Shown here in pieces: positions 1 to 64,000 of a stretch of 64,000 nt of DNA. The notes under the pieces are model-generated. The model was not told the DNA's origin, did no database searches, and worked only from the letters and a program-made list of their open reading frames with translations. A program made the position numbers and the translations under genes. Position 1 is the first letter of the stretch. Each line of letters begins with the position of its first letter. Source of the DNA: Antennarius striatus (taxonomy: Eukaryota; Chordata; Actinopteri; Lophiiformes; Antennariidae); contig NC_090784.1 of NCBI RefSeq assembly GCF_040054535.1, forward strand, positions 17,143,001-17,207,000, in the 5' to 3' direction.

Positions 1-524
1 CTGATAAACACATTAAGACATTTGATCAAATGAGAGCAAGAAAAGCAATCTTAACCACATGAAAAGTAAAGCAAAAAAGACAGCATAGTGGGTCAGTAGC
101 AGAGTTCATACAGTACAGTAAAAAAAAACAACTTTCCTTCACCTTGTAGTAAGGTGGAAGTGTTGAGTGCCTCAAGAGAGGATGACAGTAAGAAGATGTT
201 TACAAGCATGGATGTTCTGCTGAGACATTTTAAAAGAACAAAGCGTGTAAAAAAATAAGCCACAGATTTCTTTGGTCTCAACTTTTATGTGATGCTTTGG
301 CTTGCTCTGTTATACATTTGCAGGGAACACATTTTACCTTGAAACTTCCAAATTCCTGAGTATATTTGTTTGGTTTGTATTTTTGTTTGTAAAAAATAGC
401 AAAAAATACCTTATCATGTCTAGATTCCTGTGTTTATCTGCTTCTGTTTCCATGAGCTGTCAGTGAGATTTATTTTTGTGTTTTAAAAATCTGAACCCAT
501 ACCTGTGATGTTTTCCTTCTGCAG

Positions 525-2300
525 AGGCACAAGCCATTATCTCAGGCGAAGATAAACACACGCCTTCCTCTGCTTCCCCAGAACGTAACAGCATTTCTGC
601 AAAACCCTGCCAATTTCCTAAGTGAGTCATGCATTTCCTTTGATTCAGTGTAGTATTAATAACCCTGGATTCACGTGGTACTTTCAGTCTAGGTGGATTA
701 TACTTGTCTTATGAGAATATATAGTGACATATATTAAATGTAATCTGTATTAATTTATAAGGTGCATATTTGAGAACATTAAAATATTAATTACGTGCCC
801 TTACTTCTCATAGGTGTGGCTCTCAGTCAGTCGGAAATGGCACACAGCTGAAAACAGGTGAATGTTGGGGTTACGGTGAAACAAATATAGGAAAGACCTT
901 CAAGTAATTACCTTCAAGTAATTTTTATTGTCTGGGGGCCAAAAGTGAATACAGTTCCTTAAAGAAATATAGAAATACAACAAAAAGCACTACACAGATT
1001 ACCACAAGAGTTTGTATTCATGATCCCCAGGGGAGGAATACATGACAGCTGATGATGGATTAAATTCAGACATTTCACTTCCAGGCTTTGATAAAAACGT
1101 CTAAATTCGACGGCTTATACCCGTAGAATTTAGACATGCTTGAGGTTTCCTTTGAAATATCTCAATTGGACGGCTTAGCACAAAATTGAACTCTAATTTA
1201 AAATTGTAATGATGATACTCTTCCCTTTATTGCTATTATTATTATTATTGCTTCACATCAGCAGCAGAGCATCATGAAAATGAACATGTAGCTAAAATCC
1301 CCAATGTGTTGACATGTAGACTCTCAATCTGGTTTCATTTTCCCAGACAGTAGTATTAAGCTCTCAGCCATCTTATGTCCAGTGGTGGTCGTGGGATGCT
1401 TGGCCCTTGTGATCCTGTACTTTGTCTGTAACCCTAGAGATGAATCATGTTTCAAGAAAGGTAAGATGGACAGGCTTTTTTGCATTTTCTTCAAATATAG
1501 ATGGTTATTAACTACGTAAACCATATACACGTTGAATCACTGCTGGTGCGTGTGGAAAACTTCTTATTAACTAATTTCTATACTTTTTTCCAGGTATTGC
1601 AATGGTAGCATCTGATAAGGTAGGCCATTGATTTCAAAAATTCATTCTTTCTTAAACACACTTTTATTGTAAGGCAGAATTTTATTTTGTTGATGGCCAT
1701 GCTCTTTTTTAGGGTTGTGAAGGGGCCCCCCATAAATCAAAGAAGCCGATTCATTGGTTCTCCAGAGACTCGTTCAGTACAAAGCAGCAGCAGCAGCCAT
1801 CCCTCCCAGCAGCCAATCTGGGTACTGACGATTGAAGCGAATACTTTTATGTGATATAATTGACTCGGTTTATCACATCACTGAGAAAAGAAAAAAAAAG
1901 CAAACTATGCTTCTGTTTTTTCTGGCTTGATTTGAATTTTCATCAGCCTGTACGCTGTATCCCAATACCTGTCTAGAGATCAATAAAAACATTCCTTTCA
2001 ATGCACTCTTTGCTTGTTTTTGTCTCTGTAGGTCCAGTCCATGTCCACAATCCGAGGTTGGTCATCTTTAGCTTGATAAATCAATTTACAGGCCAAGTTG
2101 GTTCTACAATAGAAGGTGGGAAGACAGCTGAGAAGAGGAGGGCCAAAGAAGATGAGGGCGACTGTCCTGTGTTTCCACCGACTTCCTCTCCCAGTGTTCA
2201 TCCTTCTGAGGAGGAGCAGAATGAAGAGGCTGACAGCATTTTGTTTCCCTCACAGGAGCAGGGGAAGGACTGCCACTTGTCAAGAGAGGAGGTTCTATGA
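525..2300 (+). CDS. ltbr: LTBR-like TNF receptor, 3' part (stalk, membrane segment, TRAF-type tail)
   Basis: Six exons read in phase: 525-621, 814-857, 1347-1460, 1594-1619, 1713-1821 and 2032-2300 (stop TGA 2298-2300); the ligand-binding cysteine-rich exons lie left of the window. Exons 1-2 encode a Ser/Thr-rich stalk. Exon 3 encodes one membrane segment (LSAILCPVVVVGCLALVILY) followed by a basic/Cys stop-transfer. The tail has no death domain. Its end resembles mammalian LTBR: GPVHVHNP recalls the human GNIYIYNGPV block, and FPSQEQGKDCHL recalls human HQEDGKAWHL. PSQE fits the (P/S/A/T)xQE TRAF-binding consensus, so signalling to NF-kB through TRAF proteins is expected from the family. The gene faces CD27 tail to tail, about 0.7 kb between stops. 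The match rests on short tail motifs, so another TRAF-type receptor such as TNFRSF1B remains possible; LTBR is favoured because LTBR, CD27 and TNFRSF1A are neighbours in tetrapods. Confidence 0.7.
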
Positions 2301-2589
2301 TGCACTGTAAAAATCTCTAAAGAGTAATGTTGGATGTTATGACCGCTGGTATCAAGGCGGTTCTGTGTGAAACCCCAGGAGAGAGTGGTGCGGATTCATT
2401 CACACTGGGAACCACGATGTTCTACAGAAATAATTTTTATCTTTAGTTTCCAAGAAATCTTGTTGGATATGCAGCAGGACTGTGAGGAATAACTGGAAAT
2501 CCTTTGTAAATTATAATTTAAAGTCCTTAATATGCTGTCTGTCAGTTCTCTGTAAAGTGTTGGAATCTTTAATTAGATGTTTCAATTGC

Positions 2590-2595
2590 AATAAA
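2590..2595 (+). terminator. Poly(A) signal of the LTBR-like gene
   Basis: An AATAAA lies 290 bases after the stop codon, in AT-rich DNA, and is the first good signal in the 3' UTR. A second AATAAA at 1982-1987 lies inside the last intron and is discussed as a finding. Confidence 0.5.
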
Positions 2596-3004
2596 ATGTT
2601 ATTTAGAATTAAAATATAGTAGAAGTAATCAAAATGTATCCATGTCAAAAACACTTAACCATTCGTAGAATCCAATGGTGTAACTGCAGTGAAATGTCTA
2701 TATACAAAAGTGATGTAAAAATGTGTAACGGTTAAAAACTTGTGCCACTACATACCACAGTGTTACATCATGATGCAAAGTTCCTAGCTCATGCATGACC
2801 ATCAGTCACATCACATTTACCATAACGACTGTGATTCTGAACTCTGTCTTTAAAACATGACAGATATCAAACTGCCATGTTTCCTCTCAGGAGATACCAT
2901 TAATCTTGAAATGAATATCTGTGTTGTTCATTCATCTGAACGAGTTCAGTTACTCTGGTCTGAATTTGTATTGAATGTTGAGAAGCAGTGAGAGATTCTC
3001 TAAA

Positions 3005-6000
3005 TTACTGAATGTTGGTCTGTAAAAGTGTACATAATCCAATTTCAGGATCTGATTTGAGTTTTGGAACATTTCCGGCCTCCTGCACAGGCCTGGAAAC
3101 TTCTTCATCCTCGGAGCAAGGGGCCACTGGTGGGCATGAGTCAGCCATCAGGGAGCCTGAGCAACAAGACCACAAGGGAAGGGGTTTTTTTGTTTTGTTT
3201 TTAAGATTAAAAACACACATAAATTAATAAAAGCCTTATGCTCAATGTGCCTCCTCTATTTGTAAGTGGGTGAATTGCCATCTGTTTCTAAACAAGAATG
3301 TACTAACCATGTTTTGATCTGATCCAGTGTAGAAAAGGTTTGATTTTGGTTACAAGAATAACAGCAATTCCTGCAGACAGAAGGCCAATTATCACGAGAG
3401 ACCCCGCTGCATCTGCAAGAATGTGCAAAAGAAACATCCTGAAGTACAAACTTGAACACCCACGCAAGAAGAATTTCAAGTATTTCTAGTTTTCAGGGCT
3501 GAAGGGAGGGAAGACAGTAAAATCAGCTCCGTTTGATAATCCTGTGAAACGATGAAACTGTCCTTGGTTCAGATTATTTACTGTGATTCCCCCAGAGGTT
3601 TCTTTTTAAAAAAAAAAAAAGCTGATCAGACTATCTGGTTTTGCAGTCACATAACATGTTTCACAATTTACCCAGTTGATTTGTGTGCACTCTTCACTTA
3701 TGCTGCTCTTAGTCATTAAGAACAAGTTTTTTTTGTATTATCGTTAATAATTACGTAATAATTTGATGGCTGTTCTGCAATGTGGCAGAGGTTCTGAATA
3801 ACCACTCATCAATCAACAGAGATGTAGCAAGGAAAATTTAAAAAAAGAATGCAGACTCTTATGCAGATGTTTTCGTACCAAAGTATAAAAAGATGGAAAA
3901 AGTGTTGTATTCTGCAAAACTGATGAAAGACAACATCAATCACAGTCTAACTTTAAAAAGTACCTCCTTTAAAACATATTATCATCGCCAAGTTTAGTAA
4001 ATTGAGTATTTATGCCGACACAGAACAACATTAACCTTCTTTTGTATTATACTGTATTTCATGCAACTCACTCTGCTGAGCTTGCTGGTATTAACTGTGT
4101 GTCATGATTGAACATGGGAGGGTCCTACCTGTACCTGTAGTGGATGGAGGCAGGGTGGGTTTGGTGGTTGGTATCGGAACACACTGTTTGCAGGGCTTCT
4201 CTTTGCATTCATAACCAGATTTACATCTGCACTCAGCATTATGAGTGGAGTTACAGTCTGACTTATACTCCATGTTTGCTGTTAAAAAAAAACAAAAAAC
4301 AATCGATGTCATTAAAATACAAAGATATGATTATAATTCTGAGTTTGAGTGACATAGAAGATTTTCCTAAAAGTATGAGAGAAACCAAAAATATGCTTTT
4401 TCACAGTAGCCAGTTCCATCCTCTATCATGTCCTTCCACATTGTTCTCCATATCTACCAATTACTTCCCCATCATCTCTGTCCACTTCACCAACATACCT
4501 GTTAAAAACCACTCCAATTACCACTCTTTCATGCTTGGGAACACACTCCACTCCACCGATAATCTCCTTCATCTCACAACCAGCATATGCACTGATGACA
4601 TTTATCGCTTCACATGGATCACTCCGTGAAGGGTTAAGGTCAGGGTGACACTTGCTTAACCTTCAGCATGCTCTTAACATTTTCTTCTTTCAGAGATTGG
4701 TTTCCTGTACACACACTCTATAAGCCATTCTCCTTTCCATTGTATCAGTTAGCTCCCATTACAGCTAATATTCTAAGTCCCTGCTTACAAATTCACACAT
4801 ACTGTAATTTTTCCTACCCTCCATCTGCCTCTGGATGAAATCAGGATTAGAATCAGAATAAGAATTAGAATGTTTCTTCAATTCCCAAAGGGGAAACTGC
4901 TTTTCGTACAGTTACACTGCTCAAGACAGTGCAAGAGAAAATATTAGAACATGAGAAATGATCAGGATAAATAGAGAAAAAATTGGAATAAATAAGAGAA
5001 TTTAAAAGTATATACAGGTATAGTCAACGTTCTGTACAGCGGATGGTACTAATTGTCTAAGATGACCTTTAACTTGCTCGATATCCTCCTCTCCATCACC
5101 ACCATCATCCGCCTTCATCCCAACAATGAAACCAGCCCTGCAGATCAGTCTGTTCAGTCTGTTGGCATCTGCCACCCTCAGACCACTGACTCAGCACACC
5201 ACAGTGTAGAGGAAAGAGTTGGCCACCACATAGTGGTCAATCATCTTCAGCATGGCGGTACAGATGTTAAAGGATCTCAGCCTCCTCAGGAAACAGTGTC
5301 TGATGCCCTGTCATCTCTTTCTGTACCTCTATTTCCATCAAAAACGGATTTTTAGGACCCTACTAATCTGCTACCTGTGTGTCAGACCAAATTTTCTGAC
5401 CTGAATGGCCCTACCAGCACAGCTCTTGGGGTCATTGGGACACATAAACCACCCTAAGGGGGTGTTACTACAGGCAGAGTAAACGATTGTTTTTGCAGGC
5501 ACAGAATAACATGAACTTCATTTGTGTAATATTTCATGCTGCTGAGCTTGCCGGTATTAACTGTGTGTCAGATGTGATTGAAAATGGAAGGGTCCTACCT
5601 GTACCTGTAGTGGACGGAGGCAGGGTGGGTTTGGTGGTTGGTATCGGAACACACTGTGTGCAGGGCTGCTTCTCTTTGCATTCATAACCAGATTTACATC
5701 TGCACTCAGCATTATGAGTGGAGTTACAGTTTGACTTATACTCCATGCTTGCTGTAAAAAACATTTAAGTGTCTTTAGAATGAATATACAATCATATGAT
5801 CATAAGTCTGAGTTTGATTGTGACATAGAAAAATGCACAAAAAGCTTTCCTTAAAAATATGAAAGGAATGTTAAAACAAAAATGACTTATGTGGCACATG
5901 CCAGATGAGTTTAGTTTTCAGTCACAAAACAGCTCAAGTGATCCACCTTAAAGACCCACTACAGAAGGATATGGCTTTGATGAGACATTCATGTACAAAT

Positions 6001-8267
6001 ACTTGAAAATGCAGGTGAACAAAAATTACTGACACGACCCCATGAAGCCTAAAATCTGTCATCACTAAAATCTGTTTTTAACAATCAATTTAATTAAGAG
6101 TATTCTGAAGCGCAAATGACTCATTATATGATTTTGTGTAATTTAGATTGATGTAAGAACTTCAGACACTAGTTGATAAATGTTCTACATGTTACTATTG
6201 TCAATGCCCATTACTACCTACAGCTAAAGCCTAATCATGACTTCAAACACAGATACCAGTCCATTAGTTTATTGGAATTTATTATGTTTGTCTTTAAATT
6301 TATTATCTTCCCTATATTCATGCTTTCATTCATGTTTCACTGTGCTGACATTGAAATACCTTTATAATTACAGTTTAAATGTTATTAACGATCCAAAATT
6401 CTGCCAGTGAGAAGCATAACCCCACATATTTTAATGCGAGACTTCACTCTATATTTGACTGCTTATTTAAAAATCACATTTTACCATGAAGAAACTTATC
6501 TAGAGATTTTGGTGCTCGTCTAACGGTTTTAGCTGCCTTAAGAGGGTCGTTTCATTGTCTGTCATTCATTGTTCCATTTTGAAACAATAACATATTAATG
6601 CAAAAGTCATGAAATGACCACATTATTTTAGAGTTCCATACTGGATTATAAAAGGATATGCATTAAAATGATGGCAATAGAAAAGTTGGAAAGTTATGAG
6701 TGTCTGCATTATGCACTCATAGCAGTAGATATAAATGATTATGTGACTGGTTTAAGGGGATTTGAGAACTTAAAATATATGAAAATGATTTTAATTTGCT
6801 GTAAATATGTGGCATGATTGCTCCTTTCAGTCATGCACATCTTAACTTGAGAATCATCAACACTCGAACACCAGCAGCTGTTAATGTTTTCTGCGTGCAA
6901 AATGTTCACTGCTACAAGGTAGAGCAAAAACATCTTAGCCCTGTTTTCATAATGTCAAACTTCATTAAAATACTCCTCTACCTACAGACAGAGAGAATCA
7001 CATACTCTCACTCACTGGTGTGGTTTTCTCATATATGCTTTCCACGGTGACATTTAAAAATAAGAAGAAAAAAATAACAGTATGTTTTTGCTCACCTGTA
7101 ACAAAATGTGAATGTGAATAATAACATAGGATATGACATTTGTGTCTGCTACCTTTCCGATGTTTACCACTTTTCTGTGTTTTTCTTCTTTTTTTTTCCA
7201 CTGACACAATGATGGTCTACTTCTTCATGCCTTTGCCACTGTTGGTGGGCTGTGCTACTGGTACAGCTGCTAATACCATGCATGCATGATTTCTGCTGCA
7301 GATTCCCATCATAGTAACGTCCTGAACTGGTGGGTTTTGCAGACCCCCCATCCCCCCATCCCCTTCTGCTTTTAGTCTCTCTCTCTCTGACTGTATCCCA
7401 CCATGACACACTGAATGGGAAACCCCCCTGTATGTTTGACTAAAGGGTTTCTATGGGCAAACTTCTCTGAAATAACAATCTACAGACAGAATTGAGAAAC
7501 ATTCAGAAGGCGTCTCTAAGGTTTTGTGCTCTAACTGGATGAGCTGATCATTAGGATGAGACATAAATGATGAGTCACTCACACATCACAACCTGATATA
7601 TACAAAATAATGAAAGAGACGTAATAAACAGAGAGGGATTAAATAAGTTGAGTAACTACCATTTGTGTTTCTGTAGTTAAAGCTCTATTTAAAGGCTTTA
7701 ACTTTTGCAACTTTTTTCTTCAGAATACACATATGATACTCCGGTAGTCAAACAATATTATTTACATATTGGTAAAGTACAGAATGTACTGAGTTGTGAG
7801 CAAGAGGATATGTTGGTAACACTATGGACAGAAGATGTTGTCTACCAAGGCTGTTTCAGTGGTTGGTCTAAAAGTAGGTCTTTCACACAGTTCAGGTCTT
7901 ATCTTGTTGTGACATTACTCACGTCGATCGCAATTTTTGCAGAATTTGCAGGTCAGCTCCTTGGTGTAGGTATCCATGTACCGCTTGCCCTCACAATCGT
8001 CACACTCAATTTGACAATCATCAAGACGACGGACCAAATGTTTACCTGAAACACCCACAGCAAATGATGTCTTCTGTTGCCATCAAAACCATGATTTCTC
8101 TCAAGATGTCAAGATGTAATTTTACCTGGTGGACACATATTACAGCAGAATTCAGGCTTCAACGGTGGCCATGGATATTGCTTCTCATTGCACTGTATGG
8201 AAAGCACAGAGGAGAGGAAAGAGAGACTGCATAGGAGAATAGAGGGAAAATAATGGAGTGGCTGCAT
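3005..8267 (-). CDS. cd27: CD27 (TNFRSF7) with a duplicated CRD3 exon
   Basis: Minus-strand exons: 8267-8126, 8045-7923, 5751-5605 (CRD3 copy A), 4278-4135 (CRD3 copy B), 3412-3308 (membrane) and 3156-3005 (tail, stop 3007-3005). With both CRD3 copies the product is 270 residues, close to human CD27 (260). Exon 1 gives a signal peptide and CNEKQYPW...FCCNMCPPG, matching the human CPERHYW...LCCQMCEPG block. Exon 2 is CRD1/2. The CRD3 exons read CNSTHNAECRCKSGYECKEK, close to human [20 protein letters not shown], followed by a Thr/Pro stalk. The membrane exon is followed by a tail with RPVQEAG; PVQE is the TRAF2/5-binding form corresponding to human PIQE. CD27 binds CD70 and costimulates lymphocytes. 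The gene is convergent with the LTBR-like gene and divergent from TNFRSF1A. Whether the CRD3 exons are used together or alternatively cannot be read from DNA. Confidence 0.88.
4020..4400 (-). repeat. Tandem duplication, copy B (second CRD3 exon of CD27 plus flanks)
   Basis: This block and 5495-5895 are near-identical over the CRD3 exon, the end of the upstream intron and the start of the downstream intron. The exon in this copy is 144 bp, one Gln codon shorter than copy A. Outside the exon the copies have diverged by scattered substitutions and small indels. The separation is about 1.47 kb. Confidence 0.85.
4850..5465 (-). mobile_element. 5'-truncated LINE 3' end, L2/Rex1-like
   Basis: Read on the minus strand, this stretch has the layout of a common teleost LINE end. 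It starts with a remnant of the C-terminal reverse-transcriptase ORF (a run resembling AEILQHLYRHAE...VVANSFLYTVVC), continues with an AT-rich 3' UTR, and ends in a CCCCTTTGGGAATTGA-like motif plus an imperfect ATTCT tail. The ORF is broken by stops. It lies between the two CRD3 exon copies of CD27, so it inserted after the duplication or formed part of its spacer. Family assignment is from pattern memory and approximate. Confidence 0.5.
5495..5895 (-). repeat. Tandem duplication, copy A (first CRD3 exon of CD27 plus flanks)
   Basis: Partner of 4020-4400. The exon is 147 bp (5751-5605), begins and ends in phase 1, and has an intact acceptor (TTTTTACAG) and donor. A second in-frame donor lies six bases further on in both copies. 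Confidence 0.85.
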
Positions 8268-10560
8268 CTAGAAAGAGAAATGCAAGAAGAAGAATGAGAT
8301 GAGGACACTCAGAAGTTCAAAGGGAGGAAAATAATCATCCATTTTCAGATATATACTAACACCAAAAGAAATTGAATGAAAGAAAACAGTATTTATGTTT
8401 GAAATATAGCGCTGTAGAACGAGTCACAATGGACACAAGTTTAGCAGTGAAGCTACTCAATATGCTGTACAATCACACATCATAAGAGACTACTGATGAT
8501 AGATGTTAAACTTCATTAAGTTTAGATCTTCCTGGTGGACAAATACATTTATAAATCAACTGAAATCTTGCAGGACATAACCCCTCTATCTGACAGGCAT
8601 GGTTGAAAATGTTAACTTACCATAGATGGGAAGGTGAGACGAGACATAACCTGGGACCCTCTGAGTGAGAGACTGAATGTGGACTAGAAGTGTGACAGGA
8701 GGTTAGTCATAGAAGTCAAGTGATGACTCAAGATGAAATTTTGCTGGATTCTGAAATTTCTCTGCCCTACCATCATTTCTCTGTCTCTTTGCTGTGACCC
8801 CTTGGTTCTGCACAAAAACAGACCTCCTTCAGCCTCCACTTTTTTCCACATGCATTCTCTCTCTTTCTCGTTTCATTCAAAATCTAATTATTATCTAAAA
8901 AAAACCCAAAATTGCTGCATCTGCCTCTTTTTCTCCATTTTACACTTAGCTGACATGATCATTTCAGTAGAAAGCCGACACTCATTTAACATCAATACAT
9001 CCTGTTGTTCTAACAGAAAGCAGTTCAGACATTTCTCAAGAACAGTTATGCTGCTGGAGACTGCAACCTATATAAACTACATGGGTAAGCAAGTACATTT
9101 TTATTAACAAACCAAATTACATCAGTTGTTTTATGTTGAATGTCATGAAAGATATCTAATTTGTGGTTTTGAATGATCTGTCATGCCTGCTTTCCAATGA
9201 AACAGTATGCAATTGCAATGGAGGTGCAAAAAAAAACAAATCTGATTTGATATGCTATGTACAGAATTTAATATTTGAAGGTAAATGTCTGACTTACTTC
9301 TAATTTCAATGCCTGAAAAAACTTTCAATGCGTGGAAGGAAACATTATTATCTGTATCATCGTTTGTGACTTTAAGTGTCTAAAACGCAGAACATCTAAG
9401 TAAATACCTGTTACACTGCAAAACTAAATAAAGGTATGAAACATTTTGGATTGCATTGCTATTGGACTCTAGGTGTCCCTGAGCAAGACATTTACGAGAC
9501 TTTTCTTGGGCTCATCCACTGTTACGTGCTCTTGTCAATATGCCTGTCATTTTTCAAAAATATCAGTTCTCAACAAATGACCTCTGAACTGTTAGAATTC
9601 ATTCATGTTTATATGATCTTGATTAGGCGACACCTGAAAGTGGCTGCTTCAAAGGCCTGGTGGTGCTCCGGCGAGTGGCACCGCTCAGAGTACAAAGATG
9701 ACTTGAAGAGATAAATGACTGAGCATCAAAATGTGAACTGACTCAAAGCAAACCTGCTTCTGCTTATCTTTGGGTTTCAGAATTAGACTGACCGTAAAAA
9801 CTTATGTGTTTAATAGGAATTAAATCATCTGTCCTTCGAACTCACTCCGTGCTGCACTGAGGTAAACAGATACTCAACAGAAACCATTTCCAACTTAAAC
9901 TGAGACACAAAATCTGATTGCAGACTCAGAGCCAGTCATGACTGAATAATATGTAACACATGCATGAGTGTATATGTGAGTGTGTGTTTGTGCATATGTG
10001 GGAAAACTTATTTCAAACGTCTTACACATCTGATGGTGTTGGCATGCAATGTTGGTGTGCCTGTAACACAGTTGGTGAGAAAGAGAAGAAGAGGTCATAG
10101 ATGAAGGATGTGGCTTTTCTGTAGAAGCATTCATCTTGCTTTGCTATCTATACTCTGTTAAGCAAAGTCACATACTCGCTGCTGACTCCAGACTATTCTT
10201 TCCTTTAATTATACTGCATGTAATTATAGATGCGCATTGTACTTTATATAGACATGTAAGCTAGCCTTTAACTATCCCTTTAAAAATCCCCTTTTCATTC
10301 TATTAGGAGCTTTAATTTTTACAGGAATTGATGATTGCAAATAGCACATTTTAAGACTTGTTTTTTTTTTTTTTTTTTGCGTGAATTATTGACACTGTTT
10401 TTAAAATTTTGATTGATGGAGCACCAAAAATCTGGCTCTGTAATATTACAAGACTTCTTTTCATGCAGAATTAAAAAGAAAATGTTAATTAACGGTAGTC
10501 ACTGCCGTGTGTTGTAGTGAAGGTGCATTGTGACGGATGCGCGCACCTGTAAATAAAATA
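8268..10560. other. Divergent intergenic region between CD27 and TNFRSF1A
   Basis: No supported gene. Short open frames on both strands (for example 8733-9107 and 9436-9714) lack homology, splice context or biased composition. The stretch 9440-9720 includes GTCCCTGAGCAAGACA, a phrase common in degenerate fish SINEs. A GT-rich tract lies near 9970-10000 and a T run near 10360-10378. Confidence 0.5.
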
Positions 10561-10589
10561 ATATTAGGGGTCGCGTGTTTTCATCACCT

Positions 10590-10786
10590 CAGTCTCTACA
10601 ATTCCTTGAACTGGGCGGGGACGCAGTCACTTCCCGTCTGAGTCCGCCTCCGCTCGTGCTCAGCTGAACGGGGCGCAGCCGGTGGCGACGCTCAACTTTC
10701 TGTCCAATTCGTGTATAAAACTATATATCAGCGCCGTTTTGTGGACCCGGAGTAAAGACATAGCGCCCGTGGAAGTGGTTGTCCAG
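10590..10786 (+). promoter_or_regulatory. CpG-rich TNFRSF1A promoter and non-coding first exon
   Basis: GC content and CpG density rise sharply here against AT-rich flanks. A GC box (GGGCGGGG, 10613-10620) and a CTTCCCG ETS-like site are present, with no clear TATA box in the expected place. The stretch ends in a strong splice donor, CCAG|GTGAGT at 10786/10787. It fits a 5' UTR exon spliced to the exon carrying the start codon, which has an acceptor (TTGCAG) near 12146. Confidence 0.6.
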
Positions 10787-12182
10787 GTGAGTGTTGGTGA
10801 AATACCTGCGTGTGACGTGTAAGAAGAAAAAAAAAAAGCTTCGTATCAGGTGTGAGGTTTGCGGTGGCCGTTTTGTGGCGTGTTTAGCCGAATCGAAACC
10901 AGTGAGACGAAACGTAAACAGAAACCACATCTTTGAAGCAGTTTACAGTAATGTGATCTGTATCGAATGAAGCGCAATGTCGAAGTTTTGAAGTTTTCCA
11001 GAATGTTAAAGTTCACCTACATGTCAGGACGTGACGGAACAGGACTGGGGTGGCTCCGTGGAGCGGCGTGTTTGTAATTCCTTCATCAACTATTTCCTTC
11101 ATGAATATTCACCCAGTTTGGACAAATCTGGTGTAATATTGATTAAAAAAAAACCTCCTGTGGAAACATATAAACATCACCGATCTGTGGTCAAAGCTTT
11201 CCTCGTCACAGACAACAACACATCAGACAACGTGAGAAGTCACCGTCAGGAATACACACAAAATGTTTAAATCATGTCAATGTAAACGAAAATAACGTCA
11301 TATTTCTTATACCAATTTCATTAATGTAGACACAGGCTTAAATAAAAGCCCATCATGGTTGTATATAAGCAATAAATGTATTGATGCAATAAATATGTGA
11401 TTTTTTTAAAAAATCTGACAGTAACTTACAATCATATTCGGTATCAAAACGACACAATACGGCACAGCACATGACAGACTCTGTTTTTTTTTTTAATCTC
11501 CAGATTGTTTCATTTTTGTTTAAGCCTTTTGACAAGAACCGCCTCTGAAACCTCAGCCCACCCCCATGAAGGACAACGTGGTAGCTCAGACCTGTCTGCT
11601 GTTTTCATCTGTCACACAGTGGTGTGCAAATAAACTGTTGAATATCTGGTTTGGAATGTTTGGATTGTCCCGGGGGGGTCACGGGGCCAACTGGCCCAGA
11701 GGACACACTTGAGCAAAGGTCATGTAGTTATGAACGTTAGAACTTTAGGACTCGGCCTCCTGTGTGGTTCACTCTTGAACTCCTCACTGAGTGAAAGGAG
11801 CGTAGTTTGACTTTGTTACAGGGAGTGTTGTCTATTTCCACAAGGCGTTGTTTGCTCATCATTCATTACGAAGTTACGTACAGTACAGTTTAATGAATGC
11901 AATAATACTTTAATCATGAATCCATTCTAAAAATAGTAGTCACATAAAATCCTAAACATGCCCTTTAATTTTAAACTGAACTGATTAAATCAACTATCTA
12001 GTTGTCAATGCTCAACAAAGTTATTTAGGTCATTAAAATAGTTTAATTAGAGATGGTTGTCTGCCTGTCAGTTAAATAACAGACAATGCCGTTGTTATGC
12101 CGTTACAGTGGTGTTTCCTGGTGTTTACAGGTTGTCTGTCTTGCAGGTCATCTCAGATGGATTAAGTTAAACCTGGAAGATA

Positions 12183-15100
12183 ATGGAGGGGGGTGTCCAC
12201 AGAGGAAGATGGCGCAAAAAAACACTTGTTAGCACAATTCTACTCCTGGTGAGACAAACTTGGGGTTATTCACTGAATACTTTGAAACGGAATTTATTCA
12301 TAAAAACTGCTTTTTTGATGGAGAGTAAAACTTAATGCTGACTACATTAATTTATATTAACTCTGTTTTGTTTTACAGTACATGTTCTTCCCATCGGTGG
12401 CCTTGTTAAATCCTTTAGAGGAGTTGACATGTCGTCCCTGGGAATACCTCACTGACAGTGGAATCTGTTGCGACAAGTGCAATGCAGGTACTGCATGACC
12501 TCCTGCAACCTCACACATAATGATTATTTGAAATATCACAACTTTTTTCTACAATCAGATCCATTCTGCAAACTCTTACTGGGTTTACATACAACAATCC
12601 TGTTTTGCAGGTTTAAAACTTGTAGAAGAATGTCATGGGGTGAATCACAGAAGTACATGCGCACCCTGCCCATCTGGACAATATACAGACCAAATGAACT
12701 ACTCCCCCAATTGCAGAACTTGTAAACGCTGCAAAAGTAGAGTAACATTAGTTTGTTTTTTTAAGAAAATCAGATTTCCCTGTTTGATTTCCACAGTTGC
12801 ATCTGCTAATGGTCACCTTTTGTATTCTTTTTCAACTGGATACAGGGTCAAATCATGAGGTGCAGGTATCAGAATGTGAGAGGAGCAAGGACACTATCTG
12901 TCGCTGTGAAGAGGGTTATTACAACTATAAAATTGATTCAGTAACAAATGAGTGTCTCCGATGTAAAAAGTGTGGACCTGGAGAAATGGAAACAAAAAAA
13001 TGTAAGTTTTAAGCTCTAAAGATGTGTTAAATTAAATGCTGTTAAGTTTGCTTAAAGCTGGTCATATTGAATATAGACAAATAAAAACTCCATTGATGCT
13101 GATGCCTCAGGTTCATTCTGAACAGATTTATTAATTTTGCATACAGGTACACATGAAGAAAACACTTTGTGTGAATGTCGAGAGAACTACTACAGAGTTA
13201 ACAACATGTGTGAATCTTGCAAGAAGTGAGTATACAACAGTATCAGAACTTTTGGTGCAGCCATTGTTCCCATTGTTCCTGGTTTTTCTGATGCTTCCAT
13301 TTAAAGTCATTAAAGGGGAAGTTGGTTTGATGAACCGAAACTTGGAGAACACGGCTGACGTCGCTCAATCTTTCCATTTGTTGGCAACTGAAAATACAAG
13401 TAACATGACAGAAAGACTGAGTCTCAGACATTTAAAGAATCAGTCAGACAAGGGGATATCATACAAATAGAATATCTCTTGATTAAAAAAGGAAACCTCC
13501 TGATGTATCCCATAATTTTTATCTACTCTCTTATTAATATAAGGATGTGAATGTTGCCACTAAAGGTGATTGTGACAGATGAAGCATTATCCCTATTTTA
13601 ATTACGATAGTACTAATTTTCTGCGTAATCATTTTAGGAACCTATGACATGCTGACAAGGAGATGATTTATTTTATTTTATTTTTTAGAGAAAGCCTGTT
13701 CACCATTTTGTATATAACTTCCTCATTATGTGCTCTGTTTCCTCCTCAATGTTGTGAAACGTCCTCTTTTTTTCTCCACAGTTGCACCACTGATTGTGAA
13801 CATCACTGTCCATCACTTCCCACACTGGATACAAAAGGTGGGCTGTCCTAACAAGGATGTGAATCTGTGGTTAGTTTTGTGTGGGTGAAATAAACTGGTT
13901 TCCCAGAGTGACGATCGAGTTGCTGTGGGACTGCGGTGTGCTTAATGCTGGCTGTACATGAGATGTGTGAGATGAACTACAGCCGTTTGACTTAAATACA
14001 CAAATACAATTGAGACACTGCCCAGTGGTCATACTAGATATAACTGTCGGAATTGTCGTTGGATTTTGTAAAGGGATAAGATTAGAGTAAGTAGGCTTTG
14101 GAAAAGATCAGTCATAGACAGGTCTTCAGGCCTCTGTCCAATTCATTCCAAGAGGAGTGTAAAGCAATAACATATATAACTTCCTTATGACTCATTTATA
14201 TGTAAGAAAACAAAGAACATCATACTGAAAACAGCTATTAGAACTCATAGAGGGTTTCTACAGCAGTTCAATTTTAGGTGCACATTTTCACACATTTGTG
14301 TTCGAAGCTTATTAACAATATTCACAATGAGCGTTCACAGTTGAAAAAGTACATACGTACTTCTGATTTTCTTCCTTGAGTGTCATTTCAATAAGAGGGC
14401 TTATAAAGTCAGAAATTGACTCAATGAAATTTGCAGAAATTCTACATATAAGTGAAATATCCCTTATTTTTTTGCAGATATGCCTTTTATGATAATATTT
14501 TGTATTGTTGCCTATCTAAAGTGTTGATTTCCCTGTCCTCTTTCTTATTTTCACTTTCCTCTCATAACAAAGCTCCAAATTTTGGGACGGAGTACATCAT
14601 CAACATCGTTTGCGTAGTTGTAGTTGTGACTTTGGTTGTGGCTGCAGTCACTCACTTTGTGACAAAATGGTCTACCAAGAAGAAGTTGAAGGAATCTCCA
14701 GCCCCAAAAACTGAGGTCTCCCCAGACTCATGTGAGGTAAGCAAATCTAATTTACTCTGTTTGTGTTTCTCAGGTTCAGGAACATTGAATGTCACAAAAA
14801 TCTGATTTGTGCTTGTTTTGCAGGAGGTCTTAATTCACAGTGAGGAAGCTTCAGTTAGTGTTAAGGCTGAACCCCCAAGTCCTATGAGGGAACATGAGCA
14901 GCCGTCCAATCTGCCGGACTGTGTCCCCTTTGAAATCAAGAGTGAGTGCATTTTAAACTACACAGGATACATTGTACGCCTTAGACCAATAGCCTCAATC
15001 ATCTCAAACACATGGAAAACTTCTACTAACTCTTGTCTCCTTCCTCTCAAACCCCTCTCCCGTTTTCACCCACCTCCTCAGTCCATGACATGATTTACAC

Positions 15101-15365
15101 GGTGCTGGATATGGTTCCCGTGATGCAAGTGAAGCAGCTGGTGCGTTGTCTAGGTGTGAAGGAGAGGGAGATCGAACAAGCAGAAGTGGACCACCGACCC
15201 TGTCGAGAGGCCCACTACCAAATGCTGAGGTTGTGGGCTATGAGAGGGTCCCGTGCAGGGGGAATGCTGCACTGGCCTTTGTTGCAGGAGTTGTTAGAGC
15301 AACTGAAAAAGATGCACCTGCAATGGGTAGCCGAGGAGCTGGAGACAAAGTATGGCATTCAGTAA
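12183..15365 (+). CDS. tnfrsf1a: TNF receptor 1 (TNFRSF1A), death-domain receptor
   Basis: Nine coding exons in phase: 12183-12248, 12379-12487, 12611-12736, 12846-13001, 13147-13225, 13782-13837, 14573-14736, 14824-14941 and 15082-15365, giving 385 residues. A signal peptide is followed by cysteine-rich domains; the series CRCEEGYYNY...ECLRCKKC and LCECRENYYRVNNMCESC matches human TNFR1 CRD3-4. Exon 7 has a membrane helix (YIINIVCVVVVVTLVVAAV) and a basic stop. The last exon encodes a death domain of about 90 residues (from IHDMIYTVLDMVP to the end), with VKQLVRCLGVKEREIEQAE aligning to human EFVRRLGLSDHEIDRLE. It binds TNF and recruits TRADD to drive NF-kB or cell death. The intracellular linker before the death domain is short compared with the human protein, about 90 residues. 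The start is the first ATG of exon 2 of the transcript. Confidence 0.92.
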
Positions 15366-16750
15366 TTCTGCTACGTGTGCCAAGTGGAACAAAAAACTCA
15401 TGAAACCAAGTATTGTTCACTTTAGAGACTCTCATGCATGAAAGTATGCAAGCACAGCACGGTGCTATCACCTGAGCAGTTTTACCCAAAGCAACCAAAG
15501 AACTCTACCTCCTGTCCCAAAGATCAGTCTTTGAGATGGCAGGGTCAAACTACTGAGAGCAGCGGACGGCACAGTTCTGGGAGAGAATTTCAACAAAAAT
15601 GTTTGAATGAGAGTTCATCTCAAACTTTATAAGAACTTTTGGGCATTTATATGCTTTCTTTTAAGATCTTTAAAGGAACAGTGATTTAGGTAAATTATGC
15701 TTATTCTCTTTTTTACATTATGTTTGCAATAATATAAATGGTTTAAAACAGCTGTCACAAACTCAACAATGAATCCCCAAAATGCTCACCTTCAAAGCTC
15801 ACTAATGAACATTAGTTAATGTGAGCAAAAAAAGCTTCATCTTTCATCATTAAATAATCTGTTTTTTTAAGGAGGTTACATGCTGGTTCTTTCTTTTACG
15901 AGATGAGTGAGAAATAGAGATACAGGGAGCCAAACTTATGATGCTTCCAGGCTGGAACTGTTTTATTGCCAGGTTAAGCTGTACAATGCATAACATGAGA
16001 ATGTAAGTACTGTATGTGTTCTTGTCAGCATGTCAAACTCATTCTCTTAGATATGCTACTTCTTTTATCCTATATTCTATAATGAATTACAGGTATGTCT
16101 TTGGTGTGTGACGTAATACTGTAATGGGTTTAATGTTTTTAAACTGGACTGATCAGATTTTATCCTGCAACAGTCTTTTTTGATTTGAGTTTTGCTGATT
16201 ACAAGGTGTTCCTTGTTTCTTAAGCTTCTCAGTTTCTGTTATAGTCAGTAATCATTTCTGCAAACAAGCATTTAAACATCGCATTTAGTTTCTAGAGCAG
16301 ACAGTAGTGCACAATCCAGCTGAACTAACCGGCTATAAAATTGACTTGCGCTGTATTAATACCAGTTCGCCGCCATAAAATTTCCAACTTTTAAGTACCA
16401 AAGCAGCTGTTACAAAAAGTGAAGTACTGTAGTTCTCACTAACCAAGCAACCCTGCGTCTTTCCTCTAGCTTTTTGTGGCCCTTTTAGCATTAAGTTAAG
16501 CCCCTTCATCGAAGCTTTATTCATGACTGGTGAAACAGGACACGCCTTGTCTCAGTGGACCTCAGCCAAGCTTCTTTTATCATACCAGTCTCAGATATGA
16601 TTCAGACACACTCAAACTCTAGATTTGTCATTCAAAAGCACTTTTACTGTGTACAAAACTGTATTAAACAAGTAGAACAAACAATATTTTGTGATATATG
16701 TTTATATCTGAAATGGAAATAAACATGATTTTATATCAATTCCTTGCTGG
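15366..16750 (+). other. Probable TNFRSF1A 3' UTR and flank
   Basis: No coding signal is seen. Sequence is AT-rich with ATTTA-like motifs. A candidate AATAAA lies near 16719-16724, about 1.35 kb past the stop, and would define a long 3' UTR; intermediate weaker signals cannot be excluded. Confidence 0.35.
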
Positions 16751-16769
16751 TTTGCTATAAATGTTCTTT

Positions 16770-17026
16770 TCATAGATCCAAAACCTTTTTTGGCCTCTTA
16801 AAATGATTTCCTCCTGTTGATTTAAGGTGAGCTGAGCTCTGACTGACGTGAAACAACAATAGAACACTGTCAAAGAAATCCATCATCACCTCTGTGCCAG
16901 GAAATACTTCTATCTGTGACATATTAGCCAGACTGAAGCACTGATTTGTCGGTTTCAGAATCCAGTTGTTCTTGTCCAGCCAGTTGCCGAGGGCAATGGT
17001 GCAGGTGAAAAGAGTTGAGGGAGGGA
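16770..17026 (-). CDS. Unidentified possible terminal exon
   Basis: Minus-strand frame of about 85 residues running from an acceptor-like site (CTGCTTCTCAG, exon start 17026) to a stop at 16770. It contains TLFTCTIALGNWLDKNN, then LKPTNQCFSLANMSQIEVFP and VMMDFFDSVLLLFHV, and ends in a basic stretch. A small upstream segment (about 17437-17403, bounded by CACCACAG and AAAG|GTAAAG) could splice to it in frame. I do not recognise a family, and no ATG-bearing first exon was found. It could be a fast-evolving gene, a decayed gene or chance. Confidence 0.22.
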
Positions 17027-17884
17027 CTGAGAAGCAGAGAGAAAAAGGAGGAACAGAAATCAAACATGACAGGGTGAAACAAAATGGATCCAAATAAGCC
17101 AAGGTAAGTCTATAATTTTACCTTTGTAAAGTGATAGTGGGTACTGTGAGAATGTCAGCAATTTATAAGAATTTTTAACTCCATGTTTTTTTACTATAGT
17201 AAGCTAGAGGTTGTTTCATGCAGCTGCTGTGTGGATCCACAGTCGGCTCTCTACCGTTGACTGGCCGAGGTGGAGGAAGCTTGTTCAGACTGAGCCATTA
17301 TCCAACTTTGAATGAAGTGTTAGAACGTAATGCAATCTGTTACTGTAGGGTATAGAGAATTGTTAACAAGTACGACAGTGTGTTAAAAGCCCTTCTTTAC
17401 CTTTTGATGTCTGACAGGTGAGCCCAGGCAGATTAGTGCTGTGTCTGTGGTGTGAAAGGAAATAAAAACTGTACAAATATGATAATGAAAACCAGTTATA
17501 GCAGTAACTCACTGTGCACTGGCAGAACACAGCAGTGCAGCTATAATATAAAAGTCCAACAAGTCGTCTGTCTCTTACGGCTGCATCAGTCACATTGCTG
17601 TAATCTAAGTCAGCAGCAGGACATGCTGTGAAGTTTTGGTGATGTCAGTCTTGTGGGAACTCACGTCTGTGAAGTCCTCAACTCACATCTTGACACACTA
17701 CTGTGTAAGTGGAGCTGTAGCTACTGTATGTGTAATGTCAATTATGTTTAACCCTCTGAAAATAACCAGAATGATTTTTGCTCACCTCACTTCCTCCTGG
17801 CATTCACCATGTACATGATAGTCTTCAGAACAAATGATCAAACATTGATCCAAATCATGACAAAAAGTATTTTTTATTTAATAC

Positions 17885-18000
17885 CTGAATTAAGTCCGAG
17901 CTGGTGGATGTGGCCGGGGAAAGGGAAGTTTGGGGCTCCCTGTTGAAGCTGCTGCCCCCGCGCCCCGACCTCGGATAAGTGGAAGATGGATGGATGGATT
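17885..18000 (+). repeat. SINE/LINE 3' tail with (ATGG)n
   Basis: The run GCCCCGACCTCGGATAAG...GATGGATGGAT is the characteristic 3' end shared by teleost tRNA-derived SINEs and their partner L2-type LINEs. Only the tail portion is present. Confidence 0.6.
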
Positions 18001-18689
18001 AACATATTCAGATCTGTGAAATAATTTTGAAATAAAACATTTAGAAAATGAGATGAAGTCATGACAAAATTCAAGTGGCATTGATGAAATGCATTTGTTT
18101 AATTAGCTTTTGAAAAAGTTTAAACTCATGCATAAATAAATGGATGAATAATCAGACAGCTCAGATCCTGAGTAATTTGGAGTAAGATTATAGCATTTGT
18201 TTTGTTGACATGTTGAAAAAATGTTCAGTATCACCACACAGGACATATTATCCATTATGGTATTTGTTAATCATTTATATTTATTTGATATTTGTAAGGA
18301 ACCACCATTATTAATAATCTGTTACTTAATGCTGGGTTTTATTTTAATTTTATTGTGTCATCCTATTTTTTTTTGTGCAGTTTACTTTGACATCAATCCA
18401 GTGGTAATGTAAAGTAACATTATAACAAGTAACAACTTTTTATTGATTTTGCCAGTGAATGTACAAAACATGAATAGAAATGAACATTTGCTTCACAAAA
18501 ACTGCTTTTGCAAGCATGAAACAGTAGAAAGGCCAAACCTGTAGGGTATTTAAAAAATGAGTGGCATGATTCATATGCTCTGCAGCAGTGACAGTAAGGT
18601 ATCCATGAGATGCAATTTATCAAAAATGAATAGAATATGTTATATAATGATATTATAGATACACCTAGTTCCTTGAGCAACTAGGTGTA

Positions 18690-19315
18690 TGCAAATGGCT
18701 TCCCATCAGTTTGCCAGTGCTGTAAGGACTTTGTTGTGCATGATCTTTACCTTCCCCTGGCTGAATGCTATTTCGTATTGCACCAGTATAAGTGCAAGGA
18801 TTGATGGTGCTGAAAGGGTTCTGGACACTGGATGGAGGAGAATAGAGATTTCTGGCCATGTGATCTTCTGCATCAGCAGGTTCTATTTTGTCCAGGCTCC
18901 TTGTTCATCCAAGTTCCACAGCTTTCGTTTTCAGAACTTGGCTTTAGCGATTTGTCTGCAGTGCATTTCCATCCAGCTCCACCTCTACCTCTGATCTTTT
19001 TATCAGTGGAGCTTTTGTACATCACTATCTTGAATTCTTCAACTACTGATAAAAAGAGGCAGGCTTTGAATTTACCTTGCATCTCTATCGTGGGTGTGGT
19101 ATGGTATCATGTCCTGAGGCGTTCAATTGGGCTGTTTTTGCAGGTGCTCTTATTGGAATCATTTCTATTATATAAATGTTGGAAGAGTTCATCTTATCAT
19201 GATTCTCTTTCCCATAACCTGCCATTTGGTTGTAAAGTGCAGGTTTTGAAACATAACTTCAATCACCCAGAAAGGCTAGCGATCATGCGGCAATGTAAAA
19301 AAAAAAGTAAATAAA
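18690..19315. other. Unassigned low-stop segment in the TNFRSF1A-PLEKHG6 gap
   Basis: Long open stretches occur on both strands: plus strand 18832-19314, minus strand 19082-18873 and 18859-18665. Base composition is less AT-rich than the flanks. There are no splice signals, start context or recognisable protein motif. The segment begins right after a 12-bp-arm hairpin (18659-18690). A decayed processed copy or an unclassified repeat is possible; I cannot name it. Confidence 0.25.
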
Positions 19316-20178
19316 GTAGATGTGTTGACGATGAATTGATGCTTTGGCCAAATAAAGTGAGATGACTGTAAGATGACCTGTGCTCTCCTTGACCTTCTGC
19401 ATCAGCTTGATGAGAAGGTTAGCAAGTTGCTAGTCATCTGCTTAGTCAAACCAGTGAAGAAGATCACACCTTTAATGCTGAGGAAGAAAATGGTTCATAA
19501 CTGGATGATCTTTGAGGAATCCATCTCTTCTGCTGAATCTTGAAATCTTGAAAAGGTTGAAAGGTTGTCAGTGGCTTTTAATTAAATTTTGTGTAGGTGA
19601 AGCTCTTAGTCCAAAAGGAATTCAGTTATTATATTGTATTCAGTTTTGAGGCAAAATGGATTGGAGTCTGGATGCTTTTTTTCCCTTTCATTAATATTGT
19701 GAAAGAGAGCTGTTTCTTTTACATATCAGCAATAACTACAGTAATCCAAAATAAATACTTCGGTATGTACAATTACATCCAGATGCATGTCATAATCTAA
19801 ATTGACGACTATTACAAATACATGTACTGTATTTGTAATAGTGTGGTAATGAAGACTATTAGAGACATGGAATTTACATTAAGGTATAGCTGGGATGCTA
19901 CAAATAGGGTTGAAATCAAATGACAAGGGACCCGTCAAGGACTGTATATTGGGAAACAAATTTTGTATGAAACTTTATTATTTGCAAGGCATTGTGGGAC
20001 TGGGAAAGTTTGAGGTTCATACTCAGGTGTATGATTTGTGTGGAGTGTAATACGATATTCTGCCTCTGTGTTTATATGCCACAAATTAGGAGTGTGAGAA
20101 TGTGTTAATAAACTGCTCTCCATTGTGCGTTCACACACCTTGTTTTGACAATGATTAACTTTGTGTGTTTGTCCACAG

Positions 20179-23100
20179 ACATGTAAACAACAGTGGAGGG
20201 TATGACTCACTGGTGGAAGAATCAATGGTTCCATGGCGAGATAGCTTGGACGTGGAGAGGCAGAAAGACGCAGAAAGTAGAGAGGTAGATGTTGATTGGA
20301 CATCCGTTTCTGCAGAGACTCACCTTGGGGGGGGGGGGGCAGACAAACAGAAGTTCAATACATTGACCTCTCGGGTTAGTGAAACGGGACAGAAATGTGC
20401 TTGATTACAGTTAACTGTAATGAAGAACTTTTTAAAAGCTAGTTAAGTACAAATATGTCCTTGAGTATTTACTTAAATGATCTACGTTCTTATGAAGGGA
20501 AGTGTTGTTTAATATTAGCACTACTTTCATTTGCAGCTTGATTCCCTTTTTATGGTAATCACTATGGCAAATTTGTAAAATTGATTATTTAGTGCAAAAA
20601 CAACACTTTCTCCTCACTTCTTCCTTCCTCTCTCTATTATTTCCGTCGTATTTATATCCCTCCTTTGATTCCCTTTTTGATCAAATGACTCTAACTCAGT
20701 TGTTTGCATGCGTGTGTGCCCAAATAAGAGAAACTTCCACACCACCACAGCAGAGGCGCTAATACTCACTGCTCTAATAATTACAGTTAACAGCAGACTA
20801 CATGTACATGTGAACGTGCCACCGTCACCTACTGTAAAGGATGTGCAATTACATTTTCCTTGTTCGGGACGCCCCACACTATTAGAGAATCACTGCCCAA
20901 ACTGCACCACACCTCTGCGCTATTATAGGTAGTTGAAAGAAATAATGTACTATTTTTTATTTACATTTTGATCTCAATTACAGCGCAGCTTGATTGTGTT
21001 TCTCACTTATAAACTCCCTTCACTTGGTTGAGAATATTTCAGCTTTGTTTTAACAAACAACTATCCTGATTCTCCAATTTTCAGAAAGGGAACAAGCGGA
21101 AAGTCGTTACGGCCTTTTCAACTTCAACCAAGGGACCATCTGCAGGACCCAAACCCAGAGGTGCACTGAAACAGGCCTTGTTCAGCCAGGGACAGTCTGA
21201 CAAAAGTCTGGGGTCTGAGGTACTGTGTTTTTTTGTCATCACACTACAGTACATGCAGAGACGCAGATACAGACTTGTATCTGAATAGTTAGAATATACA
21301 CACACACACAAAAAAACACTTCCACCACACGTTTTTCCCTGAGTAGTCTTTCCTTCTTTTATATTCTTATATTCGTCACCTTTCTTTACCTTTTGCTCAG
21401 GAGAGAGGTCAGCTGGATGTGTTGAAGCAGGAACTGGGGAGTTTTGCTGTACCAGCCGTTCTAAAGTGGAGCTGGAAGGAGGACAGTCATGGAACAACGC
21501 TGGAGAAGAACTGGACAGACATTGTGGACTCTCATTCAGTAGGCCTATCGGACTTTCGCATTTAAACATCAAATCATACCTTGCTTTCACCTCTATATAA
21601 CTGCAATACATGTATTTGGAAAATTGCATTTAGCTTCTTCCAACTTCTGACTAATGCTTGATGCTTTGTCTTAGATTTGACAGTGAGGAATAAATTTAAA
21701 CACATAACCTTTTAATAAGCTTTTCTAGATGCCGCCATAAAATAACAGTTCTTTATGATTTTTTTTTTTCATATTTATGAAGCATCTTGAACTCCTTACC
21801 TCCACTGTTTCATTTTTATTTTCCATTTTCATTTTCAGACGATGTCTAAGGTGCAGAAACACCAACAGGAGGCACTATGGGAGTTTGTTCATACTGAGCT
21901 CAACTACATCAATAAGCTCCTCATCATCAGAGATGTAATACGTTATTCTCCACCTGCTGCCACAGTCTCATTTACATACATTTCTTTTATGTATGTCACT
22001 GCTGAAATGGGGTTTTCCACAGGATGTTAAACAAAAGTCTGTCTTCTCCTCACAGTTGTTTATTGCAGCTCTGGTCAACCTTCACCAGCGTGGTTTTCTC
22101 TTGGAGGTCAGTTTGCAGGCTCTGTCTGTCCTGTCTAGACCGGTAATGTTCAAATCTAACACATGAAACAGTTAATATAAAGGCCTACTTTCCACTATTC
22201 TGCATACCACTGACCTACCTTCACTAGTACAACAACATCCGCTGTGGCTTATGCAGAGTACAACATAGAAAATTATTCAAAGCATGAAGCTCAGACATTA
22301 ACTGGTGTTGTTTTATTGGTTTCATCTGGCTTCTGTGGCAGGTCACACCTCAGCTGCTTTTCTCCAACCTTCCCTCCATCATAAGCGCACACCAGCTATT
22401 CTGGCAGGAGGTGATTTATCCCATGTTAAAAGAAGTCCGGAGGACTAGAAAGCCCTTTGACCCCATGATGTTAGAAACTGGCTGCCTGCAGGTATGAATT
22501 CACTGGCCAACGGTTACACTGTAAACTCACTGAGGTGTGTTTCTACCCATCAATGGGATAATGTAATATATGAACAAGATCATCCACTAATTAGAGGTTG
22601 TTATTTCATTTTATCATTCTAACATTCAACCTCATTTCCAAGTCATTTTTACCCCACTAAAAGTTCTTTACAGATGCCAGTTACATTACATGTGAAGAAT
22701 TCCAAGAACCGATTCCAGCATGTACTTTATGTATAGTGGATTGTAATATAGTTTAAAAAAAAAAAAGATCATGTGACATAGTAAAATAGCTCCAACTACA
22801 ACCAGTTAATACTAACAATACTTAAATATTCATAAATGAATCCAGAAATAAAATATATAATGCTGTTACACCAACAGGAGCTATTTTACTGTGTTACTAA
22901 TTTTGTATAAAAGTAATTATGGTCTTCCATTGGAATTGCTTTTTCTTGCAATTATTTTTGGAATGGCATTTTAAGTGAAAGAATAGACCCATTCAAACTT
23001 GAGGGGAAAATAAATGAACTACATCATTGCAGAGAATTAAAAATAGGTAAATAATTTTTGTTCATTTATCAATTTGAATTGACAAGTTGTGAGTTTTTCC

Positions 23101-26100
23101 TCCATTACATGAATATTGTACTCATCAGATATATGACGTTGGTTTAAATATACAGTAATTAAAACTGTGCAAAATGCATATGTTAATGTTTCTTTATTTG
23201 TAAGCACATCGTCAGGCAACCATAGCACTTTTGTAAACATATTGTATTTTCCTTAAGTTTTACTTTACAATTTCTCACATAAGTAAAGAAATTTGGTTCT
23301 CTTTCAGTAAAATTTTGGATGCATAACTTTAGCTATACACAAATGCGATTTAGGTTCTTCCTGTTGTCTTTAATCCGTCTTTTCTTTTTGTCTGCAGTTT
23401 CATCAGCGCTTCCATTCTTATCGGCATTACTGCTGGTACGAGGAATACAGTCTTAGTTTTGCACGCAGGCAGATGGAGAGCAGCCCACATTTTTTTGTTT
23501 TTGTCCAGGTAGATTGAGCAGCAGACATTTGTATTGTGTGGTAAACACACAGGCACACAAAAGATCACACAAATACTCAAACGCCCACTCACACAAACCC
23601 TGTAATTAACATTCAGTCATCTTAAAAGGAATTTGATTCATTGACTTTTACAAAATCTAATGACTAAGAGTTCAGTTATGGTGACATCTTGTGGTTTGTT
23701 ATCCTGGAATAACGCTGATGGTGTCATCACTGCTTCCTGGTGGGCATCTGCTGTCGCAACACCATCCTCTTCAAATTATGAGTGTAATGGTATTATAAAT
23801 GTGAACAAGAATAAGACACTGATTAGAATAATCACAGTAAGACAAGTCAGTCATGCAACACTTCTTTTTTCTGTTGTTACTAATAAAATAACAGCAATTT
23901 TAAGACTGTAATAAAATAGATTCAGAAAAAAAATTAAGTTTATTTGTGTGTTTTTGGTTTGTCCAGTGGGTGGAGACTCACCCGAATAGCGAGCGAATGA
24001 GGCTGGGGGACATGCAGGCCAAACCACATCAGAGGATCACAAAGTACCCTCTTCTACTCAAGTCCATTCTGAAAAACACCACAGATCCTTATGTACAGCA
24101 GTCTCTCAAAGGCATGGTGAGAAACTTAAATCTGGAAGAGAAGATCAATGCTATTTGTAATATTAAGGTGGATATAGATATTATGTAAGACTTATCTGTC
24201 AATAACAACATTTTTGAAGAAAATTTGAAAAATTTGCCTGTAGAAAGGTGACAGCAAAATGAAATTTTCATCTCTATTGTAATTCCAAGGAAATCTGTAT
24301 CCATTCAGATTAAATTAAGCACATGTGATCTGTAGTAAAGGCTTTTGAATTTCCCCATTTAGTTCAAAAAGTTGCGGCAAATGAGATGTTCTCACACTGT
24401 TGAAAACATTTCTGGACATAAAGTATTTAGAGTTTGAGTTAACAAGAAATATGCCGCCTACAAAGAAGTCTTGAACAGTCACTTGTAACTGAAACATCAA
24501 TGGGTCATCTGAAGTCTACTAACTATTCAAATGTTTTCATGGTGCCATTAAAAGTGGGTTGAGAACTTACCCTTAAAATTGTTCAATTCAGCACATTTTA
24601 ACAATTTTGTATAGAACAACTCCCCTGACTAACACTAAGCCCTTCTTGTCCTATTCTAGATGTCCTGTGTAAAGAGTTTCTTGGACAGCATCAACGACTA
24701 CCTCAAGGTCAAAGATGAGCAACTTGCTCTCACCATCTCTGCTCAGAGGGTGGAAGGTTATGAGTTGGAGGGAATAAATGAAGAAATTGACAAGGTAAAA
24801 CAAGATTGTTTTCCTTTGCTTCTCTTTTGATCAGAGATAAACCTTTTGGTCAACAAGACTAATATTGCACAACTGGATAGATTATGAGACAAGGGGGCCT
24901 GGAGTATAGACATGTAAGAACCCTCACCACGGAGTGAGACAATGGAGGAACAATTTTACTTGCTTTACCTCTTTTACTTCAGACACAAAGTAAATTGATT
25001 TGAGATGTGAGATGTTTAGAATAAATACAGGTACAGGTAGTCCTCAACATATGAACATAATTGGTTCCAAGAAGTGATTTATAAGTTGCATTGGTTGTAT
25101 GTCGTTATCTATTAAATGTCAATCTTTAATCACCATGTGATGTCATTAAAATGCCATTACTACTCTACATAAGAAAGTACAACTTCTTAAGACTTACCAA
25201 AAACAGGAACGGAACATAAAAACAACACATAACAAAATAAAATACTGTGGTACTATAACTTTTACATCTCTACCTCTGCTGAATTCATTTTGTCTTCGGG
25301 GGTGTAGAGGCTAAGTCATGCTTTAATCCACGGAGATATTCCATCACACTTATATGAATGATGCACTGATGCACTTCCTTGAAATCAAACACCTGACACG
25401 CCACTTTGTTTGATTACTGTGTCTTATTTCTATTAAGTTTCTCAGTTAACTCAACCAATAATTAAGATCAAATTGCTTTTGTTCATATCTCCAAATGTTT
25501 GTAAGTCGAATGTTCATAAGTTGAGGACTATACATCTCATTTTTGTATAAGGTCAACTGGATTTGTAGGAAAGCTTGATGCTTCACTGAAGCCTCTTGGA
25601 TGAGAGGCAAATATAATCAGTTTCTCCTATCAATCCATTGGACTTTGCTCAACTCAAAGATACCGTGACCTGGATGACTGTGAATCTTCACAGACATCTC
25701 TAAAATATGTTGCTGACTCATGACTGTTTTACTTGACAGTTTGTCAGAGAGATCTGTCAGTTTGATCTGACGTGCTCTATCAGAGGAGTAGGAGCTGACG
25801 CCATTCGCAAGCTGCTGCTTGAGGAGAACTTGAAAATTCGAGGGAGAAAAGACAGCAAGGTCAGCAGAGCCAATGCCCTCAGACACTATACACTTAAGTC
25901 ACTTAAGTACTTAAATTACATTACTTTTTATTCTTTTATTTTATCTTTCTTTTGATTTGTTATGAGATAGTTGGAGGTGGTGGCTCTACTTTTCTCCGAT
26001 GTTTTGCTAATGACCCAAGTCCAAAAGAAAGGAGATCGCCTGAAGGTAGTCCGACCTCCACTGGCCCTCGATAGAACGTATTGCATGGCAATGAAAGACA

Positions 26101-29100
26101 GCTGTGAGTAATATTCCTGTTCAAATACAGGACTATGAAATGTATGTAAATATATTATCAAGTCCATCATGATTTCTCCTCTTGTCTCAGGTTCCTTTGT
26201 TCTTATAGAGGTTGGTGAGCTTCACACTGCAATGAACGTCTACGTATTTACAGCCAGCACTACAGAGCGCTGCTCCACATGGATCTCCACCATCCAGCAG
26301 GCGAAGGTAAAACTCCTCCTAAGATTTTTTAAAATAATAGTTATAATCCTTCAATGGTGGCCTCAAGACAACTGTTGACTGCGCAAGCCTTTGGTCCAGA
26401 CTGCAGTGTGTGAGTGTGTGAGTGTGTGAACGTACGATCATAATCCCCGGAGTATGAACCTTATACCTTTTCATGTTGACAGCAATTTCTGCTATTCAAA
26501 TAACTACCTCTATCATGAGGTCTGGTTCAAAGTGAAATGTCTCCAAACTATTTATATAAAAGATAGTAACAACTCTTGATAATACTTCTTTGATGATTCT
26601 AGCTCCATCATCAGTTAAATTTTTACTACCATGAATCAGTCATCAATACCTCCTGGTACATGATGCCAGCTTGATAGGGATAGCATGATAGTGTCATGCT
26701 TCTTTGTGGACATGCACCATCCTTGTTAACATAACCAGAGCACTAAAATCTTCAACATCAGGTTCTATGCGAAATAAGTTTCTTCTTCTTTTAGCTCCTG
26801 TAAATAAATGTATTCATCAACAATTTCCAAGCTTTGTCTAAAACAACAAACAAACCTCTCCACATATTGTTTTTGAGAAATGTGATGCATTCACTTATCC
26901 ATGGACAGACTCATCTGTCCTTTTATTTGACAATACTTAGCATATATTCGATTGCTAAGAGACTAAACTGAAATGTGATATTGAAAATAATATGTACTTA
27001 GCATGACCATGTTAAATAAAAATTGTTCATTATTCATTGGTTGTTTTTTTTTTGTTACTGTAATGTTTTGTCAGGAAACACTAAATCATTGGAGAGAGAA
27101 AGAGAGCCTCAGACGAATGGACAATTTGGAAAACCAGCAGCTAGGGGTCAAACCAGTAGAAACAACCAAGATTGAGGATATGATTGAAGAAGAAATTCCT
27201 TTTATCCAATCAGAAAGAGAGGCTTCTGTTGATGAACTTGATAAAGATATTATAATACCCACATCAGTCAATGGATTACTAGCATCTAAAGAAGCAAATG
27301 AACCATATAAACCTCCAGACAAGAGAGCCACTTACAACACTTCTATATCTTTATTTAACTTCCAGCCCAGTAAAAATCATTTTGCAGTAGTGCACAAGGG
27401 TCAGCACCAAGCAGTCAGAGGATATGAATGGATAGAAATGGGAGTGAGAAGGCAGCAAATTGGGATTCATCCAGAGGAAGGAGACAGAATGCATGAATCT
27501 GTCCTGATAAATAAGCAAATGGTGGCCTGGAATAACATGGCGCAATCTACCCCTCATCTGGATTGTTTACCTCAAAATACGGCAACTAATCACAGAAACA
27601 ACAGAACTGGGCAACAATTCCTTTTAATAGATGAATATCCAGAGATTGACTACCCAACAGATGAAGATAGTGTCTTACAAACTACAAACCAACTAACAGC
27701 ACCCAGCCAAGGACCTGAGTTTGTACTGGGAAATGAAGGAATATCAAGAGAGAGAGACTCTTTGTTGAACCAGGACACAAGGAAGAATTACAGCCATAGC
27801 CTACCTGCTGACATGGGGACATCTCAGTTGTCTTGGGCCAAAAAATTGAAGTCACCTCGGCTACAGAAGAGGAGGCTGGTCACAACTGATCAGAGACCTC
27901 TTTCTCAGACATTCTCTCAGAACCAAAAACCAACTTGGTCTCCTTCTTTTTCTGGCCCAGGCAACTACACAACCATCAAAAAGACTTCTGTTACTTCTGG
28001 ACCAAGCTCTGGCTCACATAGGGTGCTAAAACTGGGCTCTTTGAAGCCAAAACAAGACTTGTTTTGGGATGTGCATAATGATGTTACTCCAGATGTCCAA
28101 CCACTCTCTGAACCTGAGACGTCAGATTTCAGCTCCTATGACAAAATGGTCAATGTTAAAAACCATAGGAGTGCCTCCATTCCTTATATTAGTTTTGAAA
28201 GGGACCTAGAACCTCGTTTGCACTCCAGCAGTATGATGGCAATAACCCAAGCAAAGGAGACACAACGTTGCTACACACAACATAATCACAGTGGAAAGTC
28301 CTCTCCTCTGGAGGGTCTTTTGGAAAGAGCCACTGCCAGAGTGAGGGGTAGAGACAGATCAAAAACAGATGTAAATGTGATAACAGCCAATGTGAGGTCA
28401 AGAAATCCCTCTCCTTCTCCCTCACTTTCCATCGCACCATCGATATCACACAGTGATGGAGACAGAGACACAGACCTTGAGGATGAAGTGAAGGTAATGC
28501 GGCACAGAGCTCCCACAGTGAGTAAAGGATGGAAGGAGCAGCTGGTGGATGGAGACGTTGATGGCGATGAGGAGAGGGATAGGTCAGTATGACAGTCTAC
28601 ATTTATGTGACAATTGAAGTGTATTTATTCACATTTATGATAAAAACTAATTACAGTGCATGAAATTCAACTTTAAGTCTTATAGGTCCCGTTAGCCATG
28701 CCTAGTTACACCTCTGGTTTAAATCCCAATTGTTCAGAGCATGGACACAGATACAGATTATTGAACATGGGTATAGATAATGTTCATCCCTCATCAACCA
28801 CTACACTACCACTGCAATACTTAAACAGAGTCATTCATTTCTCAATTACTGATGTATGTGGAAGTAGAAAAAAGAAATAACAAGGCAGTCAGAGACTGCA
28901 ACATCCCACGACACCCTTGAATTCAAAATTTTACCCTGACCTACTTTCATAATGGTCACAGCAATGAATGCTTGATGTGTATCTAAAAAGGTACAAAAGT
29001 ACAAAATTTTACTTTGACCTAGTTTTTCAAGGTCAAGGTTGTGATCTAATTTTCATCCCCTTGCCTCCTTGAATATAATGCCTTTTGTATAGTCTTTGCC

Positions 29101-30331
29101 GCCCGAGTAATGTGCCTTTCCTTCCATCTTACTGTCTGCAATGGTTGTGAAGACGGATGGACGAACACACAAACACTGACAATTGCAATACATCACCGCT
29201 TCGCGGCAAATGTCATCTAGTATAGGAGTAAAAAGGATTATAAACCTTTAATCATAAATATTATTTCTATTATTTATAAATGTGTAGCCTTATGATTAAC
29301 TACATTCACATAGATATATGCAATCCCTTACAAGTTGTATAATTTCCTAGGTTCTCTATTTTAAACATGTAATTAGATTTTAATTTAGATGGAGTTCTGG
29401 ACAATCAACATTCAGGCTTCATTTGCTACCTTTAGTTCCTAAATCTTCATTGGTATCATAGGACAGATGTAAAAGTAGAGAAATAAAAGCTACAATAAGA
29501 ATGCAGGTTCTCTTAATACTTTTCCCCATGCTGTGCTTATTTGTACTGAATTATCCTCAAGTGGGGGATTTCTTTTAAATCTGTCAGATATGACTGTTAT
29601 TAGTTTCCAGTACTGAGTAACCTCATAATGAACAGACTGCGAGCATGGAAACAAAAGTAACCCAGGTTTTCAGAGCCTGTGTTTTCTGAAGTCATAATTA
29701 GCATTTTGAATGCATGCTGTCTCATCTCAAGAAACGTTTGCTAAAATTTTCCTCAATTTATAATTTTAAGATTTCAAACTGTTTGCTTGGAAATAAACAA
29801 ATTTAATGACTTTTTAATTAATCAAAGTAATATTTATTGAAATCTATTTTATTCTATTTTGCTCTATTCATCTATTTAATTTTTGTAATTATGCCAAAAA
29901 ACTATATTAGGTTTTATTTTATTTTGAAGAACACGTATAGTAATTATTACACACACAATACTACTTTCATATATTGTGTACTCTTTGGCTCTTTAATAGC
30001 ACATAATAATAACAACGCATTATCCAACTAAAGGCAGAATCTCTGGGAAAGAGAGTGCACCTGAACAAATGTCACACATAGTGTGTAGAAAAACTTGCAA
30101 AGTAAATGCGACAACTCATTCATTTTGACCTGTTTCCACCTCTTGTTTAGCGTTCTCTTTACGGAGGGTGAGAATGTGGACTGGCCAGGTTGGTGCTTCG
30201 ATGACACTGAGGTAATGGATCATTTATACCCCAGAGAAGAGGGGCTTCTGGAGGACATTAGCCGATCACTGGCCTTTTGGGATCTCCAAGGAACCTCAGT
30301 GCAAGAAGACGGGGAATACAGTCAGGTATAG
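20179..30331 (+). CDS. plekhg6: PLEKHG6, Rho guanine nucleotide exchange factor (DH-PH)
   Basis: Fourteen exons in phase: 20179-20374, 21085-21219, 21401-21538, 21839-21934, 22056-22106, 22342-22491, 23398-23508, 23967-24116, 24660-24794, 25740-25859, 25971-26103, 26191-26306, 27075-28582 and 30151-30331, about 1,073 codons. The first listed exon starts in mid-codon, so a start exon lies upstream; I could not place it. The DH domain starts at QQEALWEFVHTELNY (human QQEALWELLTTELIY) and includes AKPHQRITKYPLLLK, the conserved GEF helix. The PH domain spans the exons around LEVVALLFSDVLLMTQ and STWISTIQQAK. It activates RhoA/RhoG-type GTPases at the cortex and spindle in mammals. The product is longer than human PLEKHG6 (790), mainly from the single 1.5 kb exon encoding a Ser/Pro/Glu-rich region. 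Neighbour LAG3 converges on it. Confidence 0.9.
25034..25531. mobile_element. Pogo/Tigger-like MITE in a PLEKHG6 intron
   Basis: About 0.5 kb bounded by inverted ends: left TAGTCCTCAACATATGAACA and right, on the other strand, TAGTCCTCAACTTATGAACA. One mismatch in 20 is seen, with further similarity inward. No transposase frame remains. The outermost bases differ between the two ends, so exact borders and the TA target duplication are uncertain. Confidence 0.65.
28885..29222 (+). repeat. Dispersed repeat, copy 1
   Basis: Shares a series of phrases in the same order and orientation with 36205-36590: CAGTCA(G/C)AGACTGCAACATC, GAATTCAAAATTTTACCCTG, TTTTCATCCCC, TAATGTGC and ACAATACATCACC-like near the end. 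This copy ends in TACATCACCGCTTCGCGGC, containing a GC-rich palindrome. It is recalled as a common teleost interspersed repeat without coding capacity; the class is unclear to me. It lies in the last PLEKHG6 intron. Confidence 0.6.
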
Positions 30332-30931
30332 CTATGAAGCTGCACAACACTGAGAAGATCCAAGACTAGACTGCCAGTCCACCATCTATCATGCAAACTC
30401 ACTAAGTTCATTGCTGTGAACTACAGAGGAACAAAATGACTTTCTTATGTTTAACCTGAAGCTCAAAAGGAGCAAACATGATAAAGAAATGTATTTCATG
30501 TATTCTGCCACTGACACAAAGGTTTTCAGCCTGAATGTATAAGCAATTTATTGCAAAGAACGGCATTTTTTGTACAAACAATATATACTTGAGGTCACTG
30601 TTTTGTGTAAATATAACAAAACATATTTTTTTATAAATATATGTAGAGTATAGAAATATATGCAATAATTTCTGCTCTCATTTTGAGTGTTTCGAACTAT
30701 TTAAGTCAATTAAAACAGATGTATTTCTGTTAAATGCACTTTACGTCAACTTTTTACATAAGTTCTGTGTTAATAAATCCTCACAAACAGGTGAAATTTG
30801 AAATCAGTTACAAAAATAATGCAGAATTACAGTTCTACTGCAGTGTCTAGTCTGAAAATACTGTATTTACAAAACTTGTGCAACCAAACATCTCCCAACT
30901 TATTGCAGACACAAAGAAGATGGATCTCACT

Positions 30932-33390
30932 TCAGTTTAGTGCTGTGAGATTTTTTTCTTTGAAGTGTCTTTCCATTTTCTGTCCATTCTTTTGTCTCTG
31001 CTCCTGCTCATTAGATATGGTATGAATGACCGTTTCCAGCGCTGGGTACGGGAAAATCCTTTTTCTCTGTTGAAATAAGACATGCAAGATTTTTCAAAAA
31101 CAACTGCATTTCAAGATGTAACGTATAATTTATTTTATTAGTTTAGTATGTTTAGTGTATTTTTTTTAATCAGTATTCATTCTGTAATACTTATTTTCAA
31201 TATAAAAGTTGAAATCAGTTAATGTAGTAAGAGTATTTCTTTCAACTATTAAATTATTATCTTTGAACAAGAAATTTTCACCTTAACACACATCTTTCTA
31301 TTCAAATTTAAAACAGAAAAAATGGGCTTTTCAAAGTCTTTACCCTTTGGTGGTTCTTGTATGTCTTAAACAAAACTAGCAACAGAACAAGGAGGAGACA
31401 GCTGAACCCAATCACAGCGCCATTGTTATATGAGAGACCTGATGCTTCATGTTCGAACAGACCACCTGCAAGTAAAATCAGTATAAAAAGAGTTTTGTGT
31501 ATTTTATAACATTAGCAGCGGTCCTCAGTATTTCTAGTATATTACACATTAAATTAACCTACTCATTAGTGGAAAATGGTAGCTTATGTTCCCCAGCATG
31601 CCTTCTTTCCCATAGAAACGGCATATCCATTCGCCCTGTGCTGCCGCTGATATTTTGCTAATTTGTAGAGTTTTCCCACTCTGGATGGACACAACCGATT
31701 GGCTTCCACTGATGTCATAGACCACATGAACCCACTCATAGCGGGTGATTTCTGTTGTGTCGGTCAGCAGGCAGGTCAGTGTCACAGAGCCTTGTTTATG
31801 TGACAAGGTGCTGCTGTCGACTGAGAGAAAACCAAGTTTTATTTATTGTTTTTCACTCATTGTCATTAGGAAGAAATATCCAATTACTAAAGCTTGAACT
31901 AAATCCATGAAAGCTTACTTTTAGCAACAACAAGCTGCATGCTTCTAGTCAGCTGCCGTCCTTCCATGGTTCCAGAACATCTGTACGTGCCCTCATCCTC
32001 AAATGCCACTTCTCCTAAAGTGGCAGAGTTATCCAACCTAAGTTGAGAGGACTGAGAGAAAGAGACGGGAAGGTGACCAGAAAACGCAGGTTTCAGCTTT
32101 TCCCACCGTTGTAAAGAGGGAATTAAATCAGAGAACACACAGGGGAGTGTGACTGCAGATCCCGCAGCTGCATACACGTTAGTGTTGTCTTTGGGCGGTT
32201 GAATGATTCCTGTGAGAGCACAGGGGTAAAAGAAAAAAGCATATGAGAAAATAAAAATCTTAAAATCTTAACATGGCTCCATTTTCTACTTCTTATTCAT
32301 ACCTATCAGGGCCAGAGTTGCTGAAGCTCGCCCTTCTTTACCCCTGTAGCCCACAATACAGCTCCAGTTCCCGCTCAGTCCAGCAGTTGCTTTTTCCCGC
32401 AAAACACTTCCAGCCATTCCTCTGTTTGTTATGATTCCAGTTTGAGACACAAAATTGTTGTTCAACATCCATTGCACACTTGCTCCATAAGCCCAAGGAG
32501 TCATATTACAGCTGATTGAAACATTTTTCTCTGATATAGCAGCTGAAGGAGAGACTGTCACTGTAAAGGATACAGATGAGGACGAGATTTTGAACATGCG
32601 ACATCTTTGGTCCACATTTAACGGGTAAAAAAGTGTAAATGTAATGTAGTAAAAAGCCAAAATGCTATATTTAATGACTGTAAGTTGGTTTCTAACCTTT
32701 TATGATTCGAAGCATGACCACATTCTCATAAACCTGATCTCCTTTGGCCAACGTGCAAAAGTATTTTCCTCCATCCTCCTCCATGACGTTGTTGATCTGT
32801 AGACTATAATCACCTCTTTCAAACTGGGAGTGGGGGCATTGTATGCGTTGGTTCTTTGTAGGTAACCAACTATAACCCCAGTACTGCAGACCATTCTTCT
32901 CCTTTTTCCAAACAGTGCTGTCGATAGATAGCAGAGATATCACAATCTTCAGCATGTGGAGTCATTATTCTGAATGAGATGAAGATAAAGGCTGGGATTG
33001 TAGGGACATTAAGGCATTCGATGGTGCAGGGAGACGGTTATATAAAGCAAAGAGGGAATTTACATGGGCGATTAGTTGCAGCAAACACAGTTTTACCTTA
33101 CCCTTTGTTCGCTTTATGCCAGATGATGACAGGAGAGCATGTGGAGAACAGGCTGCATTTACAGGGTAATACAGCCTGGGAGCCTTCTGCAGCAAGCACC
33201 TCAAGGACCTCACACTGAGCTGCTGGGGAAGAACCATTCATTTAAAAAAATCTTTTTAGTTTATAAAAAAAAATAACTCCAAGGAACATTTCATCACCAA
33301 AAGTTCAAAAGTTGTGGATGGAAAATAAATCCTAAATTTACCTGTCAGAAGATAGGAAATCCCCCCCAAGATGACAAACATCAACAACAT
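30932..33390 (-). CDS. lag3: LAG3, MHC class II-binding inhibitory receptor
   Basis: Eight minus-strand exons in phase: 33390-33342 (signal), 33222-33102 and 32917-32697 (Ig D1), 32560-32303 (D2), 32209-31919 (D3), 31820-31563 (D4), 31465-31344 (membrane) and 31066-30932 (tail), 484 residues. D2 ends SGNWSCIVGYRGKEG, matching human SGPWGCILTYRDG. D3 opens NVYAAAGSAVTLPC (human TVYAGAGSRVGLPC). D4 ends LGNISYHFPL (human LGAAVYFTEL). The tail RIFPYPALETVIH matches human RRFSALEQGIH, which separates LAG3 from its paralogue CD4. The human tail KIEELE motif and Glu-Pro repeat are absent, replaced by a basic Gln-rich tail. D1 appears to lack the long Pro-rich extra loop of mammals. LAG3 restrains T cells. 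It is convergent with PLEKHG6, about 600 bp between stops. Confidence 0.88.
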
Positions 33391-34392
33391 CTTTTACTCC
33401 TTTAGTTCTTGAATGAAAAATAAAGTCTGCTTTTATCTTTGAACAGCTTATTCCATAATGTGTTTATGTGCGTGTGGCACATAATATATATCGATGGGGG
33501 CGGAGTGTTTTGTTGATCATGTGACTTCAAATATATGTGGTCGGTCTGTGTCAACCTGGAAACTTTATGACAGAAATGTCAGGGAGACCCACTTCCTCCC
33601 ACGGATTCCCTCTACTTTGTTCCATTTCCTTCTTTACATCATATTTATGATACACAAATGAGGTTGTTCATGTAAAGCATTTCAGTATAGCGCCTTCATC
33701 AGAGCATCATATCAATGTTATATTATTATTATCTTGTTATTTGTGGTACAATGTTCTGATGAAGGTGCTTTGCAGAAATGCATTAGTCAGTTCCACACAA
33801 ATAAGTAAAATGTAAATTCATGAGGTCTCAGCGTACCAGTAATCCCACACATTGATATTTTCTCCAAGAATTGTTTGTAGCTTAGCTCCCAGAGCCAAAG
33901 AAGCTACCATAGGAAGGACACCAGCTCTGCATGTTAATGTATGGCATTGTTCATATAGTAAACCGCACAGGTTGTTTGTTTATAAATCGGGAACATCATG
34001 GAAGATCACGGCACTGCTCTGAAACCAAATGGCAAAACTGACACATTCCTCTGCCACTTCCAGTCAGTTGTGTTTGCACCCGCTGGTTAACTCATGGCTC
34101 TATTATCATCACCATCACCCGTAGAATCAGAATAACTTCGTGTCATTTCTTGATACCCTATAGTCTGGTGGATATTCACACAAATGAATCATCCTCCTTT
34201 TTCTCACTTCTGTTTTCGTTTTCATCATTTCTCTGCAGTAGAAACAGTTTTACACAGCCAGTCAAACCTCTGACATCCATCCATCGATTGCTCTATTGAC
34301 CAACCTACCTGTCTGTCTGTCTATCCATCTGTCTGTCTATTTCTTTAAGGAAACAATTGCTTACAAAATATGGAAAATGATGGAGAGATCAA
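33391..34392. other. Upstream flank of LAG3
   Basis: No gene seen. The first 250 bp upstream of the LAG3 start contains GACTTCCTCCC-like ETS/purine motifs but no clear TATA box placed for the gene. A short (TCTG/TCTA)n microsatellite lies near 34310-34350. Confidence 0.4.
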
Positions 34393-34394
34393 TA

Positions 34395-35279
34395 CAGTGA
34401 TACCTCTACTTATGAATGTCTCTCCTTACTAAATGTTCTACTTACAAAATTTCTCAGCAGGAAAATATTACCTCTACTTACGAAAGCAATTTCGATTTAC
34501 GTTCCTGAACGCAGCATTCTCATAGCTGCTCTGCCATTGGCTACTACCTATTACGTATCTTCCTGGCATCCCATTGGCTAAGAGGGATGCCACTCCACCT
34601 CTGTGTAGAGGTAGATCAGTGCTTATGGAGTGTTCGGCATTCGGCACTGACCCGTGAGGTTGTCTGATAGTTTTGCGCAACTACAATAACTTTTTGAGTA
34701 CGTATTCCCTATGGACCCCAAGAAAGTGACGGAGAAAAGAGGAAAAGAAGAAAAGAGTTATTTTGTCCATACAACCAAAGCAAGAGATAATAGAATAGCA
34801 CAAGAAAGGGATGCGTTTGGTTGATCTGGCCAAAGAATGCATCTACAATCGCCACGTTATTAAAACAAAAGGAAGTTTAAAGAGTTTAAGGCATCGTGTG
34901 GGTGGTTGGAGTTCAAAAGGAGGACTGGAATTCACTCTGTTGTTCGGCATGGTGAGATACGAGCGCATGAACTAGAGAGGGCAAAAAACAACGGGGACAG
35001 ATGTTAAAAGGTAAATGACCGTCATTATTACTCTTTACTCTATTCTTTGTTTTTTACGTTATGCACAACTCTCATTTATTGTGTAATAATCTAATCGTAA
35101 CATGTATTTGTTACATGTTTTGATGCATTTTTATGCTTTATAAAACATTTATTTGGGAATTTTTGTGGGTTTGGAACGGATTAGGGCATTTGCATGGAAA
35201 ACGCGTTTCTACTTACGTAATTTTCTACTTACGTAATTTCTTCCAGAACCAATTAATTTCGTAAGTAGAGGTACCGCTG
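34395..35279 (+). mobile_element. Pogo/Tigger-type DNA transposon, internally deleted
   Basis: 885 bp element flanked by TA dinucleotides (34393-34394 and 35280-35281). Left end CAGTGATACCTCTACTTA; right end on the other strand CAGCGGTACCTCTACTTACG. A second internal copy of the end motif (ACCTCTACTTACGAAA) lies near 34471. Inside, from 34711, is a transposase start MDPKKVTEKRGKEEK followed by a CENP-B-like helix-turn-helix remnant (LSIQPKQEIIE, then VDLAKECI) with frame breaks. The catalytic domain is missing. Plus orientation follows the transposase fragment. Confidence 0.8.
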
Positions 35280-36204
35280 TATATATTTTTTAATTCCTGT
35301 CAGTTAGAGTCAGATAGATATATAGGACATTGCATGAATAAATGCCCAGATGAAGATAGATGCACTGGCACACATAGTGTACATGTGAATGTACATGTGA
35401 ATACATGCAGACTGCCACACAGATCACACAGATGGATAGACACATCTGAGAAAGTGTGGGTGAAACCACTGAGCTGTTTTTTTTTCTTCATCTTGTGGAG
35501 AAACGTTCCCTGGTAACAACCAAGTGTCTGCTGTGTGAGCAGTTCTGTAGGTCTTAAATCTTTTCATCTCATCCACCGAGAACTTCCTCCTGTTAGCCCC
35601 AATTTAAATCAGCCCCAATTTCTTTCATCTTGCACCTTCACTAAACACCTCTGTTTTGGGGGCAAGTATGTGTCATTCATTGTGAGGAGGTCTTTCCTAG
35701 GGCTGATGTTTAGTCACCTCCACTGTGCTTGAATATGAGGGGTTAGTGCTGTGAATGTGAATTCCACTCATATGGAAAAAGTTTGAGCTTGAATGAGTGC
35801 TGGTGAATATGTTTATAAAGACATGCTTGGAAAATAGTCAAATCAGACTTTGTCTATAGCAAATCAACACATGAGTCATTTGTTCTTGTGTGAAGCGCTC
35901 ATTGAGTCCTGTCTGTTTGTCATTATCAACCTTAAATGATAAAATGACATATGATACTCATATGTAAGACTGATGACCCCACCCTCAAATTCTCTAGTGA
36001 TTAGTTTTCAATTACTGTACTGATATGACAATATGATGGTATTTTAGTTCATTCCCGTAGGTGGTGAAATATTGTGTTCCATTGAGTTTTACTGGCAGAA
36101 GCAGCAGAGGTCACACACAACATGCTTCTGAGAAATACTCTTATTTAGGCAAGTCAGCATTTTGTTCTGAGTGCAATGCAGAAAAAAGACAATGAAAACT
36201 AGAG

Positions 36205-36590
36205 CCAAAGCAGTCACAGACTGCAACATCTGCAACACCCCTGAATTCAAAATTTTACCCTGACCTACTTAGATAGGTCCAAGATCAAAGCTAGTGTTCT
36301 GACCTATTGTCATTGATCAAATCACTAGCTTTAATCTATGGTCTTACTCATACTGGCCCCGTCCGTTGTCTTTCTATCTTATCCGGTTCCTGAGTGTACA
36401 AAAATTGAAATTTGACAATGATCTCATTTTCATCCCCTTTGCCACCCAAGTAATGTGCTTTTTGTTTTATCTTTCTATCTGCAACGGTTGCAAAGATATT
36501 TGGTGGACATACTAACGGACGAAGGGAAGGACAAACATTCGAACGTTTAAAATTACAATACATCACCACTTTGAAGCGAGATGTAAATAG
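36205..36590 (+). repeat. Dispersed repeat, copy 2
   Basis: Partner of 28885-29222, in the same orientation and about 7.3 kb away. This copy is slightly longer in the middle and ends in TACATCACCACTTTGAAGC, where the GC-rich palindrome has decayed. Confidence 0.6.
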
Positions 36591-37224
36591 GCACATAGCC
36601 AGATTAAATTTAACACAGTGCACACACTTACAGTACAGTAACTTATTTGCACAGGCTACTGTTGCATTATATCAAAGATGAACGGATGTAGTTTGAATTT
36701 CCGCGCATGTCATAGCAACAGTGAAATAGATAATTTCAAGGCCCTTTAGTTTCAGAAAACAGCAACATTTTCCATTCAAGTTTTTGTAATGAGCAAGAAA
36801 GAAAGAAATCAACCTTGCCTTGTCTTTGCCTTACCTCGTATTAGTAAACAGCAACATATTCTTTATTGCACTCTTAATATTGATACTAAAAAATATTTTT
36901 CAGCACAGATATTTCAGCTTTTGGTACAGATTTTATTCGTAATAATTAACACACCACATTCTTTTAAATAAAGGGTTTCAGTTAAGGTTGAAGGGTTTTT
37001 TTTAACCTCTCTTTATGGCAAACACATCTTTTTAATCTGTGAGATCTGGCATTGACCAAGCTTCTGCTAATATAGGCAATAGTCAATTCAATTTAATTCA
37101 ATTCAATCATTGTCAGGCGTTGCTCGACAAGCAGCAGGAAGAAATTTCCACAAGATGACTACCATAAGGTAACAGTGATATGAAAACACAAAACATGTGA
37201 GGTGAGGAAAAAAGGTGAAGTCTG

Positions 37225-37625
37225 TAATATCACTCTAAAAGACAGGAGACCGAGCTGGAGGTATTAGAGATGAAGATGCTGAGGTTCTCTCTGGGAGTGA
37301 CCAGGATGGATAGGATCAGGAATGAGTACATCAGAGGGACAGCACATGTTAGAGGTTTTGGAGATGAAGTCAGAGAGGCCAGACTGAGATGGTTTGGACA
37401 TGTCCAGAGGAGAGATAGTGAATATATTGGTAGAAGGATGCTGAGTTTTGAACTGACAGGCAGGAGGTCTAGGGGAAGACCAAAGAGGAGGTTTATGGAT
37501 GTAGTGAAAGAGGACATGAAGGTATTTGGTGTGAGAGAAGAGGATGCAGACGACAGGGTTAGATGGAGGCAATCAATTCGCTGTGGTGACCCCTGAAGGG
37601 AAAAACCGAGAGGGGAAGAAGAGGA
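37225..37625 (+). mobile_element. RTE-type LINE, C-terminal ORF fragment and 3' end
   Basis: A frame at 37270-37596 encodes the C-terminal tail of a non-LTR reverse transcriptase: MLRFSLGVTRMDRIRNEYIR, then RLRWFGHVQRR, then RSRGRPKRRFMDVVKEDM and a final WRQSIRCGDP. This layout is widespread in animal LINEs. The ORF closes next to a GAAGAAGAGG-repeat 3' tail. The 5' part, including the polymerase motif, is missing. Confidence 0.75.
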
Positions 37626-37630
37626 AGAAG

Positions 37631-38735
37631 ATTTTTTTTTATTTTTGCAAAAACACTTCAATCACATTCAAACATTTTACAATTTTTCATTAGATGAAAG
37701 TACTAAAGTGCTTCAAAAACACTAAAAACCAATAAATAAAAGGAAAATACAATTTAAAAATTAATGCATTATATCAGGAAGTTTGCAAAAGTGAGTTGAT
37801 CATCAACTAAAGTGCATAGGACATTTTTGTGACAGCAGATGTTCCTAAAGTTATTTAGGTCTTTTGTCATTTTATAGAAACAAAATTCTAGTTTTAAGCG
37901 ACACTTGATGTTACAGCAAAAAACAGTAGGTGCTTCTTGAACAGTATTGTTTTCAATTCTCCTCTTCCTGGTCACATATAAATTGCGAGTTTTGCCTCTC
38001 CAGAGATAAAATTTAAAAGCTGCCACTTTCTTTGATTTGATTTATTCTACCCAGCACCGTAAATGAATTTCCTGATACTAAAATTTTCACTGAACAGATT
38101 AAAAACATTCGTTAGAAGAGTGAAGAGCACTGCAAGTCTCCCACACTCACTAAAAGCATGAAAGACTGTCTCACGAAGGGGACAGAAGGGACACTGGCTG
38201 GACACCGCAGGGTTAAAAACAGAGATAAAAGCATTGGAACCGATGGCACCATGTAAAAATTTCCACTGGAGGTCGGCTGTTTTTTTTCTTGAGGGGAGGT
38301 TTGTATAGAAGTCTCCACTGTGGGTCAGGTCCATTTCCCGTCATCCTGTTGGCCCAGGTAGTGGGTGCTCTGTCACACAGGCTTTTCTTGCTGATTACTT
38401 TTACACATTGTTTGTACAGTATTTTTTTGTTGGCCGTGTGCAGGCGGGTTTGTCGTTCATCTCCGAGGAGAGGACCCTCCAGTTCTCCAAACAGGGGACT
38501 GATGTGTACCTCAGGGACAGGATCTTTGCTGTCTGGCACAGTCCCTGTACTATAGTCCAGGAGGAGGCTTCTCTCCTTCCCGGAGAGTCTTTGCCTCCAC
38601 AGTTGTAGCCCCCTCTGAGCCACCCTGGTGGACTGGATGTTCAGCAGGGAGCTCACAGCCTGGGCATCTGCCAACGCTGGCCCGGCGTTGTCTACCAGCT
38701 GCTGGATGGTCAGGGTCCTGGTTAAGAAGAAGTAG
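37631..38735 (-). mobile_element. LINE fragment with RT zinc-binding C-terminus
   Basis: Minus strand, 5'-truncated. Two overlapping frames (38776-38213 and 38334-38047) give reverse-transcriptase C-terminal sequence: LQWKFLHGAIGSNAFISVFNP and QCPFCPLRETVFHAFSECGRL, a zf-RVT-like zinc-binding region seen in L1/Tx1-type elements. A frame break separates the two parts. The 3' UTR and poly(A), seen as a T run on the plus strand, end at 37631 inside the GAAGAAG tail of the neighbouring RTE-type LINE. Confidence 0.7.
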
Positions 38736-38820
38736 TTTTTTGTTTTTTTTGGCAAAAACACTTTAATCACATTCAAACATTTTACATTTTTACATTAGAT
38801 GAAGCACTAAAGTGCTTCAG
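38736..38820 (-). repeat. Second copy of the same LINE 3' UTR
   Basis: About 85 bp nearly identical to 37631-37717 (shared core CAAAAACACTT.AATCACATTCAAACATTTTACA and AGTGCTTCA). It lies directly upstream of the LINE fragment in the same orientation and is again followed by GAAGAAG. This suggests two insertions of the same family into one simple-repeat target. Confidence 0.65.
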
Positions 38821-39090
38821 AAGAAGATGAAGAAAATGAGTTGTTTTCATTAAAAAACTGCCAATACAACTTCCTATTAAATTTTTTTCATCTTAAATCC
38901 CTTGAGTGTATTTATTTGTATGTGTTTTAACATTTTAACCTCGCTTTTTCATTTACATCTCATCCTCGTAACAGCTTTGCTCTTCCGGTGGCGTTGTCTC
39001 CCCCTAGTGTTTAAAATACGAACTGAAAGGGGCAAACAGTCTCACACGATTGCTTTTTGCGCGGCTCTTACCATGCTACGGTTTTACCGC

Positions 39091-39130
39091 TATGCATTGT
39101 GGGACACAGAGTAAGATGGTGACGTCCGTC
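39091..39130 (+). promoter_or_regulatory. MRPL51 core promoter elements
   Basis: GCATTGTGGGA (ZNF143/Staf-like on the other strand), AAGATGG (39113-39119, YY1-like) and TGACGTC (39120-39126, CRE-like) lie within 40 bp, about 300 bp before the start codon, in a CpG-richer stretch without a TATA box. This combination is typical of nuclear genes for mitochondrial ribosomal proteins. Confidence 0.5.
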
Positions 39131-39411
39131 GGGACCATGTTGAAGCCTCAATAACATCTAGTTTAAAGTGTTAATTATCCGCTCAGAGCTATAATTTACA
39201 CTTTGTTGGAAAGAATACGAAGGATTAATTTGGCACCTGGTCGCTTCCGGACGTGGAAACGGGTAACGTTCGTAGTAGCGCACTTGATGAAGCTCAAGCT
39301 AATGTGCTAGCTAGAAGAAGAGCTCGGGGTCAGCGGGACAATAGTGGAGAAGCTAATTAAGCTAACGCTGTTCTGATAGGAACTGACACCCCCCACGTGA
39401 AGTTGATAGGC

Positions 39412-40943
39412 ATGTCTATCCTGGGGGGGTTACTGAAAGCTGGAGCGTCCTTCTGTCACACTGCTGGGACTCTGCTCCACACCGTCAGGACCATTTCTAC
39501 TGGTGAGTTGTGTCACTAATTTCATGGTGTGGTATGTCTGTTAGCGCAGTATGTTTGTATTCTTTCGAAATTTAAGCACACAGCGGGTGTTAATAACAAG
39601 AACGGTGCGTCTAATGACCAGCATTCGGTCTGCGATGCTGACATGAGACCATCTACTTTCCACAGGTACATGTTGTCAGATGAGGAAGAATGTCGTTCCT
39701 GAGCTGAAGAAGGTGGACAGGTGGACTGAGAAGAGGAGCATGTTTGGGGTTTATGATAACATAGGCATTTTAGGTAAGTGTCCAACTACAGTTAATGCTT
39801 CTATTCCAAATTAATATTGTTTTTGGTTGACTTGCTTAGCATGTCATAAACCTTTATTCAAAATTGGGGTTTGCAGTATCTATATTTTTTTCACCTGATT
39901 AGTATCTTCTTCATATGGTTTATAAGAAAATTAATTATTTAACATTTATGGAATTTAAATAAAATGTAATGACGTGTAGGTAAGAAACAAAACAAATTAT
40001 TTAATTTTCCCATAGGTCTAATGAAAGTTATTTTCCCCCTACTGAGGTGAACTTAAGTGGAACAAGTACCATAAACTAGAAAATGCCCTCATCAGCGAAA
40101 ACATAATGTTTGGCTTTCAAGTCCACGCTGTCGCTTTATCCATGTGCCCCCGTTTTATGTCATGAACATGACAATAGCACGTTATTCTACGTATTGTTTT
40201 TTCTTGCCCTTGGTACTTACAGTAATTAATTTACCTGACGGAACCTCCCTAAGGGATCAATAAAGGCCTACTCTACTCTCTCTATTTGCAGTTCCCAAAC
40301 CATTGTTAAAAATCCATACTGCCACCTATTGGCAAAAGGTTTGTTGCTGCTGCATTTGATAAATCAGTGTGATTTGACTGAATTATCAGCTCTCAGAATT
40401 AGCTATGGTTTCATTATTAGCTGAACCAAAGCACACACACCATCTAGACTATGAAATGACTAGTATTTTTTCTCATGAATGACTTCACAGAAGATCAGTG
40501 TGTGTGCATGTAAACTTTGTGTGTTCTTAAAAGCTGCAGTAGGCCTTAAGACCATTTAAAGATAAACTTTACATACCAGAGTTTGAAGTGAATTAATGTA
40601 AATCCTGCTAAAAATAGTGGCACTGATGGTGCCAGGTGGAGATTTGATCTGTCACCAAATGGCCTTTCCCCTACTTCCTTGCTTTCTCAGTTTTTATGTC
40701 ACAAGTTCATTATGCACAAACTCATCTCCTCCCTTTATGTTTTCAGGGGACTTTAAAGTTCATCCCAAAGACCTTATTGTGGCTCCCGTCTGGCTAAAGG
40801 GCTTCAAAGGCAATGAACTGCAGCGTCTAATTAGAAAGAAGAAGATGGTCGGAGACAGAATGCTGACTCTGGAGAGACACAATTTGGAGAAGAGGATCCG
40901 CTTCCTGTACAGACGTTTCAACCGCACTGGCAAACACCGCTAG
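39412..40943 (+). CDS. mrpl51: Mitochondrial ribosomal protein L51 (mL51)
   Basis: Three exons in phase: 39412-39502, 39666-39773 and 40747-40943, giving 131 residues (human 128). The first exon is a mitochondrial targeting sequence ([20 protein letters not shown]). The conserved body reads [20 protein letters not shown], then [30 protein letters not shown] and [16 protein letters not shown], nearly identical to human MRPL51. It is a structural protein of the mitochondrial large subunit. AATAAA at 40949-40954, six bases after the stop, implies a very short 3' UTR. MRPL51 and VAMP1 are adjacent in the same orientation, as in mammals. Confidence 0.96.
40215..40275 (+). repeat. Short LINE 3' tail relic
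   Basis: CCTCCCTAAGGGATCAATAAAGG followed by CTAC/TCTAC units resembles the 3' terminus of L2/Rex1-type LINEs (consensus-like GGGATTAATAAAG plus simple repeat). Only the end survives, inside MRPL51 intron 2. Confidence 0.4.
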
Positions 40944-40959
40944 CACTGAATAAACCACA

Positions 40960-42700
40960 CTAGCATATGTGTAACCAGCTGAAAAAGACAGAGTAATTTC
41001 ATTCTATCAATGAACTGTATATTGCTCTTTTATTGAAGTACTTCTGTTTGATTTATGTTGTGCTCATTAACATACACAATATAAAACTTGAAAAATATGA
41101 TAAAAATGTATGCAAGTTGTATTTCTTTTAACTGACAAAAAAACCTTTCATTAACCAGGTAGCAACAGACTTTTGTCACCTTTAACCTGTAGGTGTAGTT
41201 GATGGTCTCTTTCCTGAGTATCCCAGTATGTAACAAGGTCTAACCCAGAGGTCAAAGGTCAGCAATGGAAATAAAATTAAAATATTGTTTTTGGACTCAG
41301 CAGAAGAAATGCTAATCCATATTTTCACTCAAGTTTAGATCGTATTGCAAATAGTTTTGACCATCAACCCAGTGAGGAGGGGTCTCTAGGAATCGTTTGG
41401 CCGTCTGTTGGTCATGTTTGGTTTCTGGAGCATAACTATCACTGCCTAATATTCTTTCACAAATAATAATACATCACTGTGATGTTGTATAAAAGCACTG
41501 CTAAATATGTTTAGTTACCCTTCAAATCAAATACAGTATGTTTAAATTTTTAATTCCCCAGCAAAGCCCCAAACAGAAAGGTAGCAGCAGCTGCACCTGC
41601 CTTGAAGGGGCTCCGGCTCTTTGAGTATTTGAAAACATTTGTTTTCAGAAGTTTCTACATGTAATACCATGGTGAACATCATAATGATATACAGTATAGT
41701 GCACCCTCAGTCTTTCCGGTCAATGCGTTGCAGGAACCACACACGATTGAGGAATCTGCAATAGAGATTGCGATCTATTGATCTTTTCACGGTAATTTAA
41801 ACATTTATTAAACCGATATTAAACCACCTTCTATCTGTATTACCTTTTCCCATACTCTTACCGACTGTTTAAAGCACTTCTGTGTCTCACGAACGTCCGA
41901 CACTGACGGAATGAGCGCACTTCCGGATCCTGTCAGCCAATAGAATGCGCATACGGTATCACGTGACTTCCGACCAAAAATCCGCGATGAGGTGAATTCG
42001 CAATCAGAATTGCGCACTGGATGTATAAAATATAATATAAAATGTTTTGGCTCAATAGCACACTGAATGTGGCAGGGTGTCAGGCAGCGGATCCTCCTCT
42101 TCATCTTCCATCCAGCCACATGGCGTTTTGTATGAACTACTTAGTCATACCAAACGGCAGTAGGGTTATACTGCCGGTTTATTTGGTGATTTAGATTAGG
42201 AAGGTTAGATCCTGTCATTTGTTTTTCTGTCAGGTTAATGATTATTCTTTCACAGATAGGATCGTTTTGTTTGTTATTTTGGCATTAGTCCAACCTGAAA
42301 TGAGCTCAACATATTGTTTGATTTTCCTTACATACTTCAACAATTCTTCCTGGTGGTTTCTTGGGACTTAGGGAAGATTTATCCAATGATGAGTATTAAA
42401 AAGTTATTTTATATTCAACATCACCACTTTTAGGTTATTTTTTACTCAAAATCGCTGAATTTTCACATTTACCGCTGAAATACTGAGAAGAGACCTGCGG
42501 TGAGGCACCGGCCAGCCAAGACTTACCACGGATTGATCAATGGGTCGGTTAGCTGTGCTGGTATGCTATACAGTGAGACCGTAATGCTGTCTCTCTATAT
42601 GTCGCTATTAAAATGTTCAAACACGTTTGCTCTATGAACTAAATTTCCATAATTTAGCGAACGTATTAGTGTCACTGGGGAAAAAAACAAGGTCTATCTT
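40960..42700. other. MRPL51-VAMP1 intergenic region
   Basis: No supported gene. The part 41690-42030 has CpG-containing sequence with TCCGCGATGAGGTGAATTCGC-like phrases recalling decayed Tigger-type MITEs (GTGCACCCTCAGTC at the left), but I could not pair the ends. Confidence 0.35.
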
Positions 42701-42722
42701 GTGAGATAAAGTCGGGTTTGCA

Positions 42723-42730
42723 TGACGTCA
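42723..42730. promoter_or_regulatory. Perfect CRE palindrome
   Basis: TGACGTCA in a GC-rich stretch (42720-42860), with a second GACGTCA about 80 bp downstream. About 2 kb before the VAMP1 start exon. It may belong to a distal promoter or to the mobile-element relic that follows. Confidence 0.4.
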
Positions 42731-42960
42731 TCACAGCAGCACCACCGGCTTCATTCATGGGAACGCCCACCGAGCCCGGGGCGTGTCTCGGAGCGCCGGA
42801 ACAAGTCAGACGTCACTACTAGGAAGCTGAGCTGTCCGTCTGGCAGACCCTCATCGTGGCCCGAGCGGCAGTCAGGCTGCAACAAACATGACCATTGATC
42901 AATGAATCTGTCGGTGAATCAAATTGGTTAATCAAACGGTTAATCAATCGGTTAATCAAT

Positions 42961-43430
42961 CGATGTCGCTCGCGAAAGTAACAGCCGTTCACTTTGAAGT
43001 GAACGACAGGAAATCGGCTCCTCTGTGCCTCGGTGTCTGCGCTTAGTGCGCTCACTGCGCTGAGCAGAGGACGGAGGGGCAGTTCTTACAGTTTAGTTTT
43101 AGTTTATTTATTGTTGAACCGATGAGTAAATATTTTTAATTTATATTTTTTTGTGTTGCGTGTTTTTAAGGGATTCTGTGTTGCTTGACTTTAACTTTTG
43201 GGAAATACTGATCATTTCCAATAAAAGGATGAACAAGTCAATCAAATAATAATTATTACAATAATGAGAATTAATGGTTGGGGACCGCTGATCTAGGGGT
43301 AACGTGTAGTGATGTCGGTCGCGAAAGTAACGGCTCTGAGAGAAGAGTAAATATTTTTAATTAATATTATGTTGTGTTGCGTGTTTTTAAGGGATTGTGT
43401 GTTGCTTGACTTTAACTATGTATGTTTGTA
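42961..43430. repeat. Imperfect local duplication with a hAT-like terminus
   Basis: GATGTCG(C/G)TCGCGAAAGTAAC occurs at 42962 and 43311. AGTAAATATTTTTAATT...TTGTGTTGCGTGTTTTTAAGGGATT occurs at 43126 and 43347. In the right copy the two parts are almost contiguous; in the left they are separated by about 140 bp, which includes the near-palindrome GTTCACTTTGAAGTGAAC (42987-43004). GGTTGGGGACCGCTG at 43276-43290 resembles a hAT terminal repeat. Confidence 0.5.
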
Positions 43431-43909
43431 AATCTAATTATGAGATCAGTGCCTCACCAGTCATGAACCTCACCGCACGTCACTGCCGTCTCTTAACTGA
43501 TGATTCAGTTAATCCCATAGATTAATAGATTAATGGATTAATCCCATTGACATACATTAATCCCATAGACCTTTGAAGAGACCAGCGAAGTTCATTCTCA
43601 CGATATTCACACCCCTGATGTCTTGGATATTGTCATGTCTTCTCCCAGATTGTGGCCACAAATAGAGACTGCTTTATAGTGAAAACAAGATATATTTTAC
43701 ATTTTAATACCTCACATTAAAATTCAAGAATCAAACACAGAACTTAATGTATTTTGTCTGTACACGTTTGGCCTTATGGTCTCTTATATTTTATATCCAT
43801 GAAAAGTAAATGTTATTATTTGGCATTTTTCCCATTGACTTTTTACCTATTTTAATAACTCTATTATAACTATCTGAAACAATTACAAAGCTCAGAATTA
43901 AAAACAGGG

Positions 43910-44746
43910 CAGCAGGAGGAGCAGATAAATGGGAGAATCCCAGGCCGGGAAGGAAACAGTCGAGTCAACACTCCCCTGTACCGCAGTGTCGTCCCAGCCA
44001 GCACCGAGAGCTGCAGTACTGCAAAGTGTGAACGGGTGGGGAGAGAGAGAGAGAGGAGGGGAGGGGGTACCGCACTGTCGTTACGAGTCCAAGTGGAGAA
44101 AGCAGGAGCAGAGACGCATTATTGCAGCATCCTGTGTCGGTGCACTTAAAAGCGAAATTACCTCCAAAAGACGCACACAGAACAGGCGACAGATTTTGCG
44201 TGATCGACAGCTGGGTTTTCACGACTGGACTGGACTTTTTGCCCCCCTCCCTTCATTTTGAAGATGCACGCAAATCCTAGGAGCATTTAGAAGAAGCGAA
44301 GCAACCAGCCAATCACGTGTCCGCATTGAGGAGCTGTTCTTGGAGGACTCGCATCACTTGGAGCAGCTGGAAGCAGCCCTGCGAGTAACCATACCTGGAT
44401 TTGACTTGAATGGATTACAAATAAGAAGTACGTCTATACCTCGTCCAGGCATCCGGTGAAATGTCACCATTTAACGTCTGACTGTATTGCGGTACTTTGT
44501 TGACGAGTTGCGGTATAAATGCACCGCTAGAGGATCGGCTCCACTGCGCCAAGAGCCTCCACCTCTGTTCACACTTGGCGCGTCACTTTTCTAATTGGGA
44601 ATAAGAAGAAATGATCATTTACCCCATTTTCCTATCTCTTTCCTAGGTTTTTTTTGTACTTCGGACTCCCCCCTCCTGCCTCGCTGCCCGTCGCCCTCCC
44701 CCTCCCCAACGCAACCCGTGAGTCAATTCAAACAGCTGCATAGAAG
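43910..44746 (+). promoter_or_regulatory. VAMP1 promoter and 5' UTR region
   Basis: GC content rises, with a purine-rich GAGAGAGAGAGAGGAGGGGAGGGGG tract near 44041-44067, CpGs and pyrimidine-rich CCCCTCCCCAAC near 44690-44710. No reading frame here continues into VAMP1, so the transcript leader probably covers much of it. The exact start site cannot be read. Confidence 0.45.
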
Positions 44747-47050
44747 ATGTGAGTATTAATGCGGTTTTTCTGATGTGCTCTTTACACTTCAACAAAATTA
44801 AAAATATCTCTCAGTTATATCCGGATAACTAGACATCCCAGTCGGATAAATTCCACTCATATTTATTGTAAATTAATTGATTTCTTTCAGTTTGATGGAT
44901 TTTGCTGACGCAAGTAAAAAATTCTATCACAGCATCAGTAAATTATGCAGGGTCTGACTGCTGCCACTCCATAGCGTAGGGTGGTTGTGAGCTTTTTAGC
45001 TACTGTTACATCACGGCAAAATGATTTATGACTTCATGAGGTCGTGAAATTATCTGTCCTGCTGCAGTGACTGTGATTTATTCTGTTTCTTGGGCTGAGG
45101 AGGCACTTTGCTCTGTTGGAATTCTTTACCATTGCCTCTGGCTTTGACTGGAATAACCCTTTCCCCTTCCGTTATGATTATCTTTTTTACAACAAAATCT
45201 CCTGCTTCTATTATTGTCAGGCTATTCTTGGATGGAGGTGTCCAGCTTTACATCTGTGGCCTATATTTTCTGTCTTCTCTCCGCTTGTTTGTGATCCAAC
45301 CCTCATTGTTCACTCAGTAGACATTTTCTACTCTTCCTTTCTCCCCTCATTCATTCATCTCTCTTCAACTTCATGCTTCCCTGAATAACATGCAGTTATT
45401 TTCTACAGCACATTCCTCATCTAAACTTCTCCTGACTCTGAGATTTTTATTAGTGAAGCGCAGAATATATATTGTATACCATAATCCTTCACTTTGACCT
45501 CAATTACTTAAACTCCTACTCGTGCTTGTCAGGTCTGCCCCAGATGCTGCCCCAGCTGGAGCCCCTGGTGCTCCAGGCGCTCCTGGTGCAGATGGAGCCC
45601 CCGCTGGGCCGCCCAATACCACCAGCAATCGTAGGCTACAGCAGACACAGGCCCAAGTGGAGGAGGTGAGCTGGACCTGGAGGCCAGAGGAGTATGATGT
45701 TCCAGAAAGCATCTGGGGAACATTTCTATTTATCATGAATTATCTTGTGTTTCTTGAAAGGCATTGTGGTTATACTTAAGCAGAGACCAGTATGTAAAAT
45801 GCTCTACTGTTGCTCTTTTGTTCTCTGGAAAGGTTTTGTCTTACGAACATGCTCTGCTGCTTTACATAACTCATGAATGATTTGTAATTTCAAGAAAGAA
45901 AAACCCTTTTCTCTGTGTTGTTTTTCTTAAGTCATACTTAATATCCTTTATGTTTCTCCTCCGTACAAATGCCAAATGCTGTCTCATTCCCACTCGGGTT
46001 GGCTAGGTGGTGGATATCATGCGGGTAAATGTGGACAAGGTTTTGGAAAGGGACCAGAAGCTTTCAGAGCTGGATGACAGAGCGGACGCTCTCCAAGCTG
46101 GAGCCTCCCAGTTTGAAAGCTGTGCAGCCAAGCTAAAGAACAAGTACTGGTGGAAGAACTGCAAGGTGAGCACATCGGTCTGGGCCCATTAGACACATTA
46201 GCAACTGAAAGAAATTCACTATATGGTCTAAGCCCATTAATGTGGAGCCGTAGCTACATGGCGTTTAAATATGAATCAGCTGTTTGTTTTCCAAGCGTCA
46301 AACAACTGTTCATGCTGAGATGTGAACACATTGTTCTGTGGATGCCATCTTTGATCCGATGGGATTCCCAAAGCAAGATCTGCTGCAGAAGACAGCAGAT
46401 GCTTTGGGAATACAAGGTCTGCTATTGTTTTCACAACAGACACAGAAATACTTGAGTCTCGTTAAATGTCATTCAGATGAGTTCTTTTTTTTTTTTACCT
46501 TTCAAAGGTATTCAAAGTGTGTTTTTTATTTAATCAATTTCTAATGTATTATTTTAACCCTCAGATGATGATCATGATGGGCATCATTGGAGTCATTGTG
46601 GTTGGGATAATATTCTGTGAGTAGAATCTTGCTTCGTAGTAGACATAGGTTTAATCATGAATGATCTTGAAATGGGGAAAATAATCCTAAAGGTAGTTTG
46701 TTCATGTAGGTCTGTCTGTAATACTGGTGGATTAGTGCTGTTCTTTTGTGTTGATGTGTTGTTTTGCTTACAACAAAAAACAAACATGTAGACACTAGAT
46801 ATCTCTCTTAAACAGTTTGCTCTTCGTTAGATTGATGTACTGCCACATCCATTAGACTAATGATGTCCTCTGCCTCTCCTCTGAATTCACAGTGTACTTC
46901 TTCTACTGAGCTCATCCCATCAGTACAGATGGAAATGGACTTGAGAATGATATGAGAGGGAAGAGAAGAAAAAAAAAACCCGGTTCCCCCTTTGACCTGT
47001 TGTTTCCTTCTTCTCTTCACACAGTCTTCTATCGATCCATCTTGCACTAA
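44747..47050 (+). CDS. vamp1: VAMP1 (synaptobrevin 1), v-SNARE
   Basis: Exons: 44747-44748, 45533-45665, 46007-46165, 46565-46616, then either 46893-46909 or 47025-47050. The start codon is split: AT ends exon 1 and G opens exon 2, giving [10 protein letters not shown]. An Ala/Gly/Pro-rich N-terminus ([17 protein letters not shown]) precedes the invariant core [17 protein letters not shown] and [20 protein letters not shown], a single R-SNARE helix with the zero-layer Arg, then WWKNCK and a C-terminal membrane anchor [17 protein letters not shown]. The first last-exon gives 120 residues ending LYFFY; the second gives 123 ending FFYRSILH. VAMP1 drives synaptic and secretory vesicle fusion with syntaxin and SNAP25. 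VAMP2 is excluded less by sequence than by position beside MRPL51 and TAPBPL, as in mammals. Confidence 0.95.
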
Positions 47051-48700
47051 TACATGACAGTATTGTTCCTCGACATCACGGATCTCTTTCCCTCCATTCT
47101 TGTTGCTTTCCTTCAAGGTTTTTCCATCACTCTCTCCTGCCTATGCACCTTTTGTACAGTATTATTGAAGGACGCAGTGGGCAGAGTGAAAGACGAAGAA
47201 AGAAAAGGAGGGAGGGAGAGGATTCTTGTGACTGAAGGAACGTGTGTGGGGGGGGTAAAAATGTATGGATGGTGAATGTATGCAGAGGTTATTGAAAGAT
47301 AGCTTGCAGTCCTTTCTACCCAATATGCCAAGTTTGCCCTGTAATCTTTTTTTTGAAGTCCTACATTTGTAAATTGATATGACATGCCCAACTAAAACAC
47401 TCCTCCTACCCCAGTGGTAAATACTATTTCTGCTTATAAACCCAAGGCCATGTTAGATTAAGCGTATGAACACTTCTGTTGCTTGAGAGTGTCTATTTGT
47501 AATCCAAACCTTAGAAGCGAAAAGATTATTTTTCCAATATGTTTAGCTGCAAGACTTTCATTATTTTTACAGTTTCGCTGTGTTTATGACACAAGAGAAA
47601 TAACTGCATGAAGAAAAGGATTGTGTGACAGTATAAGGAAAGGAAGAAATAACAGGTAGCAGGAGTTTTGCAGCATTTCTTTCATGTTTTAATATAACAA
47701 ATATAATTCTGAATTAATAAGCAGTAACTGATAAAATACTTGTATGATTACGATCTGATGGTTCTTGGCACTGCAATGCACTGAAAGAAATACAGACAAG
47801 CAGTCATGAACAGACAATCTATTGTACACATGAGGTGACTGCTCTGACCCAGAGGAACATCTCTTAACACAGCCATAGACAGTCCAATGTGTAGCGTCAA
47901 ATTTTGAACGGGTACAAATGCCAACCTGCTTAGGGAGTTGTTTTTAAGTTGATTGATTTTTCAACTGCAGGAAAATGGAGCAAAGACATGTAGAACTTTC
48001 TATCGTGTACCCCTCCACCCAACCAACATACACACACACATCGAAACAAACTCACCCGCAGCGTGGCAACAGCCAAAATGAGGACTTTGTTTCTAACTTG
48101 CATGGCCAACAGTGTTTAAAACTTTTGCTTGTTTGCGTGACTTGTGTGTGTGCCATTTCTAAATCCGACTGCCGATTTTACATTGTTTTGTTAGGTTTAA
48201 AAATCCTTCGTCAAATGTTTTGATCTGATAGCTGTTGCTTATGCAATGATTGCTTTTAAGATAAAAAAAATGATTGAAACATCAACTGCTACTATAGTAA
48301 ACTGTTAAAAACACATAGTATTATATGCATAGAACAAGAAGTCTGCACAGTGTCAGATTATCCCCCTGAATATGTCTTTATGAATTCTTTGAGCATTTGT
48401 GGGGGGGTTTGTTGGTTATAAAAGAAAAGCTAAATTTTCTTTTCTTTAGACCGATTTTGATTTGATAGAATTACAAAAATGTGAACGTTATGTGCAAAAT
48501 ACATTTATGCATAATTGTAGTATTTAGCCATGATTACCTTGTAATACTGTAAAACAGTTTTATTGGGTAATTACCATGTAAAATATGAAAATATGTTTTG
48601 TGATTTCCAACATTAAAATGCAGTAAGAGATGAAACTGGGTTTGCAAAATCAAATGCATGCTTATCACTTTTGCTGATGCCAATAAATAAACGATCAACA
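47051..48700 (+). other. VAMP1 3' UTR candidate
   Basis: Non-coding, AT-rich, with an AATAAATAAA cluster near 48681-48692 that could end a long 3' UTR typical of neuronal transcripts. No independent gene is supported. Confidence 0.4.
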
Positions 48701-49921
48701 GAAGTGACTGCTGACATGTAGTATGTTCTTTTTGCATACTGAATTTCATTTTAACAAATGTTTTTCTGCAATTTGGTCCACTCCAAGTGACGCCAGCTTT
48801 CATTTAGCTATACACCAACTATGTCAGGTCCACTGAAGTTTCGCTTAGTGATTCATGATGAAATTAAAGAAATATACTGTTAGTAATTTTAAGTACCCTG
48901 AACATGTTGCTGGTCCACAAGATATTAAATCATGATGAAAGTTATAAAACTCATGCACAAAAGCAAGCAGAAGCAACACATAAAATACGTTATTCTTCAA
49001 AACAACAGATTGGAACAGTAAATACACTTTAGTAATAACATTTCTCTTGTCTGCAACTCTCCAACGAATGGTTTCAGCTTGACATTTTTGGAATATTCCA
49101 AAACCTTTAGCCCTCGTCTTGAAGCTAACAGAAAAGTCTGAATGCACGGCAAAGGCTTGTTATGACTTTAATTTTTTTTAAACACCCGGAATAAGTAAAT
49201 AATTATTTTCACAATTCACATCAACAGAACAAATTCAGAAACAGAAATATTAAAAAGTAGAAAATTTAACAAGTCATGGATAACTGTAACACAGTTTTAT
49301 TCTGCATATTAATCTAAGAAGTCCTCAGCTGCCCGCCTAAATTCGAGGACATCGTCAAAATTTCTGTCTGTTAAAAGACAATTTTTCCTCACCACAGATA
49401 TCTACAACAATGCTAGACAATGTTGCACTGAGTACAGTAAAGTGCAGTTACTGTAATATTTTCATAAGTCTTACCCATCTTCTTTGCACGTGTTTTTAAG
49501 TCCTAACAACAATTTTACCATAATTTAGACAATTTAACAACTTGCACTAATATTTTTAAGTCAAACAAGTAAAGGACAATCTGACCAGCAAACTGTTGAG
49601 TCCAGCTGCCTTGAATTTAAGATCATAGACTGTATTACTCCCACTTTCGTAAATTCCGATGTTTCCCAGGTCTCCCTGGTGCAGGATTATGTCAGAAGGA
49701 GTTACTGGATGATCGACGAATCCAGATCAAGCCAACTTCCTCTTTTGTTCCTTCACCTGTTATATTTCATGTAAGGCTGCAGAAAATATTTATACATAAC
49801 ACTTAAATACACCCCATCACACGCATACGCACACACACATACACACACATAGACTCCAAACTTTCTGCTCAGATTAAATGTCTTACAGAAACAGACCCAA
49901 AAAAACCCAATAAAACTTTTT

Positions 49922-50085
49922 CATTCATTCATTGTCATGTACCACCGCTGTATCCGCCGTAGCGGGTCACGGGGAGCTGGAGCCTATCCCAGCTGGCATA
50001 GGGCGTGAGGCGGGGGACACTCCGGGCATGACTGCCAGTGCAACGCAGGGAGAAAGACATACAAACATGCACACACACCCAATAA
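49922..50085 (-). mobile_element. tRNA-derived SINE, 3' half
   Basis: GTAGCGGGTCACGGGGAGCTGGAGCCTATCCCAGCTGG...GTGAGGCGGGGGACACTC is the internal body of the common teleost SINE, here inverted relative to the plus strand, with a CATTC-rich tail at the left. The tRNA-like head is missing. Confidence 0.6.
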
Positions 50086-50297
50086 AACTTAACCTTCAAA
50101 ATTTAAATAGAGCAGTTTTTTTCCCCTCAAAGTTATATTTTTCAATTGAATAGAAAGCAAGATGACTTACAGCAATAAGATTGTCTAGTAAATCAGTAGT
50201 ACATACACATCACAAATAACAAAATGAAGTTCTCCTGAATTTGAAAATAATTCAAACTTGTAGTTTTGACTCTAGGTGAGGTGAATTTCCTTCTAAT

Positions 50298-53200
50298 TTA
50301 TCTCATGACCTGCATAAAGAAAAGTGTAGTGATGATGAGGAAACCCAGAACCCACCAATAGGAATCTGTTAAGTGAAAGACAAAGAGAAGAATTAAATTA
50401 TAAAGCACAGGATGATTTAAGTGTACAAAACAAGATACAGTACAACGGTTTCTGTTTAACACACAAATTTTAGATAGTTGTTAGCAGCAGACATCAGAGT
50501 GGTAGACAAACATTTCAAGTACCTGGCTGACGACATTCTACCACCAGACTGACAGACAGAGTAATATGTGGGTCCAAGTGTGTCACCCTGCAGATGATTT
50601 TAGTTCCAGCTGAAACAGTGGAGGGCACAGAGAGGTGAGACGTCAGGGAATAAGTTCCATCGCCGTGCTGTCTGTGGCTGGACAGAGAGCCCTGATCTGG
50701 AAACAGCAGAGGCTCTTTGTCTGTTGGAGAGATGAACAACCACTCCATCTGAAATGAAGACAAAAGCAGAGTGTTGTGATTAATTAATCATTCAGTTAGT
50801 CAATCAAACAAATATCCTTCACATAATTTAGTGCCATCCAAAGTTGATATTCTATAAATATGAACAGTAAAACTTATGAGACCAATGATTGTATGAAAAA
50901 TGGGTAAATCCATCAAAACAAAAATGCATGTAAAAAAGCTGATATTGTTCTAGACAATCAAAAAATGAAAAAAAAAACACACAATGTTTTGTTTAAAATA
51001 ATGTCATATTGACATGACTCTTGTTAGTTGTGAGCCGTAATCAAGCAGGATAATGTTTGTTCCATTTCTATTCTTTCTAATCTAAAAATAAGTCAATTAA
51101 TATAAACCAACACTGTTAAGTGATAGGGATAAAGGGATAACATATCTGAGAACATGCTGGTAACAGACCTGAACATCCAGTGGATAGTATTTAGTGGAGT
51201 GGCAGCTCAGTGTCTGAGAAGACTCTGATTTAAAATACAACTTCTCCTTTGACAGGAAGACATGTGGTGGTTCTGAAACAAACAGCAGCAGAGGAAGAAC
51301 TGCTGGACATTCTGAAGATTTTTTTTCTGAACTATAAGAAAGGAGCTGCAACTTACGAGTGATGTGGAGCCGAATGGCCTGCTGGCCATGCAAAGGCCCT
51401 ACAGTGACAGTACAGATGTAGGTCCCTTCATCCACTACTTTCACGTCGCTCAGAGTCACAGAGGCGTCACCGTCCTTAACAACCCGGGTTGCATCCACAG
51501 TTGAACCACCCCGCTCTGCATGAACTGAGGACAAATATGAACAAGAAAACAAATTTAAATAAAGATAATCCTATTTGCTTGTTATGGGAATTTACATATT
51601 TACATATCACACGATAGAAATTATAAACCTTAAATATCTTGTGGTTTGACAGCAAATTTCATGATGCTAAATAAAGCAGCATTCAAAAGAAAATAAATGT
51701 TTTTATTGCCATTAATTTAATGTTTTATCAACTTATGCCATACATGTAGAGTCGGCGGCACGGTGGCGCCTCACAGGAAGAAGGTTCCGTGTTTGATTCC
51801 ATTCTGTGCAGAGTTTCTATATTCTCCTGTCTGTGTGGATTTGTTCCACGTTTTCCGACTTCTTTCCACCTCCAAAACATACAGATGATGTGAATTGGTC
51901 ACACCAAATCGTCCTAGGTGGAAGTGTGAATGTGTGTGTTTGTTTGTCTTTCATGTGACCCCGGTGATGAGCTGGGATCTTATCTGGGGTGTAACCCACC
52001 TATCAGCCGTAGCCAACTGAGATAGGCTAAAGCAGACTCGTGACCCACAAGGCAGATAAGCGGTTGTAGATGAGACAAATGCGAAATGGATGGATGCAAT
52101 AGTTTATACTGAGCTATTCCTCCTATATAAAATGACTACTTGGAAGCAGTAATAGAACATCATCAAAAGTCAGAGGGCCACAAATAGTAATCTTCACATG
52201 TGAAATCTTCCTGAAGACCCTGGATAAATGTCAAGAGGCCATAGACACTCAATTATAAAGCGCTTACCCACAGAACTGCCATCTGCATCATCCAGCCTTG
52301 TCTTCATTTCAAGCACTTTTTCCCCTTTGCCCCTGTGCTGCATTCGCCATTCAATTCCCACCTCCTGAGCTAATGGTATCGCCGGCTGCTTGAAGCGACA
52401 GGTGAGGACAACTTCACTTCTCAGAGGGGCAGAGACAGACTTTTTGTCAGAAAACACCAAGAATATCACTATGGAACAGACAGGTTTAACAGCAGAAGGA
52501 AAAAAAAACAGACTGATGTTAAAGAATAACTCACAAAACAAGAAGTGGAAGCAATTAACAGCAACAATGAACAAAGATAAAATGGAGATCAAACTCAGCA
52601 TCTCACCCTCAGTCAGAAGAGTTCCCATTGGGCTGAGAGGCAGACCCAGTTTGTTTTGTATGAGGGCTGACTCATTCTTTTTCATCGTCAAAGTTTCCAG
52701 CACAAGTGTGGTGCTGAACTCAACACCTTCCACAGCAAGAGAAACCATGAAATAGGCTGGATCTGAGCTTTCTGAGGATTCATGAGTGAAGAAATGGCTT
52801 AATTCACACACAACCTCCTGTTCATTGCAGTCTGCGTGGAGCAACAGGTTCGCATGTGGGATCTGAGGTGATGACACTATCACAGACGGGTGAGAAGAGA
52901 AGTTTAACACATTGTTCTTACATCACACCAAATTTTAGTCTCAGAGAGGGTAGGGGGAACCTTTGGCTTCTATGAGGATGGCATCCGGATCAGGTGGTGA
53001 AGGTGGGACAAATGGAGTGATAGTTTCCAGTGCTTCCCCAGAACCCACTAAAACATCTTTGAAGATGAGGGTGGCTGGAGTCTTTGAGAGGAGAGCGCTG
53101 TGTCCCATTCCACCCACCTCTAACAAGGAGCAGGGAATCACGACATCTGCAAGCCCATTACCTGAGAGAAATGGCATGAATAAAATCTGTACAACACCAT

Positions 53201-53461
53201 TAAGACAGATAGAGATGTATAGTTGATTAATCCCGAGGGAAATTAAAGGTACGCTATTTTCCCACAACACAAAGTAAATGATTATTAAAATTGAAATTAA
53301 TTCAATATTTCCTACTTAATCACGTGACTTTTTTTTTAATCCCCATGGATCCATTTCCTACTCTGTCGTTCAACAAACACGAAACGAATGCAGACAGTTG
53401 AGCTCTTACCGTAAACGAACGCCAAGCAGCACCCGAACCAAACTAGTTCGATCATCATCAT
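50298..53461 (-). CDS. tapbpl: TAPBPL (TAPBPR), MHC class I peptide editor
   Basis: Eight minus-strand exons in phase: 53461-53410 (signal), 53161-52961, 52876-52607, 52468-52268, 51524-51357, 51272-51169, 50748-50523 and 50365-50298, giving 429 residues (human 468). The N-terminal domain contains QIPHANLLLHADCNEQEVVC, matching human QIPQAEALLHADCSGKEVTC, and LGLPLSPMGTL (human LNLPLSPQGTV). The IgV domain has IEWRMQHRGKGE (human VEWRLQHKGRG) and DEGTYICTV. The IgC1 domain has YYPLDVQ|MEW and CRVTH. A membrane helix ends in a four-residue tail (QVMR), much shorter than in mammals. TAPBPR edits peptides on MHC class I in the ER/Golgi. Three ATGs in a row open the frame. Intron 4 carries a SINE. 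Confidence 0.92.
51753..52096 (+). mobile_element. tRNA-derived SINE, nearly full length
   Basis: Begins GGCGGCACGGTGGCGC with a tRNA-like box B (GGTTCCGTGTTTGATTCC), has the conserved CCTCCAAAACATACAG and GAGCTGGGAT bodies, and ends in GCAGATAAGCGG and AAATGGATGGATG. Inserted in a TAPBPL intron, antisense to the gene. Confidence 0.75.
53205..53258 (-). repeat. LINE 3' tail relic
   Basis: GATTAATCCCGAGGGAAATTAAAG is the inverted 3' end of an L2/Rex1-type LINE. Only about 50 bp remain, in TAPBPL intron 1. Confidence 0.4.
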
Positions 53462-53712
53462 GAAGGTTTAGGTGTTCCGAGTTAAAAAAGTTTGACTTTA
53501 ATGAAGCCAGGGACAGTTAAATAACTACGAGCAAACAAAAACACTTTCACTTTGGATTTCAGCAACACGTCGTGTTTCTACAACCTGAGGAATGTACGCC
53601 GTTTCTCTTTAATCTTTTAAGCCAAACAGCGATAAACGGATCTGAGTCGTCAAATCTAGCAGTAAATTAATGAGGTAACAGCAGAGACGTTCCATCGCTG
53701 TTTCTTTACGTG

Positions 53713-53836
53713 AAGAAGCGAAAGTAAAACTAACCAGAATGGCTCGTCCAATGAAACGTCGAGCGTCAAACGTCACCGTGGAAACAAGCCCCGCCCCCTG
53801 TCTCACCCAGGAAGAGCTCCTTCTTCAGTTTCACTC
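53713..53836 (-). promoter_or_regulatory. TAPBPL promoter with ISRE, X/CRE and CCAAT elements
   Basis: Minus-strand order toward the gene: ISRE-like GTGAAACTGAAG (53835-53823), GC box (53798-53789), X-box-like near-palindrome (53785-53772; plus strand GTCACCGTGGAAAC), overlapping CRE-like TGACGTTT (53775-53768), then ATTGG (53752-53748) and an IRF-like site at 53730-53713 (plus strand GAAGCGAAAGTAAAAC). The X2-to-Y gap is 18 bp. It lies about 250 bp upstream of the start codon, with no TATA box. Confidence 0.5.
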
Positions 53837-53894
53837 AACGAATTTGTCTGATAACAGTGCAAGCTGCAAATTCAAATGTTTAATTTTAAAGGAA

Positions 53895-53950
53895 ATTAGT
53901 TAGTTAGTTAGTTAGTTAATTAGTTAGTTAGTTAGTTTGTTAGTTAGTAG
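53895..53950 (+). repeat. (TTAG)n microsatellite
   Basis: About 13 nearly perfect TTAG units with one TTAA and one TTTG interruption, between the TAPBPL promoter and the C1R 3' end. Confidence 0.9.
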
Positions 53951-54407
53951 CTTCAATATACAATAATATATTTTAAATGATTGGTTTAATAACTTCACCG
54001 CATGCGACTGGATTGTTTACAACTGAATGAAACATTCGTGATATAAATGAAACATTAATAACAAAACTAATCATTCCTAATTTCAAATTAAAGGAATGAA
54101 CTTTTTTCTGGCATAATTATAGGTTTGGGTAACAATGGTAAAAAACAAAACAAAAAAACAATACAGTACTGTGTGGGCGTTCTGGTCTACTTTGGTATTT
54201 TAGCGATTAGATTAAGGTTTTAATTAGGGTTGGGAGTCTGCACAAATAATTAGATGTTTTTTTCTTTGGTCATGTTATAAATTCAGTTGTTTTCTTTTGT
54301 CATTATTTCACAATAAAAAAACGTACTTTGTGAATCATTTGCACTCTGTCTTTCTTTTATGCACACATTTTTTAAACAATTTTTCTAATTAATGAATTAC
54401 AGTAAAT

Positions 54408-57400
54408 TCAGTTTTCCTTCATTGTCCTGTTGATCCAGTCGAGATAGTTTAAGACTCTGGTATATACTCCATATGTTCCCTGTTGTCCACAGTTAACCCC
54501 CCAGCTGACAATCCCAGCAGCCCAAAAGACTCCACCATCACTTATGACGAAGGGACCTCCGCTGTCACCTTGACAGGAATCCTTCCCTCCTTCAGGGACT
54601 CCAGCACAAAACATGTTATTTGTCAGACTTGGTACTCTGTCCTTTGTGCTCTTTGCAAAAGTGATTGAAGAGTTGCATATCTCCTGCTCCACTACAGGCA
54701 GCTGCACATACTTCAGTTTATTTGTTAAAATCTGTCGTTTTCCAACATCTGAGATGCCGAAACCCGACACCAGCCTAAAAATAAATGTAGAAGAGGCATT
54801 TATTGTGAAGTCAACTGAAAATACATAAAAAATTTAAGCCTCCTGGCAAGAATTATTCAGTGCCGGAAAAATGCAAATAAAAATAACTGTGTTCACTGAC
54901 ATAAAAGCAGAGAAACTTACTGCAACAATATGTAAGGATGTACAGTATAACATTAAATAGAACTTAACACTCATAGCTTTACCCTATTGCTCCGTTGTCA
55001 TATGTGGCGTCCTCTGCTGGTAGACAGACAGGCATAATGGATGCGTTGAATGTAATTGTGTCTTGCAGTTTTATCAAGGCTATGTCGTTGCTGAAGTCTA
55101 GGAGGTTGGGGTTGTTGTAATCAGGGTGAATATGGATTGAAGTAGCAAAAACAGGAGCGCTCATCAAGGTTTTAACATTAGTGAGTCCCATGAAAGTCTG
55201 TAAAATAATACCACAGGTGAAAAATCAAACATATGATGGTAATGGCATTGCCGGGATCTGTTTTGTTAGCATGCTTACATACCCTCACAACCTCATTTGA
55301 TGCTGGATTTCCATTTTGTATTAGAACATGAGCTGCAGTCATAATCCAGCGGTCTGCAATCACCATCCCTCCTGCTCTTTTTCCATCTACACTCAATAAC
55401 ACCTGCCAAGGGATGGTGTTTTTTGGAGCTTCACTTCCTCCAATGATCCTCTGATAGAGTGAGATGTGTTTTGTGGGCTGACCACAGACTGAATGGGATA
55501 CAAATATATGTTAAAAGTTTCAAAATGTTTCCTGTTTAATAGAACATTCTAGACTTGGTTAACAATACCTGGTATGCATGTTGGGCTGATAATAATGTTG
55601 ATGTTAGATCTCCACTTTCTGTCTGCTTCACAGGTGTAGATTGCTGAAGAGCAGAGATACCACAGAATAAAAATATAGATCGATGCGTGTCTGTACAAAT
55701 ACATGCATGCAATATTATTGGATGCAGTTACTGAAGCAACATTTTTCTCTTTAATCAACTGTATCATTATTGTTAAAATAATGATCGTATGACAGTGTTG
55801 TTAATAAACTACAATTTGCCCACACTCAAACAAATTCAACTCTAATGAGTTTCAATCTGCTAATGAGACCTGTTTATTTTAGGAATAGTAGGAAACATCT
55901 AAACCAGTAGAACTTGGAACACAGTATGCAAAATTCTCACCATTTATGTCACCAAGGAGGGAGTAAAAGGGTTCATTGCAGTGATATTGAACAACAGAAA
56001 GGTACTGATTCTGACTGCCGGACAGAAAGGTCAACCCTCCATTGAGCAAAGGTTTGGGTTCTCCACAATCAATAACTGCAGATGATCAAAGCACAGGCAT
56101 ATTAAAATTTGTAGGTGAAGTAAAATGAAGAAAAGCATTCATTTATTTCCAAACTTGAAGGTAACATACTGTGACACTCTGGCAGAGGAAGGTGCCACTC
56201 TCCATGGCTCTGGCACATAGCAGAGAAGCTCTTCAACTCCTGCCCATCCTGACAAAGAAAATAACTTATATAATACCAGCTTATAATTAGTTTTTTCATA
56301 CCTCATAATAAACAATGGATGATGTTAAACATCAGACATAAATCTAACCTTCATCAGCTTGTAGCCTGGATCACAGCGCACAAAGATGTAGTCTCTGTAG
56401 AGATACTCCGACAGAGTAGGAGTGACCCTGCCGTCAGCTACTTTGCCAGGAAATGGACACTGAACTCCTGGAAATGACATAAACAACAAAACATGCAACA
56501 ACTCCATATTTATACTTGTTTAATTTCCAATTATGTTTCTTCCTCTTGATCTCACTGTTTGTGTTGTAGTCCAGACTCCAGCCGCTGCTCAGGCCGTTGT
56601 CATCGGTGTGGTAGTCCAACGTGACAATGCTGGAGTTTGTATGTATCAAACCTGGACTCTGTGTACCACACAGCTTTCTGGGCTCCCTGTCTGGGATGGT
56701 TACCTTTTCATAGAAGAGTACAAAACTCATTTAACATATAACATGTAGTTGATTAGTTTATTTCTACTTATTCTATATTCAGCTACTGTTCATTACCTTC
56801 AACCAGTGATAGAGACAGTTTGGGCCCTGCGGCGTGTCCACGCTATCGATGTTGAAGTTATCAGTGAAGTTTAGAGAGACGGTGAAGCCAGGTTCTACGG
56901 AAATGATGTACTGACAGAAAACACCGTGAGGTGGGGCATTCGGGTAACCCGGGCTGAACAGATGTCCCTCTGGCTCATCAAATATACCCCCACTGCAGGA
57001 CACTGGACAGTCAGTGAAAAATGACATGATTCATGAAGATTCTGTACTCGTCTTCTCAACTCCATGAGCTTCGACATTTGCTCATTGTTCAGTTAAGGAA
57101 TCAGGACCTTTTTTATGTATTAGTATACCAGAATATTTTGCTCTATATGCAGTATATCCTGGAGCTGCTTGGAAACCAGGCAACAACTAGCACATCATAT
57201 TCTTTCCCAACAACACATTTTTGCGCATCTCCACAATGCTCACAAACGCAGGTGCTCTGATCTGAGCGAAGCTCGAAGCCAGGGTAACAGGAGCAGAGGT
57301 ACGAGCCCAGGGTGTTGAGGCAGATCTGAGAGCACAGTGGACCTGAGCCGTCTCCAGGTTCTGGTGCTGAACACTCATCTATGTCTGAAAGTGAGAAAGA

Positions 57401-58774
57401 CATGACATGTATGAGGCTGGCTCAAAAGTAGAAGCCATAGAAATATTGACACGTGATGGAAGAGCTACCGATCGCCTGGTAATGAGCAGAGAATCCCACG
57501 TTCTGGTGCTGCTCTGTGTTGTCTTCGTCTGTCTGAAAAATGAGGGTCAGTCTGTTTCCTGGAAATATCAAGGGCTGAGTGCCTGGATGATGTCCATTAG
57601 CAGAATTTTCCTGACCACAAAACTTTCCCAGGACCTTATCTTCATGGAGAACCTGAAAAATCATACAAAGGATGAAGTTTTAATCTTGATGAGGTAGATT
57701 TGCTAATGTATCTACACTTCCTGACTCAGAGACCAAAGCAAAGCCAAAAGATTTTTGCAATAACATTTATCAAGATTTATACAACTCCAGATGAATGTTT
57801 ACGCTGATCCATGTCCATAAAAATTGAAAAATTTTGGTAACTTTACAAGATGATTAAAATGTCGAAGTTGTGTTCACAATTTGTTGCACTGCCTCCAAGT
57901 GGTTTAATAGAAGAATTTATTCAGACAATCTTTATAGCACCTATATGGCAGATTGTTTGTATTTATATAGATATGTATTAATGTCTTACAATATTGCATT
58001 TTCTAAGGAAATAATGTTTTTGTATGCAATGGTTTCTTGTTTGTCTGTTGGAGGGATTGCCAAGAAATTGTAATTAAGAAACAGATCTTGACTAAATTTT
58101 TTGAGCGGTAGGGTACGATCCAAAGAAAAATACATTAAACTTGACGATGATCCATATCATCCTTTGAGCTAAACTTCACAATCGCAGTGTGTTAAAAGGT
58201 GACTCTGACTGTAAGGGCATCGTAATGGCAGTCAGCTGAAGCTTCAATGTCCAGGTGTGTGAAGGTTAGTCGGATCTGGTAGCCCTCCGGCACACTGAGG
58301 TCCCATTGCTTCTGCAGGTTGGGGGGGTAAGGCTGAGGATACCCAGGGGAGTGGACCTCCCCATGCATCAAAGGCTCGGGCAACGGCCCACAATCCCCCA
58401 CAGACACATACAGAAGCCTGGAAACACATGAACACAGAGTTTAAAGTCTTTATCAGTTTGTGGACATCTGAGCTGCTGGTCCAAAGTTGATGCAAACAGA
58501 AACAGAGCAAACATAGTGACACCATCAACACAACACAATAAGAAGTCGTCAAGTACATGTTTTATTGAAATGTCTCACACAGTCACACAATAAACCACCA
58601 CTGGTTTTACAATAGTAGTTAGAAGAAGCAGTTTAGATGCAGATGGTTTCAGAAGCAGGAGGCGCATCCAGTGAATGTTGGAATAAAGCTTGAAACACAC
58701 ACAAAAGAATAAAGACAATAATGAGTTCATATTTCCATCTAAACTTACCAGATAATACAGGAGATCCAGCGCAT
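54408..58774 (-). CDS. c1r: Complement C1r serine protease
   Basis: Thirteen minus-strand exons in phase give 702 residues (human 705): 58774-58749, 58417-58210, 57652-57469, 57384-57244, 57002-56797, 56703-56556, 56467-56349, 56248-56170, 56075-55941, 55643-55569, 55488-55283, 55197-54983 and 54774-54408. The signal peptide [13 protein letters not shown] joins exons 1 and 2. Order is CUB1, Ca-binding EGF (DIDEC...), CUB2, CCP1, CCP2, protease. Activation cleavage is at [10 protein letters not shown]. Catalytic residues are MTAAH, FSNDIAL and [10 protein letters not shown]; Asp189 gives trypsin-like specificity. VSGFG and [11 protein letters not shown] match human C1R (VSGFG, YTKVLNYVDWI) rather than C1S. 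Within C1 it auto-activates and cleaves C1s. The protease domain is split by two introns. The gene lies head to tail behind C1S. Confidence 0.93.
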
Positions 58775-59270
58775 CTCTACATTAAATATTAAATACTCCT
58801 TCGTGAACTGATCCACTGTTGATGACATGAAACATTAATGCCAGAAAATCTGTTGTTTGCGAAATTTAGTCAGACACCGCGTAAATGCCAGGAAGCTTCT
58901 TTGTTTGTTTTGGCAAAATTAGATGAATGTTTGACTTTGAATAGAAGAGAAACGACGTTTACTTCCTCTAAAGCAAGAAAAGTAATAAGTTCCTGCGAGC
59001 TACTATGTAGTCACCTCTAGTACAATCCAAAATCTTATTTTCAAATACATTTTAATCTCCTGAGATCACTTCGACTGAACTGTTTCGGTTGTGTTTTTAC
59101 GCGGCTCATACTCATGTTTCATCCACAAGCCTCATTTCACCACTAGAGGGCGCTTTAAGACCTTTTTCTGCAACCCGGTCGTTAAATTAGCGGCTGATTG
59201 GAGCGTTGTGACGTCATTTTGAGTGATGCCAACGCGTCAGTCTCCACTAATAAATCGAAACAATGTCAGT
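58775..59270 (-). promoter_or_regulatory. C1R upstream region with CCAAT and CRE
   Basis: Between the C1R start exon and the C1S stop. On the plus strand CTGATTGG (inverted CCAAT, 59194-59201) and TGACGTCA (59209-59216) lie seven bases apart in a CpG-richer island. They are about 430 bp upstream of the C1R ATG and could form its promoter; a noncoding first exon is possible. Confidence 0.35.
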
Positions 59271-59655
59271 AATAGGTATTGAATTCTTAATTTTTCATGT
59301 GTGATCACATGTGTCTGATAAAATTCAATAACAAAGAAGCACCAGAGTAAAAATCATTTCATTACTTTATTTGTGTTTTTTTCCCCCGTCATATCAATTC
59401 AGATGCACAGTTTATGAATTGCGGGAAGCGGTTACTCACCAATATTCAGTAATTATGTCATACAATATTTATTTTTGCTTATATGATGCTTTGGAAGTTG
59501 ATAAATTTGAATTTTGAATTGTAGAATCAAATAAATCTAAAATAAAACAAAATTGACTGTTTTTACATAGATGATTGAAACACATTCTCAGCAGCTGGTT
59601 TGATTAGTAGATCTTAGAGACCTCAAGCAATTTACATGAAATATATTGTCCCTCA

Positions 59656-62600
59656 TCATTCCTCTGCTTCTGTTGCCTCTATCGTCTCCTTAATCCAGTC
59701 TACATAGTTTGTCACTTTGGTATAATAACCCTTGTATTGCCTTTGCTGACAGGGTGCTCCCCAGGATACAATGCCTGTGAGATAAAAAGGCTCTCTGCCT
59801 TCAGCCAACATGGGGGAGACAAATGGACCTCCGCTATCTTGCCCACAGCTGTCCTTTCCCTCTGCTCCAGCACAGAACATGTTGTCAGTGAAAATCATTT
59901 GTTTGTTTTTTGATGGGGAAGGTGTGTTTTGGCATTCTGTGAGAGAGTAGACTCCGATATGAGCAAATTTTAAGATAGGAGATATGACAAAAAGAGCTTT
60001 CCTCACGTTCGTCAATCCCCAGCCCGACACTGTGCCTTGCTCATTTTCCATCAAGCTCATGTTTGCCTCTGGCAGACAAATGGGAAGAAGGTTTGGGCCT
60101 AAATTTACCCTGGAAGTAAACCTGATGAGAGCAATATCATTGTCATGATTGGTACGTTCTCCAATACCCTTGACAAAGTTGGGGTGAAATATGATCCTCT
60201 CAGTGTCCAGGACAGCTACATTAGCTTCACTGTTTGTTGTTGTTCTTCCGTCTACCAGTCCACCATACAGCCGTAAAGATGTTTCCTTTATGTTTTCCAC
60301 AACGTGAGCAGCTGTGACAGCCCATCGGTCATTGATTAGAGATGCTCCTCCTCTTCTCTCTCCCACTTCCTGCCCTTTAATCAAGAGGTGCCAAGGAATT
60401 TCTCCCAGGTTTGCAGACTGACCTCCTAAAATCCTGGCAGTACTGACAGGATGTTTATCAGGCTTCCCACAGACTGAAATTCAAAAACAGCCATCAATAG
60501 ATTCACATGAAAAAGGTCAAAACTGATGGATATCATCACAAAATACAAGTAATTAATTTAAAGGTCATACCTTCAGTGCATTTTGGCATCTCCGTCTTTC
60601 CACCATTTGACATCCATTCACCTTCAGCATTGCAAGTGTATGTGTCTGAAAGATGGGACAAACACTTTTAAATCAAAGCAGAGCCCTGGAAAGACTGACT
60701 CAAGGGAAGTAAACACAAAATGGATGTGAACATGAGTTCTATAGCTACCATCTCCTTCCAGTTGGTAGTACTTTGAACTGCATCTGAGCTGGATCTGATC
60801 TTCATACTGTGTAGACAGACTATCTGAACCCACTATCTGAAGGATGCCATCTTTGGGGATATCAGGAAAACCACAGTCCACCACTAGAAAAAAAAATTCC
60901 GTGAAAAGAATGTCAAAAAAAAAAGATTTTGGTTGTTTTTTTTAAGGAAACAGAAATCGGTTACAGCCGGACTCACGTTCACAGACGTAGTTTGGAGTCC
61001 ATAATCCAGTTCTCTGACATGTGGTCACAAACTGCGATGAAAGGGTACGGGTGCTTTGCTACACAGCAAAAAGAACAGATTCAATATTTCATGCTGATCA
61101 ATGATATTGATACATCTCTATATACTCACAATATTCATAACATAGCCAGGCTCACAAGAGACTGTCACTGTTTGACCCTGATGATATTCAGGTTGCTGAG
61201 GAGTTGCTGTGGAGTGAGCCGTAACGACCGCTGGACACACCTTACCTGCATGCGGTTAAAACGAAAATAACCATTTTGGTTATTTGTGATGAGTTTTCAT
61301 CAAACTACGTATCATTTTTTTAATGTTATGTCACTGATGATGATGCATCTGTACCTCTGGTTTGGAAATGGAGTGTAAAGCCTTTGTTGCTTCCAAAGCC
61401 ATCTGAGGTGAAGCGGATGTGGACATGACTGGAGTGGGTGAGGAGGGGAGATGGGGGAGGAGTGTGGCCACAGAATGGACCCAGAACCCCAGAGGGCGTC
61501 TCAATCTGTGAACAAAACAATATTTTATTGTAACTAAATATATGTTTTAGTAATAAAAACACTGTAATAACCTCCTGTAATAAAGCACTGGTGTGTGAAT
61601 GATTGAAGAATTTCATTTGTGCTTGAGAGGGTCTGTTGTCGAGAATCAGAAGTTTGGATGGTTAAAAGGGAGCTCACGCATTCCACCATGTTACAGTATT
61701 TATCACCATAAATTTGCCCTCCCCACTATGAAGTTGGGACCAGCAGAACCATGGGGATGTTTTTCTACAGCGGCCTCTGGGGGGCAAAGATTGAGGGTAA
61801 AATAAAACTGGTTTGGAAAAGAACAATCTGCACAAAATTTGCAACCCGTTTGATTTGTTTTCCAGCGAGAGAATCAAACAATCTTTTTTTCGTTCATTCA
61901 TTTTCTCGAACCGCTTCATCTGCTTGCACGGTTTGCAGGGAGCTGGAGCCTATCCCAGCTGTCTTGTGGTGTGAGGCAGGGGGAAACTCCAGGTGCAACG
62001 CCAGTGCACCGCGGAGCCACACAGAGACAGACAAACACGCACGCACACGCTCACACTCTACGGACACTTTGAAGCCGGCCAGTTAACCCGAAGCGCATGT
62101 TTTTGGAGGTGGGAGGAAGTCAGGGAACCTGGAGAGAACCCATGCAGACACGGGGAGAACATGCACACTCCGCATAGAGCATTTATGTCTGAATTTTGGA
62201 TTCAAACCCGAAACCGCCTTGCTGTGCGGCAACAGGGCTACACACTGAGCCACCGTGCCGAACCTGTCAAACAATCTATTCTGGACAAATATGCCTTTGC
62301 TCAACTGGAGCACCACTATCCAATTACAGTATCATGTGTTTTCAACTCAAAGATCTCTCTGTATTCACATTTGACCTTTGTTTGACTTTTCATATCACCA
62401 GATCAAGAACAGTAACTAACATCCTGTAACTGATTGCTTGCTCTATAATAAATTTTATAAACATATTTGACATATTTACATCTTCTGATACATCACCTAC
62501 CCTCAGTGTGTCTATGCATTGTCCATCAGGGCTTTGCTCTATATCAAAATCTTCAGAGAAGTGCAGCTCCAGCTGCAGGTGGGCCTCCACAGATAAGGTG

Positions 62601-64000
62601 TGCAGACAGTTGGCATTCTCTGCATACGAAGCCGGCCAGGAGGGACTGGATACGACACCTCTGTTCAGCCCTGACAGATCCTCAGTGCAACTCACTGTAT
62701 CGAAGAAAACATCATCATAACATAATCTATTATTACCCAATCAGCCTTCTTCTGATCTGATTCCCGTCTTTCCCCTCCTTTTTTGTTTGCCTGCTTCTGC
62801 TTCCTCTATTTTCCACATTTTCACTTCATGTTTCAGTGATCGGTCTCATTCTGCACTCTTTCTACAATAATCTCACTCGTACCAGTGCAAGTGTGGTCGT
62901 CCGTGTCCAGGTGGTAACCATGGCGACAGGAGCAGTAGTACCCTCCAATGAAGTTGTGACAGAACTGTGTGCATCTGTTTTCAGGGTTGTCCCGACATTC
63001 ATCAAAGTCTGAGGAGGCAAAGAAACGTAGAGTCACATGATTATTCCATAAATGGCTGCTACAGTTTGTTGTTTGCTGGTTATGGGACTTTGCTACTATC
63101 AGGTCATGTGACCTTAATACGAGGTTCTAGTAAAACACCATCTGAAACTGAGCCCAGTGGGCACTGCTGAACCTCATTCTATTCTGTAGGCTTCAGTAGG
63201 ATTGTGTGTAACCTGCAGCTGTCAGACGGGATTTAGACTTCAGTGGCGGCAGCTCTATCAGCACATCTAAACTGAAACAAAAACTTATAGAAGCACATAA
63301 TTTTAGTTGTTAACACTAATTATTCTTTAGTTGTGACATTAAAACACATCCAATGTACTCCAAATATGCTTGAGCTTTGTGAACCACAACGAATTGTTGT
63401 CCATAAAAACTCCATTCCTAACATTATGATGAGAATATTAGGAACTTTAGTGAAATGCATCTCACTCTTCTGAGGATTGTGTAGTGAAATGAGCATCAAT
63501 AAGGTCAGCTGGACTCACACGACTCACTATGTCACTTCATTTGTCTTCAATGCCTCACCTTGACTGCTATAAAAGCCTCTGAAGCCAATGTGCCTCTTGA
63601 TGTTTGAGTAATCAGAGTGGAATGAAAGAGAGAGGCAGCCCCCCGGGGAGGAGAGGAGCATCGGATTTACAGACGACTGAAGCTCCTCAAATTCCATTTT
63701 GCCACACAGAACGAATATCAGGTCTCTATTTGAAAATATCTAGAAGAATTATTAAAGTTATTTTGTGGATTATACAATAACAGTGCTGTTGGGTTCTAAC
63801 ATAGAAGCCTTTGAGGTTCACTGACCTTCAAAGCATCATTTTCACATTCTTGGCTGTCTTCGAGGTCCAGGTGGATAAGCCTGATGGAGATGATGTGACC
63901 TTTGTCGGCACACCTGCTCCAGTTTAAACTGACATGGGGCGAGTATCCGCTGGGGTATCCAGGAGACTCCACCCATCCCAGCAGCATCAAGGAAGCAGGA
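59656..64000 (-). CDS. c1s: Complement C1s serine protease (5' end outside window)
   Basis: Ten minus-strand exons read in phase: 64000(cut)-63826, 63739-63559, 63008-62883, 62694-62501, 61505-61355, 61245-61130, 61058-60977, 60883-60749, 60645-60571 and 60473-59656, 684 codons plus a missing signal exon. Order is CUB1, EGF (DFDECRDNPENRC), CUB2, CCP1, CCP2 and protease in one exon. Activation site is AR|ILGGQ. His is in VTAAHVV and Asp in NHDNDIALIRF; GERTNHDNDIAL and IFTDNMFCAGAEGKDSC match human C1S (GRTNFDNDIAL, VFTPNMICAGGEKGMDSC) better than C1R. The active-site stretch reads DSCGQDSGGP instead of DSCxGDSGGP, so position 193 is Gln. Asp189 is kept. C1s cleaves C4 and C2 to start the classical pathway and is controlled by C1 inhibitor. 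Confidence 0.92.
61885..62265 (-). mobile_element. tRNA-derived SINE in a C1S intron
   Basis: Inverted full-length copy: TTCATTTTCTCGAACCGCTTCATC at the left end (tail side), GAGCTGGAGCCTATCCCAGCTG, GAACCCATGCAGACACGGGGAGAACATG, and CTGAGCCACCGTGCCG at the tRNA-like head. Same family as 51753-52096. Intron between the CUB2a and CUB2b exons, sense to the gene. Confidence 0.75.

Follow-up and report, generated by a model that had tools for sequence, protein, structure and literature searches.

A TNF-receptor ectodomain lengthened by internal duplication is known from human CD30 (TNFRSF8), which contains six cysteine-rich domains (CRDs) while the mouse protein contains three (PMC11826918). The CD27 gene of the fish Antennarius striatus, described here, resembles human CD30 in this respect but differs in extent, since several CRDs are duplicated in CD30 and both halves bind ligand, whereas in the fish gene a single exon is concerned, which comprises the last part of CRD2, a truncated CRD3 and stalk. 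Splicing alters the CRD number of another B-cell TNF receptor, human TACI, in which the short and long forms differ in ligand binding; unlike in fish CD27 it is a CRD1 exon that is skipped, and no duplicate is chosen or added (PMC6176016). Tandem duplicated exons of animal genes, i.e. adjacent homologous exons within one gene, form a further parallel, and of the human substitution events annotated, over 90% are stated to have bony-fish orthologues (PMC9741552, PMC9013439), whereas the fish CD27 pair appears young. Mammalian CD27, the best PDB match of the fish protein, consists like it of CRD1, CRD2, a truncated CRD3 and a stalk (PMC5417320). The human CD27 chains hold a single copy of the region corresponding to exon 3 whereas the fish gene holds two, and the free stalk cysteine of human CD27, thought to make dimers (PMC5417320), is absent from the fish stalk, which contains no cysteine. 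The arrangement in the fish is of known kinds, tandem exon duplication and variation of domain number in TNF receptors, and not categorically new; it amounts to a modest but clear alteration in the structure of a gene, seen in a single fish genome. Among the open-licence papers listed on the subject, none, judged by title and the start of the abstract, concerns exon duplication or isoforms of CD27 in fish, and nothing useful was found in that literature on exon phase in TNF receptors.

The stretch of DNA analysed (hereafter the window) covers 64,000 nt of Antennarius striatus, assembly GCF_040054535.1, contig NC_090784.1, positions 17,143,001–17,207,000 of the forward strand. CD27 is located on its minus strand as a five-exon coding gene in which the third exon is present twice (3a and 3b), with the following features (positions within the window):

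8126..8267, minus strand, CD27 exon 1, coding portion: signal peptide and beginning of CRD1; phase 1 at its end
7923..8045, minus strand, CD27 exon 2: remainder of CRD1 and C1–C4 of CRD2; phase 1/1
5605..5751, minus strand, CD27 exon 3a: 147 nt, phase 1/1; C5–C6 of CRD2, truncated CRD3 and Thr/Pro stalk
4135..4278, minus strand, CD27 exon 3b: 144 nt, phase 1/1; second copy of exon 3
3308..3412, minus strand, CD27 exon 4: transmembrane segment, judged by eye
3005..3156, minus strand, CD27 exon 5: PVQE-containing cytoplasmic tail, stop
5478..5830, minus strand, duplicated block, copy A: 353 bp, 82.8% identity to copy B with gaps counted
3996..4359, minus strand, duplicated block, copy B: 364 bp
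4360..5477, minus strand, unduplicated spacer between the CD27 blocks: 1.1 kb, carrying an old dispersed repeat fragment at ~4857–5304

The PVQE sequence in the tail is taken by us to be a motif of the TRAF-binding type. The repeat fragment at ~4857–5304, situated in the intron between 3a and 3b and presumably LINE-like, has at least 45 matches genome-wide including itself, and the others, at least 44, show 68–80% identity.

The initial annotation, made from the letters of the window, had described two tandem, open and phase-symmetric CD27 exons, and both are present, flanked by AG acceptors and GT donors and in phase 1 at either end. It had further proposed that a receptor could be made with either copy or with both, and this is possible, as all such frames are open; the four combinations of the two exons give 222 aa (3a), 221 aa (3b), 270 aa (3a and 3b) and 173 aa (neither), each uninterrupted. 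Adjacent homologous exons in one gene, homologous intron flanks, equal phase and a preserved frame together correspond to a tandem exon duplication.

The identification of the gene as CD27 was supported by its structural matches and by its neighbourhood. When searched against PDB, the best matches were three human CD27 sequences (6.2e-11, 1.9e-10 and 2.5e-8), with Fas next (7.5e-6). A TNFRSF1A-like gene, read as four exons at 12379–13224 on the plus strand and with TNFRSF1A as its best match (1.7e-17), is located ~4 kb from CD27, and in mammals TNFRSF1A lies close to CD27. The two CRDs and the truncated CRD3 with its CxC hinge align to the human CD27 chain in cysteine order and in the CRC motif. 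Pfam gave a match to TNFR_c6 (PF00020) of 20.5 bits (E 0.00065), which is below the curated cut-off of 29.4, and none of the 20 genome-wide TNFR_c6 matches listed falls within the window.

In the alignment to human CD27 the last CRD2 cysteine within fish exon 2 is C4, and exon 3 contributes C5 and C6 of CRD2, then the hinge, the four cysteines of CRD3 and finally the stalk. The exon had been annotated as a CRD3 followed by a Thr/Pro stalk; the stalk and a truncated CRD3 are indeed encoded, but the domain is not self-contained, the exon starting with C5–C6 of CRD2. As either copy closes CRD2, either one joined to exon 2 would give an ordinary CD27. In the TNFRSF1A-like neighbour the phase-1 cuts of the coding sequence likewise fall between C4 and C5 or else inside the codon for C5, so that an exon carries the cysteines closing one CRD and opening the next. 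With the cut between C4 and C5 in phase 1, one duplicated exon therefore inserts exactly one six-cysteine period.

The in-frame tandem duplication of CD27 exon 3 is real. The local alignment of copy A with copy B scored 431, whereas 20 shuffles reached 27 at most, and within the window the DNA of the duplicated block matches only itself and the other copy. When the assembly (548 Mb, 42 contigs) was searched with 281 bp covering 3b, two matches were obtained, both at the CD27 locus, while the DNA over CD27 exons 1–2 gave a single genome-wide match. A genome-wide protein search with CD27 returned six matches corresponding to CD27 exons and, outside the locus, a single distant one (27% identity, E 2.7e-5). 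A third copy or remnant of the exon was also considered and rejected, the protein scan of the window giving the two copies (E 1e-28 and 1e-24) and otherwise values of E 0.6 or worse.

Comparison of 3a and 3b showed 140 of 144 aligned bases to be equal (97.2%) with one in-frame codon gap, whereas the intron flanks of the two blocks agree at 60 of 77 bases upstream (77.9%) and 109 of 123 downstream (88.6%), the difference between exon and flank identity having Fisher p = 7e-6 and 0.006, respectively. Indel events number one in the exon, in frame, and seven in the flanks (two upstream, five downstream). Of the bases from -40 to -5 before the exon, 23 of 36 match, and the first 15 bases past the exon are identical. 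The differences between the copies are S/N, N/D, the gap of one Gln codon, T/K and one silent change; those listed in the initial annotation stand for N/D, Gln and T/K, but the reported S/A-type change is S/N, alanine appearing only at the join of 3a to 3b. The nonsynonymous changes, 3 at 111 sites, are fewer than the 31 at 200 sites in all flanks (p = 0.0003) and fewer than in the downstream flank alone (p = 0.012), while the silent change, 1 at 30 sites, gives p = 0.09 against all flanks and p = 0.31 against the downstream flank. The divergence corresponds to a rough age of about 6–35 My (assuming between 2.5e-9 and 1e-8 substitutions per site per year), suggesting that the duplication is fairly recent.

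Had one copy been dead, the probability of at most three nonsynonymous changes, counting substitutions only, would be 0.024 at the rate of all flanks and 0.12 at that of the downstream flank. In simulations run at two flank rates, in a model that leaves gene conversion outside, an open pair with no more than three amino-acid changes arose from one dead copy in 0.08% or 0.55% of 4000 runs and from two dead copies in 0 of 4000 runs in both settings. Because runs with a dead copy so rarely yield an open and nearly identical pair, both copies are probably working exons, with gene conversion confined to the exon as the chief alternative.

The splice sites were scored with a vertebrate matrix. Among the 347 AGs in the gene the acceptor of 3b ranks 1st (12.07), that of 3a 20th (7.43) and that of exon 2 42nd. 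The annotated consensus splice sites exist as AG and GT; the donors named are, however, not the best ones, as a stronger donor, CAG|GTAGGA, is found 6 nt further downstream in both copies (8.58 vs 4.87). Among 332 GTs these +6 donors rank 3rd and 4th, and the donors of the initial annotation 22nd and 23rd. With the better donor the exons may instead be 5751–5599 (153 nt) and 4278–4129 (150 nt), in which case the stalk gains Gly-Thr, and the three combinations tried with it all stay open.

The evidence outlined above bears on several explanations of the two copies. An assembly artefact, in which two alleles placed end to end would pass for two copies, is highly improbable. Alleles usually differ by well below 11–22%, and the 22% upstream and 11% downstream by which the intron flanks differ here was judged too much for two alleles; the flanks are in addition parted by the 1.1 kb spacer, which has a full-length match nowhere else, and the assembly, in 42 contigs, contains the exon at two genome-wide matches in a window without any Ns. 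One copy might on the other hand be silent or rarely used, and owe its likeness to the other copy to gene conversion from it or to chance. The copies differ by four substitutions only, and since divergence at silent sites (1/30) is as low as that at nonsynonymous sites (3/111), gene conversion limited to the exon could mimic constraint; the weaker acceptor of 3a compared to 3b (7.43 vs 12.07) also fits a copy in little use. Divergence nevertheless rises sharply, from 4/144 within the exon to 13/36 at -40 to -5, so that its boundary lies at the splice site, where a conversion tract need not stop, and both splice sites have been kept in both copies. Together with the rare outcome of the simulations with one dead copy (0.08–0.55%, conversion being outside the model), this makes a silent copy unlikely.

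The remaining question concerns the way in which two working copies would be combined. Strictly mutually exclusive use of 3a and 3b would give two receptor variants differing at four positions, and several observations are in line with it; many conserved vertebrate pairs are known, with 236 human substitution events (PMC9741552), mutually exclusive splicing has been proposed, in a model cited in PMC9013439, as an inevitable consequence of duplication via competing RNA structures, and the single forms would retain the disulfide partners of CRD2. Docking RNA helices were considered as a device for exclusion. An 11-nt site in the spacer, at 4628, can pair with both downstream flanks, but 109 of 200 dinucleotide shuffles equalled it, and the best site in intron 2, also of 11 nt, was equalled by 122 of 200. 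In the remaining dual-pairing tests 31 to 199 of 200 shuffles were as good, and thus none of the six tests showed an excess of intron sites pairing with both copies, and they gave no sign of such helices. The intron between 3a and 3b is 1326 nt long, the tandem frame is open and the two products of exclusive splicing would be almost alike; furthermore, PMC9741552 describes tandem duplication as common, but not the splicing of such copies in a mutually exclusive manner. Taken together, exclusive use of the two exons is considered rather unlikely, though it keeps a small share of the probability. Since the intron is not short, the tandem frame is open and the dual-pairing sites are at chance level, co-inclusion is preferred as the default, and an in-gene tandem duplication with both copies kept as working exons and often included together is considered reasonably probable. 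According to this co-inclusion reading, a short duplication within the gene copied exon 3 along with ~80 bp of the preceding intron and ~130 bp of the following one, and both copies would have been kept as coding exons, presumably by selection, while the nearby intron drifted. Many transcripts would then contain 3a and 3b together, and the single-copy forms would arise by skipping. Young and nearly identical exons of this kind illustrate how the count of cysteine-rich repeats in an immune receptor can vary with no duplication of the gene itself.

In the tandem form the extra exon would add one more six-cysteine period to the ladder of the receptor. The two leading cysteines of 3b may close the truncated CRD3 of 3a over a Thr/Pro loop, or they may instead bond to one another, in which case a longer domain would result on the stalk side. 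The C4–C5 loop of a full CRD3 formed in this way would span 23–25 residues, compared to 10 in CRD2. In the tandem protein Pfam identified TNFR_c6 once only (20.1 bits, below the cut-off of 29.4) and no second TNFR_c6; part of 3b gave a weak hit to hEGF (E 0.073). It is quite doubtful whether the tandem form has a full third CRD, built from 3a and the first two cysteines of 3b, followed by a truncated fourth, and whether a switch between short and long forms sets the reach or the ligand choice of the receptor.

The suggestion that the differences between the copies fall near ligand-facing loops was poorly borne out. The putative CD70 site on human CD27 comprises mature residues 57–68 (PMC5417320), and in the alignment the matching fish stretch is located in exon 2, which is not duplicated; mutagenesis has pointed to R90, H92 and E94 of CRD2, in the numbering of that study (PMC8921514). 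In structure 7KX0 CD70 touches both CRD2 and CRD3 (PMC8921514), and exon 3 could therefore play a part as well. The N/D change is situated just before C5, at the position aligned to the glycosylated Asn75 of human CD27; neither fish copy has a sequon at this residue, and both have an NST sequon just after C5. The T/K change is found between the two final CRD3 cysteines. No obvious orthologue of CD70 was reported in the fishes examined in PMC7674686. In the present genome 12 TNF-domain matches were found, and for neither of the two compared with PDB was CD70 listed. If both exons are used, fish CD27 would offer natural length variants, helpful for studying the role of CD27 in animals without an obvious CD70.

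Several other features were observed around CD27. Another TNF-receptor-like gene on the plus strand is placed tail-to-tail with CD27, running from ~9085 to the end of L003 and from 1 to ~2300 of the window; it was joined by hand from fragments, its extent into the window was set by eye, and its best match in PDB is CD40 (9e-10). Judged by eye, the exon of the hinge region in this CD40-like gene resembles the CRD2/CRD3 exon of CD27. An open frame of 533 codons at 26991–28592 on the plus strand, with no Pfam family over its cut-off, is possibly a large coding exon. Immunoglobulin-type exons are found on the minus strand at 31899–32267, 32286–32699 and 51097–51570, with Pfam matches near or below the cut-offs and the third just above, and these possibly form a small receptor cluster. 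Pieces of serine protease domains are located at 59656–60480 and 54408–54833 on the minus strand, the first best matching complement C1s (4e-46), and they perhaps represent a C1r/C1s pair.
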